From assembly GCF_020096995.1 (NCBI RefSeq), contig NZ_CP083692.1:1-64000 (forward strand): a stretch of 64,000 bases of DNA, written 5' to 3'. Of the stretch, positions 1 through 64,000 are shown one piece after another. Each line of letters begins with the position of its first letter. Position 1 is the stretch's first letter. Below the pieces are notes generated by a model. That model was not told where the DNA came from, ran no database searches, and worked only from the letters and a program-made list of their open reading frames with translations. The position numbers were made by a program, and so were the translations under genes. The DNA comes from Leucobacter sp. Psy1 (GTDB lineage: Bacteria; Actinomycetota; Actinomycetes; Actinomycetales; Microbacteriaceae).

Positions 1-2
1 CC

Positions 3-11
3 TGTGGATAG
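3..11 (-). promoter_or_regulatory. Putative DnaA box upstream of dnaA
   Basis: TGTGGATAG reads on the minus strand as CTATCCACA, one mismatch from the DnaA box TTATCCACA. It lies 53 nt before the dnaA start codon, where it could serve autoregulation or be an outlying origin box. The rest of the 64-bp leader shows no further clear signal. Confidence 0.5.
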
Positions 12-64
12 CAGTTGGGGATAACCTTCCCGCACGACGGGATCAGATCGGACCGGATGGGCAC

Positions 65-1540
65 GTGACAGAGGACGACGTTCAACAGATTTGGGCCACC
101 GTGACGCACGCGGTCATGGCGGATCCCGAGGTCGGCCCCGCGGTAGGCGCGCAGCTCGCGCTCGCCGTCCCCCGTGGCGTGGGCGGCGGCACCCTGTACC
201 TCGCAGTGCAGCACGACTTCACGTTGAAACTCCTCGAGAATCGTTTGCGACAGGCGATCATGCACGCCATGTCAGGGGTGCCCGAGGCCCAGGAGATCGA
301 GAACTTCATCGTGCTCGTCGACCCCGAGGCGCAGCCGGCCATCGATCCGGATCCGGGTGACGTGCGCCCTGAGCGGCAGACACCTGCGCACGCCGCCCCC
401 GCGCACGCCGCTGCGGGGCAGACCGACGCCTCTCACCGCGATACGGTCATCGACTCGGTCCGGTCGATGCACGAATCGTTCGCTCGTCCGAGTTCTCACG
501 AGCAAGTCGACAGTCGCCTCAACGACAAGTACCGATTCGACAGCTTCGTCATCGGCCAGTCCAACCGTTTCGCTCACGCTGCTGCTGTTGCAGTGGCGGA
601 GGCCCCGGCCCGCGCGTACAACCCGCTCTTCATCTACGGCGATTCCGGGCTCGGCAAGACTCACTTGCTTCATGCCATCGGGCACTACGCCCGCGAACTC
701 TTCCCCGAGGTCCGCGTCCGCTACGTCAGTTCGGAAGACTTCACCAACGACTTCATCAACTCGATCGCCAACAACCAGGGGGCAGCCTTCCACAGCCGGT
801 ATCGCAGTGTGGATCTCCTCCTCGTTGACGACATCCAGTTCCTCGAGGGCAAGGCCGAGACGCAGGAAGCGTTCTTCCACACCTTCAACACGCTGCACGA
901 CCACAACAAGCAGGTGGTGATCACGAGCGATGTGCAGCCGAAGCAGCTCCGCGGCTTCGAGGAGCGGATGCTGTCGCGCTTCGAGTGGGGACTGCTCACG
1001 GATATTCAGGTTCCCGACCTCGAGACCCGCATCGCGATCTTGCGCAAGAAAGCGCAGAGAGAGAATCTCGAGATCGACGACAGCATCCTCGAGTTCATCG
1101 CTGCGAAGTTCACCTCCAACATTCGAGAGCTCGAGGGGACCCTCATCCGCGTCACGGCGTTTGCGAGCCTCAACCAGCAGCGAATCGACATGCCTCTCGT
1201 CCAGACCGTGCTGAAGGATCTCATCTCTCTTGATGAGGACAATGAAGTCCAGCCATCGGACATCATCGGCAAGACAGCCGAATACTTTGATCTCTCCGTA
1301 GATGACCTGTATGGCCCTTCGCGAGCGCAGCAGATGGCGACTGCTCGACAGATCGCCATGTATCTCTGTCGGGAGCTCACCCCTCTGTCCCTGCCGAAGA
1401 TCGGCCAGCTCTTCGGAGGTCGGGATCACACCACCGTTATGTATGCGCACAAGAAGATCAGCCAGCTCATCGCCGAACGACGATCGATCTACAACCAGGT
1501 CACTGAGTTGACGACGCGAATCAAGCAGGGGAGCCGCTGA
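65..1540 (+). CDS. dnaA: Chromosomal replication initiator protein DnaA
   Basis: DnaA binds DnaA boxes at oriC, melts the origin and helps load the helicase. The 491-residue protein has an N-terminal domain I (about residues 1-90), a variable linker, an AAA+ domain with Walker A GDSGLGKT at residues 192-199 and Walker [10 protein letters not shown], and a C-terminal DNA-binding domain IV with the [15 protein letters not shown] signature. The length is normal for actinobacteria. The start is GTG; no strong ribosome-binding site is visible before it. The gene is followed directly by the box-rich oriC region and then dnaN, the standard order. Confidence 0.98.
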
Positions 1541-1938
1541 TTCGAGTTATCCACAGTTTTCTCCGCTCTTGTGGATTGCTGGGGGCAACGCCGGTCAAAA
1601 TGTGGATGAATTCGTTTCGCCTGTGAGTGGGAGTCGGAATGACAACATTGGCGTTTTCACTGGGCTCGAATCTCTCCACCCCCGCCGCACAACTCACAAT
1701 CTTGTAGTTCCGTGGCGACAGCTTGAATGTCCGGGGTTATCCACAGAATCCACAGCTGTTAACACCGTTAACACCTCTCATTCATTTTTCGGGCATTCGA
1801 TCACGCTCTCCGGCTGATGTCGCCCGAGTGTCGGGATCACAAGTGTGCGAAGATGGTGAGCCTCAGTGCTGTAGTCTCGTTATCCACGCGAGTCCGCGGC
1901 GCGGTTCAGTGCGCCTGTCGAAGGATCGAGGAGTCTCT
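1541..1938. other. oriC: Origin of replication oriC (DnaA-box cluster)
   Basis: This 398-bp gene-free stretch between dnaA and dnaN carries perfect TTATCCACA boxes on the plus strand at 1547-1555 and 1737-1745. It has near matches at 1746-1754 (GAATCCACA) and 1880-1888 (TTATCCACG), and minus-strand near matches at 1570-1578 and 1601-1609. The boxes at 1737 and 1746 are directly adjacent. A locally AT-rich stretch with a GTTAACACC repeat follows at about 1759-1800 and could be the unwinding element. The dnaN promoter must also lie here, near the 3' end. Confidence 0.9.
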
Positions 1939-3081
1939 ATGCGTTTCACCGTCAACCGTGACGTGTTCAGTGATGCCGTCTCCTTTGCGGTGAAGCTTCT
2001 TCCTCAGCGTCCAACGCAGCCGCTGCTCAGCGGGGCCCTGCTGGAAGCCGAAGACGGCGCTTTGACGATCTCGTCGTTCGATTACGAAGTGTCGTCGCGC
2101 ACCTCGATCACGGCAGAGGTTGCAGATGCGGGTCGTGCTCTGGTCTCAGGCCGGTTGCTCGGTGAGATCGCGCAGCGTCTTCCGCACTCGGACGTCGAGA
2201 TCTCTCTTGCGGAGAGCCGCGTCCAGGTTCGCTGTGGGTCGGCGAACTTCTCGCTGCCCGCGATGCCGGTGGAGGAGTACCCTCAGGTTCCCCAGGTGGA
2301 CAGCGTTACCGGTGCCGTGCCCGCAGACGCATTCGCCGAAGCCGTCGGCCAGGTGGCGACTGCGGCATCCAAGGATGACGTGACTCCGGTGATCACCGGT
2401 GTGCAGTTCGAGGTCAGTGACAACAGTCTGACGTTGACGGCCACCGATCGCTACCGTGTGGCGACCCGGGGTATCGACTGGGAGAACACTGCCGGTGTCG
2501 AGTCAGCAACCGCGCTTGTTCCCTCGAAGATCGTGACGGAGGTCGGTAAGACCTTCTCGAGCGCCGGTCAAGTCCAGGTAGCCATTGTCAAAGAAGACGA
2601 CCGGGAACTCATCGCGTTCACGGGTGGCGATAAGACCGTGACGTCCCTGCTGATTAAGGGCAACTATCCCCCGGTTGGTCGTCTGTTTCCGACGGAGGTA
2701 GATAACTATGCGGTAGTGAGCTCGGCAGAGCTCGCCGAAGCGGTTGGCCGAGTTGGACTGGTGCTCGAGCGCGAAGCTGCGCTCAGGTTCACCTTCTCCG
2801 AGGGGAGCGTGACCCTCGAGGCCGCTGGATCCGAGGCTGCTCAGGCGGTTGAGACCGTCGATGCTCATCTGGTCGGCGACGAGATGGTCGTCTCGCTGAA
2901 GCCCCAGTTCCTCCTGGATGGCCTGCGTTCGACTCACTCGGAGTTCGCTCGTATCGCATTCACCCGGACGGACAACCCGGGCAAGCCCGGCCCCGTGTTA
3001 ATCACGAGTCAGCGCAGCAAGGACGACACCGACGAATCCGAGTTCCGGTACCTGCTGCAGCCAAACCTGCTCCTGCGGTAA
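1939..3081 (+). CDS. dnaN: DNA polymerase III subunit beta (sliding clamp)
   Basis: The beta clamp encircles DNA and tethers the replicative polymerase. The product has 380 residues, the usual length, with an N-terminal MRFTVNRDVFSDAV and the three-fold clamp architecture ending in a C-terminal YLLQPNLLLR-type tail. The reading frame is open upstream to 1723, but the ATG at 1939 is chosen because it has a GGATCGAGGAG ribosome-binding region just before it and matches the family N-terminus; the extension would run into oriC. recF follows after 10 nt, so the two are probably cotranscribed. Confidence 0.97.
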   Translation: MRFTVNRDVFSDAVSFAVKLLPQRPTQPLLSGALLEAEDGALTISSFDYEVSSRTSITAEVADAGRALVSGRLLGEIAQRLPHSDVEISLAESRVQVRCGSANFSLPAMPVEEYPQVPQVDSVTGAVPADAFAEAVGQVATAASKDDVTPVITGVQFEVSDNSLTLTATDRYRVATRGIDWENTAGVESATALVPSKIVTEVGKTFSSAGQVQVAIVKEDDRELIAFTGGDKTVTSLLIKGNYPPVGRLFPTEVDNYAVVSSAELAEAVGRVGLVLEREAALRFTFSEGSVTLEAAGSEAAQAVETVDAHLVGDEMVVSLKPQFLLDGLRSTHSEFARIAFTRTDNPGKPGPVLITSQRSKDDTDESEFRYLLQPNLLLR

Positions 3082-3091
3082 CGGGTGCTTC

Positions 3092-4354
3092 ATGCGGGTG
3101 GCACATCTCTCGCTCGCGGATTTTCGCAACTATCACCACGCTGAATTGCCGCTCGCTCCGGGCGCGAATCTGATCGTCGGGCGGAACGGACAGGGCAAGA
3201 CGAATCTCGTCGAGGCGATCGGATACTTCTCTGGGCTGCGATCCCACAGAGTCTCCCAAGACGCTCCGATGATCAGAGCAGGTGCCGATGCTGCGATATC
3301 CCGGATGCGTGTCGCCGTGGGGGAGCGGGAAGTGCTGCTCGAGCTGCAGTTGAACCGGGATCGGCCGAATCGTGGTCAAGTGAACCGTGGGAGCGTTCCC
3401 CCTCGTGAGGTCACGCGATGGTTCTCATCGGTCCTCTTCGCGCCCGAAGACCTCTGGATCGTTCGTGGGGATCCGTCGACTCGTCGTCGCTTCCTCGATG
3501 AAGCGGTCGCAGCGTACCGTCCAGCGATGAGTGGGGTTCTTGCGGACTATGAACGCGTCCTTCGTCAGCGCACTACTCTCCTGAAGTCTGCTCGAGGTGG
3601 TGGATCGAGGCGGTCCGCGGCCGAAGCGACAATTGGTGTCTGGGATGAGCAGCTCGTCGAGTTCGGCTCTCGCATTATCATCGCGCGGCGGGAGCTTCTC
3701 GCTCGGCTGTCTGGGCCCGGGCGCGACGCCTATCACGCACTGGTCAATGCGGATCACGGCTTCGCTCTGGCGATGAAGGAGACGGTCGCGGCACCCTCCG
3801 TTTCACGTGAAACAGTGGCTGCAGAGTCCACCACCAGTACGTCGACTGTTTCACGTGAAACAGTCGCGCAGGAGTTCTGGAATTCCCTACAGAGCGCGCG
3901 GGACCAGGAGTTCGAACGCGGACTCACGTTGGTTGGCCCGCACCGGGACGATCTCCTGCTCTCACTGAATGATCTCCCAGTGAAAGGTTTCGCTAGTCAC
4001 GGCGAGACATGGTCATTCGTGCTGGCCCTCAGGCTCGCGATCGCACAAGTGCTGCGGGAGGACGACCCGGCGGGGGATCCCGTTATTATTCTCGACGATG
4101 TCTTCGCAGAACTCGATTCAGCGCGGCGCGCTCGGCTGATGGCGGCGGTACAGGACTTCGAACAGGTGATCGTCACTGCTGCGGTTCGGGATGACGTGCC
4201 CGAGCATGCTGGCTGGCGTATCGCTGAGATCTCCGGTGGCCAGATTATCGAGGGGACCGATCCTTCCGAACCGGAGAATGCGTTTGAGCGAACGATTTCC
4301 GAAGGTTCGATCGCGGAGTCGCCGGGTCGCAGCACGGAGGACCGTAATGACTGA
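3092..4354 (+). CDS. recF: DNA replication and repair protein RecF
   Basis: RecF is an SMC-like ATPase that loads RecA at single-strand gaps. The N-terminus reads MRVAHLSLADFRNYH, followed by Walker A GRNGQGKTN near residue 30; Walker B IILDDVFAELD lies in the C-terminal third. At 420 residues it is longer than typical RecF (about 360-400). Part of the excess is a low-complexity stretch at about residues 232-260 that contains the pentapeptide VSRET twice (237-241 and 253-257); both copies are translations of parS sites. The 3' end overlaps the DUF721 gene by 8 nt. The function is secure; the insert is probably there for the DNA, not the protein. Confidence 0.96.
   Translation: MRVAHLSLADFRNYHHAELPLAPGANLIVGRNGQGKTNLVEAIGYFSGLRSHRVSQDAPMIRAGADAAISRMRVAVGEREVLLELQLNRDRPNRGQVNRGSVPPREVTRWFSSVLFAPEDLWIVRGDPSTRRRFLDEAVAAYRPAMSGVLADYERVLRQRTTLLKSARGGGSRRSAAEATIGVWDEQLVEFGSRIIIARRELLARLSGPGRDAYHALVNADHGFALAMKETVAAPSVSRETVAAESTTSTSTVSRETVAQEFWNSLQSARDQEFERGLTLVGPHRDDLLLSLNDLPVKGFASHGETWSFVLALRLAIAQVLREDDPAGDPVIILDDVFAELDSARRARLMAAVQDFEQVIVTAAVRDDVPEHAGWRIAEISGGQIIEGTDPSEPENAFERTISEGSIAESPGRSTEDRND
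3799..3814. promoter_or_regulatory. parS: parS centromere site 1 (within recF)
   Basis: CGTTTCACGTGAAACA matches the bacterial parS consensus TGTTTCACGTGAAACA at 15 of 16 positions. ParB binds such sites near the origin to organise and segregate the chromosome. The site lies about 2 kb from oriC, inside the recF reading frame, and is read as VSRET. Confidence 0.88.
3847..3862. promoter_or_regulatory. parS: parS centromere site 2 (within recF)
   Basis: TGTTTCACGTGAAACA is a perfect 16-bp parS palindrome. It is exactly 48 bp (16 codons) from site 1 and in the same codon phase, so the protein carries VSRETVA twice. The pair probably forms a ParB loading cluster. Confidence 0.93.
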
Positions 4355-4835
4355 CGGTGTGCTTTCCTTCACGTCGGAGTCGTACTTGCACGCGAAATCC
4401 GTCTGGAAAGGTGTTCCGATCAGGCGGACCGGCCGGCGAACCGTTGAACAGACCGGTGAGAGTGTGCCGTTCGGAAAGGGACGCGAGCCGAAGCCATTGG
4501 AGAGCGTTCTTCAGTTGACCGCACGGCAGATGGGTTGGATAGAGGAACTCTCTCAAGCGCAGATCATCACCGACTGGAGCACGTTTGTCGGTGACCGTCT
4601 CGCCGGACACACCGAGATTGTTGGCATCCAGCATGGCATCCTCCAGGTCCAGTGCGATTCGACCTCCTGGGCGACCGAACTGAGGAGACTCAGGGGCGAG
4701 ATCTTGACGCGTATGATGGAGGAGTATCCCGACGCGGCGATCAGTGACATTCGATTTCTCGCGCCGGGAGCGCCAACATGGCGGCACGGACCGCGTTCGG
4801 TCAGGGGCCGGGGGCCTCGGGACACTTACGGGTAG
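4347..4835 (+). CDS. DUF721 family protein (DciA-like)
   Basis: The 162-residue product belongs to the DUF721 family, whose characterised members (DciA) interact with the replicative helicase DnaB in bacteria lacking DnaC. The conserved core runs from about residue 55 (LTARQMGWIEELSQAQIITD) to 142 (RIRF-like end, DIRFLAPG). A basic tail follows. The ATG at 4347 is inside the recF stop region, an 8-nt overlap that implies translational coupling. Its position between recF and gyrB is conserved in actinobacteria. Helicase loading in this organism is inferred from the family. Confidence 0.88.
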   Translation: MTDGVLSFTSESYLHAKSVWKGVPIRRTGRRTVEQTGESVPFGKGREPKPLESVLQLTARQMGWIEELSQAQIITDWSTFVGDRLAGHTEIVGIQHGILQVQCDSTSWATELRRLRGEILTRMMEEYPDAAISDIRFLAPGAPTWRHGPRSVRGRGPRDTYG

Positions 4836-4965
4836 GCCCAGCCGAGTTCCGGTTCTCGAAGACCGGAGGCGCAGATTTTCGAAGCAGGGTCGCTCCCAGG
4901 GGACGACCCAAGGACGCAATCTCGCCTGAACGCCCTTATCGGCCCGTTTCCCGGGCGAACATTGA

Positions 4966-4971
4966 TAGACT
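4966..4971 (+). promoter_or_regulatory. Putative -10 element for gyrB
   Basis: TAGACT lies 66 nt before the gyrB start in the 202-bp gap after the DUF721 gene. No good -35 hexamer is visible at 17 nt. It fits the TANNNT actinobacterial -10 but is a prediction only. Confidence 0.4.
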
Positions 4972-5010
4972 GGGGTCCGGAGAACCAGGCGTGGAATTTG
5001 CGCGCTCTGA

Positions 5011-9569
<4,559 letters not shown>

Positions 9570-9577
<8 letters not shown>

Positions 9578-9977
9578 CACTGTCGCCGACAAACTGGCGC
9601 GGAAGACCCGCAAGAAGGCGCCGTCCAAGCAGGTGCGCCTGAAGCTGGTCTACATCGACTTCTGGTCTGCGGTGAAGTTCTCGTGTCTCCTCTCGGTGTG
9701 CATCGCCGTGGTGAGCGTCGTGTCCACCATCCTCATCTACGTGGTGCTCGTACAGACGGGCGTCATGGATCAGGCGGATTCGCTCTTCATGGACATCGTC
9801 GGTGAAGAGAACAGCCTGCTCAATATCCTGGGCTTCCCCCAGGTGGCCGGGTTCGCCATCGTCGTGGGGATCCTGAACGTCATCGTCGGCACCGCGCTCG
9901 GAGCGATCGCGGCGCTGGTGTACAACCTGCTGGTGCGCGTGCTGGGCGGCTTCCAGCTCGGGTTCACGAGCAACTAA
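9570..9977 (+). CDS. DUF3566 domain membrane protein
   Basis: This 135-residue protein has a basic N-terminus ([19 protein letters not shown]), a hydrophobic segment at about residues 35-63, and a second at about 90-120. It matches the DUF3566 family, found next to gyrA across actinobacteria (Rv0007-like position in mycobacteria). Its molecular role is not known. The ATG overlaps gyrA by 8 nt, so it is the last gene of the gyrB-gyrA operon. The tRNA-Ile promoter follows. Confidence 0.85.
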
Positions 9978-10049
9978 GGCGTGGCTCGCCGGTGCGCGGT
10001 CCGGATTTCATTTTCGGCCGCGCATCCGGTAGAGTCATTTCTTGGTCAC

Positions 10050-10126
10050 GGGGCTATAGCTCAGGCGGTTAGAGCGCTTCACTGATAATGAAGAGGTCCC
10101 AGGTTCAAGTCCTGGTAGCCCCACCA
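10050..10126 (+). tRNA. tRNA-Ile (GAT)
   Basis: A complete cloverleaf is visible: acceptor GGGGCTA pairs with TAGCCCC, the anticodon loop CTGATAA gives anticodon GAT, the T arm is GGTTCAAGTCC, and CCA is encoded. A likely -10 TAGAGT lies at 10030-10035. The gene keeps the conserved place downstream of gyrA and DUF3566. Confidence 0.97.
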
Positions 10127-10131
10127 ACACT

Positions 10132-10164
10132 GAAGAGGCAAGCGGTTCACCCGCTTGCCTCTTC
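10132..10164. terminator. Bidirectional terminator after tRNA-Ile
   Basis: A 14-bp perfect stem, GAAGAGGCAAGCGG and its complement, with loop TTCAC, followed by a T-rich stretch. It ends the tRNA-Ile transcript and probably also the convergent MFS gene. Confidence 0.85.
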
Positions 10165-10185
10165 TCGTTTCTTCCTTCGCTGGCG

Positions 10186-11676
10186 TCAGCCGTCGGTGCG
10201 GCGCTGCCGCCGTGTCGCGGCGAGGTCGAAGGCGCCGACCACCGCAGCGAGAGCGACCACGACGAGGATCGCCGCGAAGCCGACGGCGAGTGCGACGTCC
10301 CACCCCGAGCTGACGGCCACGCCGAACGCGAGACTCGTGATGACCGCGATACCGATCGAGGTACCGATGCGCTGGCCCGTCTGCAGCACGCCTCCGGCGC
10401 TGCCGGCGTAGCGAAGCGGCACTTCCGAGAGTGTGAGCGTCTGGTTGGGGGAGACTACGAGGCCCTGGCCGATACCGGTCAGCATGAGCGTGCCGAGCAG
10501 CCACCACTCATTGACGCCGGCCTCGCCATGCAGGAGGGCGACCCCGGCGCTGAGCACGAGACCGAGAGCGCCGATCCCGAGGCCCCACAGAACGATGACG
10601 CGACCGACGCGTACGACGTAGCGGCCGGCGATCGGAGCGGTGATCGCCCCCGCGAGTGCGGCCGGGAGGCCGATGAGGCCCGCCGTGAGAGCGTCATGGC
10701 CGAGCCCGATCTGCATGTACTGGGCGACGAGCAACCAGATGCTCGTGAAACCGACGAAATAGAGGCCGATGAGCAGGGCGCCGTTCGCGAAGGAACGGGT
10801 GCGGAAGAGGTCCATGTCGACCATCGGCGTGCGGCCTCGATCGCGATAGGCCAGCTCCCACCGCACCCAGCACACGACGAGGCCGATCCCGAGCACCAGT
10901 CCGCCCCAGACCCACCACCCGAGCTTGGCCTCCATGAACGCGACCATGGTGAACAGGGTGCCGAGGGCGAGCAGCAGCATTCCGACCGGGTCGAAGTCGA
11001 CCTTCGCGCGTCGCTTCTGCGCGCCGCTGACCACCGGAATGTTCGCCGTGGTCGAGCTCGGGTCGTCCTGGGGGACCGGATGCCACGCCGAGGCGGGCAG
11101 GAACGTACGGGCGGCCACGATGGCCGCGATCGCGATCGGTACGTTTACGAGGAAGGACGCCCGCCAGCCCCACTCCTCGCCGAGGAGTGCGATCAGGCCC
11201 CCTCCGAGGATCGGGCCGATCGCCACCGATACTCCGACGATTCCGCCGAACGCGCCGAACGCTCTGCCGCGGAGCTCGCCCTGGAAGAACTGCTGGATGA
11301 TGCCGGTGACCTGCGGGTTGAGCAATCCGGAGCCGATGCCCATGACCACGCGGGCGAGGTTGAGCACGAGAATGCTCGGAGCGAGCCCGGAAAGCAGCGA
11401 GCCGAGGGCGAAGCAGGCCAGTCCGATGAGGAAGAGTCTGCCGCGCCCCCAAACGTCGCCCGCTCGTCCGGCAGCGACGAGCAGCACGCCGAAGACGAGG
11501 GCGTACCCCGAGACGATCCACTGCAGTCCCGAGGTGCCCGCGTCGAGCGAGTCATCGATGGCGGGAAGCGTCACATTGACGATGGAGACGCTGAGCAACG
11601 ACATGAACGCCGGGACGAGGATCGTCGGCAGCACACGCCGCTGCTCCGCACTGAATCCGCTCGACGTTCGCGCCAT
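10186..11676 (-). CDS. MFS transporter, DHA2 (14-TM drug:H+ antiporter) type
   Basis: The 496-residue protein is predicted to export a small molecule by proton antiport at the cytoplasmic membrane. About 14 hydrophobic segments are visible, with the DHA2 features GLQWIVSGYALVFGVLLVAAGRAGDVWGR split over TM1-2, motif C-like GPILGGGLI and SFLVNVPIAI. A cytosolic loop at about residues 195-225 is hydrophilic. The ATG at 11676 has an AGGAGG eight nt upstream. It stands alone on the minus strand between tRNA-Ile and tRNA-Ala, so it looks inserted into a conserved tRNA pair. The substrate cannot be read from the sequence. Confidence 0.88.
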   Translation of the reverse strand: MARTSSGFSAEQRRVLPTILVPAFMSLLSVSIVNVTLPAIDDSLDAGTSGLQWIVSGYALVFGVLLVAAGRAGDVWGRGRLFLIGLACFALGSLLSGLAPSILVLNLARVVMGIGSGLLNPQVTGIIQQFFQGELRGRAFGAFGGIVGVSVAIGPILGGGLIALLGEEWGWRASFLVNVPIAIAAIVAARTFLPASAWHPVPQDDPSSTTANIPVVSGAQKRRAKVDFDPVGMLLLALGTLFTMVAFMEAKLGWWVWGGLVLGIGLVVCWVRWELAYRDRGRTPMVDMDLFRTRSFANGALLIGLYFVGFTSIWLLVAQYMQIGLGHDALTAGLIGLPAALAGAITAPIAGRYVVRVGRVIVLWGLGIGALGLVLSAGVALLHGEAGVNEWWLLGTLMLTGIGQGLVVSPNQTLTLSEVPLRYAGSAGGVLQTGQRIGTSIGIAVITSLAFGVAVSSGWDVALAVGFAAILVVVALAAVVGAFDLAATRRQRRTDG

Positions 11677-11815
11677 ACCCGTGCCTCCTGTGGTGTTGTC
11701 TCGACGCGCACGCGATTCTGCGGGACACTTCTCGTCCTGACATCACGTGCAGCACTGACAGGCTACGCCTGCTCGGGTGAGCGCGGGCAGGACACGCCTG
11801 CGGCGGCGGCTCGTT

Positions 11816-11844
11816 TTGCGCTGCAGACCGCGGGCCGGTAACAT
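11816..11844 (+). promoter_or_regulatory. Promoter of tRNA-Ala
   Basis: TTGCGC at 11816-11821 and TAACAT at 11839-11844 are spaced by 17 nt, with the tRNA starting 13 nt after the -10. The spacing fits a housekeeping sigma promoter. Confidence 0.6.
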
Positions 11845-11857
11845 GATTCCGGTACAC

Positions 11858-11933
11858 GGGTCCTTAGCTCAGTTGGTAGAGCGCCTGCTTTGCAAGCAGG
11901 ATGTCGGGAGTTCGAATCTCCCAGGATCCACCA
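11858..11933 (+). tRNA. tRNA-Ala (TGC)
   Basis: The acceptor GGGTCCT pairs with AGGATCC (one G-T wobble), the anticodon stem-loop CCTGC-TTTGCAA-GCAGG gives TGC, the T arm is GAGTTCGAATCTC, and CCA is encoded at 11931-11933. In many actinobacteria this gene directly follows tRNA-Ile; here an MFS gene separates them. Confidence 0.97.
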
Positions 11934-12125
11934 TTGTTGTCCAGTACATCGCGGGGTTTCTTCGCGTGTGTGCTTTTCGTCGGTCTTGTGACGTTCTCCT
12001 CCGCTGTTCTCCTCGGGATTGAGGCTCAGCTCGATGGGCCGGGCGGGAAAGATCCAGCTGAACGTCGATCCCGCGCGGAGCGTGAGCCGCTACGGTGGCG
12101 CCCAACACCTGCGCCGGCGTGCGGG

Positions 12126-12566
12126 TCAGCTCCTGACCTGCAGCGCCTCGACGAGGTCGGCGAGTTCGGGGACCTCGGCGGCCGACTCGAGCGCCTCGTG
12201 CAGCGCCCGGTCGTGCGTGGGCGTGGATGCTTCGAGCAGTGCCACGCCGGCCGGGGTGAGTTCCGTGTAGATCCCGCGTCGATCGTCAGCGCAGAGGATG
12301 CGCGTGAGCAGCCCCCTGTCCTCAAGACGCGTCACGAGACGGGTGGTCGCGCTGCTGGAGAGGGCCGCAGCGCGGGCGAGCTGCTGCATGCGCATGTGCC
12401 AGCCGTCCTGGCGGCTCAGTGCATCGAGAACGGTGTACTCCACGACGGACAGCTCGTGCTCGGCCTCGAGGGCTCGCCCGAGTTGCGCTTCGATCATGCC
12501 GTGCAGCGCCGCCAGGGTGCGCCACCCCTGCGCACGCACGAGTACGGCGTCGTCGCTGATGCCCAT
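12126..12566 (-). CDS. MarR-family transcriptional regulator
   Basis: The 146-residue protein has a MarR winged helix: helices around LSVVEYTVLDALSRQ, the recognition region LARAAALSSSATTRLVTRLEDRGL, and the wing ADDRRGIYTELTPAG. Such proteins are dimeric repressors, often of efflux genes, released by small phenolic ligands. The ATG at 12566 is chosen for the GGAGGTCC just upstream; an in-frame extension to 12689 would cover the operators. It is divergent from an MFS exporter and an aldo-keto reductase, the likely targets along with itself. Confidence 0.9.
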   Translation of the reverse strand: MGISDDAVLVRAQGWRTLAALHGMIEAQLGRALEAEHELSVVEYTVLDALSRQDGWHMRMQQLARAAALSSSATTRLVTRLEDRGLLTRILCADDRRGIYTELTPAGVALLEASTPTHDRALHEALESAAEVPELADLVEALQVRS

Positions 12567-12622
12567 GTCGGACCTCCTCTGTCTGCCTCCCAGCTTAACA
12601 GCTTGCGCGGATAGCCCGCGCG

Positions 12623-12656
12623 TGCAACCATTGTCGCTGCGCCTGCAATCATTGCA
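12623..12656. promoter_or_regulatory. Candidate MarR operator pair
   Basis: TGCAATCATTGCA at 12644-12656 is a near-perfect 13-bp palindrome. TGCAACCATTGTC at 12623-12635 is a degenerate copy exactly 21 bp away (two helical turns). Both lie in the divergent gap between the MarR gene and the MFS gene, as expected for a shared operator. Confidence 0.6.
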
Positions 12657-12744
12657 AGCGCGGGTCTTTGCTGTTGCACTGACATGCACGGACTTGTACG
12701 GGCCTGCACGGGTTCACCGTGCCACGTCATGAAAGGTGGGGGAG

Positions 12745-13941
12745 ATGCCGATAGCGCTCTACGCGTTGGCACTCGGAGGTTTCGGGATCGGGCTGACGGA
12801 GTTCGTGATCATGGGGTTGTTGCCCGACGTGGCGCGCGACTTCGGCGTGACCGAGACTGCGGCCGGATATCTCATTTCGGGGTATGCGCTGTCGGTTGCC
12901 CTGGGGGGAGTGCTGTTCACGGCGCTGCTCGGGCGATTGGATCGGAAGCGCGCGCTGCTCGGCCTCCTGATCCTGTTCATCGCGGGCAACCTCCTCTCGG
13001 CGATCGCGCCCACCTACGGGCTGATGCTCACCGGCAGGATCATCGCAGCGCTGTGCCACGGAGCGTTCTTCGGGATCGGAGCCGTCGTCGCCACCGATCT
13101 GGTGCCTGCCGGGCGGAAGGCCGCAGCGATCTCCGTCATGTTCGCGGGGCTCACGATCGCCAATGTGGCGGGCGTGCCCTTCGGAACGTTCCTCGGGCAG
13201 GCCGCTGGTTGGCGCGCGACCTTCTGGGCCATCACGATCATCGGCGTGATTGCGTTCTTCGGCATCCTCATGCTCGTGCCCGCTACTCCTGCTGAGCCGA
13301 GTCAGGGCGTGCTGGGCGAGTTCCGTATCTTCGGCCGTCCTCAGGTCTGGCTGTCGATGCTCGTGACGGTGCTCGGGTACGGCGGCATGTTCGGAGGCTT
13401 CACCTACATCGCCTTCACGCTCACGGGTGTCGGAGGGTTCGCGCCCTCCACCATTCCGTGGCTGCTCGTGCTCTTCGGTACGGGGCTGTTCGTCGGCAAC
13501 ATCGTCGGCGGACGGTTCGCGGATCGGAACCTGTACCGCACCCTGCTCACCCTGCTCGTCGCGCTGGTGATCATTCTCGCGATCTTCGCGGGCTTCGCGT
13601 CATCGCAGGTGGTGACGATCTTTGCGCTGGTGCTCATGGGCGGGTTCGGTTTCGCGACGGTGCCCGGTCTGCAGATGCGGATCATGTCGTATGCGGACGA
13701 TGCACCCACCCTGGCGTCGGGTGCGAACATCGCCGCGTTCAACATCGGCAACGCCTTCGGCGCCTGGCTCGGCGGCCTCACGATCGCGGCGGGGTGGGGA
13801 TACACCTCGCCCCTCTGGGCCGGCGCCGCCGTCACACTCGCGGGCCTCGCGGTGTATCTCTTCGCCGCTCGCGTGAGCGGGGGAGAGCGGCGGCCCGTCT
13901 CGGCTGCAGCTGACCACAGTACTCATTCACACACTCGATAG
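12745..13941 (+). CDS. MFS transporter, DHA1 (12-TM) family
   Basis: This 398-residue membrane protein has about 12 hydrophobic segments and the DHA1 signature: GFGIGLTEFVIMGLLPDVA in TM1, a motif A-like GRLDRKRALL in loop 2-3, and the motif C region AGVPFGTFLG in TM5. It resembles AraJ/YdhP/Cmx-type exporters of sugars or drugs. The ATG at 12745 is preferred over the GTG at 12736 because AAAGGTGGGG sits just before it. Its regulator is probably the divergent MarR protein, and the aldo-keto reductase follows after 11 nt in the same operon. The substrate is not known. Confidence 0.88.
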   Translation: MPIALYALALGGFGIGLTEFVIMGLLPDVARDFGVTETAAGYLISGYALSVALGGVLFTALLGRLDRKRALLGLLILFIAGNLLSAIAPTYGLMLTGRIIAALCHGAFFGIGAVVATDLVPAGRKAAAISVMFAGLTIANVAGVPFGTFLGQAAGWRATFWAITIIGVIAFFGILMLVPATPAEPSQGVLGEFRIFGRPQVWLSMLVTVLGYGGMFGGFTYIAFTLTGVGGFAPSTIPWLLVLFGTGLFVGNIVGGRFADRNLYRTLLTLLVALVIILAIFAGFASSQVVTIFALVLMGGFGFATVPGLQMRIMSYADDAPTLASGANIAAFNIGNAFGAWLGGLTIAAGWGYTSPLWAGAAVTLAGLAVYLFAARVSGGERRPVSAAADHSTHSHTR

Positions 13942-13952
13942 GAGCAGACACC

Positions 13953-14780
13953 ATGTCACCCACACCTACCATTGCGCTCAACAACGGCCAGCAGATGCCG
14001 CAGCTCGGGTTCGGCGTCTTCCAGGTGCCCGAGGATCAGGCGCAGCGCGCGGTCGAAACCGCGCTGGAAACCGGCTACCGGAGCATCGACACCGCAGCGA
14101 TCTACGGCAATGAAACCGGAGTCGGACGCGCACTGGCCGCAACCGGGGTGCCGCGCGAGGAGGTCTTCGTCACTACGAAGCTCTGGATCGATCATCTGGG
14201 GCGGGACGCCGCGCGACGGGGACTCGAGGAGAGCCTTGAGCGGCTGGCGCTGGATCGCGTCGATCTCTTCCTCCTCCACTGGCCGGCCCCCGCTACCGAC
14301 GCCTACCTCGAGGCGTGGCAGGGCCTGGAGGACGCCGTCGAAGCGGGACTCACCAGCGGTATCGGTGTCTCGAATTTCCTCCCGGAACACCTTGAGCGGC
14401 TTCAGAAGCTCGGCGGGACGCTGCCCGCGGTGAACCAGATCGAACTGCACCCGGCGCTGCAGAACCGGGAGACGGTCGCGGCGAACGCGCGGCTCGGAGT
14501 CGCGACCGAGGCATGGAGCCCCCTTGCTCAGGGCGCAGTGCTCCAGGAACCGGCGATACTCGAGGCGGCTGCGGCACACGATGTTTCACCGGCGCAGGCC
14601 GTACTCCGGTGGCACCTGCAGCGCGGGAACATCGTAATTCCGAAGTCGGTGACGCCGACCCGCATCGCGGAGAATTTCGCCATCTTCGGGTTTGAGCTCT
14701 CCGACGCTGAAGTGGCGGCGATCGACGCACTCGAGCGGGACGGCCGGACCGGCCCCCACCCGGCCGACTTCAACGGCTGA
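13953..14780 (+). CDS. Aldo-keto reductase (2,5-diketo-D-gluconate reductase type)
   Basis: The 275-residue enzyme reduces aldehydes or ketones with NADPH in the cytoplasm. The catalytic tetrad is visible: D46 and Y51 in SIDTAAIYGNE, K76 in TTKLWIDH, and H109 in LFLLHWP. The NADPH-binding end IPKSVTPTRIAEN is also present. It is the AKR5-like subgroup by its N-terminal LNNGQQMPQLGFGVFQV. It sits in an operon with the MFS exporter under probable MarR control, so a detoxification role for carbonyl compounds is likely. The transcript probably ends in the parS-centred palindrome at 14833. Confidence 0.93.
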   Translation: MSPTPTIALNNGQQMPQLGFGVFQVPEDQAQRAVETALETGYRSIDTAAIYGNETGVGRALAATGVPREEVFVTTKLWIDHLGRDAARRGLEESLERLALDRVDLFLLHWPAPATDAYLEAWQGLEDAVEAGLTSGIGVSNFLPEHLERLQKLGGTLPAVNQIELHPALQNRETVAANARLGVATEAWSPLAQGAVLQEPAILEAAAAHDVSPAQAVLRWHLQRGNIVIPKSVTPTRIAENFAIFGFELSDAEVAAIDALERDGRTGPHPADFNG

Positions 14781-14832
14781 GTAGGCGCCTCATCGGACGT
14801 GATCCGGAGGGCCAGCCTGGCCGGACCGAATC

Positions 14833-14870
14833 TGACCGTGCGCTGTTCCACGTGAAACAGCGCACGGTCA
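14833..14870. terminator. 38-bp palindrome with a parS core between convergent genes
   Basis: The arm TGACCGTGCGCTGTT at 14833-14847 is matched perfectly by its complement at 14856-14870, so the 38-bp element is a palindrome broken by a single mispair at positions 14848/14855. Its centre 14844-14859, TGTTCCACGTGAAACA, is parS with one mismatch (15 of 16). The right edge overlaps the stop codon of the YeiH-type gene. It could act as a bidirectional terminator, as a ParB site, or as both. Confidence 0.7.
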
Positions 14871-15911
14871 GAGTTCGATCCAGCCGGTGGCGAGCATGAC
14901 GCCCAGGGACGTAGCGGTGACGAGGAACCAGAGAACGGCACCGAGGATCAGCGGACGCCACCCCGCCTTGCGCATGGCGCCGACATCGGTGGAGAGACCG
15001 ATCGCTGCCAGAGCGGTAGCGATCAAGAACACGCTCGCCTGAACGAGGACCTCGTGCAGGCCCTCAGGGATCGCACCCGCGGAGTTGAGCAGAGCGACCG
15101 CGATGAATCCGACCAGGAACCACGGCACGAACGAGGCGACGCGACCCGCCGTGAGCGGTGTGCCCCGCGTGGAGCGCTTCGCCTCGATCACGGAGAGGCC
15201 GATGCTGATCGGGATGATCATGAGGGTGCGCACCAGCTTCACCACGACGGCGAAGCCGAGCGCCGCGGTGCTGAACACGCTCGCCGCGGCGACGACCGAG
15301 CTCGTGTCGTTCACCGCCGTGCCGGCGAGGAGTCCGAACGTGTGCGGATCCAGGGAGAGCGCGTGGCCGAGCAGCGGGAAGAGCGCCACCGCGAGGATGT
15401 TGAACAGGAAGATCACGGAGACTGCGTAGGCCACTTCGCCGGCGAGTGCGCCGATGATCGGTGAGACCGCGGCGATCGCGGACGCCCCGCAGATGCCGGT
15501 GCCGACGCCGATGAGCGTGCGCAGTCGGCGGTGGACCCCGAGCATCCGGCCGATCCACCATGCGCCGATGAGGCAGACGACGAGGGATGCGAGCATCACC
15601 GGGAGCGACTCGACGCCGACGACGAGGATGCTGCTCAGTGAAAGCTGCGCCCCGAGCAGGACGACGGCGCACTGCAGGAGGAACTTCGAAGAGTACGTCA
15701 CGCCGGGCTGCAAGCGCGGCCCTGGTCGACGCAGGAGACCGAGGACGACGCCGAAGACGATGGCGGGCAGCGCTGATCCGACAATGGGAAACGCGGTGCC
15801 GACGAGTGTCGCGAACACGGCGAGTGCCGCTGACAGGAGAACGCCCGGCCACACCACCGCACCACGCTCGCGCAGGCGGCGGGGGAGGGTGCTGACGGGC
15901 GTGAACTGCAC
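14868..15911 (-). CDS. YeiH/UPF0324 family putative sulfate exporter
   Basis: The 347-residue protein has about ten hydrophobic segments and matches the YeiH (PSE) family: an N-terminal PGVLLSAALAVFATLVGTAF, the conserved GTGICGASAIAAVSPIIGA and AGTAVNDTSSVVAAA motifs, and the C-terminal GLSTDVGAMRKAGWRPL. Members are proposed anion exporters, though the substrate is rarely proven. The start is GTG at 15911 with AGGAGG eleven nt upstream. It is convergent with the aldo-keto reductase gene and divergent from the racemase-fold gene. Confidence 0.88.
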   Translation of the reverse strand: MQFTPVSTLPRRLRERGAVVWPGVLLSAALAVFATLVGTAFPIVGSALPAIVFGVVLGLLRRPGPRLQPGVTYSSKFLLQCAVVLLGAQLSLSSILVVGVESLPVMLASLVVCLIGAWWIGRMLGVHRRLRTLIGVGTGICGASAIAAVSPIIGALAGEVAYAVSVIFLFNILAVALFPLLGHALSLDPHTFGLLAGTAVNDTSSVVAAASVFSTAALGFAVVVKLVRTLMIIPISIGLSVIEAKRSTRGTPLTAGRVASFVPWFLVGFIAVALLNSAGAIPEGLHEVLVQASVFLIATALAAIGLSTDVGAMRKAGWRPLILGAVLWFLVTATSLGVMLATGWIEL

Positions 15912-15967
15912 GATCCCAGCATCCTCCTGCGGGGCAGGGGAGGCAAGTCGGCGGCGCTTGGACCAGG

Positions 15968-16657
15968 ATGAGTGTCATGACCGTTCATGCCCCGCTCGAA
16001 GATCTCGCTCTGATCAACCCGAACACCAATGGTCGAACTACGCGGCAGATGACGGAGCTCGCCAGGGAATTCTGGACCGCCGGCGGGGCAGCGGTCCATG
16101 GATTCACGGCGAATCAAGGCCCGAGCATGATCATCGATCCGGAGGCGCTCGCCGCGGCGGTCGACCCGGTACGCGAAGCTGCTCGAGAAGCACGTGCCTC
16201 GATCAAGCCCGCCGCGATCATCATCGCGGCGATCGGCGACCCTGGCCGCCGGGAGGTCGAAGCGGAATCCGACGTTCCGGTTGTGGGGATCGGGGAGGCG
16301 GCGATCCTTGCCGCGGCGCACCGAGGTGCGCGCTTCGGCATGGCGACCACGACGGATCAGCTCGTCGGGTCGTTGGAGGACCTGGTCGCGTCATATGAGT
16401 GCGGGGCCGGATTCACGGGAGTCGAGTTGACCGAGGACGGGCCTCTCGAACTCGCTGCCGATCCCGAAGAGCAGTACCGTCAGCTCCTCGATGCGGTCCG
16501 ACGGGGCATCGACCGGGGCGCGGAGGCCATGATCATCGCCGGGGGCCCGTTGAGCGAAACGGCGCGACGGCTGCGGTCGGCGGTGCCGGCGCGAATCGTC
16601 GAGCCGATCCCCGAAGCATGCAAGCGGGTCGAGCAGGCGCTGCGCGCCGAGAGATGA
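15968..16657 (+). CDS. Asp/Glu/hydantoin racemase-fold protein lacking both catalytic cysteines
   Basis: The 229-residue product has the hydantoin-racemase N-terminus (ALINPNTNGRTTRQMTELA) and the family core (AIGDPGRREVEAESDVPVVGIGEAA). Active members use two cysteines, one in a CFDDPG-like motif and one in a GC(A/G)GM/PL motif. Here the first motif reads AIGDPG and the second IAGGPLSE, so both are replaced by Ala and Gly. The only cysteines are in YECGAG and EACKR, away from these motifs. It is therefore unlikely to be a normal racemase; a maleate-isomerase-like or non-catalytic role is possible. ATG codons at 15968 and 15977 are both usable. Confidence 0.72.
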   Translation: MSVMTVHAPLEDLALINPNTNGRTTRQMTELAREFWTAGGAAVHGFTANQGPSMIIDPEALAAAVDPVREAAREARASIKPAAIIIAAIGDPGRREVEAESDVPVVGIGEAAILAAAHRGARFGMATTTDQLVGSLEDLVASYECGAGFTGVELTEDGPLELAADPEEQYRQLLDAVRRGIDRGAEAMIIAGGPLSETARRLRSAVPARIVEPIPEACKRVEQALRAER

Positions 16658-16685
16658 TCAGACGGAAGATCGACCCCGGTCCTCG

Positions 16686-17765
16686 TCACACGGAGTGGGC
16701 GGGGGCCAGTTCCTCGACGAGTGCTGCGAGGAACGCGTCGACGTCGGACTCTGCGGTGTCGAAGCTGCAGACCCAGCGCACCTCGCCCTGGGCGGCATCC
16801 CAGTCGTAGAAGCGGAAACGCTCGCGCAGGCGGTCGGCGACTCCTGCGGGGAGGGTCGCGAAGACGGCGTTGGACTGCGTCTGCTGGGTGAAGGAGACTC
16901 CCGAGAGGGCTCCGGATGCGATGCTCTCCTCGATGCCGGCGCGCAGGCGCTGCGCCATGGCGTTCGCGTGGCGTGCGTTGCGGAGGAAGAGGTCTCCCTC
17001 GAGCAGGGCGAGCAGCTGGGCCGAGACGAAGCGCATCTTCGATGCGAGTTGCATCTGGTGCTTCCGCAGGAATACGAGTCCGTCTGCGGCTTCCTCGTTC
17101 AGCACGACGACCGCCTCGGCGCCCATGGCACCGTTCTTGGTGCCGCCGAACGCCAGTGCGTCAACCCCGGCATCGGTGGTGAACGCGCGGAGCGGCAGGT
17201 CGAGCGACGCCGCCGCGTTCGCGAGGCGAGCGCCGTCCATGAAGACGCGCATGCCGTGCTCGTGCGCGTAGTCGGTGATCGCGCGGACCTCTTCCGGCGT
17301 ATACACCGTACCGAGTTCGGTCGACTGGGTGATGTAGATGACGAGCGGCTGCGCGCGGTGCTCATCTCCCCACCCCCACGCCTCCTGGGCGATGAGCTCC
17401 GGAGTGAGTTTGCCGTCCGGCGTCGCGACCGGGAGCAGCTTGATGCCGGCCGACTTCTCAGGGGCACCGCCCTCGTCGGCGTGGATGTGCGCGGTGTCGG
17501 CGCAGATGACGGCGCCCCACCGCGGGAGCATCGCGAGCATGCCGAGCACGTTGGCTCCGGTGCCGTTGAAGACGGGCCACACCGAGACGCCCTCCCCGAA
17601 GTGCTCGGCGAAGACGGTCTGCAGACGCGTCGTGTAGTCGTCCGCGCCGTATGCGGGTTGGTGCCCACCGTTCGCCTCACCGATCGCCGCGAGCACCTCG
17701 GGGTGGATTCCCGAGTAGTTGTCGGACGCGAATCCCCGGATCTCGGGGTCGTGGATGGTGGGCAT
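16686..17765 (-). CDS. Threonine aldolase (low-specificity L-threonine/allo-threonine aldolase)
   Basis: This PLP enzyme cleaves threonine or allo-threonine to glycine and acetaldehyde. The 359-residue protein has the family N-terminus (FASDNYSGIHPEVLAAI), the substrate-binding GTGANVLGMLAML, and the PLP lysine in FGGTKNGAMGAEA. The ATG at 17765 is preceded by AAGGAG. An SDR/DUF6421 pair lies just upstream on the same strand (67-nt gap), so cotranscription is possible. Confidence 0.92.
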   Translation of the reverse strand: MPTIHDPEIRGFASDNYSGIHPEVLAAIGEANGGHQPAYGADDYTTRLQTVFAEHFGEGVSVWPVFNGTGANVLGMLAMLPRWGAVICADTAHIHADEGGAPEKSAGIKLLPVATPDGKLTPELIAQEAWGWGDEHRAQPLVIYITQSTELGTVYTPEEVRAITDYAHEHGMRVFMDGARLANAAASLDLPLRAFTTDAGVDALAFGGTKNGAMGAEAVVVLNEEAADGLVFLRKHQMQLASKMRFVSAQLLALLEGDLFLRNARHANAMAQRLRAGIEESIASGALSGVSFTQQTQSNAVFATLPAGVADRLRERFRFYDWDAAQGEVRWVCSFDTAESDVDAFLAALVEELAPAHSV

Positions 17766-17832
17766 GAGACTCCTTCGTGCGATCGAACGTGAATGTACGT
17801 GCGAATGGGCGAACGTGGTGCCGCGAGATCGG

Positions 17833-18525
17833 TCAGGACTCGCGCGGTGCGATCTCGAGCATCGTATCGTTCACGGCTGAGGCATCTTCGCTCCAGAGGG
17901 CGAGGTATGCGTCAGCGACGCGCTGCTCGAGCCCGGCGAGGGCCTTCACACGGAACACGGTCGCGGCGGCGCGCAACGGGGATTCCGAGTCACGAGCAGC
18001 CTTCGCGAAGCCGTGCGCGACGGCTCGCATCCAGGCTTCGCTCGCCGCCTTCACGGCTGCGTAGTTCGCGCCGCCGGCGAGGGGGCGGGCTACGGCGGTC
18101 GACGAGATCATGGCCACTCGCGCGCCAGGCGAGGCGCGCAGAGCTGCGTCGAACGCCCGCGTGGCGTATCGCAGGGCGGTAAGAGAGGTCTCGAGCGCTC
18201 GGTAGTCCGCCTCGGTCTGACCGGCGAGCCCGCCGCCGCCGCGCCACCCGCCGACGAGGTGGAGCAGGCCGTCGATGGGCCCCTCGCTCAGTACGCGATC
18301 CGCGAGCTCATCGACCGCGCCCTCGCTCGTGAGATCCACGACTTCGGTGCGCGCACCGAGGCTCGCGAGGGGTGCAAGCTTCGCGGTATCGCGGCCCGTG
18401 ACGATCACCTCGGCTCCCGCAGCGAGGAGCGTGCGGGTGGCCGCGTCGCCCGCGGCGCTCGTCGCACCGGCGATGACGACACGGCGACCGGTGAGGTCGA
18501 TGGGAGCCGCTGCCGAGTCAGTCAT
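17833..18525 (-). CDS. SDR-family NAD(P)-dependent oxidoreductase
   Basis: The 230-residue protein has a Rossmann N-terminus with GATSAAGDAATR in place of the classical TGxxxGIG, and the catalytic Ser-Tyr-Lys set appears as ISS, then NYAAVKAA. Its short C-terminus is typical of atypical SDRs. Its substrate is unknown. The start overlaps the end of the DUF6421 gene by 8 nt, so the two proteins are translationally coupled and probably act in one pathway. Confidence 0.85.
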   Translation of the reverse strand: MTDSAAAPIDLTGRRVVIAGATSAAGDAATRTLLAAGAEVIVTGRDTAKLAPLASLGARTEVVDLTSEGAVDELADRVLSEGPIDGLLHLVGGWRGGGGLAGQTEADYRALETSLTALRYATRAFDAALRASPGARVAMISSTAVARPLAGGANYAAVKAASEAWMRAVAHGFAKAARDSESPLRAAATVFRVKALAGLEQRVADAYLALWSEDASAVNDTMLEIAPRES

Positions 18526-19960
18526 CGGAGGCCCGGATTCCGGCAGTGGACGCGATGACGTCGGCCATCTTCTTGTTGAGCGCTTCGAAGAACATGGAGA
18601 GCGGGAACTCGTCGTCCATCACGAGGTCGGTGTATCCCTTCGGCGGCCCGGCGAGCACCTCGCGGGGCAGGCCCTCGGCCCAGACAGATGCGGGGTTCGG
18701 GGTGACGACCGACGACACGAGCCGGTAGGCCTCGAGCCAATGCACCGTCTTCGGTCGGTCGATGGACTTCCAATACAGGTCGTCGATTGCATCGCCGAGC
18801 TCGACGACGGCGTCGGCGACGCGATCCCAGTCGAAACTGAGCTCGACGTCGCGCCACTCGATCACGTGACGCTGGTGGAGCCAGGCGAAGAGCAGCTGCC
18901 CCCCGAGCCCGTCGTAGTTGCGCACCCGGGTGCCGGTGATGGCGAAGCGGAAGATGCGATCGAAGATCACGGCGTACTGCACGAGCTTGGCGGTGACGAG
19001 GGTCTGCCGCTCGACATCGTTCAGGTCTTCGCCTGCCGCATCGCGAGCGGCGAGGCCGCGCTCGATCTTCACGGACTCGCGAAATGCGGTGAGGTCGCAC
19101 CGCATCTCCTCGAGCGAGTAGAGGAAGAACGGCATGCGCTGCTTGATCATGAAGGGGTCGAAGGGCAGATCGCCGCGCATGTGGGTGCGGTCGTGGATGA
19201 TGTCCCACATCACGAACGTCTGCTCGGCGAGCTGCTGATCCGCGAGCATGGCTGCGGCGTCGTCGGGCAGGTCGAGCTTCGTGATCTCGGCGGCGGCCTG
19301 GACGACGCGGCGGTAGCGGGCGGCCTCCCGATCCTGGAAGATCGCGCCCCAGGTGAACGTCGGAATCTCGCGCATCGCGACCGTCTCCGGGAACAGGACG
19401 GCGGAGTTGGTGTCGTATCCGGACGTGAAGTCGATCAGGCGGAGCGAGACGAACAGTCGGTTGCCGTAGTCGCCGGCTTCCAGCGCCGCGACGAATTCGG
19501 GCCAGATGGTTTCTACGATGAGCGCTTCGACGCGGCGATCGGGGGAGCCGTTCTGCGTATACATGGGGAAGACGACGAGGTGTCGGATCCCGTCGACCCG
19601 ATGCTCCTGCGGCTGGAACGCCACGAGCGAGTCCAGGAAGTCGGGAACACCGAGCCCGCCGTCGACCCAGCGGGCGAAGTCGCGCGGGAGTGCCTCGAGG
19701 TAGGCGGCGTCGTGGGGGAAGAGCGGGGCTAGGCCCCGGATTGCGGCCACGATCGTCTCGATATGCGTCGTCGCGGCAGCGTGGTCGGCGGGATCCGGGA
19801 CGGACCCGTCCTTCGCCTGCAGCGCCTGCATTGCCGTCACTGCCGCCTTGAGCTCGTGCCAGAGGGCACTCTCCTCGACAGTCCGCACGTCGAGTGCGGA
19901 GTCCTCGACGGCTGCGCCGGCTCCGATGAGTGCGGCTGTTGCGGCGGCGGAAGCGGACAT
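18518..19960 (-). CDS. DUF6421 family protein, function unknown
   Basis: I believe this 480-residue protein belongs to the actinobacterial DUF6421 family, for which no activity is established. It has no membrane segment or signal peptide, so it is cytoplasmic. Histidine and acidic residues cluster in MWDIIHDRTHMRGDLPFDP (middle) and WLHQRHVIEWRDVE (C-terminal third), which could bind metal; this is only a reading of the sequence. The ATG at 19960 is preferred to that at 19966, because GGAG stands six nt before it. It is coupled to the downstream SDR and divergent from an Lrp/AsnC regulator. Confidence 0.7.
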   Translation of the reverse strand: MSASAAATAALIGAGAAVEDSALDVRTVEESALWHELKAAVTAMQALQAKDGSVPDPADHAAATTHIETIVAAIRGLAPLFPHDAAYLEALPRDFARWVDGGLGVPDFLDSLVAFQPQEHRVDGIRHLVVFPMYTQNGSPDRRVEALIVETIWPEFVAALEAGDYGNRLFVSLRLIDFTSGYDTNSAVLFPETVAMREIPTFTWGAIFQDREAARYRRVVQAAAEITKLDLPDDAAAMLADQQLAEQTFVMWDIIHDRTHMRGDLPFDPFMIKQRMPFFLYSLEEMRCDLTAFRESVKIERGLAARDAAGEDLNDVERQTLVTAKLVQYAVIFDRIFRFAITGTRVRNYDGLGGQLLFAWLHQRHVIEWRDVELSFDWDRVADAVVELGDAIDDLYWKSIDRPKTVHWLEAYRLVSSVVTPNPASVWAEGLPREVLAGPPKGYTDLVMDDEFPLSMFFEALNKKMADVIASTAGIRASDD

Positions 19961-19985
19961 GAGCATCTCCGATCATGAGTGATTC

Positions 19986-20029
19986 AGTAAAAAATCCGGC
20001 GATAGCGGATGTATGCAGAACATTTTACT
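19986..20029. promoter_or_regulatory. Inverted repeat in the DUF6421/AsnC divergent promoter
   Basis: AGTAAAA at 19986-19992 and TTTTACT at 20023-20029 form an inverted repeat in an AT-rich gap. It could be the Lrp/AsnC binding region. On the minus strand AGTAAAAT also offers a -10-like TAAAAT for the DUF6421-SDR operon. Confidence 0.4.
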
Positions 20030-20068
20030 CCGAGGAATGCCCGAGTCAAGGAGAGTCAGCGCTGCTGG

Positions 20069-20074
20069 TACGAT
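20069..20074 (+). promoter_or_regulatory. Leaderless -10 element of the AsnC regulator
   Basis: TACGAT ends six nt before the ATG at 20081, and no ribosome-binding site is present. This is the spacing of actinobacterial leaderless transcripts. Confidence 0.55.
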
Positions 20075-20080
20075 CCCAAC

Positions 20081-20533
20081 ATGGATGATCCCGTCGACGC
20101 GCGCCTTGCGGCAGCGGTGTCGAACGACCCGCGGGCGACGCTCGCGCAGCTCTCCGAGCGGATCGGGCTCTCGTCTTCCGCGGTTCAGGCCCGTTTGAAG
20201 CGGCTGGAGCATTCCGGGGTCATCTCGGGGTACCGCGCCGTGCTCGACCCCGAGGCCGTCGGCAAGCCCCTTTCAGCGTTCATCGAAATCACCCCGCTCG
20301 ATCCGGCGCAGCCCGACAACGCGCCCGAGCTCCTCGAGCACCTCACGGCGATCGAAGCGTGCCACTCGATCGCCGGAGAGGCGAGCTACATGCTGTTCGT
20401 CCGAGTCGGGTCTCCACGCGAGCTCGAAGGGCTCATCCGCGACATCCGGCACGCCGCCTCCGTCAATACGCGAACGACCGTCGTGCTCCAGACCTTCTAC
20501 GAGCACCGTCCGATCCTTCCGCCGCCGGTATGA
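20081..20533 (+). CDS. Lrp/AsnC family transcriptional regulator
   Basis: The 150-residue protein has an N-terminal winged helix-turn-helix (LAQLSERIGLSSSAVQARLKRLEHSGVI in sequence from about residue 20) and a C-terminal RAM ligand-binding domain ending in TTVVLQTFYEHRP. Such regulators usually respond to amino acids. The ATG at 20081 is chosen because of the leaderless -10 just upstream. It is divergent from the DUF6421-SDR operon and overlaps the following hydrolase gene by ATGA. Threonine or glycine as ligand would fit the nearby threonine aldolase, but this is inference. Confidence 0.9.
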   Translation: MDDPVDARLAAAVSNDPRATLAQLSERIGLSSSAVQARLKRLEHSGVISGYRAVLDPEAVGKPLSAFIEITPLDPAQPDNAPELLEHLTAIEACHSIAGEASYMLFVRVGSPRELEGLIRDIRHAASVNTRTTVVLQTFYEHRPILPPPV

Positions 20534-21555
20534 GCGAGTGGCAGCCGGACGTGCTCGGCGCCGGGTTCGAGCAGTTCACGATCGACCTCGGTGCGGACGA
20601 CGAGGGTCCGCTCGTCGCCACCCTCGTCCGCTCGCTGCCGCGTCATCGCTCGGTAGGAGCCCGGCTCTTCCTCCGCCCGCTCCCGCTCGAGAACGTGGAC
20701 GTCCTCTACATCCACGGTTGGTCCGACTACTTCTTCCAGCGGAGGCTGGCGCGTTTCTGGACGGATCGCGGAGCCCGCTTCTTCGCGCTCGACCTCCGGA
20801 AGTACGGCAGAAGCCTCCGACCCAATCAGACCGCAGGTTATGTGGAGCACCTCGAAGATTACGACGCCGAGATCGGCGAAGCGCTCGCACTCATCCGCAA
20901 GAGCGGCGTGGGCGAACGCAGGCTCGTGCTCATGGGGCACTCGACGGGAGGGCTGATCCTGAGCCTCTGGAGCTCTCGGAACCCGGGTGTCGCCGATGCG
21001 CTGGTACTCAACAGTCCCTGGCTCGAATTCCAGCTGAGCTCGCGCATCCGACAGCTGATCGCACCGTTCGTCGATCTGCGCGCCCGGCTGCAACCCATGA
21101 AGGAGGCGCCGCAGCTCGATGCGGGGTTCTATTCGCGGGCAGTGCGCGAGGCCGCGGATCCGGACGATCCGATGGACATCGATACCGCCTGGCGTCCCGA
21201 CCGCTCGCACGCCGTCACACCGGGCTGGTTGCGTGCCGTGCTCGCCGGTCACGCCGAGGTCGGCGCGGGCCTCGTGGTGAACACGCCCATCTGCGTACTG
21301 CTCTCCGCGCGCTCGGAAGCTCCGCTGCGGTGGTCGGAGAATCTGACGCGGGCAGATACCGTACTCGATGTCGACGAGGTCGCGCGGGCATCCCTGAAAC
21401 TCGGGCCATCGGTCACGATCGAGCGCATCGACGGCGCGCTGCACGACATCTTCCTGTCCAGGCGGGAGGCGCGCAACGAGGCGTACGCGAGGCTCGACCG
21501 GTGGGTCGTGGGCTGGCAGGCCGTCCCGTACCCCTACCGTTCACCGGCAAGCTAG
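20530..21555 (+). CDS. Alpha/beta hydrolase (serine aminopeptidase/lysophospholipase-like)
   Basis: The 341-residue cytoplasmic protein has an alpha/beta hydrolase fold: the oxyanion region YIHGWSDYFFQRR, the nucleophile elbow GHSTG with S138, and a probable catalytic histidine in GALHDIFLS near the C-terminus. It resembles the S33/lysophospholipase L2 group. Its substrate is not known. The start ATG overlaps the AsnC stop codon (ATGA), so it is coupled to the regulator. Confidence 0.87.
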   Translation: MSEWQPDVLGAGFEQFTIDLGADDEGPLVATLVRSLPRHRSVGARLFLRPLPLENVDVLYIHGWSDYFFQRRLARFWTDRGARFFALDLRKYGRSLRPNQTAGYVEHLEDYDAEIGEALALIRKSGVGERRLVLMGHSTGGLILSLWSSRNPGVADALVLNSPWLEFQLSSRIRQLIAPFVDLRARLQPMKEAPQLDAGFYSRAVREAADPDDPMDIDTAWRPDRSHAVTPGWLRAVLAGHAEVGAGLVVNTPICVLLSARSEAPLRWSENLTRADTVLDVDEVARASLKLGPSVTIERIDGALHDIFLSRREARNEAYARLDRWVVGWQAVPYPYRSPAS

Positions 21556-21558
21556 GCT
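21553..21558 (+). promoter_or_regulatory. Possible leaderless -10 element of the Nudix gene
   Basis: TAGGCT ends seven nt before the ATG at 21566 and covers the stop codon of the preceding gene. GGGGG between them could alternatively act as a ribosome-binding site. Confidence 0.4.
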
Positions 21559-21565
21559 CGGGGGT

Positions 21566-22015
21566 ATGGATCTCCGAGTAGCCGCATATGCGGTCGTCGA
21601 ACGCCGGGGGAAGATTCTGCTCACCCACTGGCGTCGCGGTCACATGCACGGATGGACGCTGCCCGGAGGCGGGCTTGAGGCGGGCGAGCACCCGAAGGAC
21701 GCCGTTGTGCGCGAGGTGCTCGAGGAGACGGGGCTCGAAGCACGCGTGGGCAAGCTCCTCGGGGTGGACTCGCGGGTCATGGTCCGCGAAGAGGTCACCG
21801 ACGGTCGAGACCCCGAACTGCACACGATCCGCATTATCTACCGTGCCTCGGTGAAGGACGGCCCGCTGCGTCACGAGGTGGGCGGGTCGTCGGACGAGGC
21901 GCGCTGGGTCCCGCTCAAGGAGGTGCGCGGGCTTCGCACACTCTCACTCGTGCAGACGGGGATGCGCATGGCCGGACTCGGACGGAGAAGCCCGAACACG
22001 CGTCCGCGCAAGTAG
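21566..22015 (+). CDS. Nudix hydrolase
   Basis: The 149-residue protein hydrolyses a nucleoside diphosphate linked to another moiety. The Nudix box is complete: GGGLEAGEHPKDAVVREVLEETG fits Gx5Ex7REUxEExGU at about residues 35-57. N-terminal VAAYAVVERRGKILLTHWRRG suggests the MutT-like group. It starts 10 nt after the alpha/beta hydrolase gene. The substrate is not predictable. Confidence 0.9.
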   Translation: MDLRVAAYAVVERRGKILLTHWRRGHMHGWTLPGGGLEAGEHPKDAVVREVLEETGLEARVGKLLGVDSRVMVREEVTDGRDPELHTIRIIYRASVKDGPLRHEVGGSSDEARWVPLKEVRGLRTLSLVQTGMRMAGLGRRSPNTRPRK

Positions 22016-22031
22016 TCCGGCAGTTGGAAAA

Positions 22032-22077
22032 CGACGAACGGCGCGACCCCGGTATGTCGGGATCGCGCCGTTCGTCG
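22032..22077. terminator. Bidirectional terminator between convergent genes
   Basis: A 15-bp perfect stem (22032-22046 with 22063-22077) is extended by four further pairs after one mismatch, with a small loop. A run of four T follows on the minus strand, so it is strongest for the gene on that strand. Confidence 0.85.
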
Positions 22078-22084
22078 GTCGACG

Positions 22085-22582
22085 TCAGTTCTCGGGCGAC
22101 ACCCAGAGCTCGTCGTCGGAACGGAACGCCTGCCAGAGCGCGTATCCCACGCCCACGGCCGCGACTGCGCCGAGGATGATGCCGATGACGCCGCCGGCGC
22201 GGCGAGCCTTCGACTTCTTGAGGTAGCCGGTGCGCTCGCCGAACTTGCGCACCTGCTTCGCGGCGTCGGGGTTCTCGAGCTTGTCGAGCGCCCGCACGGT
22301 GCTCACCAGAGCGGCGGCCACCACGGGGGCGGTGGCGCGACGCGCACGGCCCGCGGCGCGGCGTGCGGAATCGACGCCGGTTTCAACGTAGGGCCGCAGG
22401 TTCTCTGCGGCGGCATCGACGCGAGGAGCGAGGTGCTCATCGCTGAGGTGGCGGGCCTGAGAACCGGCCTCGCCGAGAACGTCGCCCGCCCGACCGAGCA
22501 CTACGCGCTGGGCGTCGAGCAAGTCGTTAGCGTGACTCCGGAGTTTGCGCAGTTCGCGACGGCGCTTGCGTGAAAGTGCCAC
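22085..22582 (-). CDS. Hypothetical protein with one C-terminal membrane segment
   Basis: This 165-residue protein is not recognised. It has a basic N-terminus (SRKRRRELRKLRSHAND), an alanine- and charge-rich middle that is probably helical (residues about 25-120), a lysine-rich patch (YLKKSKARRAGG), one membrane segment (GVIGIILGAVAAVGVGYALW in about residues 130-150) and an acidic tail. GTG at 22582 is chosen since GGAGG stands five nt before it; the in-frame ATG at 22594 would put the ribosome-binding site inside the gene. It could be a membrane-anchored coiled-coil protein. Confidence 0.65.
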   Translation of the reverse strand: MALSRKRRRELRKLRSHANDLLDAQRVVLGRAGDVLGEAGSQARHLSDEHLAPRVDAAAENLRPYVETGVDSARRAAGRARRATAPVVAAALVSTVRALDKLENPDAAKQVRKFGERTGYLKKSKARRAGGVIGIILGAVAAVGVGYALWQAFRSDDELWVSPEN

Positions 22583-22718
22583 AGAATCCTCCATACGGTG
22601 TGAAGCGGGTCGCCTTCGTTCGGCTCACGTATCCCCAACGCTACACCGAAGCGACAGTCGATGCGCGATCTGATCCGCATTCCCAGCGGGATCGACGGGT
22701 CGCGTCGGTGCTCGCAAC

Positions 22719-22724
22719 TAGACT
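22719..22724 (+). promoter_or_regulatory. Leaderless -10 element of the cyclophilin gene
   Basis: TAGACT is followed by seven nt and the ATG at 22732, without a ribosome-binding site. This is a clear example of the leaderless pattern in this genome. Confidence 0.6.
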
Positions 22725-22731
22725 GAGGCCC

Positions 22732-23241
22732 ATGAGCAACCACACTTCTGTAGCCACCGTCAAGACCAATCACGGCGACATCGTGCTGAACCTCTTCGGC
22801 AATCACGCGCCGAAAACGGTGAAGAACTTCGTCGACCTCGCCGAGAAGGGCTTCTACGACGGGGTCATCTTCCACCGCATCATCCCGAACTTCATGATCC
22901 AGGGCGGCGACCCCACGGGCACCGGCACGGGCGGCCCCGGTTACACCTTCGATGACGAGATCCACCCCGAGCTCGTCTTCGACCAGCCCTACCAGCTCGC
23001 CATGGCGAACGCCGGCAAGCGCCCCGACCTGACCGGTCGTCTCGCGGGCACCAACGGGTCGCAGTTCTTCATCACGACGACGGCTCCCGACTGGCTGAAC
23101 GGCAAGCACACCATCTTCGGCGTCGTCGCCGACGATGCATCGAAGGCAGTCGTCGACGCCATCTCCGCGGTGCAGACCGGTGCGCAGGATCGTCCCGTCG
23201 ACGACGTGGTGATCGAGAGCGTCACCGTCACCGAGGCGTAA
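22732..23241 (+). CDS. Peptidyl-prolyl cis-trans isomerase (cyclophilin)
   Basis: The 169-residue cytoplasmic cyclophilin catalyses proline isomerisation. The conserved FHRIIPNFMIQGGDPTGTG block, GTNGSQFFITT and WLNGKHTIFGVV are all present. The ATG at 22732 is chosen because it follows the leaderless -10 and because the extended frame to 22570 has no family match. The rhomboid gene follows after 5 nt. Confidence 0.95.
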   Translation: MSNHTSVATVKTNHGDIVLNLFGNHAPKTVKNFVDLAEKGFYDGVIFHRIIPNFMIQGGDPTGTGTGGPGYTFDDEIHPELVFDQPYQLAMANAGKRPDLTGRLAGTNGSQFFITTTAPDWLNGKHTIFGVVADDASKAVVDAISAVQTGAQDRPVDDVVIESVTVTEA

Positions 23242-23246
23242 GACCG

Positions 23247-24182
23247 TTGAGTTCGGGCGGATCGACCCCGCAGTTCGGTGAACGCGCCGAGTACGGCGCT
23301 GAGGACGTGTGCTACCGGCACCCCGGTGTGCCGAGCTTCACGCTGTGCCAACGCTGCGGGAGGACGATCTGCTCGGACTGCCAGACCGCGTCAGCGGTCG
23401 GCGTGCTGTGCCCGGAGTGCGTGCGAGCCACGCGCCCGGGCGCAGCAGAGCGCGTGGGGCGATCCGCCCGGGTGATGAGCCGGAGGGCGTCGAGTACCGA
23501 TGCTCCCGTCGTCACGTACGGGATCATGATCCTCTGCGCGCTCGTGTTCGTCGGGCAGCTGCTGAGCGACACCGTGACGCAGACCCTCTGGTACGCACCG
23601 CTCTACTCGCTGCCGTCCGATCTCGCGGGTGCCGGAAGCACGAGCTTCGAGCCGTGGCGCATGCTCACCGTGATGTTCACGCATTCGCCGAGCTTCTTCT
23701 TCCACATCCTGCTCAACATGTACGCTCTCTGGCTGTTCGGGCGGAACCTCGAGCAGATGATCGGTCGCGTCCAGTTCGCCGTGCTCTATGTCTTCGCCGG
23801 GTTTGGCGGGGCGCTCGGAGTGATGTTTTGGGCGTACGTCGACCCGAACTCGCTCATGACCCCCACGGTCGGAGCATCGGGCGCGATCTTCGGAGTGTTG
23901 GCCGCCACGCTCGTCGCCTTCAGGGCCGCCCGGGCGAATATCACCTCGCTCGCCGTGCTCATCGCGATCAACTTTGCGATCGGGCTCATACCTGGCAGCT
24001 CGATCTCGTGGCAGGCGCACCTGGGCGGCATGATCGTCGGTGCCCTCACCATGCAGGTGATGGTCGTGCTGCGCGGACCCCGCAAACGCGGTGTGCGGAT
24101 CGCGGCGCTCGTCGGCATGGCCGTCGTATTGGCGGCGCTGGCCTGCGCCTACTTCGTCGCCCTGCCGTTACCCATCGCCTGA
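23247..24182 (+). CDS. Rhomboid-family intramembrane serine protease with N-terminal zinc-binding region
   Basis: The 311-residue protein has a cysteine/histidine-rich N-terminus at about residues 22-60 (CYRHPG, CQRCGRTICSDC, CPECV), which should bind zinc in a B-box-like fold. About six or seven membrane segments follow. The rhomboid serine is in VGASGAIFG and the catalytic histidine in AHLGGMIVG. Rhomboids cleave membrane-protein substrates within the bilayer. The start is TTG at 23247; the GAGG upstream is distant. It is coupled to the cyclophilin gene, a common actinobacterial pair. Confidence 0.92.
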   Translation: MSSGGSTPQFGERAEYGAEDVCYRHPGVPSFTLCQRCGRTICSDCQTASAVGVLCPECVRATRPGAAERVGRSARVMSRRASSTDAPVVTYGIMILCALVFVGQLLSDTVTQTLWYAPLYSLPSDLAGAGSTSFEPWRMLTVMFTHSPSFFFHILLNMYALWLFGRNLEQMIGRVQFAVLYVFAGFGGALGVMFWAYVDPNSLMTPTVGASGAIFGVLAATLVAFRAARANITSLAVLIAINFAIGLIPGSSISWQAHLGGMIVGALTMQVMVVLRGPRKRGVRIAALVGMAVVLAALACAYFVALPLPIA

Positions 24183-24213
24183 ACCCCCGACGAATTCGGG
24201 TTACTCAGGGGAG

Positions 24214-24222
24214 TTATCCACA
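24214..24222 (+). promoter_or_regulatory. Isolated perfect DnaA box
   Basis: TTATCCACA lies in the 96-bp gap between rhomboid and crgA, flanked by direct repeats GGGTTACTC at 24198-24206 and 24223-24231. The gap also holds the convergent ends of both genes. Confidence 0.5.
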
Positions 24223-24278
24223 GGGTTACTCCCAGCTGGGGAAGAATTACACCGGTGTGATTCAGTGCGCGGAGGGGG

Positions 24279-24557
24279 CTACTTCCACCAGGGCGTCATG
24301 AGGAAGCCCACGAGGATCAGGCCGAAGCCGATGAAGATATTGGCCTGACCGAGCTGCGGGATCGGCAGCGGCATGGCGGACGCGCTGGTGATGTAGTACA
24401 CCACGATCCAGATCAGGCCGAGCAGCATGAACCCGAACATCACCGGCTTGAACCACACGGGGTTCGGGGTGTCCTTCCGGGCCGCCGAGAGCTCGGCCTT
24501 GCTGCGCTCGGTCTCCGCGGACTTGCGCTTGCTCACGTCTTTACCAGCTGCTGCCAT
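24279..24557 (-). CDS. crgA: Cell division protein CrgA
   Basis: CrgA is a small actinobacterial membrane protein that joins the divisome and interacts with FtsZ, FtsI and FtsQ in studied species. The 92-residue product has a charged N-terminus (about 1-33), then two membrane segments (PVMFGFMLLGLIWIVVYYI and NIFIGFGLILVGFLM) and ends in the family-typical TPWWK. It lies beside the sortase, pabA and PASTA kinase genes, as is usual. Confidence 0.95.
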   Translation of the reverse strand: MAAAGKDVSKRKSAETERSKAELSAARKDTPNPVWFKPVMFGFMLLGLIWIVVYYITSASAMPLPIPQLGQANIFIGFGLILVGFLMTPWWK

Positions 24558-24603
24558 GACATCGAGTCTACCGGCATCTCCGATCCATCTCAGAGAGCGG
24601 ACC

Positions 24604-24609
24604 TAGAAT
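24604..24609 (+). promoter_or_regulatory. Leaderless -10 element of the sortase gene
   Basis: TAGAAT ends seven nt before the ATG at 24617. It overlaps an earlier in-frame ATG at 24608, which shows that the earlier codon cannot be the start. Confidence 0.65.
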
Positions 24610-24616
24610 GATCGGT

Positions 24617-25390
24617 ATGACTGAGTCTGCGCGGCCTGCACGGCATGGCCGTCGACGCGTGCGCCGGCGCGCACGACTGAGCCCGCTGACGGTGTTCGGT
24701 GAACTCCTGCTGCTCGGAGGGCTCGGTGTGCTCGGCTACATGATCTGGCAGCCCTGGTACACCGGCTTCGTCGTGCAGGGCCAGCAGAACGACCTGGCCG
24801 CGGAGGAGTCCGATCGTTGGCGGCAGGCCGCTGAATCCGAGGAGCAGCCCTCGATCGACGGGATTCCCGTGGTGGACAGGCCGGAGCCCGGCGACGTGTT
24901 CGCCAACCTGTACGTTCCGGCTTTTGGCGAGACGTTCTCGAACCGCATCACGTATTCGACCGAGCAGTACATCATCGACTCGGGCGACCACGGCATCGGC
25001 CAGTACGACGTCACGCAGATGCCGGGCGAACCGGGCAACTTCGCGATCGCCGCCCACCGGAACGGGCCGATTATCGCCCCGTTCCGCGAGGTGATGAATC
25101 TCAGGATCGGCGACGGCATGTTCATCGAGACGCCGAAGGGTTGGTACACCTACCGGTTCCGCGACCTCGAGTACGTCTGGCCCGACGAGTTCGACGTCAC
25201 GAACCCGTTCCCCCGACTCGACGGTACGCCGGGCGAGGACCAGATCCTGACCCTCACGACCTGCCACCCGAAGTGGGCGGGCAGCGAGGAACGGGCGATC
25301 GCCTACGCCGTGCTCGAAGACTTCCAGCCGCTGAGCGAGGGTCCACCCGCTGAGCTCGCGGAGCAGAACCCCAACGTGGAAGGAGCGTAG
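24617..25390 (+). CDS. Class E sortase
   Basis: Sortases cleave a C-terminal sorting motif (LAXTG in class E) and link proteins to the cell wall. The 257-residue protein has an arginine-rich N-terminus (RHGRRRVRRRAR), one membrane anchor (about 25-45), and the catalytic domain with His in IAAHRNG, Cys in LTTCHPKW, and a downstream Arg in EERAIAYA. The class E assignment follows the TLTTCHP motif. It is followed by a small membrane protein and pabA in one operon. Confidence 0.92.
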   Translation: MTESARPARHGRRRVRRRARLSPLTVFGELLLLGGLGVLGYMIWQPWYTGFVVQGQQNDLAAEESDRWRQAAESEEQPSIDGIPVVDRPEPGDVFANLYVPAFGETFSNRITYSTEQYIIDSGDHGIGQYDVTQMPGEPGNFAIAAHRNGPIIAPFREVMNLRIGDGMFIETPKGWYTYRFRDLEYVWPDEFDVTNPFPRLDGTPGEDQILTLTTCHPKWAGSEERAIAYAVLEDFQPLSEGPPAELAEQNPNVEGA

Positions 25391-25395
25391 ACGGA

Positions 25396-25554
25396 GTGTT
25401 CTCCCTGCTGTGGCGATTCTTCCCCGGACCCGCATGGGTGCGGGTGATCGTGCTGCTCGTCGCCCTCGCCGCGCTCGTGTATGCGATGATCTTCTATATC
25501 TATCCGTGGGTGTCTCAACTGCTGCCCGAACCCGAGGTGACGATCAACCAATGA
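25396..25554 (+). CDS. Small membrane protein between sortase and pabA
   Basis: A 52-residue protein starts with GTG at 25396, five nt after the sortase stop, and its TGA overlaps the pabA ATG (ATGA). It has an N-terminal MFSLLWRFFPGPAWVR, one hydrophobic segment (VIVLLVALAALVYAMIFYIY) and a short polar C-terminus. The tight coupling on both sides supports a real gene. No function is recognised; a partner of the sortase is one possibility. Confidence 0.75.
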   Translation: MFSLLWRFFPGPAWVRVIVLLVALAALVYAMIFYIYPWVSQLLPEPEVTINQ

Positions 25555-26195
25555 CGCGCATTCTGGTCATCGACAACTACGACAGCTTCGTCTACACGCT
25601 GAATGGCTATCTGCAGCAGCTCGGCGCGGAGACGCGAGTGATCCGCAACGACGCCGTCAGCGTCGGCGAACTCGAGGCCCTCGCCCGCGAGTTCGATGGC
25701 GTGCTGCTGTCGCCAGGGCCGGGTGCTCCCGTCGACGCCGGTGTTTCGATACCGATGGTGGAGATCGCGCTCCGCACCGGCATCCCGCTGCTCGGGGTGT
25801 GCCTGGGGCACCAGGCCATCGCCGAGACCCTCGGCGGCACCGTCACGCACGCCGAGGAGCTCATGCACGGCAAGACGTCGGTGGTCACCCATCACCACGA
25901 CCTGCTCTTCCGCGGGGTTGCCGAGCAGTTCACCGCCACGCGGTACCACTCGCTGGCGGTCGTGCGGAGCACGGTGCCCGAGGTACTGGAGATCACAGCG
26001 GAGACCGACGGCGGTGTCGTCATGGGCCTGCGGCATCGGGAGCTGCCCATCTACGGGGTGCAGTACCACCCTGAGTCGGTACTGACCGAGGGCGGGTACG
26101 TGCAGCTCGGCAACTGGCTCGGAGTGGCGGGTTCGCCGAACGCGGCTGAGATCGCGGCGACGCTCTCACCGCTGCTCACGCGCAACGTCGACTGA
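25551..26195 (+). CDS. pabA: Aminodeoxychorismate/anthranilate synthase glutaminase subunit
   Basis: The 214-residue class I glutamine amidotransferase supplies ammonia for p-aminobenzoate (folate) or anthranilate synthesis. The nucleophile Cys is in GVCLGHQAIAE and the His-Glu pair in YGVQYHPESVLTEGG. N-terminal RILVIDNYDSFVYTL is typical. In actinobacteria the copy next to pknB is normally annotated pabA/trpG and may serve both pathways. It is convergent with pknB with only 13 nt between them. Confidence 0.92.
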   Translation: MTRILVIDNYDSFVYTLNGYLQQLGAETRVIRNDAVSVGELEALAREFDGVLLSPGPGAPVDAGVSIPMVEIALRTGIPLLGVCLGHQAIAETLGGTVTHAEELMHGKTSVVTHHHDLLFRGVAEQFTATRYHSLAVVRSTVPEVLEITAETDGGVVMGLRHRELPIYGVQYHPESVLTEGGYVQLGNWLGVAGSPNAAEIAATLSPLLTRNVD

Positions 26196-26208
26196 GCGGA
26201 CGGCCGGC

Positions 26209-27912
26209 TCAGCCCGAGCAGTACGTGAGCGAGACCTCGGTGCCCTGCGGCTGATCCCCCACGGCGCTCTGCTCGACGATGGGCAGGTTGTTGACCTGGT
26301 CGCAGTCGTCGTTCGGCACGATCTTCAGCGACAGTGAGAGGCTCTCGAGCTGCGACTGCGCCGCGGTAAGCGACTGGCCCTTCACATCCGGCACCTGAAC
26401 ATTGCCGCTCGAGACCGTGAGCGTCACGACGGTGTTGGATTCCACAGAGGTGCCGACCTCGGGCGAGACGCCCATCACACGTCCTTTCGGGGCGACGGGA
26501 TCGTTCTCGGTGTTCACCTGCCCGACGACGAGACCGAGTCCCTCGATCTCACTCGTGTAATCCTCGACAGACATGTTCTCCGTCTCCGGGATCTCTGCCG
26601 TGGCGGGGCCGGTCGAGACGTAGATGGTGATCGTGTCGCCCTCGGAGAGGTTCGCCCCCACTTCGGGGTCCGTCGAGATGACATGTTCCGCAGCGACGTC
26701 CTCGTCGGCGCGCTCGACGGGAATCGGGACGAGGCCCATGCCCTCGAGTGTCTCGGTCGCGGCCTCTCGTTCGATGCCGGCGAGATCGGGCACCTCGCGC
26801 GATTCTTCGGGGAACACCTGGTACGGGGACAGCGTCACGAGCCAGAAGACCACCGCGACGATGACGGCGCCGATCGTCAGGATCGCCGCCCACGTCCACA
26901 TGACGGGCGGACGGCTCTGGGTGCGCGATCCGCCACCGCTCTCGGCGAGCTGACGCAGCGCGAGATCGGACTCCGACACCTCTTCGCCGCCTGAAAAGAG
27001 GACGGTGTCGCTGTCGCCGCCGTGATCGGAGGCGAGCTTGGGCATGGTGCCCTCGGCCGCGAGGCGCAGCGCATCGCGGAACTCGGAGGCGGACTGGAAG
27101 CGTCGTGCGCGATCCTTCTGCATGGCGTGCAGCACGACGCGGTCGAGCTCGGCCGTGACGTCTGAGTCGCGTTCGCTCGGCGGCGTCGGTCGCTCGCTCA
27201 CGTGCTGATAGGCCACGGAGACGGCGGTGTCGCCCTGGAAGGGGACGGCGCCGGTCAGCAGCTCGTAGAGGAGCACGCCGGTCGAGTACAGGTCGGTCCG
27301 GGCGTCGACGGTGTCGCCCTTCGCCTGCTCGGGCGAGAAATAGGCGGCGGTGCCGAGGACGGCGGTCGTCTGCTGCAGCGTCGACGAGGTCTCGGAGACG
27401 GCTCGGGCGATGCCGAAGTCCATCACCTTGACCTGGCCGTCGGTCGTGATCATGATGTTCGCGGGCTTGATGTCGCGGTGCACGATGCCGGCACGATGCG
27501 AGTACTCGAGCGCAGTGAGCACGGAATCGGTGATGCGCGACGCCTCGCTCTGCGAGATTCGGCGTTCCGAGGCGAGCTGCCTGAGGTTGGTGCCCTCCAC
27601 GTACTCCATCACGATGAACGGGAGCCGCTGAGGGCCGTCCGCCGTCTGGATGAGGTCGTCACCGGCATCGAACACCCGGACGATCGTGGGGTGCGCCATA
27701 CGGGAGGCGGACTGCGCCTCCTGGCGGAACCGTTCGCGGAAGTCGGCGTCGTCCGCCAGGTTGGCCTTCATGACCTTGATGGCGACCTGGCGTCCCAGCT
27801 TCGTGTCCGTGCCCCGGTACACCGTCGCCATGCCGCCCTGGCCGACGAACTCACCAATCGCGTAGCGACCAGCGAGGATTCGCTGCTCACCAGCTTCCGT
27901 GGGCTCTGGCAT
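26209..27912 (-). CDS. pknB: PASTA-domain Ser/Thr protein kinase PknB
   Basis: This 567-residue membrane kinase controls cell-wall growth. The cytoplasmic kinase domain (about residues 15-280) has GQGGMATVYRG, the invariant Lys in VAIKVMKA, HRDIKPANI and DFGIAR. A juxtamembrane region and one membrane segment (WAAILTIGAVIVAVVFWLV, about 350-370) follow. Outside are three PASTA repeats (beginning REVPDLAG, AEIPETEN and VQVPDVKG), which bind muropeptides or lipid II. The ATG at 27912 is chosen for the GAGGTGAAC just before it. It is the last gene of the seven-gene operon. Confidence 0.95.
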   Translation of the reverse strand: MPEPTEAGEQRILAGRYAIGEFVGQGGMATVYRGTDTKLGRQVAIKVMKANLADDADFRERFRQEAQSASRMAHPTIVRVFDAGDDLIQTADGPQRLPFIVMEYVEGTNLRQLASERRISQSEASRITDSVLTALEYSHRAGIVHRDIKPANIMITTDGQVKVMDFGIARAVSETSSTLQQTTAVLGTAAYFSPEQAKGDTVDARTDLYSTGVLLYELLTGAVPFQGDTAVSVAYQHVSERPTPPSERDSDVTAELDRVVLHAMQKDRARRFQSASEFRDALRLAAEGTMPKLASDHGGDSDTVLFSGGEEVSESDLALRQLAESGGGSRTQSRPPVMWTWAAILTIGAVIVAVVFWLVTLSPYQVFPEESREVPDLAGIEREAATETLEGMGLVPIPVERADEDVAAEHVISTDPEVGANLSEGDTITIYVSTGPATAEIPETENMSVEDYTSEIEGLGLVVGQVNTENDPVAPKGRVMGVSPEVGTSVESNTVVTLTVSSGNVQVPDVKGQSLTAAQSQLESLSLSLKIVPNDDCDQVNNLPIVEQSAVGDQPQGTEVSLTYCSG

Positions 27913-28011
27913 GTTCACCTCAATCTGTGCATGGGCTGGACCTAGTTTACGGGCTCGCAACATGCGAACCTTGCCCCGGTCCAAGTATTCCGTGACTCCG
28001 TGACCGTTCCG

Positions 28012-29778
28012 TTAGTTACCGTCGTTGTTGTCTCCGGGGGGTGTCGGCGACGGCTCGGGCCGCGACGGAGCCTTGACGGTGATCTTCGTCTCCGGCGATG
28101 ACGGGGATTCCATACTGGCACCACTGCCGCTGCACTGGACGACATACGTGACGGTGATGGTGCCATCGCTCGCGCCCGGCTCGAGGGTCTTCGCCTTGAT
28201 ATTCGCTGAGGATCCGGACTGGTTGCTGAGCGACCCGTCGCCCGAAACCTGGACACGGTATCCCTCGACGTTCAACCCGGTCGGGCAGACGCTCGAATCG
28301 AGCGAGAGGGAGGTGGACTCACCCGACTCGATCTCCGTCGAGCCGCTCGGGGCCGCGGGCTGCTCGGGATCCCCGAATCCGACGGCGTAGGTGAGGGTGA
28401 TCGGCTCGTTGAGCCCCACCTGCTGGCCGGTCGGATTGACCTGCGTCACGAGGCCGGCGCCGTCGGCTGACGGCGATCCTTCCTGGACACGGACGTCGGT
28501 GAAGCCGCGCCCCTCCAGGATGCCGACCGCCTGCTCGTAGGGGATGCCGACGAGTTCGCCCTCATCGACGACTCCGGTCGTCGCTTCGGTCTCCGTCGGG
28601 GTCGGCGTCGTGGTTTCGGTCGTCCGAGTTTCGCTGGGCTCGGGATCGTCGTTGCCGTTTGCCCATAGAGCGAAGGCGGTGCCGCCTCCGATGAGGAGCA
28701 GCAGGATGAGGAGCGTGATGAGCGGCCAGGTCCAGGGACTCTTCTTCTTTTTCTTCTTGCCGTCCTCGCCCTCGGCGGGTCCCTCCTCGATGGGATTGCC
28801 GTCCTCGTCGAGGAGCGGCTGCCCGTCCTGCTCGTTCAGCGCCTGAGTGCGCGGCAGAGCCGTGGTGGCGGCGTCCCCCATGGTGGTCGCCGGCATCACC
28901 GTGGTGGCGGCATCGCCCGAGCCGAGAATCTGCGGCACGAACCCGGCAGCTGCGCGCACGTCGTCGCGGTGCAGCGCCGATGCGGCCTGCGCCAGCTTCG
29001 TCGCGCTCTGCGGGCGACCGTCCGCGTCCTTCGCGAGGCAGGCCATGACGAGGTTCCGCACGGGTGCGGGCACGTCGTTCGGCAGGTCGGGCGGGGTGTC
29101 GTTGATCTGCGCCATCGCGATGGCGACCTGCGACTCGCCCGTGAAGGGACGCTTGCCCGCGAGGCACTCGTAGGCGACGACGCCGAGCGAGTAGATATCC
29201 GTCGCCGGAGTCGCGATGTGACCGCTCGCCTGCTCGGGCGCGAGGTACTGCACCGTCCCCATGACCTGGCCGGTAGCGGTGAGCGGAACCTGATCGGCGA
29301 TGCGCGCGATACCGAAGTCGGTGATCTTGACGCGGCCCTCTGGCGTGATGAGCAGGTTGCCCGGCTTGATGTCGCGGTGCACGAGTCCCGCGTCGTGGGC
29401 GGCCTGCAGCGATGTGGCGGTCTGAGCGACGATGCCGAGCACCTGGTCGGTGGGAAGCCGACCCTCGCGCTCGATGATGGCGGAGAGCGGCTCACCCGGC
29501 ACGAGCTCCATGACGATGTATGCGGAGCCCTGCTCCTCGCCGTAGTCGAAGACGTTCGCGATGCCCTCGTGGTTCACGAGAGCAGCGTGACGCGCCTCCG
29601 CGCGGAAACGCTCGAGGAAGCCGGGGTCGCCCATGTACTCGTCTTTGAGGATCTTGATCGCGACGGTACGACCGATGATGCTGTCCGTTGCCTTCCAGAC
29701 CTCACCCATACCGCCGACGGCGATCCTCGAGCTGAGCTCGTAGCGCCCGCCGAACGTGACTCCTGACGTTGGTTTCAT
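28012..29778 (-). CDS. pknA: Ser/Thr protein kinase PknA with one PASTA repeat and a C-terminal extracellular domain
   Basis: The 588-residue kinase has [10 protein letters not shown], Lys in [17 protein letters not shown] and DFGIAR in residues about 10-270. A linker with acidic and polylysine tracts ([13 protein letters not shown]) precedes a membrane segment (about 352-372). Outside are a Thr/Pro-rich stretch, one PASTA-like repeat ([14 protein letters not shown] to TLTYAVGF), and a roughly 110-residue region with a Cys pair (SSVCPTG and VVQCSGSG) and a Pro-rich end. Mycobacterial PknA lacks PASTA domains, so this is an extended form. It overlaps pbpA by 4 nt. Confidence 0.93.
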
Positions 29779-31256
29779 TCGCTCAACACCGCTTCCATGA
29801 CTTGTTTCCCAATCTGCGTGGGGAGTTCGTACGTACTCCCCTCGTATCCATACGCTTCTCCGCCACCGTCGGCGATGACGACCGCGACTGCGACCTCCGG
29901 ATCGTCCGCTGGGGCGAATCCGGTGAACCAGAGCGTGTAGGGCAGATCCTCGCCCGCCTCGTCCTTGCCGTTCTCCGCCGTGCCGGTCTTACCCGCAACG
30001 TCGACACCGTCGATCGCGGCGAGGTGACCGGTGCCGTCGGACTCTGAGACGACCTTGGTCATCATATCCGTGAGTGTATTCGCGGTGCCCTCGGAGATGG
30101 GGCGGCTGAACTGCTCGGCCGAGAAGTCCCGCTCGACCCGCAGGTCTGGGGTGATCACCTGGTTCACCAGCTGCGGCTTCATGACCTGGCCATCGTTCGC
30201 GATTCCGGCGGAAACCATCGCCATCTGCAGCGGTGTGGCCCGCACGTCGAGCTGCCCGATCGAGGAGAGGGCGACCTGCGCCTGGCCGTCGGGCTCGGGC
30301 GCGTCGCTCGGTGTCACACTCATCGGAATCTCGATGTCCTGCCCGAAACCGAAGTCGCGCGCCATCGCCGGGACGTCGCCGGAGTCCATGCTCATCGCGA
30401 GCTCGGCGAACGGGATGTTGCACGAGAGCACGAGGGCGCGTTCCATCGACACCTTCGATCCGGAATCGCAGGTCTCGCGCGTCGAGTTCTGCATCTCCGC
30501 GGAGGACTGCGGGAGTTGCAGCGTGCGCGGGTTCGCGAATTCGGTGCTGGGCTTCGCGTCGCCGTTCTCGAGGGCTGCGGCCGCCGTGAGGAGTTTGTAG
30601 GTGGAACCGGGATGGTAGAGGTCGCCGCCGATCGCGCGGTTCGTGAGGGGCCGCGCAGGATCCTCTTCGTACTGCCGGTAGTTCGTGATGATCTCGGCGT
30701 CGTTGTTCGAGGACAGCAGATTCGGATCGAAGCTCGGCGTCGACACGAGCGCGAGCACCTTGCCGGTCTTCGGCTCGAGTGCCACGACAGCGCCCTCGAG
30801 GCCGTCCATCCCCTCGGCCGCCGCGGCCTGCGCCGCCGGGTCGATCGTGAGCTCGACCGAGCTGCCCTGCGGCTCGATGCCGGAGACCGTGTTCATGAAT
30901 CGCGAGAAGAACTGGGCGTCGCCGATGCCGGCGAGATCCTGGTTCATGGACGACTCGATGCCGGTGAGGCCCTGGGTGTGCGAGAAGTAGCCGGTGATCG
31001 GCGCCCAGAGGGGCCCGTTCTCGTACTGACGCTGGTACTTGAACTCGTCGTCCGTCGGGGTCGAGTAAGCCACCGGGTTGCCGTCGACGAGGATCGACCC
31101 GCGCTCGACGTTGTAGCTGTTCTTCACGGTGCGACTGTTGAGCTCGTTGCTGCGCAGTTCATCGGCCGAGACGAACTGGATCATCGTCACGGCGAAGAAC
31201 AGGATGAGGAACATGCCGAACACAGTTCGGGTGATGAATTTCAGCTGCTTGTTCAT
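29775..31256 (-). CDS. pbpA: Peptidoglycan transpeptidase PbpA (class B PBP)
   Basis: The 493-residue protein cross-links peptidoglycan. It has an N-terminal membrane anchor (about 10-30), a dimerisation region, and a transpeptidase domain with the catalytic SxxK in STYKLL, SxN in SCNIPFAE, and KTG in [10 protein letters not shown]. It is coupled with rodA (4-nt overlap upstream) and pknA. RodA polymerises glycan strands that PbpA cross-links, under control of the kinases. Confidence 0.94.
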
Positions 31257-32644
31257 GCGCGGATCACCAGCTTGGGTCGGTTGCGCACGGCGTTCGAGAG
31301 CCGGAGGAGCAGCGCGATGATGATCCAGTTCGAGACCAGCGAAGAACCGCCTGCCGCGAGGAACGGCGCGGTGAGACCGGTCAGGGGGATCACCCGGGTG
31401 ACACCGCCGACGACGACGAAGACCTGGAGTGCGAGAGTGAAGGCGAGTCCGGCGGCGAGGAGCTTGCCGAAGTCGTCCTGACCGGCGAAACCGATGCGGA
31501 GCCCGCGGCTCACGAGCAGGAGGTAGGCGGCGAGCACCACGAACAGGCCGATGAGACCGAGTTCCTCACCGAGGCTCGGGAAAATGTAGTCGCTCCGGGC
31601 GAGGGGCGTGTCCTGCGGGAATCCCTGGCCGAGTCCGGTGCCCGTCATTCCGCCGTTGGCCATGCCGAAGAGACCCTGCACGAGCTGGTAGCTCGCGCCC
31701 AGCGGATCGGCGAAGGGATCGAGCCAGTTCGCGAACCGGTTGCCGACGTATGCGAGAGTCTGGCTCGCGAGGATGCCGCCGAACAGGAAGAGGCCGACAC
31801 CGAGGACGATCCAGCCGATGCGGCCGGTCGCGAGGTACAGCATCGACAGGAACAGGCCGAAGTACAAGAGCGACGTGCCGAGGTCGCGCTGGAAGACGAG
31901 CACCGACATCGCGAGGAGCCAGAACACGAGCAGGGGCCCAAGGTCGCGCCCGCGCGGGAACCGGATGCCGAGCACCTTCTTGCCCACCATGGCGAGCGCC
32001 TCGCGGTTGCGCACGAGGTATCCGGCGAAGAAGATCGCGAGCATGATCTTCGCGACCTCGCCGGGCTGGAAGGAGAAGCCGCCCACGTGGATCCAGACGC
32101 GGGCGCCATTGATCTCCTGGCCGATGCCCGGGAGCATCGGCAGGAGGAGCAGGAGGAGCCCGGTGAGACCGAGGAGGTAGGTGTACCGGAAGAGCACCAG
32201 ATGATTCTTGATCACCAGGAGCACTACGATCGCGATCCCGACCGCGATCGTGGCCCACAGCAGCTGACGGGCCGAGACGGAGCCCATCGTGACCGCGCCG
32301 TCGGCGAGATCGATGCGGTAGATCATCGCCGTTCCGAGCAGGTTCAGCATGACCGCGACCGGCAAGATGAGCGGATCGGCGTCGGGAGCCGTGCGGCGAA
32401 CGACGATGTGCAGCGCGGCGACGGCGATGAGGAACGCGACGCCCGTCGGTACGAGGACCATCGAGAGCTCGCCGTTGACCGTGAAGTCGACGATGACGAT
32501 CGCGGCGATGCCGACGATCGCAGCGAAGACCGTCAGGGCGAGTTCCAGCCCGCGCAGCAGTCGGGGCGCACGGATCGCGGTGATCCGCTGCAGCACCGTC
32601 TCGCTCGTGCGGACGCGCTCGTACGTGTTCGCATCACTCGTCAT
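31253..32644 (-). CDS. rodA: SEDS glycosyltransferase RodA/FtsW
   Basis: This 463-residue integral membrane protein has ten or more hydrophobic segments and the SEDS signatures: the conserved acidic catalytic region FQRDLGTSLLYFGLF, RIDLADGA, and FPSLGEELGLIGLFVVL. It polymerises lipid II into glycan strands. It lies between pstP and pbpA with short overlaps, so it is the elongation-type partner of PbpA. Confidence 0.94.
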   Translation of the reverse strand: MTSDANTYERVRTSETVLQRITAIRAPRLLRGLELALTVFAAIVGIAAIVIVDFTVNGELSMVLVPTGVAFLIAVAALHIVVRRTAPDADPLILPVAVMLNLLGTAMIYRIDLADGAVTMGSVSARQLLWATIAVGIAIVVLLVIKNHLVLFRYTYLLGLTGLLLLLLPMLPGIGQEINGARVWIHVGGFSFQPGEVAKIMLAIFFAGYLVRNREALAMVGKKVLGIRFPRGRDLGPLLVFWLLAMSVLVFQRDLGTSLLYFGLFLSMLYLATGRIGWIVLGVGLFLFGGILASQTLAYVGNRFANWLDPFADPLGASYQLVQGLFGMANGGMTGTGLGQGFPQDTPLARSDYIFPSLGEELGLIGLFVVLAAYLLLVSRGLRIGFAGQDDFGKLLAAGLAFTLALQVFVVVGGVTRVIPLTGLTAPFLAAGGSSLVSNWIIIALLLRLSNAVRNRPKLVIRA

Positions 32645-33890
32645 CGTCGTGCACCCCCAAGCGGGTCACGATGTCGCGGGCTTCCTCGAGCGAGCTCGCG
32701 CTGAGCGTGCGCTCGATCTGCCGGCGCTCATTCCCGTCGAGCGCGTCGATCGGGATATCGGTGTCCTCGGCGACGGAGTGCAGGTCGATGGAGCCGATGC
32801 TCTGCTGCACACCCTGGTAGATCACGACAGAGTTGCCGTCCGTGCCGACGAAGTAGCGGGTCTGCGTCCACTGATACCCGAGGAACAGCGCACCGGCGAT
32901 CGTCGCGAGCACGGCGATGACGCCCACGAGCCAGAGCACGCGTCGGCGCCAGTTGCGTCGACGGGTCTCTGCGATGAGCTCGGCGAGGTACTCGTCCACA
33001 CGGGGTTCGAAGTGGCTCTCCTCCACCGGCTGCGCGCGGCGCGGAGGCCTGCGGCGGCCGAGCAGCTTGTTCCTCGCGGTGCTGACGCGCTCCCCGCCGG
33101 GGATATCGGAGGCCGCAGAACCGGCGAAGCGCGGTCCCGGCAGCTGATCCGGCTCGATCGGCGCGGGGATCGCCTCGACCAGCACGACGGTCACGTTGTC
33201 GGGCGCACCGGCCGCGAGGCTCTTGTCGATGAGGTTCTCGACGGCGCCCTCGAGCGTGGTCCTGCGCTTCAGGATCTTTTCGATGTCGGGCTCGTCCACG
33301 TACCCGCACAGGCCGTCGGAGCAGAGCAGCCACACGTCGCCGACCTGCGAGTCGAGCACCTCGGTGTCGATCTCCGGTGACGAGTCGACGTCGCCGAGCA
33401 CGCGCATGAGCACCGAGCGGCGAGGGTGGGTCTTCGCCTCCTCCTCGGTGATGCGGCCGCTGTCGACCAGCCGCTGCACGAAGGTGTGGTCGCGGGTGAC
33501 CTGACGCATCTTGCCGTTCCGCAGCAGGTAGAGCCGCGAGTCGCCGATGTGGGCGAGTGCGAGCTGGTCGCCGACGGTGAGGAACCCCGTGAACGTGGTG
33601 CCCATGCCCGCGAGCTCCGGCCGATCCTTGACCGTTGAGCGGAGCATCCGGTTGGCATCGAGCAGCCCGGCTTTCAGCGCCCGCGCGCTCTCGACCGCGT
33701 TGCCGGTCGGCTGGCCCTCGATGTCGGCCATCGTCTTCGTGGTGAGCGCGGATGCGACGTCGCCGCCGGCGTGGCCGCCCATGCCATCGGCGACGAGGAA
33801 CAACCGGTCGCCCGCGAAGCCGGAGTCCTGGTTGTTCGACCGCACCATCCCGACATGGGAGCCGATCGCGCTCGCGAAACCGATCGTCAC
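32634..33890 (-). CDS. pstP: PP2C-family Ser/Thr phosphatase PstP
   Basis: PstP dephosphorylates PknA, PknB and their substrates. The 418-residue protein has the PP2C metal-binding motifs RSNNQD, LFLVADGMGGHAGG, GDSRLYLL, LCSDGLCGYV and GAPDNVTVVLVE in residues 1-240. One membrane segment follows near residue 315 (RVLWLVGVIAVLATIAGALF), with a short extracellular tail. The start is GTG at 33890, overlapping the fhaB stop by 4 nt (GTGA). Confidence 0.94.
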   Translation of the reverse strand: MTIGFASAIGSHVGMVRSNNQDSGFAGDRLFLVADGMGGHAGGDVASALTTKTMADIEGQPTGNAVESARALKAGLLDANRMLRSTVKDRPELAGMGTTFTGFLTVGDQLALAHIGDSRLYLLRNGKMRQVTRDHTFVQRLVDSGRITEEEAKTHPRRSVLMRVLGDVDSSPEIDTEVLDSQVGDVWLLCSDGLCGYVDEPDIEKILKRRTTLEGAVENLIDKSLAAGAPDNVTVVLVEAIPAPIEPDQLPGPRFAGSAASDIPGGERVSTARNKLLGRRRPPRRAQPVEESHFEPRVDEYLAELIAETRRRNWRRRVLWLVGVIAVLATIAGALFLGYQWTQTRYFVGTDGNSVVIYQGVQQSIGSIDLHSVAEDTDIPIDALDGNERRQIERTLSASSLEEARDIVTRLGVHDDDE

Positions 33891-34450
33891 GGCGTCGGCC
33901 TCAGCTCGAAGGTCGTCGTGCCGATCGTGACCGGCGTGAACATGGGCAGCTGCATCGGCGAGGTGATGCGGTTGCCCGAGACCTTGGTGCCGTTAGTCGA
34001 GTCGAGGTCTGAGATCGTCCAGCGATCGCCTGAGCGGTTGAGCTGTGCGTGGTAGGTCGAGGTGTACTCGTCGACGATGACGAGCGTTGAGTCGGCGCTC
34101 CGCCCCACCGTCACGATGTCGTCATCGAGGGCGATGGAGGTACCTGCGGCCTTCCCGCCCGTGATGACGAGGTATCTCGCCGGACCGGTCGGGGCAGATG
34201 GGCCTCTCGGTGGCGCGACCATGGCGGTCGGGGCATCGCTCGGCGCGGGGGAGGCGACCGGTGCTGCCGCCGGTGCGGCTGCGGCCGCTGCCGCACTGTT
34301 CGCGGCCCGATTGGTGGCCTCTTCGCCGCGCATGCGGCGCACGGGAGTGCCGAACAGATCACTACGCAGCGCGTAGACAATGGCGAAGATGAAGAACCAG
34401 AGCAGCAGCAGGAAGCCGATGCGCAAGATCATCAGGGTCAGTTCGCTCAC
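33887..34450 (-). CDS. fhaB: FHA domain protein FhaB (FipA-type)
   Basis: The 187-residue protein has one N-terminal membrane segment (about 5-25), an Ala/Pro-rich linker, and a C-terminal FHA domain that binds phosphothreonine (VTVGRSADSTLVI, STYHAQLNR and DLDSTNGTKVSGNRI). FHA proteins couple the PASTA kinases to division partners. The start is GTG behind GGAGGGG, overlapping fhaA by 4 nt. Confidence 0.92.
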   Translation of the reverse strand: MSELTLMILRIGFLLLLWFFIFAIVYALRSDLFGTPVRRMRGEEATNRAANSAAAAAAAPAAAPVASPAPSDAPTAMVAPPRGPSAPTGPARYLVITGGKAAGTSIALDDDIVTVGRSADSTLVIVDEYTSTYHAQLNRSGDRWTISDLDSTNGTKVSGNRITSPMQLPMFTPVTIGTTTFELRPTP

Positions 34451-35235
34451 AGGCCCCTCCAGAAGTCCTGCTCGATGCCGGACCCTGATCCGGACTCAGC
34501 GTCTGAGCCGCGGGAAGACTGCGAGGAACCGCCGCTCGACGACCGCTGCTGCCGTGCAGGGGCGTCGGTGCGCGACGGGACGAGTTCGAAACGCAGTGAG
34601 GTCTGGCCGATCGTGATGGTCGTATCAGGGGCGAGGGCGGCTTCGCGGAACCGCTCTCCGTTGATCTTCGAGCCGTTCGTCGAGCCGAGGTCGCGGGCGA
34701 GGCCGGCCTGGCCGTCCCACAGCACATCGAGGTGCTGGCGAGAGGCGGCCGAATCCGTGATGCGGATCGCCGCGTCGCTGCCACGGCCCACGATGTTCGA
34801 CCCGCGACGCAGCGGGTAGCGCACACCACCGTCGATGACGAGCATGGGGGTCCAGCCGACCGCGCCGTCGACGCGCGTCGCGTCGACCTCGAGGACGCCC
34901 TTGGTCAGGTTCTCGTCGGGGCGCACCTCGACATCGGCGTCGCCGGCCAACTGGTATCCCTGCCGCTTGACGTGCTTATTCACCACGCCCACGAGCTCGC
35001 GCTCGAGAGTGTCGCCGAGACTGGTGAGCCGTTCGTAGTCGGCCTCGGAGACGCGCACGACGAAACGGTTCGGAGCCAGCACACGATCACGGTCGACGAT
35101 CACGGCACCGATGTCGAGCTCGCGCTTCAGCGCAGAGGCGATCTCCACCGGCTGCACACCGGATCGGAAGGTCCGGGCGAACGCACCGTTCACTGCGCGC
35201 TCGAGGCCGCGTTCGACATTGTCGAGTATGCCCAT
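34447..35235 (-). CDS. fhaA: FHA domain protein FhaA with N-terminal DUF3662
   Basis: The first gene of the operon gives a 262-residue protein. Residues about 1-120 are a DUF3662 domain (MGILDNVERGLERAVNGAF at the start, then VQPVEIASALKREL). A FHA domain follows at about 160-240 (NIVGRGSDAAIRI, ASRQHLDVL, DLGSTNGSKINGERF), and there is a Ser-rich linker after it. FhaA interacts with peptidoglycan-synthesis proteins such as MviN in mycobacteria. The ATG at 35235 has GAGAGGGGG upstream; the open extension to 35400 is not supported. Confidence 0.93.
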   Translation of the reverse strand: MGILDNVERGLERAVNGAFARTFRSGVQPVEIASALKRELDIGAVIVDRDRVLAPNRFVVRVSEADYERLTSLGDTLERELVGVVNKHVKRQGYQLAGDADVEVRPDENLTKGVLEVDATRVDGAVGWTPMLVIDGGVRYPLRRGSNIVGRGSDAAIRITDSAASRQHLDVLWDGQAGLARDLGSTNGSKINGERFREAALAPDTTITIGQTSLRFELVPSRTDAPARQQRSSSGGSSQSSRGSDAESGSGSGIEQDFWRGL

Positions 35236-35634
35236 GGGCCGCGACCCCCTCTCTGTGTTCCGTGGTCCTGGCTGCTGCCGCTTCACTGGTGGACCCGCGC
35301 TGCCGTGCACCCGCGCGGAACCCCGCACGGGAGGCCGACGACCCGGCTCGTCTATGAATGCTACTCGGTAGGAGTTGACAACACCCAAGCGAGGAGCCAA
35401 ATCGGGATGCGTTCGTTGCCGCGCTGCGCAGGTGCTCGGGCGGTCTGCGCGCCACTCGCGGGCGGTGTTGGCGCGGAAGTGCGGGGGTCCATGGGCGGCA
35501 GGCGCAGGGATGGCGCCCGGCGTCGGGCTGGGGTCTGGCGGGCACCCGGCTGGGGCTTGGCGAATTGGATTCGCGGCCCGAACACCTGCTAGAGTGAGGG
35601 GGTTGTCACGGCATCGCTGCCGGACACACGACTC
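35236..35634. other. Intergenic region, fhaA to tRNA-Leu
   Basis: No gene is supported in these 399 bases; open frames here overlap each other and lack family matches. The stretch must hold the promoter of the fhaA-pknB operon. A -10-like TAGAGT at 35590-35595 with TTGGAT at 35565-35570 (19-nt spacer) probably serves the tRNA. Confidence 0.6.
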
Positions 35635-35718
35635 GCGCGAGTGGCGGAATTGGCAGACGCGCTGGCTTCAGGTGCCAGTGCCCGCAAGGGCGTGGGGGTT
35701 CAAGTCCCCCCTCGCGCA
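35635..35718 (+). tRNA. tRNA-Leu (CAG)
   Basis: A class II tRNA: acceptor GCGCGAG pairs with CTCGCGC, the anticodon loop TTCAGGT gives CAG, a long variable arm TGCCCGCAAGGGCGT is present, and the T arm is GGGGTTCAAGTCCCC. The CCA end is not encoded (CGA follows the discriminator base). Confidence 0.95.
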
Positions 35719-35730
35719 CGAGAGTTCGGA

Positions 35731-35760
35731 GCGGCTCGGATCTGTGTGGATCCGGGCCGC
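35731..35760 (+). terminator. Terminator of tRNA-Leu
   Basis: A 12-bp stem, GCGGCTCGGATC with its complement (one G-T pair), loop TGTGTG, followed by TTCGTCGTT. It begins 12 nt after the tRNA end. From here to 36038 I see no gene. Confidence 0.75.
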
Positions 35761-36038
35761 TTCGTCGTTACGGCGGTCGTTTCGCGCACGGGTTCCGCCG
35801 GCGCGCGCCCGCACATGTTCTTTCACAACGGCACACGGTTTTCGTAGGGATACGCGGTGCCGGTTTTCGGGAGCGAGGTGTGAGTCTCATTCAAGGTCTT
35901 CGTCCGGGCAAGCACATCTTCCTCACCGGGGCACATGAGATTCGCGGGATATCTGGTGTGTTCGCGCGCGGAAGATGTGTCGACGGTGCGACAGCGCGGT
36001 GCGGCGGCGCAACCGGCACGCCTCCGCGTGCCCCGCAC

Positions 36039-36044
36039 TAGGCT
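36039..36044 (+). promoter_or_regulatory. Leaderless -10 element of the carboxylesterase gene
   Basis: TAGGCT ends six nt before the ATG at 36051, with no ribosome-binding site. Confidence 0.6.
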
Positions 36045-36050
36045 CATCTC

Positions 36051-37511
36051 ATGGGAGCGAGCGTCACGGTGGACACAACGTCGGGGTCGGTACGGGGGAA
36101 GGATCTCGGCGACACGGTCGTCTACTACGGCGTGCCGTACGCTGCACCGCCCGTAGATGAGCTGGCGTTCGCTGCGCCGATCCCGCCGACCGCGTGGAGC
36201 GGAGTGCGCGACGCGACGGTCCCCGGACCGACGGCGCAGCATCGGGCATTCGCCACAGGGACGATCCCTGACCCCACCGTCCCGGGCGACGACATCCTCA
36301 CCGTGAACGTCTGGACACCTGAGGCCTCGCGCGATGCGCGTTTGCCCGTGCTGGTCTGGTTCCACGGCGGTGCCTATATCGCCGGGTCGCCGGTCAGCCC
36401 CTGGTATGACGGCCGGTCTTTCGCGCGTGACGGCATCGTTGTCGTGACCGTCGGCTACCGCTTGGGCGTCGCCGGGTTCGGGGTGGTGCCCGACGCACCC
36501 CACAACCGCGCGGTGCGCGACTGGCTCGCCGCGCTCGAGTGGGTGCGGGAGAACATTGCGGGGTTCGGGGGCGATCCTGATCGGGTCACCATCGCCGGGC
36601 AGTCGGCTGGAGGGGGAGCGGTACTCACTCTCCTCGGCACAGAGGGTATCGATGAACTCGTGCACGGCGCCATCGCGATGTCGCCCGTGACGAAGGTCTC
36701 CTCGCTTGAGGAAGCGGTTCGAGCGACGGCGGTCGCAGCAGAGCGGCTCGGCGTCGAAGCGACCGCCGCAGCGTTCGCGAGCCTGCCCCGGGAGGTGCTC
36801 GCCGATGCTCCGTGGTCGATGCCGAACGTCTTCGGTACCTCCGAGGTGAGCGTCGGCGAACTCCCCGCGCCCGCCATGCTCGTGCCCGCGGTGCTCGCAT
36901 CGCTTCCGTTCACGCCCGTACTCGACGGGGAGCTGGTGCAGACACCGGTGGCCGAGGGGCCGCGCACTGGTGCGGGGGCGGCGATCCCGCTGCTCATCGG
37001 CGCAGTGGGCCAGGAGTTCAATGGGATGGCAGCCGGGATCCCCGGGGCAGCGGCGCTGGCGCGTCAGGTGCTCGATGGGTTCGGCGCCTCGGGGATCGCC
37101 GACGCCTACCTCGAGGCGCAGTCCACCGCTCCCGAGGGAGAGCTGCTCGGGCAGCTCCTCAGCGATGTGTTCATCCGCTCTGCCGTGCCCCACGTGGCCG
37201 AGGACCGTGCGCACACCTGGGCATACGACTTCAGGTGGGGGAGTCAGGGGCAGATCGATCCCGGTCGGGCATTCCACTGCCTGGATCTCCCGTTCGTGTG
37301 GAATGTCCTCGGCAGACCGGAGTCCCTCCGCGCTACCGGGGAGGCACCAACGGCGCTCGCCGCAGAGATGCACGACGCGTGGACCGCGTTCATCTCGGGC
37401 GGTGATCCCGGCTGGGCGCCCTACGCGCGGGGGCGAGCGATCCGGCGCTTCGGCCTGGAGAGCGGCACCGTCGAGGACGGGTATGCGGCGGAGCGGTTGC
37501 TGCCACTCTGA
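36051..37511 (+). CDS. Type B carboxylesterase
   Basis: The 486-residue esterase hydrolyses carboxylic esters. The fold signatures are clear: VVYYGVPYAAPP near the N-terminus, the oxyanion hole FHGGAYIAG, the nucleophile elbow GQSAGGGA, and a C-terminal histidine in AFHCLDLPFVW. No signal peptide is present, so it is cytoplasmic. It opens the 36-46 kb catabolic cluster, where it may release the carbon source from an ester. A GTATCC-type box overlaps its stop codon. Confidence 0.92.
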   Translation: MGASVTVDTTSGSVRGKDLGDTVVYYGVPYAAPPVDELAFAAPIPPTAWSGVRDATVPGPTAQHRAFATGTIPDPTVPGDDILTVNVWTPEASRDARLPVLVWFHGGAYIAGSPVSPWYDGRSFARDGIVVVTVGYRLGVAGFGVVPDAPHNRAVRDWLAALEWVRENIAGFGGDPDRVTIAGQSAGGGAVLTLLGTEGIDELVHGAIAMSPVTKVSSLEEAVRATAVAAERLGVEATAAAFASLPREVLADAPWSMPNVFGTSEVSVGELPAPAMLVPAVLASLPFTPVLDGELVQTPVAEGPRTGAGAAIPLLIGAVGQEFNGMAAGIPGAAALARQVLDGFGASGIADAYLEAQSTAPEGELLGQLLSDVFIRSAVPHVAEDRAHTWAYDFRWGSQGQIDPGRAFHCLDLPFVWNVLGRPESLRATGEAPTALAAEMHDAWTAFISGGDPGWAPYARGRAIRRFGLESGTVEDGYAAERLLPL

Positions 37512-37522
37512 TCGTATCCAAC
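37511..37522 (+). promoter_or_regulatory. GTATCC box downstream of the esterase
   Basis: ATCGTATCCAAC shares the GTATCC core of the boxes at 37571, 42041, 42197 and 42440. It lies 50 bp upstream of the better palindrome before the VOC gene and may be a second operator half. Confidence 0.4.
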
Positions 37523-37561
37523 CCTGCCGCCCAAAAGGCTAAAGGCGCAGTTTGCTCATCT

Positions 37562-37590
37562 TTCAGGACAGTATCGGATACGATTAAAGT
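37562..37590 (+). promoter_or_regulatory. Promoter and GntR-type operator of the VOC gene
   Basis: A -10-like TAAAGT at 37585-37590 has a weak -35 (TTCAGG) 17 nt upstream. The perfect palindrome GTATCGGATAC at 37571-37581 fills the spacer, where a bound repressor would block polymerase. The nearby FadR-type GntR protein is the obvious candidate. Confidence 0.6.
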
Positions 37591-37621
37591 TGCCCGTCAA
37601 CATTCGAGCTCGAGGGAGAGT

Positions 37622-38176
37622 ATGAGCCAGACGCTGCCCGGTTTGCGCGGCACGGACCACATCGGTATCACCGTCCCCGATATCGAAGAGGCGCACCGCT
37701 TCTTCACCGAGGTGCTCGGGTGCGATCACGTGTATGACCTGGGCCCGTTCCTGCCGCGGGGCTCATGGATGAGCGAGCATTTGAACATCGATGACGACAC
37801 CGTCATGCGAGAGATCCGCTTCTACCGGTGCGGCAACGGTTCCAACTTCGAGGTATTCGAGTACGACGCGCCCGCGGCATCGGAGACCCCGCCAAGGAAC
37901 AGCGATGTCGGCGGCCATCACATCGCACTGTACGTCGACGATCTCGACGCGGCGGTCGCGTACCTGCGGAGCAAGGACATCCGCGTCTTGGGTGAGCCCA
38001 CGGCGAGCGGGGGTCCGAGTCTGGGGCAGAGGTGGGTCTACTTCCTCGCACCGTGGGGGCTGCAATTCGAGCTCGTCAGCTTTCCGCGGGGGAAAGCCTA
38101 TGAGGCCACGGCCGATGTGCTGTTGTGGGATACGAGAACGGCGGATCAGGGCGAGGGAGATGGATCCCGCGCGTAG
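37622..38176 (+). CDS. VOC-family (glyoxalase/bleomycin-resistance fold) protein
   Basis: The 184-residue protein has two beta-alpha-beta-beta-beta modules. Candidate metal ligands are His in TDHIGITV (about residue 13), His in GGHHIALYV (about 99-100) and Glu in LQFELVS (about 141), the H-H-E pattern of glyoxalases, epimerases and some dioxygenases. The start is ATG behind GAGGGAG. Position and operator tie it to the catabolic cluster. Lactoylglutathione-type activity is unlikely to be provable from sequence; its reaction is unknown. Confidence 0.85.
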   Translation: MSQTLPGLRGTDHIGITVPDIEEAHRFFTEVLGCDHVYDLGPFLPRGSWMSEHLNIDDDTVMREIRFYRCGNGSNFEVFEYDAPAASETPPRNSDVGGHHIALYVDDLDAAVAYLRSKDIRVLGEPTASGGPSLGQRWVYFLAPWGLQFELVSFPRGKAYEATADVLLWDTRTADQGEGDGSRA

Positions 38177-38188
38177 CCGGGCGTGGAA

Positions 38189-38866
38189 TCAGCCCGCTCC
38201 GACGCCGCTCTGAAAGATCTCGGGATGCTGGACGAGGCTCAGTCGTGTGCGTCTGATGTGGGTATTGACGATCCGCTCTGCCTCGTCGAGATCACTCCGC
38301 TCGATCGCCAGGACGAGCAGTTCGTGCTCGAGGTGGACGGTACGGTTCGTGTGGGTGCCGAAGATCTGCGAGAAGGCTCGGCGATAGTGCTGCGTCGTGT
38401 TCCATAGCCGCGATACGAACTCGCCGAGCACACTCGTCTGCGCACCGGAGTACGTCAGGTTGTGGAACTCTCGATCGAGTGAAAGGAACTCCTCGATGCT
38501 GTCCGTCGTGCTCATCTCCTCGGAGAGCGAGCGAAGTCGCTGCTTTGTCTCTTCGTCGAGCTGGGGAATGCTCATGCGGATGAGCAGAGGCTCGACGCGT
38601 TCGCGGATCTGGTACACCTCTTCGCACTCTTCCAGGCTGAGTTTCGAGACCCATGCGCCAGTATTCGCGACCAGCGTTACGAGACCCTCCGCCTCCAGCA
38701 GCCGGAGAGCATCTCTGACGGGGAGACGGCTGGCGCCGAATCGTTCCGCCAGGTCTTCCTGCACGATCCGTTCGCCGGGTTGGTAGGCCCCCGTCAGGAT
38801 GAGCTCGCGCAGCTCCGCGGCGACTCTCCCGTTCGCGCTCGTCGAACGCTTCGGTCGGGCTGTCAT
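38189..38866 (-). CDS. GntR-family regulator, FadR/FCD subfamily
   Basis: The 225-residue protein has a winged helix N-terminus (LRELILTGAYQPGERIVQEDLAERFGASRLPVRDALRLL in order, residues about 15-55) and an FCD ligand-binding domain (RVEPLLIRMSIPQL, DREFHNLTYSGA, EHELLVLAIERSD). FCD members bind organic acids, often with a metal held by Asp/His residues. Starts at 38866, 38878 and 38917 are possible; 38866 is chosen for the GGGA six nt upstream. It is the last gene of the SDR-MFS-SDR-GntR operon and the likely regulator of the GTATCC boxes. Confidence 0.88.
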   Translation of the reverse strand: MTARPKRSTSANGRVAAELRELILTGAYQPGERIVQEDLAERFGASRLPVRDALRLLEAEGLVTLVANTGAWVSKLSLEECEEVYQIRERVEPLLIRMSIPQLDEETKQRLRSLSEEMSTTDSIEEFLSLDREFHNLTYSGAQTSVLGEFVSRLWNTTQHYRRAFSQIFGTHTNRTVHLEHELLVLAIERSDLDEAERIVNTHIRRTRLSLVQHPEIFQSGVGAG

Positions 38867-38948
38867 GTGGTGTCCCATCGGCCGGTTCGGGAAGGAAAGT
38901 GGCAGGTTCCGATCCATACTACTGAGAGCGATCGCGCCTGCCGGTGTC

Positions 38949-39728
38949 TCATGCGAGGCGGCTTCCGTCGGTTTCCGGATACCAGTTCCCGTCGACGGTG
39001 AGCCCGCCGTCGACCACGAGAGTGTGACCGTTGACATAAGAAGAAGACGGAGTGGCGAGGAAGTGGGCAACCGAAGCGATCTCTTCCGGCTCAGCGAAGC
39101 GGCCGAGCGCAGTACGTGCGCGGATCGGTCGGTCGTCGAGTTTCCCTTCTGAGATGAGGACGTCGGTGAGAGCGGTGCGCACGTAGCCCGGGGCGATCGC
39201 GTTCACGCGGATCCCCTCGCGACCCCACTCGACCGCAAGTGTCCGGGTCAGCCCGCCGATCGCGGCCTTCGCCGCGGTATAGCTGGCCCGCCGCGGCATG
39301 CCGGACAGGGCGGCGACGCTCGCGACGTTGACGATCGTGCCCCCGCGCCCGGCGAATGCTCGATGCGCCGCGCGGCAGACTCGCATGGAGCCGGTGACGT
39401 GGATATCGAGCATGGACGCAAACGCCGCATCGGAGATGTCTGTGCTCGTCTCGGGACGGGCGATGCCCGCAGAGTTCAGCACAGTGTCGAGCCGTCCTTC
39501 AGTCTCCAGCACGCTATCTATCGCCGTATCCACGCTGTTCGTGTCCGTCACATCACAGACAACCCCTCGCGCCGAGCCCTCGGGCAGATGAGTGAGAGCG
39601 GCCTGCAGAGACCCGCTGTCGAGGTCGGCGAGAACCGCGTGTCCGCCCTCGCTGATCCAGTGGTGGGCGAACGCGAGTCCGATACCCGCGGCGCCCCCCG
39701 TGATGAACGCAACTGACCTGTCGAACAT
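38949..39728 (-). CDS. SDR-family oxidoreductase (classical)
   Basis: This 259-residue NAD(P)-dependent dehydrogenase has TGGAAGIGLAFA at the cofactor site, NSAGIARP, and the catalytic Ser-Tyr-Lys as VASVAALSG and YTAAKAA. C-terminal YVNGHTLVVDGG is typical. The start ATG follows GGAGG. Its place in the operon suggests oxidation of a secondary alcohol on the pathway leading to the dehydrogenase complex. The substrate is unknown. Confidence 0.9.
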   Translation of the reverse strand: MFDRSVAFITGGAAGIGLAFAHHWISEGGHAVLADLDSGSLQAALTHLPEGSARGVVCDVTDTNSVDTAIDSVLETEGRLDTVLNSAGIARPETSTDISDAAFASMLDIHVTGSMRVCRAAHRAFAGRGGTIVNVASVAALSGMPRRASYTAAKAAIGGLTRTLAVEWGREGIRVNAIAPGYVRTALTDVLISEGKLDDRPIRARTALGRFAEPEEIASVAHFLATPSSSYVNGHTLVVDGGLTVDGNWYPETDGSRLA

Positions 39729-39803
39729 GAGGACCTCCGGTGTCGGTGTGAGAGTAGGAAGGCTGCAAGAGATGTCATTCTCACAGCCTCCCCGCTCCGG
39801 ATG

Positions 39804-41147
39804 TTACTGCCGCTTCAGACCCAGTTCCGCGGTCGGGATCTTCGCGGTCTCTGGGGTCAGCAGGGCGCAGATGCCGGAGACCGCGATGCAGCCTGCCGCG
39901 AAGAACGAGACGCCGAGCCAGTTGTTGTTCTCGCCGTTGATGGCCTGGGCGATCGCGGGCGCGAACCCTGCCAGGACCAGACCTGCCATGAGACTGATCG
40001 CCATCCCGCTGTATCGCACCTGGGCCGGGAACTGCTCGGGGAAGAACACGGGATAGATCGCGTTCGATGCGGTGTATGCGAAAGAAATCAGGAGGATGCC
40101 GAGGATCCACACCAGCCAGGTGTTCCCAGGTCCGGCGTTCGACAGGGCGCCGAGGTAGGCGATGACGAGCACGATCATGCCGACGCACCCGGTGATGAAG
40201 ACCGGCTTGCGGCCGATCTTGTCGGAGAGGTGACCCATGATCGGGATCATGATGACCGTACCCATGTTGGAGACAGTGATGAGCGCGAGCATCTCGGCGT
40301 TCGAGATGCCGGCCACCTGAGTGCCGTAGGCGAGCGAGAACGTGCTGAATAGGCCCACCATGAGGATGAACAGTGCCATTCCAGCGATGCGGATCATCTG
40401 GAGCGGGTAGTGCTTCAGGAGGAAGAAGAGCGGGACCTTGACGGTTTCCTCCTGCTCCTTCGCCTCTTCGAAGACCTCGGGCTCCTGAAGACGCGCGCGC
40501 ATGAAGACGGTGACCACCGTGACGAGGATGCTCAGGAGGAAGGGGATGCGCCACCCGAAATCGAGCATGAAGTCACCGGGAATCAGGTTGAGCGGGATGA
40601 AGATCGCCGAGGAGAGGACCAAGCCCATGCTCGCGCCGGCGATGGTCCAACTCGCGTAGAAGCCGCGCCGGTGCTCCGGTGCCGCTTCCATCGAGAGCGA
40701 TGCGGATCCCGGAGACTCCCCGCCGGCCGACAGGCCCTGGAGGAGGCGCATGAGCACGACGATGATCGGGGCCCAGATACCGATCGTCTCGTAAGTCGGC
40801 ACGAGTCCGATGATGAAGGTCGCCACACCCATCATGACGATGCAGGCCATCAGTGAGGTCTTGCGTCCGAGGACGTCCCCGAGCCAGCCCCAGAGAATCG
40901 CGCCGATGGGGCGGGTCACGTACGACACCCCCACGGTCGCGAGAGCGAAGATCTGCCCGGCACTGCCTTCGCCCGGGAAGAAAAGTGGCTGCAGGTACAG
41001 TGCCGCGGCGGTCGCGAAGATGTAAAAGTCGTAGTACTCCAGTGTGGTCCCGACGAAGCCCGAGGTCGCTGCGTTACGCGCGTTCTTGAGCTGGGCCGCA
41101 TCAGCGGGAGGCGCCGCGGGGCGGGGAGCGGCGGTGTGAGAAGGCAT
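39804..41147 (-). CDS. MFS transporter, metabolite:H+ symporter (MHS) family
   Basis: The 447-residue importer has 12 predicted membrane segments and the MHS signatures: GTTLEYYDFYIFATAAAL in the first segment, GWLGDVLGRKTSL in loop 2-3, and LLQGLSAGGESPGSASL. Related proteins (ShiA, ProP, KgtP) import organic acids or betaines by proton symport. ATG at 41147 is chosen for AAAGGA upstream. It lies between two SDR genes, so it probably imports the cluster's substrate. Confidence 0.9.
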   Translation of the reverse strand: MPSHTAAPRPAAPPADAAQLKNARNAATSGFVGTTLEYYDFYIFATAAALYLQPLFFPGEGSAGQIFALATVGVSYVTRPIGAILWGWLGDVLGRKTSLMACIVMMGVATFIIGLVPTYETIGIWAPIIVVLMRLLQGLSAGGESPGSASLSMEAAPEHRRGFYASWTIAGASMGLVLSSAIFIPLNLIPGDFMLDFGWRIPFLLSILVTVVTVFMRARLQEPEVFEEAKEQEETVKVPLFFLLKHYPLQMIRIAGMALFILMVGLFSTFSLAYGTQVAGISNAEMLALITVSNMGTVIMIPIMGHLSDKIGRKPVFITGCVGMIVLVIAYLGALSNAGPGNTWLVWILGILLISFAYTASNAIYPVFFPEQFPAQVRYSGMAISLMAGLVLAGFAPAIAQAINGENNNWLGVSFFAAGCIAVSGICALLTPETAKIPTAELGLKRQ

Positions 41148-41220
41148 GACGTTCCTTTCGTGATGAGCGTCGTTGATGATCACCAAGGGGGTGAGGAAGA
41201 GTGAAGGGCGACGGGTGCGG

Positions 41221-41976
41221 TCAGCCCGCCATGAAGAGGCCACCGTTCACGTGGACCACTTCACCGTGGATGAAGCTTGCGGTCTCGCTGAGGAGGAAGG
41301 CGATGACCGCGGCGACTTCTGCAGCGGAACCGTTGCGGCGGAGAGGGGTCGATGCGACCCACTCCGCGCCATTGAGGGCGCGGGCCTCAGCGGTCATCGC
41401 CGTGTCGATGATGCCTGGGGAGACGGCGTTCGCGCGGATGCCCCGCGGGCCGACTTCCGCTGCGAGGGATCGGGTGAAGGCGATCAGACCGCCCTTGCTC
41501 GCAGCGTAATGAGCGTGCCCTACACTTCCGCGATGTCCGGCGACCGAGGTGAGATTGACGATGGCTGCGCCCTCGGCCATCAGTGGAAGCGCTCGGCGCG
41601 TGAGCATGAACACGCCATCGAGGTTGATCCGCTGCGTGGTGCGCCACTGCTCATCGGAGATCTGGTCGATCTCAGAGGCGGGGTAGATGCCGGCCGAAGG
41701 AATCAGGAAGTCGATGCGACCGAGACGCTCGCGGACCTCCCCGATGAGGCGGTCGATGCTCTCCGCGTCACCGGCATCCAGCGGAAGAGGCAGAGCCGAC
41801 CCGCCTTGCTCCCCGATGCTCGCTGCGCGCGTCTCGATCGCCTGTGCGTCGAGATCCGCGAGGACGACGGTGGTCCCCGATCGCGCGAGGAGCGTTGCGA
41901 GGGCACCGCCGATGCCTCCAGCAGCACCAGTGATCAGCGCGACCTTGTTCGAGAAGTCGAAAGTGATGTCACCCAC
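41221..41976 (-). CDS. SDR-family oxidoreductase (classical), second copy
   Basis: The 251-residue protein has TGAAGGIGGALA, the acidic ADLD that favours NAD, and the Ser-Tyr-Lys set in NLTSVAGHRG and YAASKGG. GTG at 41976 is chosen because AAAGGAG lies six nt before it; an open extension to 42129 would run across the operator region. It is the first gene of the minus-strand operon. It differs clearly from the other SDR, so the two probably act on different steps or different enantiomers. Confidence 0.9.
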   Translation of the reverse strand: MGDITFDFSNKVALITGAAGGIGGALATLLARSGTTVVLADLDAQAIETRAASIGEQGGSALPLPLDAGDAESIDRLIGEVRERLGRIDFLIPSAGIYPASEIDQISDEQWRTTQRINLDGVFMLTRRALPLMAEGAAIVNLTSVAGHRGSVGHAHYAASKGGLIAFTRSLAAEVGPRGIRANAVSPGIIDTAMTAEARALNGAEWVASTPLRRNGSAAEVAAVIAFLLSETASFIHGEVVHVNGGLFMAG

Positions 41977-42523
41977 GAAGTGCTCCTTTGCCAGATTGAG
42001 TGAGAGGGAGGGAATGCGGTTCAACAGCGCGCGCATGTGGATACATTGTCCGAGCCCTCGCGTCATGGTGGAAGCGGGAGTCCGGCAGCAGGGCGGACGC
42101 TGCGGCGCTGCCCTGATCAGCCAGGTCATCCGCGCGTACCGCCTGTGAATGTGCCACTCAGATCATCGCACCGTACAGCGCAGACACCGGAGTGAATGTA
42201 TCCAGTCTTATGTTTCGGGGAGGTAAAGTCAAGACGAAACTCGCGAGTTGAGTAAAAATCGCATCCAATATTGTTGCTTGAAGATCGGGCGGCTCGAGAC
42301 GTTGGCATGCGCACGTGAACAGTAGAGGGGCCGATATCCCGCCTGCGCCGCTGGCGTTTGTTCGGTGAACTCCGGGTGTGTATGCCCGGGGGCTCAGCGG
42401 GAATCGCCCAGTGGACTTTTCCCGCCGTGAGCGTCTATTGTATCCAATTGGGCCGGATCGGCGTCAGCGTATGACCCCGCACGACCGGCAGTCCTACCAA
42501 CGAAGCGAAGACGGAGTAGCACC
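41977..42523. other. Divergent control region between the SDR operon and the E1-E2 operon
   Basis: These 547 bases hold no convincing gene. They contain related boxes: TGGATACATTG at 42038-42048 (minus orientation), AATGTATCCAG near 42195-42205, ATTGTATCCAAT at 42437-42448, and a looser GCATCCAATATTG near 42261. The part from 42180 to 42280 is AT-rich compared with its surroundings and carries the 12-bp perfect palindrome AACTCGCGAGTT at 42238-42249. The unusual length and the box number suggest more than one regulator. Confidence 0.65.
42412..42448 (+). promoter_or_regulatory. Promoter and operator of the E1-E2 operon
   Basis: TGGACT at 42412-42417 and TATTGT at 42436-42441 (18-nt spacer) form a plausible promoter. 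The inverted repeat ATTG-TATC-CAAT at 42437-42448 overlaps the -10, the right place for a GntR-type repressor. Confidence 0.55.
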
Positions 42524-44716
42524 ATGGCGAAACGCCAGAAGCTCGAGACGGGCGTGCCCTGGATCGAGCTCACCACCACCGCGGCCGACTGGAAGCGTGC
42601 TGACCCTGAACTGCTGGCGACGATGCTCGGCCAGATACAGCTGATCCGCGCCTTCGAGGAGACCGTGCTTGAACTCGCGGGCGCGGGGCTCGTCCACGGG
42701 CCTGCGCACTCGAGCATCGGTCAGGAGGGCGGGGCGGTCGGGTCCATTCTGTCGCTCAGGCCGACCGACGGTGTGAACGGGTCGCACCGTGGTCACCATC
42801 AGTTCTTGGCGAAAGCGATCACATACGTGTCGGGCGGCAACCTCGACCTGAGTGCCCTGGTCGACGGCGACATGCAGGCGATGCTGCAACGCACGCTCGC
42901 GGAGATCCTCGGCTTGGCTCAGGGCTTCTCGGGTGGGCGCGGAGGCTCGATGCACCTGCAGTGGCTCGAAGCCGGCGCCCTGGGAACGAACGCGATCGTC
43001 GGCGGGGGTGCTCCGCTCGCAGCCGGCAACGGCTGGGCACAGCGGTACGCCGGTACCGACGACGTGTCGATCAACTACTTCGGCGATGGATCGAGCCAGA
43101 TCGGATCCGTGCTCGAGTCGATGAACCTTGCCGCGACTTGGAAGACGCCGGCCATGTTCTTCATCGAGAACAATCTGTATGCGGTGTCGACCCACGCGAG
43201 CGAGGCCAGCGCCGATCTGCGCTTCTCGGTGCGCGGTCAGGGGTTCTCGATTCCGGCGTGGCGCGTCGACGGAATGGATCCGCTGGCGGTGCACCTGGCG
43301 ACCCAGGAGGCACTCGAACGCATGCGCGCCGGAGAGGGGCCGACGATCATCGAAGCGGAGGTGTACCGCTTCTTCCACCAGAACGGCCCGTTCCCCGGGA
43401 GCGCGTTCGGCTACCGTGCCAAGACCGAAGAGCAGGAGTGGCGGCAGCGTGATCCCCTCCTGCGGGTCGCGGCGCAGATGCAGGAACTCGGGTACGCGTC
43501 CGAGGCGGAGATCGCGGAAGTGCGAAATCAGGCCAAGCAGGCGATGGCCGATGCGGTGAACCAGCTGATCGAGGATGACCCGGACCGCGAGGGGAAGCGT
43601 CGGATCACGCCGTCGCTGTGGCCTGACCCGTCGGTCGTCGACACCGGGATCCGCAGCGACGCGCGCGAACTGGAATCATGGGAAGCGAAGGAGCCCGCAG
43701 AGCACGAGGGTGCGTGGACGGACACCAAGTTCGTCGAAGCGGTGGCGAAGGTCATGGACCGTCGAATGGAGACAGACGACCGTATCGTCGTCCTCGGCGA
43801 GGATGTGCACAAGCTCGGCGGCGGCACCAATGGCGCGACGAAGGGCCTGGCTCAGAAGTATGGCGCCGGTCGCGTGGTCGGCACCCCGATCAGCGAGAAC
43901 GCGTTCTTCGGATTCGCCACCGGCGCAGCCCTCGACGGGCGCATCCGCCCGGTCGTCGAGTTCATGTACCCCGACTTCATGTGGGTCGCCGCCGATCAGG
44001 TCTTCAACCAGGCGGGCAAAGCGCGCCACATGTTCGGCGACAACACCGCGGTGCCGCTCGTGCTGCGGACCAAGGTCGCCATGGGGTCCGGTTACGGATC
44101 CCAGCACCTCATGGATCCTGCCGGCATCTTCGCCACGCAGGCCGGGTGGCGAATCGTGGCCGCTTCCAACGCGGCGGACTACGTCGGCCTACTGAACGCA
44201 GCCGTGGCGCTCGACGATCCGGTGCTGGTGATCGAGCACATGGATCTCTACGGCAAGGGCGATCGCGTCCCCGAGGGAGAGCTGGACTACATCATCCCGC
44301 CTGGCTCGGCCGCCGTGCGTCGCTCGGGTGCCGATGTCACGGTGCTGACCTACCTCTCCATGGTCGATCGCACGCTCGAGGCCCTGGACGAGGTCGACAT
44401 CGATGCGGAGGTCATCGACCTGCGCTGGCTCGATCGTGCCTCCCTCGACTGGGAGACTATCGGGGAGAGCATCAAGAAGACGAACGCCGTGCTGATCGTC
44501 GAACAGGGCGCTCGCGGATCATCGTATGGAAGCTGGCTCGCCGATGAGATTCAGCGCCGCTTCTTCGACTGGCTCGATCAGCCGGTCGAGCGCGTCACCG
44601 GTGGCGAGGCGAGCCCCAGCATCTCGCAGGTGCTCGAGCGTGCCGCGATCGCCGGAACCGAGGAGGTCGTTGCCGGCCTCGAGCGAGTCCGGAGTGCGAT
44701 GGGGGGCGACCGATAA
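42524..44716 (+). CDS. 2-oxoacid/acetoin dehydrogenase E1 component, fused alpha and beta subunits
   Basis: The 730-residue thiamine-diphosphate enzyme carries the E1 alpha part (about 1-345), with HSSIGQEGGAVG and the TPP motif FGDGSSQIG through IENN, and the E1 beta part (about 396-730), with VVLGEDVHKLGGGTNGATKGL and VIEHMDLYGKG. Usually the two are separate proteins (AcoA/AcoB, PdhA/PdhB). The fused E1 decarboxylates or cleaves a 2-oxo or acyloin substrate and passes the acyl group to E2. The ATG lies behind CGGAGTAGCACC. No E3 gene is in the cluster, so lipoamide dehydrogenase must come from elsewhere. The substrate is open. Confidence 0.88.
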   Translation: MAKRQKLETGVPWIELTTTAADWKRADPELLATMLGQIQLIRAFEETVLELAGAGLVHGPAHSSIGQEGGAVGSILSLRPTDGVNGSHRGHHQFLAKAITYVSGGNLDLSALVDGDMQAMLQRTLAEILGLAQGFSGGRGGSMHLQWLEAGALGTNAIVGGGAPLAAGNGWAQRYAGTDDVSINYFGDGSSQIGSVLESMNLAATWKTPAMFFIENNLYAVSTHASEASADLRFSVRGQGFSIPAWRVDGMDPLAVHLATQEALERMRAGEGPTIIEAEVYRFFHQNGPFPGSAFGYRAKTEEQEWRQRDPLLRVAAQMQELGYASEAEIAEVRNQAKQAMADAVNQLIEDDPDREGKRRITPSLWPDPSVVDTGIRSDARELESWEAKEPAEHEGAWTDTKFVEAVAKVMDRRMETDDRIVVLGEDVHKLGGGTNGATKGLAQKYGAGRVVGTPISENAFFGFATGAALDGRIRPVVEFMYPDFMWVAADQVFNQAGKARHMFGDNTAVPLVLRTKVAMGSGYGSQHLMDPAGIFATQAGWRIVAASNAADYVGLLNAAVALDDPVLVIEHMDLYGKGDRVPEGELDYIIPPGSAAVRRSGADVTVLTYLSMVDRTLEALDEVDIDAEVIDLRWLDRASLDWETIGESIKKTNAVLIVEQGARGSSYGSWLADEIQRRFFDWLDQPVERVTGGEASPSISQVLERAAIAGTEEVVAGLERVRSAMGGDR

Positions 44717-46044
44717 TGGCGACCGTCGTGCGCATGCCCGCCCTCGTGACCGGATCCGCCGAGGCCACAATCGCGGGGTGGCTCATCGCCGTGGGCGAGG
44801 AGGTCACCGCAGGTCAGGCGCTCGTCGAGATCGAAACGGAGAAGGCCACCGTCGAATACGAGGCAGAGGGCTCCGGAGTGCTCGCCGGCGTCCTGCTGCA
44901 GTCGGGTGATGCGGCACAGGTCGGTACCCCGATCGCTGTGCTCGCCACCGACGGGCAGCCGGCTGAGGAGGCGCTCAGCGAGGCTGGAATCGATGCCGGC
45001 ACGGAGCGCAGCGGCGTGGAGCCGGCCGAGCCGGATCCGGGGATCGCAGAGGAGCAACCTGCAGTTGAAACTCCCAGGAGTAACACCACCCGTGACGAAT
45101 CACGTGAGCCAGGTGCGACCGGTGAGTCGGCTCCCGCAGGAGACGGTGAGCGGCGCTTTGCCAGCCCTCTGGTCCGGAAGCTTGCGAGGGAACGAGGACT
45201 TGACCTGAGCGCCGTTCGCGGGAGCGGTCCTGGCGGACGGATCGTGCGGAGGGATATCGAACACCTCGATTCTGGTCCCGGGCAAGCCTCTGCTCCCACC
45301 GTGCAGTCGGCACCGGCCCCGATCGGCCGGCAGCCGGCAGCGATGTCGGAGGAGTCGGAGCTGGGATACACCGACGTTCCGCACTCCGGGATGCGACGCG
45401 CCATAGCGAGGCGACTCACGGAGAGTAAGAGCACCGTGCCGCACTTCTATCTCGTCGCGCACTGCCGTATGGACCCCCTCCTCGAGCTGCGGAAGCAGAT
45501 CAACGTGTCCAGTGAGGTGCGGGTCTCGGTCAACGACTTCATCGTGAAGGCGGTCGCCGCGGCACTGCAGGAGGTGCCGGGCGCGAACGCGATCTGGACG
45601 GACGATGCGACGCGACGCTTCGACAGCGTCGACATCTCGGTCGCCGTGTCGGTACCCGACGGTCTATTCACTCCGGTGGTCCGCGGTGTTGAGCAGCTCT
45701 CCCTGGGGGCACTCAGCCGCCAGATCCGGGACTTCGCGGATCGCGCGAGGAGCGGGAAGCTCAAACAGCACGAGCTCGAGGGCGGATCTTTCTCGGTCTC
45801 CAACCTCGGCATGTACGGCACCACCGAGTTCTCGGCGATCCTGAACCCGCCGCAGGCGGGGATCCTCGCGGTCGGCGCCGCCGAGCAGCGTCCCGTGGTC
45901 CAGGAGGACGGCACCCTCGGCATCGCGACGGTGATGACGGTGACGCTCTCCGCCGACCATCGCGTGCTCGACGGGGCGCTCGCCGCCGAGTGGCTTGCCG
46001 CGTTCCAGAAGCGCATCGAGCAACCGCTGAGTCTGCTGATCTGA
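44716..46044 (+). CDS. Dihydrolipoamide acyltransferase E2 component
   Basis: The 442-residue protein has one lipoyl domain (residues 1-80, lipoyl-lysine K43 in ETEKATVEY), an acidic Pro/Glu-rich linker, a peripheral-subunit-binding domain (SPLVRKLARERGLDLSAVRG, about 153-185), a second linker, and the catalytic domain ending with H415-R-V-L-D419-G. Its start A overlaps the last base of the E1 stop codon, so they form one operon. It receives the acyl group from E1 and transfers it to CoA. Confidence 0.94.
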   Translation: MATVVRMPALVTGSAEATIAGWLIAVGEEVTAGQALVEIETEKATVEYEAEGSGVLAGVLLQSGDAAQVGTPIAVLATDGQPAEEALSEAGIDAGTERSGVEPAEPDPGIAEEQPAVETPRSNTTRDESREPGATGESAPAGDGERRFASPLVRKLARERGLDLSAVRGSGPGGRIVRRDIEHLDSGPGQASAPTVQSAPAPIGRQPAAMSEESELGYTDVPHSGMRRAIARRLTESKSTVPHFYLVAHCRMDPLLELRKQINVSSEVRVSVNDFIVKAVAAALQEVPGANAIWTDDATRRFDSVDISVAVSVPDGLFTPVVRGVEQLSLGALSRQIRDFADRARSGKLKQHELEGGSFSVSNLGMYGTTEFSAILNPPQAGILAVGAAEQRPVVQEDGTLGIATVMTVTLSADHRVLDGALAAEWLAAFQKRIEQPLSLLI

Positions 46045-46061
46045 CGCGCGGCACGGCAGAG

Positions 46062-46100
46062 GGGCCGGGGGCCGATCGGACAGATACGGCCGCCGGCCCT
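46062..46100. terminator. Bidirectional terminator after the E2 gene
   Basis: A 13-bp GC-rich stem with one mismatch (46062-46074 with 46087-46099) lies between the convergent ends of the E2 and UTRA-GntR genes. Confidence 0.7.
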
Positions 46101-46103
46101 CGT

Positions 46104-46910
46104 CTATTCAGCGAACGAGGTCGTCGCGCCCCGATCCACGACACCGTGGAGGCGGTGGTTCGTGGGGTGGTAGGTGTTGCAGCCCGACGAGAACAGGCGG
46201 GTCCCGTGGAAGCCGCGGCGGAACTCCTGCAGCACCGGCGTTCCGGCGTCGACCTGCATGAACTCGGTGAGTGCGGGTTCGAGGCCGCGGGCGCGGATGT
46301 CGTACTCGACCCGGTCCATCGTCCACCCGTTCTCGTGCAGGATTGCGTCGAGGCTCTTCGTCTCGAGGTCCTCGCGCGTGAAGCAGAGCGCCTCGGGCAA
46401 GAGATAGGTTTCGAGGCCCGCGATGGGTGTGTCGTTGGCGTAGCGTTCGCGGATGATCCGGAGGAGCGGGGTGCCGACCGCGAACCCGGTCATCACGGCG
46501 ATGGCGTCGTCGGTGATCACCGGTTCGAACTCGGTGACAACGGTGCGGGGCTGCCGGTGGCTCCGGGCGATCGCCTGGAAGATGGTGTTCGACGTCTCTG
46601 GTCGGTATTCGATCGCCAGGGCGCGGGCGATACGGGTGCCGCTGCCCTGAGTACGAGCGACGATGCCCCGCTCTTCGAGGTCGTCCATCGCGCGTCGCAG
46701 CGTGGACCGCGCGACGCCGAAACCCTCGCAGAACTGGCTCTCGGTCGGCAGGGTGTCACCCGGAACGAGGAGCCCTCGCCTGATCGCGCTCTCGATCTGC
46801 TCGATGACCTGCACGTAGCGCTGCGCGCGGTTGCCAACGGGAATGGGGTGGAAGACCTCGGAAAACTGGACTCGCCGGGAGGCGCGAACGGTCTCCGAGT
46901 GCTCATCCAC
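46104..46910 (-). CDS. GntR-family regulator, HutC/UTRA subfamily
   Basis: The 268-residue protein has a GntR winged helix (about 25-95: GDTLPTESQFCEGFGVARSTLRRAMDDLEERGI) and a UTRA ligand-binding domain (ITDDAIAVMTGFAVGTPLLRIIRERYANDTPIAGLETYLLPE in sequence). UTRA members sense sugars, sugar phosphates or phosphonates. The GTG at 46910 is chosen since TACACT stands seven nt upstream, a leaderless promoter. It lies at the end of the ABC importer genes and probably represses them. Confidence 0.88.
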   Translation of the reverse strand: MDEHSETVRASRRVQFSEVFHPIPVGNRAQRYVQVIEQIESAIRRGLLVPGDTLPTESQFCEGFGVARSTLRRAMDDLEERGIVARTQGSGTRIARALAIEYRPETSNTIFQAIARSHRQPRTVVTEFEPVITDDAIAVMTGFAVGTPLLRIIRERYANDTPIAGLETYLLPEALCFTREDLETKSLDAILHENGWTMDRVEYDIRARGLEPALTEFMQVDAGTPVLQEFRRGFHGTRLFSSGCNTYHPTNHRLHGVVDRGATTSFAE

Positions 46911-46917
46911 ACTCTGG

Positions 46918-46923
46918 AGTGTA
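46918..46923 (-). promoter_or_regulatory. Leaderless -10 element of the UTRA regulator
   Basis: On the minus strand TACACT ends seven nt before the GTG start at 46910, with no ribosome-binding site. Confidence 0.5.
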
Positions 46924-46980
46924 GCCGGAACGAGGGGGTCGTGCCTCAGGCCCGACCCCCTCGTCCGCGTCAGCATGCGC

Positions 46981-48186
46981 TCATCGATTGCTGCGCCAGA
47001 AGTCCAGCCACGCGGAGATCTGGGCGAAGTCGTCGGTGAGGTACTCGGTGCTGTACGGCTGCAGCTGCCCCTCCTCGTCGAGCGCGAGCAGACCGTAGGG
47101 ATCCTCGGCGGGCTTCACCTCGGGCGAGAAGGACGCCTTGCCGTCGGGCATCACGAACTCCATGCCCTCCTGCGAGGTCGCGAAGTGGATGTAGAGCTTC
47201 GCGAGGTTCGGGCTCTTCGTGTTCGTGGCGTAGGCCATGGACTGGGGGACGGTCCAGCCGGCGTTCGGCATCAGGTCGGTGCAGACCGCCTGGGCGTACC
47301 CCTTGTCCTCGTTGTTGCGGTACTTCGACCCGGGGATCAGAGCGATGGCCGGATCCGGCTGGCCCGCACCGCCCACGGCGTCGGACGGCGCCTCGGCATC
47401 CTTGCCGACGAGCGGGGAGTTGCCGGCGAAGCGCTTCAGCCACTCGTGAACCGAGTCGGCTTCCTCGGTCTCGAGAGCTTCGCCGTACTGCTCCTCGTAG
47501 GCCGCGTCGTACTCAGCCGAGTGGTCACGAGCCGTCTGGTTCCACCCGATCGGGTAGGTCGCGAACTTCTCCGGGTCGGGGAGCGCCGTCTGGCCCTGCC
47601 ACTCGTCCTCCGTGAGCTCCCAGACGTTCGAGACGGGGCACCCGTCGGGGTAGACGTCAGAGTTGTAGGTCCAGACGTACGTCTCGTACAGGTTCAGGAA
47701 GGGGAAGCGCGCCGACTCGGGGAGCTGGTCGTACATGTCGCCTGGCACCCAGTTGGTCAGGACGTCGTCCTCGATCAGGGAGTAGACACCGGCCACCTCT
47801 GCCGATGCGACGACGTCTCCGATGACGTTGCCCGACTTGCCCTCGGTGCGGACCTTCTCGATGACGTTCGTCTCGATCTTCACACCGGTGGCTTCGACGT
47901 CGTACTTCTCGGAGAACGCCTCAGCGATCTGGACGACCTTTCCGGTCTGATCGTAGATCGTGATCGGCTCCTCCTCTTGGGCCGCCGCGATGAGTGCGTC
48001 GAGATCGAAGCCGTCCGCAGTCTCGTCGGCTTCGGGGGTGTACGCGGGTTTAGTGTCCTCTACGGCCTCGCCTCCGCCTGAGGCGCCGGGGGGAGCGCAG
48101 GCGGTGAGGGAGAGGGCCGCGACGGCGAGGCCCGCGAGCGCGCAGGTCGTCATCGTCCTGCGCCTCGAAACTGAAGTGGTGTGCAT
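46981..48186 (-). CDS. ABC transporter substrate-binding lipoprotein (AfuA/FbpA type)
   Basis: The 401-residue protein has a basic N-terminus (SVSRRRTMTT), a hydrophobic stretch and the lipobox LTAC with C30, so it is an anchored lipoprotein. The mature part resembles family 1/6 solute-binding proteins (PITIYDQTGKVVQIAEAFSEKY, VVASAEVAGVYSLIEDD, ALIPGSKYRNNEDKGYAQAV). Members bind ferric ion, hexose phosphates (AfuA) or 2-aminoethylphosphonate. The phosphatase in the operon favours a phosphorylated ligand. The ATG at 48186 has AAGGA upstream; the long open frame beyond it is antisense to the phosphatase gene. Confidence 0.88.
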   Translation of the reverse strand: MHTTSVSRRRTMTTCALAGLAVAALSLTACAPPGASGGGEAVEDTKPAYTPEADETADGFDLDALIAAAQEEEPITIYDQTGKVVQIAEAFSEKYDVEATGVKIETNVIEKVRTEGKSGNVIGDVVASAEVAGVYSLIEDDVLTNWVPGDMYDQLPESARFPFLNLYETYVWTYNSDVYPDGCPVSNVWELTEDEWQGQTALPDPEKFATYPIGWNQTARDHSAEYDAAYEEQYGEALETEEADSVHEWLKRFAGNSPLVGKDAEAPSDAVGGAGQPDPAIALIPGSKYRNNEDKGYAQAVCTDLMPNAGWTVPQSMAYATNTKSPNLAKLYIHFATSQEGMEFVMPDGKASFSPEVKPAEDPYGLLALDEEGQLQPYSTEYLTDDFAQISAWLDFWRSNR

Positions 48187-48236
48187 AGTGGTGTCCTTCG
48201 AATGGGAATGGAGTGGGGAAGAGAGGATCGGAGAGG

Positions 48237-49058
48237 TCAGCCGTCGCGCGTTTGAAGGCGCATGATCGAGTCGAGCAGAGGGAACTCGGCGTCGGCGACG
48301 GTGCCGCAGTAGTGGCGGTGGAGGTAGTCGGCGTCGCGCGGCTGCGCCTCGCCGTCGGCGTAGCCGCGGTAGACGCCCCCGGCCCGACGGAGGATCAGGG
48401 ATCCCGCGGCGACATCCCAGGCGTGGATGCCGAACCCGAAGGCAGCGTCCGCCCAGCCGGCGGCCACGTGGCAGAGCCCGATGGCGGCGCTGCCGAAGTC
48501 GCGGACGTGGGAGTAGGAGTCCTGGAGTTCCGCGTGGGCTTCGAGCTTCTCGGTACGCGAGGTAGTGAGCATTGCGGCGGGCGGGAAGGTTGCGAGCACC
48601 GTCGCCCGCTCCGGCTGGGTCATGCCCTCGGCGCGGATCGGTTTGCCATTCAGGAACGCCCCTCGCGCGTCCGCGCGGAACATGTGGTCGGCGATCGGGT
48701 CGTAGACGATCCCCGCGACGACCTCGCCGTCGCGCACGGCGGCGATGCAGACGCTCCAAAGAGCGATCCCCCTCGCGAAGTTCGAGGTGCCGTCGATCGG
48801 GTCGACGTACCAGGTGAGCGGTCCCTCGCCGGTCTCACCGTCCTCCTCGCCGACGATCCGGGAGCCGGGCGAGCGCTCAGCGAGTACCTCGCGGGCGCGG
48901 ATCTCGCTGCGGCGGTCGTACTCGGTGACGAAGTCGTGGAGGTTGCTCTTCGCGGAGAACTCGAGGCCCGGGGTGCGGAACCCCTCCGCGGCGACCGCGC
49001 CGGCTTCTCGTGCCGCGTACTCCGCGATGTCCGCGAGAGCGATCGATGCGTCCGTCAT
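48237..49058 (-). CDS. Inositol monophosphatase family phosphatase
   Basis: The 273-residue enzyme is a Mg-dependent phosphatase. The family motifs are visible: IVGEEDGE (metal Glu), WYVDPIDGTSNFARG (the DPIDGT metal site) and HAWDVAAGSLILRRAGG (the WD motif). No signal peptide is present, so it acts in the cytoplasm. It overlaps the ATPase gene by 4 nt and is followed by the binding-protein gene after 50 nt, which puts a phosphatase inside a transport operon. Substrates could be inositol phosphate, sugar phosphate, histidinol phosphate or similar. Confidence 0.9.
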   Translation of the reverse strand: MTDASIALADIAEYAAREAGAVAAEGFRTPGLEFSAKSNLHDFVTEYDRRSEIRAREVLAERSPGSRIVGEEDGETGEGPLTWYVDPIDGTSNFARGIALWSVCIAAVRDGEVVAGIVYDPIADHMFRADARGAFLNGKPIRAEGMTQPERATVLATFPPAAMLTTSRTEKLEAHAELQDSYSHVRDFGSAAIGLCHVAAGWADAAFGFGIHAWDVAAGSLILRRAGGVYRGYADGEAQPRDADYLHRHYCGTVADAEFPLLDSIMRLQTRDG

Positions 49059-50149
49059 GCTCCTGCAACCTCCATTCGTCGACCCTCGCGGTCGAATACG
49101 TGCAGCGCCCCGACCGGTGCGCTGAGAAAGACCTCGTCTCCCGGGCGGGCGTCGCCGGGAAGCGTTGATGCGACGTAGACGTCGCGGTCCGCGATCGTGA
49201 CCTCGGTGATCCAGCTGCCGCCGGTGGGCATGATCGACTTGACCGTTCCGTGCAGCGCGAGCTCGTCTGGCCGGTGCGTCGCCTCGCGCTCGATCCGGAG
49301 CGCCTCTGGCCGGATCCCGAGCGATCCGAGGGTGTCGGGATCCGCGCGGCGAGACAGGAACGCTTCCGCCTGCACGGCGTCCGGAGTGACGGGCGCGAAC
49401 TCGAAGAAGTTGATGGGCGGCACTCCGAGGAAGTTCGCGACGAATCGGTTCGCCGGCCGGTCGTAGATGTCGAGCGGCGTGCCGACCTGCTGCAGTTCGC
49501 CCTCGAACATCACGGCGACGCGCGTCGCGAGCGTCATCGCCTCCCACTGATCGTGCGTGACGAAGGCGATCGTGGCGTTCGTCTCCGCGTGGATGCGCTT
49601 GAGCTCGGCGCGCATCTCGAGCCGCAGACGCGAGTCGAGGTTCGACAGGGGCTCGTCCAGCAGCATGGTGTGCGGTCGGACCGCGAGCATGCGCGCGAGC
49701 GCCACGCGCTGCTGCTGGCCGCCGGAGAGCTGGGCCGGGTACCGGTCGCGGTACTGGGCGATGCTCAGCGAGTCGAGGACCTCTTCGATCCGCTGCCGTC
49801 TGGCGGTCTTGTCGAGCTTCTTGAGCTTCAGACCGTAGTCGATGTTGTCGGCGACGCTCAGGTGCGGCCACAGCGCGTAGTTCTGGAACACCATGCCGAG
49901 GTCACGTGACTCCGGCTGCACGAACCGCCGGGTCGCCGGCTGATCGACGGTCTGATCGCCGATCGTGATCGATCCGTTGGTGGCGCTTTCGAGGCCCGCG
50001 ATCATGCGGATGGTCGTCGTCTTGCCGCACCCGGACGGGCCGAGGATGCACATGAAGTCGCCGTCCTCGATCGTGAGGTCGAGGCCGTTGACCGCGTTCG
50101 TCGAGCCGCCGTAGTTCTTGGTGACGTCGGTGAGAGTGATCTGAGGCAT
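49055..50149 (-). CDS. ABC transporter ATP-binding protein (FbpC/PotA type)
   Basis: The 364-residue ATPase energises the importer. It has Walker A GPSGCGKTTT, Q-loop in VFQNYALWPH, signature LSGGQQQRVALAR, Walker B TMLLDEPLSNLD and the H-loop THDQ. A C-terminal TOBE-like regulatory domain (about 245-364; LGIRPEALRIE) is present. The start ATG lies 4 nt after the permease stop codon. Confidence 0.95.
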   Translation of the reverse strand: MPQITLTDVTKNYGGSTNAVNGLDLTIEDGDFMCILGPSGCGKTTTIRMIAGLESATNGSITIGDQTVDQPATRRFVQPESRDLGMVFQNYALWPHLSVADNIDYGLKLKKLDKTARRQRIEEVLDSLSIAQYRDRYPAQLSGGQQQRVALARMLAVRPHTMLLDEPLSNLDSRLRLEMRAELKRIHAETNATIAFVTHDQWEAMTLATRVAVMFEGELQQVGTPLDIYDRPANRFVANFLGVPPINFFEFAPVTPDAVQAEAFLSRRADPDTLGSLGIRPEALRIEREATHRPDELALHGTVKSIMPTGGSWITEVTIADRDVYVASTLPGDARPGDEVFLSAPVGALHVFDREGRRMEVAGA

Positions 50150-50153
50150 GCGC

Positions 50154-52040
50154 TTACGCTCCTAGTCCTCGGGAGAGATCGGTTTTCATGACTTTCTGGA
50201 CGGTGTAGGTTCCCGCGAACGCGAGTGCCGAGACGATGAGCACGACACCGTTGCCGGCCTGGGCGTATCCGAGATCGAGCAGGCGGATCGAGAGCGTGGT
50301 GAGCACGTCGAGGCCGGGAACTGTGAGGATGATGACGAGGCTCAGGCTCTTGATGCCGGAGATGAACGCCATGACCATCGCGACCGCGACGGCGCCCTTC
50401 TGGATCGGGAGCACGATGGTGCGGAACCTGGTGAACCACTTCGCCCCGGCGACCCGCGCCGCTTCCTCCGTCTCGCTGCCGAGCTGCATCATCGATGAGA
50501 TGCCCGACCGCGATGCGAAAGGCATCTGTTCGGTGAAGTAGATGATCACCAGCAGGATTGCCGTGCCGTACAGAGCAGGGATCGGGCCACGCTGCTCGCC
50601 GAACAGCGCCATGTAGGCGGTGGCGAAGGCGATGCCAGGCACGAGGTAGGGGAGGAAGAGCATCTGGCGGAGCCCGTTCGAGATGAACCTCGAGTTCGAT
50701 CGCACCACCACGTAGCCGGCGAGGAGGCCGACAACGCCGGCGAGAATCGAGGACGATCCGACGATCCAGAGACTGTTCCAGGCTGCCTGCCAGACATCGG
50801 CGTTCAGCAGAATGCCGTTCGGGAAGCCGAGGGTGTCGAGACCGCGTCCGATCCACCAGTCCAGTGTGAAGTTCTCAGGCGAGAAGTCTCCGGGCCGGCG
50901 CATGAGCGTCGAGAGGGACAGCACCAGGATCGGGATCGCGACGCTGCACAGGAACAGCAGGGCGCAGCCAGCGGTCGCGACGAATCGGCTGCGACGGAGG
51001 CGCGTCACGGCGCCGACACTGCCGCTCTTGCCCGAAATCGTGACGAATCGCTTCGCCTCACGTACGAAGTGGACGTCGACCCACAGCGAGATGGCGCCGA
51101 TGAGCACGATCACGGCCGCGATCATCGCGGCGGCACCCGTCTGGTTGCTGTAGATGTTCCGGTACAGGCTCGTCGCGAGGACGTTCATGTTGATCGGCAG
51201 GCCGAGCACGTAGGCGACGCCGAACTCGCCGATGACCTTCGCCAGGATCAACGTGACCGCGGAGATGAGCGCGGGGCGCAGGATCGGCAGCACGATCGTC
51301 ATGGTCGTGCGGAGGCGGCTCGCGCCGAGGATCTGGGAGGACTCCTCGAGCGTCGCATCGAACCGTTTCAGCGCGTTGCCGACGAGCAGGATGACGAACG
51401 GGGTGAAGTGAATGGCGAAGATCACGATGATCGGCACGTGACCGTAGGCGAGCCAGTCGGGAACCGAGCCGCCGAGCGCTTCGAGCCAGCCGAGCTGCCC
51501 ACCGGCCGTGCGGTTCTTGAACAGGGTGAGCCAAGCGAGCGCGAAGGTCCAGGAGGGCAGCATGTAGGGCACGATGAGCGCGGTGGCGAACCACTTGCGC
51601 CCCCACATGTCGGTGCGGACGAGCAGCCAGGCGACGCCGACTCCGAGGAGCAGAGCGAGCACGATGCTCGCGACAGCGATGATGAGCGTGTTCGCGAGCG
51701 GCTCCCAGAAGATGGTGGCCGCCTGCGGGGAGAGGAACACCCGCCACAGGTAGTACGAGGTGAGCGAGCCCTCTGGCTGGCGGGTGATCGCCTGATCGGG
51801 GCCGCCGACGAGCGTGCCCTCAGCGAGGAGCGCCACGATCGGGATGACGATCAGGTAGGTGAAGAGCAGCAGCCCCAGCAGCCCGATGGCGTTGGTCGGG
51901 TTGCTGACGAGTGCGCGCAACCGCGAACCGATCCCTGACCTCCGACGAGGCTTCGATCTGGTGTCCGGCTGCTCGTCCTCACCGGGCGGCATCAGGATAT
52001 TCGTTGTCAAGACATCCTCGTCTCGGGCCTCGTGATTCAT
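50154..52040 (-). CDS. ABC transporter permease, two fused permease domains (FbpB type)
   Basis: The 628-residue protein has about 12 membrane segments in two homologous halves, each with an EAA loop (first near EESSQILGASRLRTTMTIVLP, shortened here; second ETEEAARVAGAKWFTRF). Such fused permeases are typical of ferric, hexose-phosphate and aminoethylphosphonate importers. It is the first gene of the permease-ATPase-phosphatase-binding protein operon. A 9-bp inverted repeat lies just before its start. Confidence 0.92.
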   Translation of the reverse strand: MNHEARDEDVLTTNILMPPGEDEQPDTRSKPRRRSGIGSRLRALVSNPTNAIGLLGLLLFTYLIVIPIVALLAEGTLVGGPDQAITRQPEGSLTSYYLWRVFLSPQAATIFWEPLANTLIIAVASIVLALLLGVGVAWLLVRTDMWGRKWFATALIVPYMLPSWTFALAWLTLFKNRTAGGQLGWLEALGGSVPDWLAYGHVPIIVIFAIHFTPFVILLVGNALKRFDATLEESSQILGASRLRTTMTIVLPILRPALISAVTLILAKVIGEFGVAYVLGLPINMNVLATSLYRNIYSNQTGAAAMIAAVIVLIGAISLWVDVHFVREAKRFVTISGKSGSVGAVTRLRRSRFVATAGCALLFLCSVAIPILVLSLSTLMRRPGDFSPENFTLDWWIGRGLDTLGFPNGILLNADVWQAAWNSLWIVGSSSILAGVVGLLAGYVVVRSNSRFISNGLRQMLFLPYLVPGIAFATAYMALFGEQRGPIPALYGTAILLVIIYFTEQMPFASRSGISSMMQLGSETEEAARVAGAKWFTRFRTIVLPIQKGAVAVAMVMAFISGIKSLSLVIILTVPGLDVLTTLSIRLLDLGYAQAGNGVVLIVSALAFAGTYTVQKVMKTDLSRGLGA

Positions 52041-52047
52041 ATCGAAG

Positions 52048-52077
52048 TAGGTATCTTTAGATGAGAGTAGAGACCTA
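52048..52077 (-). promoter_or_regulatory. Inverted repeat operator before the ABC importer operon
   Basis: TAGGTATCT at 52048-52056 and AGAGACCTA at 52069-52077 form a 9-bp inverted repeat with one mismatch. The GGT...ACC spacing recalls UTRA-regulator operators. A -10-like TACTCT on the minus strand lies within it, so repression by the UTRA regulator at 46104 is plausible. Confidence 0.5.
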
Positions 52078-52194
52078 TTTGGGTTCTGTCAACTTCGCAC
52101 ACCGCAGTATTCGCATACGGAGTTCGACGCAGGCCGGAGCGAGGTCCAGGCAACACCTGAGATTAATGATCCCTGTTCGGGAATGTATGTCAGA

Positions 52195-53043
52195 TCAGGC
52201 CGCGCGGAGGGAGCGGGTCGTCCGCCGCTCGCTCACGATGAAGATGATGAGCATGAGCGCTCCGATCGCGATGACGAGGGGAGTACTCAGGGCGGGGAGC
52301 AGCTCGAGCGGGTTGCCCTGTGTCGGGTGCTCAGAGAAGAGCAGGATCGCGGGATCAGTCGAGGCGTGGATCAGGATCGGCCAGATGAGACGCCCGGTGA
52401 CCCGGAGCGTCAGGTACATGATGACCCCGAACCCGAAGGTGTAGACGACCTGAGTCGCAGTGGTGGCGAGTCCCTGATCGGTCGTGAAGAGGTTGCCGGC
52501 GTGCAGCGCCGCGAAGACCCCGGACGACACCAGGGCCACCGCGATCTCACCGTGTCCGGCCTTGCGCATCAGGGTGACGACGAACCCACGGGTGAGCAGC
52601 TCCTCCGCCAGGCCGATGCAGAGTCCGGTGAGGAGCCAGACGGCGACCAGGGCGCCGCCTGCCGCCGCGAAGTCGAGGGTGATGAGTGCGGACGCGTTGA
52701 TGGCGAGCACGACGACGATCCCGACCCAAACCCACCTCATGCGGCGACGCGGTTGCCGGCCGAAGAGGTTGCGAAGCCAGCCGAGAGAGGCGGCGAACCC
52801 GATGAGCAGCAGGGCGCCGAGTGCGATGGGGAGCGCCGTGCCGATGAGCACGACCAGCGGGTCGCTCGTTCCGAGGCCCGCACCGGTATCGCCCCCGACG
52901 GTCCGGTTGATCAGCAGCGCGAGCAGCTGGTAAATGCCGTAGTAGGCGGCGGCGAGCAGCACGGCCCGCCACCAGCCGCCTCGAGACCAGAATCGCCGCC
53001 ACGCACCCTGCGGGGCCGTGGGCACCACAGGTGTGTCGTTCAT
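52195..53043 (-). CDS. CPBP-family intramembrane metalloprotease
   Basis: The 282-residue membrane protein has about eight hydrophobic segments and the three CPBP (Abi) motifs: EE with Arg in GLAEELLTRGF, His in FAALHAGNLF, and His with Asp in LIHASTDPA. The family includes prenyl-endopeptidase Rce1-like proteins and bacteriocin self-immunity proteins. No bacteriocin gene is seen nearby, so its substrate is unknown. It is divergent from the epimerase gene. Confidence 0.88.
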   Translation of the reverse strand: MNDTPVVPTAPQGAWRRFWSRGGWWRAVLLAAAYYGIYQLLALLINRTVGGDTGAGLGTSDPLVVLIGTALPIALGALLLIGFAASLGWLRNLFGRQPRRRMRWVWVGIVVVLAINASALITLDFAAAGGALVAVWLLTGLCIGLAEELLTRGFVVTLMRKAGHGEIAVALVSSGVFAALHAGNLFTTDQGLATTATQVVYTFGFGVIMYLTLRVTGRLIWPILIHASTDPAILLFSEHPTQGNPLELLPALSTPLVIAIGALMLIIFIVSERRTTRSLRAA

Positions 53044-53122
53044 CGATGTCCTCCCGAAGGTTGCCTCCTGCCCACGCTACCCCGCGCAGGGACGTGCGGA
53101 TAGATCGACTGAGCACGCGGAA

Positions 53123-53139
53123 GGTACTATTGCAATACC
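53123..53139. promoter_or_regulatory. Palindromic operator before the epimerase gene
   Basis: GGTACTATTGCAATACC has perfect 4-bp ends (GGTA/TACC) and an 8-bp perfect core ATTGCAAT at 53129-53136. It lies in the divergent gap, 65 bp before the epimerase start. It looks like a GntR-type operator, but no such regulator gene is adjacent. Confidence 0.4.
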
Positions 53140-53203
53140 ACTGAGCAACTGCATCGCCCAGCGCACACGGCGTCTGGGTATCGAGAGGATCACGGGGTCG
53201 CGC

Positions 53204-54220
53204 ATGCCCGAACGCTTTGCCACGATCGACTATCACACGGCGGGCGAACCATTCCGGATCGTGCCGGATGTCCCGGTCGACTTCGTCGGAGCCGACGTGC
53301 CGGCGAAACGGATGTTCGCTCTGGCGTCTCCGGAGATCGAACGCATCCGGAAGATCCTGTGCTTCGAGCCGCGAGGGCACGCCGACATGTACGGAGGCTT
53401 CCTCGTCGAGCCCGACGATGCGGGGGCGCACTTCGGGGTCCTGTTCTGGCACAAGGATGGATTCTCCACCGCATGCGGCCACGGCACCATCGCCCTCGGT
53501 GTCTGGGCGGTCGAGAGCGGCAGGGTCGCAGCTGATCCCTCCGGGGTCACCGACGTCGTGATCGACGTGCCCTCGGGGCGGGTCACGGCCAGGGTCCGCA
53601 CCGACGCGGACGGGTCGGTCCTCGGTGCGGACTTCGTGAACGTGCCGAGCTACGTGCTGCACGAACGCGTCCCGGTCTCGACCTCCCGCGGGGAGGTCGA
53701 GGTGGATGTGACGTTCGGCGGTGCGATCTACGCGCAGCTCGACGCGGCCTCGGTGGGCCTGACCGTGACGCCGGAGCATTACGGCGACATCATCGCGATC
53801 GGTCGCGAGGTGAAGTGGGCCCTGAACGCGAGTCCGCAGGCCGCCCATCCGCTCGATGACCGGCTGAGTGGGGTCTACGGGACGATCGTGTTCGAATCGT
53901 TGCCCGGCGCATCCGGTGAGATCCGGCAGCGCAACGCGACGGTGTTCGCCGACGGCGAGGTCGACCGTTCGCCGTGCGGTTCCGGGACCTCTGCGCGAGT
54001 CGCCACTTTGACCGCTCAGGGCATACTTGGGCCCGGAATTCCGCTGATGCACGAGTCGATCGTCGGATCGCGGTTCACGGCGAGGGCAGTCGAACGCGTG
54101 GTCGCAGCCGGTCGCGAGGCCGTCGTGCCGGAGGTGTCGGGAACCGCCTACCTGACGGGCGAGCACACTTTCTTTGTCGACCCACGGGATGAGCTCGTGC
54201 CGGGGTTCGTGCTGCGCTGA
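53204..54220 (+). CDS. Proline racemase family protein (proline racemase or hydroxyproline 2-epimerase)
   Basis: The 338-residue enzyme inverts the alpha carbon of proline or hydroxyproline without a cofactor. Both catalytic cysteines are present: C91 in STACGHGTIALG and C258 in DRSPCGSGTSARV. Having both argues for racemase/epimerase; trans-3-hydroxyproline dehydratases replace the second Cys by Thr. N-terminal TIDYHTAGEPFRIV is typical. ATG at 53204 is chosen by homology; no strong ribosome-binding site is visible. 4-hydroxyproline epimerisation would start hydroxyproline catabolism, but the later genes of that pathway are not in this window. Confidence 0.87.
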   Translation: MPERFATIDYHTAGEPFRIVPDVPVDFVGADVPAKRMFALASPEIERIRKILCFEPRGHADMYGGFLVEPDDAGAHFGVLFWHKDGFSTACGHGTIALGVWAVESGRVAADPSGVTDVVIDVPSGRVTARVRTDADGSVLGADFVNVPSYVLHERVPVSTSRGEVEVDVTFGGAIYAQLDAASVGLTVTPEHYGDIIAIGREVKWALNASPQAAHPLDDRLSGVYGTIVFESLPGASGEIRQRNATVFADGEVDRSPCGSGTSARVATLTAQGILGPGIPLMHESIVGSRFTARAVERVVAAGREAVVPEVSGTAYLTGEHTFFVDPRDELVPGFVLR

Positions 54221-54241
54221 CTCCGAACATGGGAGACTCGA

Positions 54242-54406
54242 ATGACCGAGTCCTCTGCTGAAAGGTTCCGCGTGTTCTCCAAGATCTTCACCCTCGCCGC
54301 CTGGTTCTACGGCATCGTCTTCATCGGGACGAGCGTGGCGATGCTCGGCCTGGTCGTCGCCACCATCGCGATGGGCGAGTCGCCGATTCAGTTCGAGGCG
54401 CACTGA
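54242..54406 (+). CDS. Small single-span membrane protein
   Basis: A 54-residue protein starts with ATG behind GGGAG (six-nt spacing), 21 nt after the epimerase gene. It has a short charged N-terminus (MTESSAERFRVFSK) and one hydrophobic segment (FYGIVFIGTSVAMLGLVVAT, about residues 22-42). The good ribosome-binding site supports it. No function is recognised. Confidence 0.65.
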   Translation: MTESSAERFRVFSKIFTLAAWFYGIVFIGTSVAMLGLVVATIAMGESPIQFEAH

Positions 54407-54453
54407 TCGTCCCTCAGAAGCTGGCTCCGGTCGACCGCGAAGCCGCGGTCGAG

Positions 54454-54909
54454 ATGTGGGAGGCGTACACGGCCGCCCACCCGGAGGCGATCCTGGGCGC
54501 TGATGAGTACACCGTGGAGCGGTTCGGGGATCACCCGGCACTCGCCGACGAACTTCTCGCGCTGGTGCTGTCGGGGCGAAAACGCGCGACGGCGGAACTC
54601 GTCCGCGAGTACCACGCGGCCGGCGACCGGGTGCCGCGCATCGGGTCGCACTGGATCGCGTGCGATGGCTCCGGCGCGCCGCGCATCGTGATCCGCAGCA
54701 CCGAGTTGCGAATCGGCGCGTTCGCCTCGGGCGACACGGCTTTCGCCGCCGACGAGGGTGAGGACGACGGCTCCCTGGAGAGCTGGCGGCGGGAGCACCG
54801 GCGGTACTGGGAACGGGTGTGCGCGGCGCGCGGTGAATCGTGGTCGGAGGAAGACGAAATCGTCTTCGAGCGCTTCTCGGTGGTGTGGCCACCCGAGCAC
54901 GCGGACTGA
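54454..54909 (+). CDS. ASCH domain protein
   Basis: The 151-residue protein has the ASCH (PUA-like) core: LALVLSGRKRATAELV, RIGSHWIACDGSGAPRIVIRST, and the closing WSEEDEIVFERFSVVWP. ASCH proteins bind RNA or hydrolyse modified nucleosides in studied cases. The residues encoded just before the ATG (KLAPVDREAAVE) also look like family sequence, so translation may begin upstream at a non-standard codon overlapping the previous stop (CTG at 54403 or ATC at 54406). The role here is unknown. Confidence 0.8.
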   Translation: MWEAYTAAHPEAILGADEYTVERFGDHPALADELLALVLSGRKRATAELVREYHAAGDRVPRIGSHWIACDGSGAPRIVIRSTELRIGAFASGDTAFAADEGEDDGSLESWRREHRRYWERVCAARGESWSEEDEIVFERFSVVWPPEHAD

Positions 54910-54990
54910 CCCGACCGCGCCGCACGCGCGCCGCACGAGCGCTCCCGGTATCCTCTCGGTGAACCCCGTGGATTCCAGAAAGGGGCCTCC

Positions 54991-57963
54991 GTGGCCGACC
55001 CTGAAATGCAGCAACCCTGGCTCCTCGCGCGACCCGAGGTCGACCTCGACCGGGTGCGCCGGCACGCGACCGAGCACTTCGGTCTCGGCGGCGAGTACCG
55101 GGAACTCGGCAGCCAACAGGATCGGAACTATCTCGTGTCCGCCGAATCGGGCGCGGGGGCGCTCCTCAAGATCCACCACCCGGTGGTCACCGGGGAGATC
55201 GTGTCACTGCAGGCGGCGGTCGCGGAACGCTATCGCGACGCCGGACTGGCGACCCCGGCGCTGCTGCGCACGAGCGATGGCGACATCAGCGTACCGATCA
55301 CCCTGCCAGACGGACGCGAGGCGCAGATGTGCGCGTTCGCGCTCGTAGACGGGAGCACCCTCGCCGACCTCGAGGCCGTCGACGGGGCCGCAGCCGAGCA
55401 CCTCGGCGGCTTCGTCGGGCGGGCCGTCGATGCGCTGCGGAACCTCGATCACCCGAGTGCCGACCGAGAGATCCAGTGGGAGCTCACCCTGGCACCGCGG
55501 GTGGTCGCAGAGCTGCTGCACGAACTTCCCGGGGATCGCCGCGACGCCTGTCTCGCCGCCGCACGCCGCGCGGCGGCGCACCTCGAAGCACTGGATGATC
55601 TGCCGCGCCAGATCATCCACGGAGACCTCACGGCTGACAACATCATGCGCGACTCTTCCGGTGTCTCCTGGATCATCGACCTCGGAGACGTCGCGCAGTC
55701 GTGGCGCATCGCCGAACTCGCGGTCCTCGTCGCCGACATCATGGGACGCACAGGCGACCTGACGATCGCGTGCCGGGCGGTGCGGGGGTTCTCGCAGCAG
55801 GTGGCAGAGGCGGGGTTCGCCCTGACCGACGACGAGCTCGACGCCCTCTGGCCGCTCGTCGTGCTCCGCGGGGCGGTGCTCGCCGTGAGCGGGTGGAGTC
55901 AGCTCCGGATCGACCCCGCAAACGACTACGCCCGCGAGCGGATCGAGCACGAGTGGCAGGTCTTCTCGCGCACCGCAGGTCTCGCGCACGACGACGTAGT
56001 CGCGCAGCTGCGGCTCGCCGCCGGCCGCGCCCACCGCCGGGGGCTCGAGTACGCGCCGATCCTCACCGAGCAGCGATCAGCTCGCGTCATCGACCTCGGC
56101 ATCCGCAGCGCCGACCTCGACCGAGGACGCTGGACCTCGCCGTCCATCGAAACCGACCTCGCGCGCGAGGCGCTCGCCGCAGCACCGGTCGCCGTCATGC
56201 GGTTCGGTGAGAGCCGCCTCACCCGTGTCTCCACCGACGTTTCCGCACCGGCGCCGACGAAAGCGAGGTGCGTGGACCTGTGGTCGCGACCGGGCGTATC
56301 GGTGCACGCGCCGTTCAGCGGAGTCCTGACCCGGGTGGGCGAGATCATCGAGCTCACCGACGGGGGAGTCACGCTTCGATTCGACGGTCTCGAAGCCGAC
56401 GCCGCAGGGATTGATGTTCCGGATCAGGGCCGTCCGGTCTCCTCAGGCGCCGTGATCGGCAGGATCGCCGAGCGAGTGCCTGGGCTCGGACGCCTGCGGA
56501 TGCTCCGCCGGGCTATGGGGGCCGCACCCGATCCTGCGTTCGGCGCGGCCGGTGACGAGTACGCCGTTGCGGGCGCCGCGGATCCCTCGCCGATCCTCGG
56601 AGTGCCGGCCTGCCCCGACCCGATCCTGCGGCTCCGCGAAGAGCGCCGCCGTCGCGACCGCGCCATGGGCGGTGCCGCCGAACGGTACTACGCCGAACCG
56701 CCGCAGATCGAACGAGGGTGGGGCGCGATCCTCATCGACACCGAGGGGCGCGCATACCTCGACATGGTGAACAACGTCACGGCGATCGGGCACGCGCACC
56801 CGCGGCTCGCCGACGCTGTCGGGAGGCAGCTGCACCTGCTCAACACGAACTCCCGGTTCCTCTACGAGGCGTACGCCGATTTCACCGAGCGACTGCTCGC
56901 GCACGCGCCCGACCCCACGCTCGACACTGTGATCCCGGTGAACAGCGGTTCGGAGGCCGTCGACCTCGCCATCCGTCTGGCTCAGGCGGCCACGGGTCGA
57001 CGCGACGTGATCGCAGCGCTCGAGGGGTACCACGGCTGGACGATGGCGGCGGACTCCGTGAGCACGTCCGCCTACGACAACCCCTCTGCCCTGGATTCGC
57101 GGCCCGACTGGGTGCACCTCGTCGACGCGCCGAACGCCTACCGCGGCCCGCACCGCGGCGCTGGTGCAGGCGCTGCGTACGCGCGGCAGGTCGCCGACCG
57201 GGCAGCACAGCTCGCGGAAGCCGGCCACGGGCCCGCCGCGTTCATCTGCGAACCCGTGCTCGGCAACGCAGGGGGCGTGATCCCACCTGAGGGGTACCTC
57301 GCCGGAGCGTACGCGGCAGTGCGCGAGCACGGCGGTCTCGCCATCGCCGATGAGGTGCAGGTCGGGTACGGCCGACTCGGCGCTGCCTTCTGGGGGTCGG
57401 AGATGCAGGGCGTCGTGCCCGACATCATCGCGGTCGCGAAGGCCGCGGGCAACGCCTATCCGATCGGCGCCGTCATCACCCGGAGGGATATCGTCGACGC
57501 CCTCAGGCGCGACGGCATGTTCTTCTCCTCGGCGGCGGGTGCGCCCGCCAGCGCCGTCGCCGGTGCGACGGTGATCGACGTCATCGTCGACGAGGGGCTC
57601 CAGGAGAACGCGCTCCTGGTCGGTGCGGTCTTCGCCGAGCGCATCGAGGAACTCGCTGCGCGGCACCCGCTCATCGGCGCGGTCCACGGCAGCGGTCTCT
57701 ATCGAGGCATCGAGCTCGTGCGTGACCGTGAGAGTCTTGAGCCAGCGGTCGAGGAGACGGCGTGGATCTGCGAGCGCCTGCTCGATTTCGGCGTCATCGT
57801 GCAGCCAGCGTCTGAGCGCCAGAACGTGCTCAAGGTGAAACCCCCGATGACCTTCGGGCTGCGCGACGTCGACGTGTTCGTCGCTGCGTTTGAAGCGGTG
57901 CTCACCGAGTTGGGGAAGCGTGAACGCCGCTCACTCGGGGAGGGGTTCGAGGAAGCCCTCTGA
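54991..57963 (+). CDS. Fusion: APH-type kinase, M23-like segment and class III aminotransferase-fold PLP enzyme
   Basis: The 990-residue protein has three parts. Residues about 1-330 are an aminoglycoside-phosphotransferase/choline-kinase fold with the catalytic HGDLTADN (H210, D212) and IIDLGD. Residues about 425-500 resemble a lysostaphin/M23 beta-fold (VHAPFSGVLTRV, PVSSGAVIGRI) without an obvious zinc site. Residues about 545-990 are a class III aminotransferase with EPVLGNAGG, ADEVQVGYGRLG and the PLP lysine K817 in VAKAAGNAYPIG. In animals a kinase plus a phospho-lyase of these families degrade hydroxylysine, and a related lyase uses phosphoethanolamine. A kinase-then-lyase enzyme is therefore likely. 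The start is GTG behind AGAAAGGGG. Confidence 0.85.
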   Translation: MADPEMQQPWLLARPEVDLDRVRRHATEHFGLGGEYRELGSQQDRNYLVSAESGAGALLKIHHPVVTGEIVSLQAAVAERYRDAGLATPALLRTSDGDISVPITLPDGREAQMCAFALVDGSTLADLEAVDGAAAEHLGGFVGRAVDALRNLDHPSADREIQWELTLAPRVVAELLHELPGDRRDACLAAARRAAAHLEALDDLPRQIIHGDLTADNIMRDSSGVSWIIDLGDVAQSWRIAELAVLVADIMGRTGDLTIACRAVRGFSQQVAEAGFALTDDELDALWPLVVLRGAVLAVSGWSQLRIDPANDYARERIEHEWQVFSRTAGLAHDDVVAQLRLAAGRAHRRGLEYAPILTEQRSARVIDLGIRSADLDRGRWTSPSIETDLAREALAAAPVAVMRFGESRLTRVSTDVSAPAPTKARCVDLWSRPGVSVHAPFSGVLTRVGEIIELTDGGVTLRFDGLEADAAGIDVPDQGRPVSSGAVIGRIAERVPGLGRLRMLRRAMGAAPDPAFGAAGDEYAVAGAADPSPILGVPACPDPILRLREERRRRDRAMGGAAERYYAEPPQIERGWGAILIDTEGRAYLDMVNNVTAIGHAHPRLADAVGRQLHLLNTNSRFLYEAYADFTERLLAHAPDPTLDTVIPVNSGSEAVDLAIRLAQAATGRRDVIAALEGYHGWTMAADSVSTSAYDNPSALDSRPDWVHLVDAPNAYRGPHRGAGAGAAYARQVADRAAQLAEAGHGPAAFICEPVLGNAGGVIPPEGYLAGAYAAVREHGGLAIADEVQVGYGRLGAAFWGSEMQGVVPDIIAVAKAAGNAYPIGAVITRRDIVDALRRDGMFFSSAAGAPASAVAGATVIDVIVDEGLQENALLVGAVFAERIEELAARHPLIGAVHGSGLYRGIELVRDRESLEPAVEETAWICERLLDFGVIVQPASERQNVLKVKPPMTFGLRDVDVFVAAFEAVLTELGKRERRSLGEGFEEAL

Positions 57964-58911
57964 GGCGTGCCAGTCCTCCTCGTAGACCTCAGGGCTGACG
58001 AGGAAGCGCCTGGAGCTCTCCAGCAGTGGCTCGTCCACCGTCAGGGTTGTCGCATCGATCGCGCCGATACCGCGGATCCGTCCGCCCCCGAGCGAGTATG
58101 CGCTGTCTGAGGCGAGCAGGTCAGCGGTCGACAGCTCGACGAACTCGGTGCTCAGGCCGAGGCCGCGCGCGTGCCTGAAGAAGAGCTCGAGCGTGGTGCC
58201 GGGGAGGATGCCGATGCCGGGGTCCGGGGTGCGGAGGGTGTCGCCGACGCGGCTGACGACCGTCGCGTTCGGCGCCTCGAGGACATGATCGTCGGTGGTG
58301 CGGTAGATCGCGAGGTCGTAGCCGTGTGCCGCCACGTACCGGTTGGTCGCCATGTTCGACGCGTAGGAGAGCGTCTTGACGCCGGCCAGCAGCCACGGTT
58401 CGTCGCGCCCGTACCCGGCGGGGACGCCCCGAGACAGCAGGGTGGCCCTGAGTGGCAGTTCGGCGCCCGTATCGGGCGCCTGCTCGAGGATGAAGAGGAT
58501 CGTCGGGTGTGCCGCCGTTCCGTCGGCTTCGGGGTGCTCGGGCCCTCGCGTGATCACGATCCGGAACAGGAGGCGCTGTGCGGGGTCCGCGCACTGGGCG
58601 AGGAAGCCCTCGACGGTTCGGCGCCAGAGATTCAGCGACGAGAGCCCCGGCAGGTCGAGGTGGCGGAGCGAGTGGTTCAGCCGACGCAGGTGATACGCGA
58701 GGGCGACCGCGCGTCCGTCGACCACCCGGGTGGCTTCGAAGACCCCGTCACCCCGCAGTAGACCGAGGTCGTGGATCCCGACCGTCTGAGCGGCTCCGCC
58801 GAGGACCTCGAAGCCGGGGTCCGCCCCGCGGCTCGGGGCGGCCGAGCCCAGGAGACCGTGGTCGCCTCGAGCGACCACCGTCGGGAAGATCCGCTCACTC
58901 GATCCGGCCAT
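57931..58911 (-). CDS. Class IV aminotransferase-fold PLP enzyme (aminodeoxychorismate lyase-like)
   Basis: The 326-residue enzyme has the fold-type IV features: HDLGLLRGDGVFEATRV near the N-terminus, the PLP lysine in GVKTLSYASNMATN, EAPNATVV, and GILPGTTLELFF. It most resembles 4-amino-4-deoxychorismate lyase (PabC), the step after the PabA-type enzyme; branched-chain or D-amino-acid transaminase is an alternative. ATG at 58911 is preferred to 58917, because AAAGGGG lies directly against the first ATG and six nt before the second. Its 3' end overlaps the fusion gene by 33 nt on the opposite strand. Confidence 0.82.
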   Translation of the reverse strand: MAGSSERIFPTVVARGDHGLLGSAAPSRGADPGFEVLGGAAQTVGIHDLGLLRGDGVFEATRVVDGRAVALAYHLRRLNHSLRHLDLPGLSSLNLWRRTVEGFLAQCADPAQRLLFRIVITRGPEHPEADGTAAHPTILFILEQAPDTGAELPLRATLLSRGVPAGYGRDEPWLLAGVKTLSYASNMATNRYVAAHGYDLAIYRTTDDHVLEAPNATVVSRVGDTLRTPDPGIGILPGTTLELFFRHARGLGLSTEFVELSTADLLASDSAYSLGGGRIRGIGAIDATTLTVDEPLLESSRRFLVSPEVYEEDWHASEGFLEPLPE

Positions 58912-58958
58912 CGCCATCCCCTTTCAGCGGCTCGCCTGGTGTTGCGCGCCATCGGCAG

Positions 58959-58964
58959 AATATA
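58959..58964 (-). promoter_or_regulatory. -10 element of the class IV PLP gene
   Basis: On the minus strand TATATT is an AT-rich hexamer standing out in GC-rich sequence, 47 nt before the start. No convincing -35 is visible. Confidence 0.45.
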
Positions 58965-59030
58965 CCCGTTGAGTGCGGAGAATCGCACAGAGGAACTCAC
59001 CGGCCACCGGTGTCCCCCGCGGGCCAGGCG

Positions 59031-59717
59031 TTACGCCCTGGACGCCTGAGGGGTGCTGTCGTCGCCTTCTCGCGGACTGCGGAGGGCGGCTATCCCTGCG
59101 ATCACGAACCACACGTAGATGCTCTCGGCGGCAAGGCGCTCGGACCAGCCGACAGGCCCGTGCCCGGCGAGCGAGAATCCGAGCCACACCATCCCCGCGA
59201 GTGTCGCTCCTGCCACTGCCGCAGCTGAGACGGATACCAGGGGTGAGACGCCGCGCGACTGGCGCGCCGCGAAGAGGAGGAGCGCCAGTCCACCGAGAAA
59301 GAGCGGAACCGCGAGCAAGGTGTGCGCGGTGATGCTGACGTTTCCCGGCACCACGGAGACGCCGATCCCGCCTGCCGTCATCACGAGTGCCGCTGCGATG
59401 GTTGCTCGCGACCACCGATACCGTCGAGCGAGAAGCATCGCCCCGGCTCCGACGATGAGGTACTGCGCGACTCCGCCGATGTTGAACAGGGCGTGCAGCG
59501 GCGAGCAGGTCTCCAGTACGCCGCCCGGACGGGCCTCCTCGACGCAGGCGGTGTACCCGAGGTCGCTCACTGTGTGGTCGGCGATCAGATAGGGGACTGG
59601 CCAGGCCTGCACGACGATGAGTTGGAGCCCGAAATTCAGCACGAATGCGATGACCCACAGCAGCGATCCGATCTGCACTCGGGAGGGTGCTGAGGCCAAG
59701 AGCGTGCCCGTCTTCAT
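59031..59717 (-). CDS. DUF998-like membrane protein
   Basis: The 228-residue protein has about six membrane segments and the DUF998-like features: an N-terminal LLWVIAFVLNFGLQLIVVQAW, ADHTVSDLGYTAC after the first segment, and VPGNVSITAHTLLA. Its function is unknown. It overlaps the response-regulator gene by 4 nt and is the last gene of the kinase-regulator operon, so it may be an accessory sensor or a target. Confidence 0.75.
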   Translation of the reverse strand: MKTGTLLASAPSRVQIGSLLWVIAFVLNFGLQLIVVQAWPVPYLIADHTVSDLGYTACVEEARPGGVLETCSPLHALFNIGGVAQYLIVGAGAMLLARRYRWSRATIAAALVMTAGGIGVSVVPGNVSITAHTLLAVPLFLGGLALLLFAARQSRGVSPLVSVSAAAVAGATLAGMVWLGFSLAGHGPVGWSERLAAESIYVWFVIAGIAALRSPREGDDSTPQASRA

Positions 59718-60316
59718 AGCCAGTTCCGCTCCCGTGCGTACCGCGCCGCGGCCCGCCGATTCGGCGATTGGGTCTTCTGCATCGCCCCGGAGAGGTAGTT
59801 GCGCACGGTGCCTTCGGCGAGGTGCAGCCGCTGTGCGATCTCGATGACCGAGAGTCCGTCGAGCGTGCCCTGCAGCACGTCGAGTTCGCGGTCGGTGAGC
59901 GGGGAGTCCCCGGCGACCGCGAGCGCAGAGATCTCTGGGTCGATCCAGCGTCGGCCCCGGTGCAGGGTCTCGACGACCATCGCGATCTGCTCGGGTCGCG
60001 CGCTCTTGCTGATGAACCCCCGCACCCCGGCCTGCAGCGCCTGGCGCAGCACTCCCGGTCTCGCGTGACGCGTGAGCATGAGCACCGCCTGCTCCGGTCG
60101 TTCGGCGAGTACGCGCCGTACTGCCTCGAGTCCGTCGGTGCCGGGCATCTCCAGGTCGATGACGAGTACGTCGGGTGCGTGGAGCAGCGTCGCCGCGGTC
60201 GCGGCAGCTCCGTCCGCGGCCTCGGCGACGACCTCGATCTCGCCCTTCATCGGGAGGAGGGCCGCGAGCGCGCCCCGTAGCAGGGCTTCGTCGTCGGCGA
60301 GCACGATCCTGATCAT
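59714..60316 (-). CDS. LuxR-type (NarL/DesR) response regulator
   Basis: The 200-residue regulator has a receiver domain with acidic pocket ADDE, phosphoacceptor D54 in LVIDLEMPG, and the conserved Lys in ISKSARPEQ. A C-terminal LuxR helix-turn-helix follows (LTDRELDVLQGTLDGLSVIEIAQRL, abbreviated from about residue 138). It overlaps the kinase gene by 4 nt. The divergent ABC-2 exporter is the obvious target. Confidence 0.92.
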   Translation of the reverse strand: MIRIVLADDEALLRGALAALLPMKGEIEVVAEAADGAAATAATLLHAPDVLVIDLEMPGTDGLEAVRRVLAERPEQAVLMLTRHARPGVLRQALQAGVRGFISKSARPEQIAMVVETLHRGRRWIDPEISALAVAGDSPLTDRELDVLQGTLDGLSVIEIAQRLHLAEGTVRNYLSGAMQKTQSPNRRAAARYARERNWL

Positions 60317-61461
60317 GTCGGCGTCTCCGCGGTGATGCCGTCGTCCGCATCGGGGCTCACGCTCGCGTTCCTCGGCAGTTGCACGGTCGTGATGAAGCGA
60401 TCCCCGGTGCGCTCGGCGGTGAGCGCGCCCCCGTCCGCGGCCACCCGATCGTGCAGCATCGCGAGACCGCTCAGTCGCAGCGCGCCTGAGTGCGCGGCAC
60501 CGTCATTGATGACGCGCAGGGAGTGCCCGGTGAGGTCGATGTCGACGGAGGCGGCGTCGCTGTGGCGCAGGATGTTGGTCGTGGTCTCGCGCAGCACCTG
60601 GCCGAGCGCCTCATCGCTCCGTGGATCCTCGGAGGCGGTCCGGCTGATCCTCACCTCGATACCGGCGGCCTCCAGCAGGTTCTTCGCGTTCTCGATCTCC
60701 GCATCGAGGTTCACCCGGTGCTGCCCGTGGGCGAGGGCAGACGTGCGAGCGATCGTGGCTTCGACTTCCGCGTAGACCTCGCGGAGCTCGCGTCTGGCGC
60801 GCTCGGGGTCGGCGTCGAGCACCGCGTCGGCGAGAGCGACTTTCAGATTCACCACGTGGAGGGTGTGGCCCTGGATGTCGTGGAGATCCGTTGCGAACCG
60901 TACCCGTTCCCGCATGATGCCGAGCTCCGCCTCGGCCCGCTGGGCGGCCTCAAGATCGTGCAGGATCGCCCGGTGCCGTTCGAGGATCAGGATCACCGCG
61001 ACCACGAACACCGTGAACCCGGTGGGGAGCAGCACGTACCGCAGAGCGTTGTTCCAGGTGAGCGGTTCATGGGTGAAGTAGAGGGATCCGGTCGCGCCGA
61101 CGAGGAGCCCGATGCCGATGGCGGCGGAAATGTGATGCCGGGGAAGCCGGGGGATCATGACGCCGCCGAGCAGCGCCACACCGAAGAACCCGAGCGGATT
61201 GAAGCCGAAGAGCGTGGACGCGACCCAGACGAGCGCCGAGAATGCGAGTGCGGCGATCATGACCCAGGTGAGCCTCGCGGGCCGCCACTCGTAGAGCACG
61301 AAGAAGGCGACGCCGAGTCCGGCGCCGATCGCGACCCCCTCCCACCACGACTCGGCGGTGGTCGCCACCAGCACCAGAGTGAGCGGCGCGATCGCGAGCA
61401 CCGCAGTGAGCACCGTGGCGCGGTGCATGCGGCGGCTCGCCTGCGCGCTCGGGGCTGACAT
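60313..61461 (-). CDS. Sensor histidine kinase (HisKA_3, DesK type)
   Basis: The 382-residue kinase has six or so membrane segments in residues 15-165, then a dimerisation helix with the phosphoacceptor His in ATDLHDIQGHTL (about residue 190) and a HATPase domain at the end (VLRETTTNILRHSDA, LRLSGLAMLHDRVA). It has no large extracellular domain, so it probably senses the membrane, as DesK and LiaS-type kinases do. ATG at 61461 lies behind GTGGGAG. It is divergent from the ABC genes. Confidence 0.9.
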   Translation of the reverse strand: MSAPSAQASRRMHRATVLTAVLAIAPLTLVLVATTAESWWEGVAIGAGLGVAFFVLYEWRPARLTWVMIAALAFSALVWVASTLFGFNPLGFFGVALLGGVMIPRLPRHHISAAIGIGLLVGATGSLYFTHEPLTWNNALRYVLLPTGFTVFVVAVILILERHRAILHDLEAAQRAEAELGIMRERVRFATDLHDIQGHTLHVVNLKVALADAVLDADPERARRELREVYAEVEATIARTSALAHGQHRVNLDAEIENAKNLLEAAGIEVRISRTASEDPRSDEALGQVLRETTTNILRHSDAASVDIDLTGHSLRVINDGAAHSGALRLSGLAMLHDRVAADGGALTAERTGDRFITTVQLPRNASVSPDADDGITAETPT

Positions 61462-61570
61462 GGCTCCCACTCTGACAGACCGCGGCACATCCGAACAGTG
61501 ACAAAACCTCACATGAGCTGGTGACGCTCCCGCCCTGCCGGGTGGCCGCGGATCGGCGTGGAATAGGGGC

Positions 61571-62455
61571 ATGACAACAGAGACAGTGATCGATGTGCAC
61601 GACCTGAACGTGCGGTACGGAAGTTTCGAAGCGGTCAGGGGCCTGAGCTTCGAAGTGCGGCGAGGGGAGCTCTACGCGCTCCTCGGCACGAACGGGGCGG
61701 GCAAGAGTTCGACGCTCGAGGTCATCGAGGGGCACCGCACCGCGTCGTCTGGCGAGGTCCGCGTGTTCGGGGAGCCGCCGACGCGCCGGCGTTCCGTGCG
61801 CCCGCGCACGGGCATCATGTTGCAGGAGAGCGGGTTCGCCGAGGACCTCACGGTGCGTGAGACGCTCGGCCTGATCGGCAGTCTGTCGCAGCGCGAGGAT
61901 AGGCCCGAACGGGTGCTCGATGTCGTCGGCCTCACGCAGAAGACGAGCACGCGCGTCTCGCAACTCTCCGGAGGCGAGAAGCGACGACTCGACTTCGCGA
62001 CTGCGATCTACGGATCCCCTGAACTCCTCTTTCTCGACGAACCGACGACCGGACTCGACATCCAGTCCCGCGACGCGCTGTGGGAGAGCGTTGACCGCCT
62101 CAGGGAGGACGGTGCGACGATCGTGCTCACCACGCACTACCTGGAGGAGGCGCAGCAGCGCGCCGACCGGGTCGGGTTGATGCACCGCGGCCAGTTCCGG
62201 ATGGAGGGAACCGTCGCCGAGATCACCCGCACCCTCCCGGCGACGATCTCGTTCAGGGCACCCGTCGAGTCCGCGGAGATTCCACTGGCGCATGCGAGGC
62301 GGGACGACGGGACGGTCCTCGTCGAGACCCACGAGTTGCAGGGCGACCTGCACCGCCTCCTCGCCTGGGCGGACGCGCGAGAGCTCGAGCTCGTCGAGCT
62401 CGAGGCCGGGCCGACCCGTCTCGACAACGTGTTCCGCTCCATCGCGAACGACTGA
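61571..62455 (+). CDS. ABC-2 exporter ATP-binding protein
   Basis: The 294-residue ATPase has Walker A GTNGAGKSST, signature QLSGGEKRRLDFA, Walker B LLFLDEPTTGLD and the H-loop TTHYLEE. It belongs to the DrrA/CcmA-type drug and lipid exporters. It forms a pair with the permease gene that follows and is divergent from the two-component genes. The cargo is unknown; self-protection against membrane-active compounds is common for this arrangement. Confidence 0.93.
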   Translation: MTTETVIDVHDLNVRYGSFEAVRGLSFEVRRGELYALLGTNGAGKSSTLEVIEGHRTASSGEVRVFGEPPTRRRSVRPRTGIMLQESGFAEDLTVRETLGLIGSLSQREDRPERVLDVVGLTQKTSTRVSQLSGGEKRRLDFATAIYGSPELLFLDEPTTGLDIQSRDALWESVDRLREDGATIVLTTHYLEEAQQRADRVGLMHRGQFRMEGTVAEITRTLPATISFRAPVESAEIPLAHARRDDGTVLVETHELQGDLHRLLAWADARELELVELEAGPTRLDNVFRSIAND

Positions 62456-62493
62456 CCCGACCACGCCGTCCCCCGACCCGAAGGACTCCCACC

Positions 62494-63216
62494 ATGCTTC
62501 CCATCGCCCGCAGTGAATTCCTGCAGATCTTCCGCAACCGGATGGTCTTCGTCAGCGCCACGATCGTTCCGATCGGCCTGAGTTTGCTCTTCATCTCCCA
62601 GCGCGAAGTGTTCGCGCAGTCGCCAACCGGAGTCGGTCTGCTCGCCGGAGCCTTCATGATGATCCTGATCAGCATGGGGCTCTACTCGACGGCGGTCACG
62701 ACGCTCGCGGCGCGGCGGCAGACGCTGTTCCTGAAACGACTGCGCTCGACCGCCGTCAGTGATCCCGCGGCGCTGAGCGGGATCGTACTGCCCCCGGCGA
62801 TCATCGGCGTGGTCCAGGTCACCGCCGTCCTCGTCGTGCTCGGCGTCATCGACGAACCACCGGCCGAGCCATTGTTGCTCGTCGTGTCAGGCCTCACGCT
62901 GGTGCTGATGATGCTCGGGTTCGCGCTCGCGACTGCGGGGATCACCCAGTCGCCCGAGCACGCCCAGGTGACGACCCTCCCCATCACCCTCGGGGCGTCT
63001 GCCATCGCGTTCTGGATCGGCTTCACCGGCACTGAAGAGCTCGCCCTGCTGAAGCGGTTGCTTCCCGGAGGCGCAGCCACCGAGCTGACGATCACGGCGT
63101 GGAACGGCGGAGCCGAGCTGGGGGAGAGTCTCCTCCTGCTCGCGCCCACGCTGGGGTGGATCGTGGTTGCCGTCGTGCTCGCCAAGGTCATGTTCCGCTG
63201 GGAGCCGAGGCGCTGA
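62494..63216 (+). CDS. ABC-2 type exporter permease
   Basis: The 240-residue protein has six hydrophobic segments and the ABC-2 layout: an amphipathic N-terminus (LPIARSEFLQIFRNR), an early pair of segments, and a C-terminal segment ending in LAKVMFRWEPRR. It is encoded 38 nt after its ATPase and should dimerise to form the export channel. Confidence 0.9.
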   Translation: MLPIARSEFLQIFRNRMVFVSATIVPIGLSLLFISQREVFAQSPTGVGLLAGAFMMILISMGLYSTAVTTLAARRQTLFLKRLRSTAVSDPAALSGIVLPPAIIGVVQVTAVLVVLGVIDEPPAEPLLLVVSGLTLVLMMLGFALATAGITQSPEHAQVTTLPITLGASAIAFWIGFTGTEELALLKRLLPGGAATELTITAWNGGAELGESLLLLAPTLGWIVVAVVLAKVMFRWEPRR

Positions 63217-63248
63217 GGCGCGGTGACCTAATAGCAGTAGGCAGAAAA

Positions 63249-63264
63249 CTACAGGGTGTAGGAT
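63249..63264 (+). promoter_or_regulatory. Leaderless promoter with an overlapping palindrome before the GDSL gene
   Basis: TAGGAT at 63259-63264 ends seven nt before the ATG at 63272, the leaderless spacing. CTACA-GGG-TGTAG at 63249-63261 is a perfect inverted repeat overlapping the -10, a likely repressor site. Confidence 0.5.
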
Positions 63265-63271
63265 TGTGGTC

Positions 63272-64000
63272 ATGATCACGCACGAGCTCCACGCCGAACT
63301 CTTCCACGGCATCGACCATCTCGAAGCCGCAGAGCACGGCCTGCGTCCGCACCGCCTTCCGGCATGGGTGGGGGATCAGTTCCCCGACCCGCAGCTGCTC
63401 GGCATGGAGGGGCAGCCGTCGGGAGTGCGCCTCAGGTTCCGCACGTCAGCGACGCGGATCACCCTCGTCACGCACCCTGACCGGTTCACCTACACGGGGC
63501 TCGAGCGGCCCCGCGGTGCGATCGACGTGCGCGTCAACGGTGCACTCCTCCTCCGGGATCGGCTCACCGGGGGCGACCTCACCGTCGTCGACATGCGGAC
63601 CGGTGACACCCAGCGGCACGCGGGGGCATCGCACACGACCGAGGTCTCCGGGCTTCCCGGCGAGGAGCAGACGGTCGAGATCTGGCTCCCGCACAACGAA
63701 CGCCTCGACGTGGTCGCGCTCGCCGCGGACGCAGAGCTCGTTCCGGTGGCCGCCGATGCCGGGCCGCTCTGGGTGCACCACGGCAGCTCGATCAGCCAGG
63801 GATCCAACGCGACCGGCCCGAGCGAGATCTGGCCCGCCATAGCTGCGCAGCGCCTCGGGCTCGACCTGCGGAACCTCGGGTTGGGCGGCAGTGCGTTCGT
63901 CGATCCGTTCCTCGCCCGCGTGATCAGGGACGCGCCGGCCGACGTCATCAGCCTCAAGTTCGGCATCAACATCGTCAATCTCGACGCGATGCGGCTGCGC
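63272..64000 (+). CDS. GDSL/SGNH-family hydrolase (partial, runs off the window)
   Basis: The first 243 codons are open to the window edge. An N-terminal beta-rich region (about 1-165; SGVRLRFRTSATRITLVTHP in part, FTYTGLERPRGAIDVRVNG) resembles the N-terminal domain of carbohydrate-esterase-like SGNH enzymes. The catalytic domain begins with WVHHGSSISQGSNA (nucleophile Ser in GSS), followed by NLGLGGSAF and LKFGINIVN. Expected activity is an esterase or acetyl-esterase on a carbohydrate. The end of the gene, with the Asp-His pair, is outside the window. Confidence 0.85.
   Translation, partial: MITHELHAELFHGIDHLEAAEHGLRPHRLPAWVGDQFPDPQLLGMEGQPSGVRLRFRTSATRITLVTHPDRFTYTGLERPRGAIDVRVNGALLLRDRLTGGDLTVVDMRTGDTQRHAGASHTTEVSGLPGEEQTVEIWLPHNERLDVVALAADAELVPVAADAGPLWVHHGSSISQGSNATGPSEIWPAIAAQRLGLDLRNLGLGGSAFVDPFLARVIRDAPADVISLKFGINIVNLDAMRLR

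Follow-up and report, generated by a model that had tools for sequence, protein, structure and literature searches.

Two parS sites within the recF coding sequence of Leucobacter sp. Psy1 appear to be maintained as DNA rather than as protein

Introduction

When a parS palindrome lies inside a conserved gene, is it kept for the protein or for the chromosome? The question is raised by recF of Leucobacter sp. Psy1, which carries two such palindromes, each translated as VSRET, close to the likely origin of replication. An initial annotation of the locus described the pair as DNA sites and proposed that they lie in a low-complexity insert that exists for the DNA and lengthens RecF. Here, we consider the sites in the window (the whole 64,000-nucleotide stretch analyzed, from the start of contig NZ_CP083692.1), in the rest of the chromosome, and among relatives. 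Our comparison suggests that the DNA letters are what is conserved and that the sites settled in a RecF loop that was already there.

Results

The host chromosome is 3.25 Mb on a single contig, and the gene order from the start of the window is dnaA, dnaN, recF, a short gene, gyrB, and gyrA. The dnaA–dnaN intergenic region is the likely oriC, with perfect DnaA boxes at 1547 and 1737 and boxes with one mismatch at 1601 and 1880. The product of the third gene is a member of the RecF family (profile match to TIGR00611 of 271 bits, above the curated cut-off of 172), and its best solved relative is the RecF structure 2o5v (E 6e-36). The features are as follows.

65-1540: dnaA, flanking the likely oriC
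1541..1938, no strand assigned: dnaA–dnaN intergenic region, likely oriC, with DnaA boxes
from about 1939: dnaN, flanking the likely oriC
3092..4354, plus strand: recF, open reading frame of 420 residues, host of the parS pair
3799..3814, no strand assigned: parS site 1, CGTTTCACGTGAAACA, 15/16 with a perfect 14-bp core, read as V237-S-R-E-T241
3847..3862, no strand assigned: parS site 2, TGTTTCACGTGAAACA, 16/16, read as V253-S-R-E-T257, at the start of helix 255-268

Both sites came from a search of the whole window with TGTTTCACGTGAAACA, allowing up to three mismatches, for which about 0.05 matches are expected by chance. They match the 16-bp palindrome TGTTTCACGTGAAACA (general consensus TGTTNCACGTGAAACA) with a perfect 14-bp core, begin 48 bp apart, and lie about 1.9 kb from the likely oriC, so that the perfect copy and the 15/16 copy are where the initial annotation had placed them. 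They also share a codon phase, as it had said, with site base 1 at the third codon position. As an argument this shared phase is weak by itself because only two of the three parS frames are open (VSRET and FHVK), the remaining one containing TGA.

With at most one mismatch, the genome has only four sites, starting at 3799, 3847, 14844, and 3244115. None of the four is more than about 15 kb from the dnaA end of the contig; such sites cluster near oriC and are rare elsewhere. The site at 3244115 is at the jag–rsmG junction, beside parA and parB; a 15-kb stretch supplied the sequences of the ParB genes and rsmG. The remaining site is as follows.

14844..14859, no strand assigned: parS-like site TGTTCCACGTGAAACA (T5C), one mismatch, between two open reading frames

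The ParB encoded in this genome has ParB_N, HTH_ParB, and ParB_C domains. Aligned to Caulobacter ParB (6t1f), it has R and G at Caulobacter positions 173 and 201, the R173 and G201 pair that is conserved in parS-specific ParB proteins (PMC7383237). ParA and a ParB with parS-type helix-turn-helix specificity are both encoded.

Genomes of the genus usually contain exactly three canonical cores, and the reversed control pattern occurs in them zero times. The usual three are the recF pair and one core about 6.4 kb away at the jag–rsmG junction. Counts across the family range from 0 to 11 cores, so three is not unusual, and several other family members have parS sites near parAB. Seven sampled family genomes that are at least 95% complete have no exact GTTTCACGTGAAAC core (G016, G097, G159, G027, G031, G032, and G105). 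The first three are all of the sampled genomes of genus g16, in which, given the missing GTTTCACGTGAAAC cores, ParB specificity or the parS sequence may differ.

To follow the pair among relatives, we used 55 genomes, namely the window, 51 members of the genus, and three genomes from two allied genera (one from g47 and two from g51); some of these assemblies are incomplete, and two genus genomes, G429 and G431, have no usable recF. The 55 recF genes hold 110 parS sites, all in the VSRET phase: two in 51 genomes, three in two, and one in two, so that the pair is present in 53 of 55. One of the genomes with a single recF site, G209, suggests that a lineage can do without the second member of the pair. 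On a quick RecF tree built without the loop described below, the 55 genomes form one group, with a support of only 83; a single-site lineage (L197) adjoins it, and outside both are three genera with a different recF site. Among 79 other actinomycete recF loci, with flanks of up to 5 kb, no recF parS was found within two mismatches.

Several lineages carry additional cores. The RecF open reading frame of L158 (genome G096) is 556 residues long, with a long C-terminal extension that contains two more parS cores (recF +1335 and +1548), again read as VSRET. L172 and L191 (recF +713, +764, +803, and +1831) have three recF sites, with another core in the stretch that separates recF from gyrB, and L163 and L174 have one extra core downstream of recF.

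These observations, namely the sites, their conservation at the DNA level, the fraction of the genome's parS sites that they make up, and the specificity residues of ParB, lead us to think that the recF pair is very probably a functional origin-proximal parS of the chromosomal ParABS system, located in the recF coding sequence about 2 kb from oriC. Binding, loading, and segregation would then proceed as in studied ParABS systems. ParB would bind each 14-bp core through its helix-turn-helix and would load as a CTP-dependent clamp that slides to flanking DNA, and its recruitment of ParA and SMC would move newly copied origins apart. In the protein, site 1 falls in a flexible loop where nearly any sequence is tolerated, and site 2 falls at the start of the helix that follows.

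The recF sites could, alternatively, be real parS sites that are nearly redundant, the load-bearing centromere being the jag–rsmG junction site or the weaker sites farther out. In Pseudomonas aeruginosa, one of the four origin-proximal sites, whichever it is, is enough (PMC4368675), a single parS is enough in Corynebacterium glutamicum (PMC7083940), and some genomes in our set have degraded or lost recF copies. However, recF holds two of the usual three canonical cores, and at least one perfect 14-mer is found in recF of 55/55 genomes, including the two single-site genomes, which retain one perfect core each. We consider near redundancy unlikely.

A second alternative is that ParB is not involved and that the palindromes are either targets of some other DNA-binding protein or part of an RNA hairpin in the transcript of dnaN-recF-gyrB. 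The two palindromes do form a perfect inverted repeat of 17 nt, interrupted by 28 nt, and this repeat could fold in mRNA. However, the spacing between the sites varies from 39 to 108 nt, always as a multiple of three and most commonly 39 (the scan covered part of recF, and L192, whose far-spaced second copy is on record from another comparison, was counted there as single), and conservation does not extend to the bases that adjoin the core. Because of this variation, no paired stem is kept beyond the core, and the hairpin was rejected. As for another protein, the core is exactly the ParB site, a matching ParB is encoded in the genome, and the same core recurs at the jag–rsmG junction. Either form of this alternative strikes us as very improbable.

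Whether the sites are kept as DNA or as peptide is decided by the codons. On the RecF tree, no third position of a V, S, R, or E codon in either site has changed (8/8 columns), versus a mean of 18 changes and a minimum of 3 in 167 comparison columns with at least 90% residue conservation; all of these counts rest on a quick tree of the 55 related genomes. Wherever the residue is kept, the codons are 100% GTT, TCA, CGT, and GAA, the opposite of a VSRET retained with variable codons, which the initial annotation had named as a result that would refute it. The four core third positions are A or T, while the GC3 of recF is 70%, and the probability of these codons arising by chance, given VSRE, is 0.0011. 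The outer bases 1 and 16 of the sites, which are third positions too, have undergone 14–19 changes; the numbering of the ParB–parS structure takes as its base 1 the G that follows the outer T, which leaves these outer bases unnumbered (PMC7383237).

The exceptions to core conservation are equally informative. Seven departures, or about five events on the tree, are seen in the core, and all are nonsynonymous: three are T5C (S to P), three are A12G (E to G), and one is A13C (E to D). Six of the seven are thus at positions 5 and 12, and T5C on one arm of the palindrome is equivalent to A12G on the other. The best P. aeruginosa sites have C at position 5 and G at position 12 (PMC4368675), and position 5 is N in the general parS consensus TGTTNCACGTGAAACA (PMC7022226). 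Core third positions that are frozen, together with departures that are all nonsynonymous and mostly at positions where ParB sites vary, argue that selection acts on the DNA letters of the recF sites and not on the encoded protein. Across these relatives the sites are conserved as DNA, which supports the initial annotation in treating them as DNA sites, and the VSRET peptide is a by-product.

The reading in which VSRET is a conserved RecF peptide element, and the DNA is kept only through the protein, can point to a motif that is nearly invariant in the genus and to a second copy that caps a helix, but the codon data rule against it: the eight columns lack synonymous change while conserved V, S, R, and E columns elsewhere in RecF change at least nine times each, every core change alters the amino acid, RecF lacks VSRET almost everywhere else in the family, and one genome lacks the first copy, so we regard it as almost certainly wrong. 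Recent common ancestry was also rejected as the cause of site identity. Pairwise RecF identity averages 67% (minimum 52%), and, over 46 four-fold columns that are conserved, 66% of pairs have different third positions (47% in the lowest column).

The pair lies at a variable part of the protein.

3782..3841, plus strand: hypervariable low-confidence RecF loop, residues 231-250 (AlphaFold2 model), containing site 1 only

In the AlphaFold2 model (mean pLDDT 90.6), this loop sits between strand 224-229 and helix 255-268, with mean pLDDT values of 68 (residues 231-240) and 57 (residues 241-250) and surroundings at about 89–98. Of the two VSRET copies, both of which the initial annotation had placed in the insert, the first is inside the loop and the second is at the start of the helix. 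Loop length and sequence vary freely among relatives. The genus has a median loop length of 50 residues; a sample of 60 recF loci from elsewhere in the family, almost all with no parS in the loop, has a median of 49, and in other actinomycetes the loop reaches 77 residues without parS. Because the loop is equally long in relatives that lack parS, it appears to have come first, an older and permissive element of RecF in which parS settled. The comparison of loop lengths across the genus, the family, and other actinomycetes does not support an insert made for the DNA; relative to the family, the protein has not been lengthened, and the loop is not peculiar to the genus.

A third, imperfect copy is found farther along the operon.

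5467..5482, no strand assigned: parS variant GGTTTCACGTGGAACA in gyrB (5038-7032), 14/16, read as GFTWN

This variant departs from parS by A12G and one outer change, and its 14-bp core is therefore not perfect. Its codons, GGT TTC ACG TGG AAC, are identical in 53/53 clade genomes. In GyrB of other actinomycetes, the Trp is conserved (74/75) and the residues around it vary freely. GFTWN corresponds to the third parS frame, in which A12G turns the TGA stop into TGG, the codon of the conserved Trp. In the sister genera g4, g19, and g24, gyrB lacks GGTTTCACGTGGAACA, and the same 16-mer is present in the RecF C terminus, again as GFTWN around a Trp (L017:2626-2641, L218, and L219; recF +1125, +1125, and +1146, respectively). 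We infer that the GGTTTCACGTGGAACA copies are parS variants that escaped from the stop codon and that ParB would bind them. The use of a TGG codon to host a putative parS in the sister genera and in gyrB is apparently convergent.

Counting two recF sites and one stop-escaping gyrB variant, one could propose that most of this clade's centromere has shifted to the replication operon, across oriC from parAB. The pair may then be kept as two sites because ParB loaded there also adjusts the transcription of dnaN-recF-gyrB or directs SMC loading to both flanks of oriC. We put this forward as a speculation with a rather small chance of being correct.

Discussion

Intragenic parS sites are well known, including in recF. 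P. aeruginosa has parS1 and parS2 inside recF (PMC5521831), about 4 kb clockwise from oriC (PMC3909081), and ParB binds them in vitro (PMC4368675); nine of the ten parS sites of strain PAO1 are predicted to be in coding sequences (PMC4368675). As in Leucobacter, recF thus has two origin-proximal sites, which in P. aeruginosa are of high affinity. However, P. aeruginosa belongs to another phylum, its sequence is TGTTCCACGTGGAACA/C, and its frame, deduced from the positions of silent mutations in Table 1 of PMC4368675, is FHVE, in contrast to VSRET in Leucobacter. Because of this difference in frame, the Leucobacter placement looks convergent, and it is probably independent of that in P. aeruginosa.

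Other systems share fewer features. Bacillus subtilis has the intragenic parS TGTTCCACGTGAAACA within parB (spo0J), which has been used in binding studies (PMC4333373). This 16-mer is identical to the site at 14844 of the window, but it is a single site, in parB, without a flexible loop of a repair gene. C. glutamicum likewise has an actinobacterial parS cluster in the oriC region, an array confirmed by ChIP (PMC7083940), but nine of its ten sites are intergenic, and only parS1 lies in coding sequence (trpCF) (PMC7083940). In Caulobacter, Tn5-borne parS insertions showed enrichment both close to the native cluster and in the vicinity of recF/gyrB/CCNA0160 (PMC5815017); unlike the sites considered here, those recF–gyrB insertions are artificial, and the authors give no known reason for the enrichment (PMC5815017). 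The literature was searched for links between VSRET and parS and for parS in Leucobacter, and nothing relevant came up. The present case adds codon evidence across a whole clade, an actinobacterial pair placed at a flexible loop, and a variant that seems to have escaped the stop codon.

Overall, recF of Leucobacter provides a very clear example from nature in which a DNA-binding site overrides codon choice within a conserved gene. Core third positions are frozen amid drift, and the changes that are tolerated follow the preferences of ParB at the protein's cost. The locus also illustrates a route for centromeres into coding DNA, by way of flexible loops and the open frames VSRET or FHVK, and an alternative route in which the third frame escapes its stop by A12G (TGA to TGG) at a conserved Trp. 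Taken with P. aeruginosa, it suggests that recF–gyrB has repeatedly been chosen for parS. There is a warning here for the reading of alignments as well: both VSRET and GFTWN could be taken for protein motifs under conservation, yet they are DNA sites, the latter a putative one.
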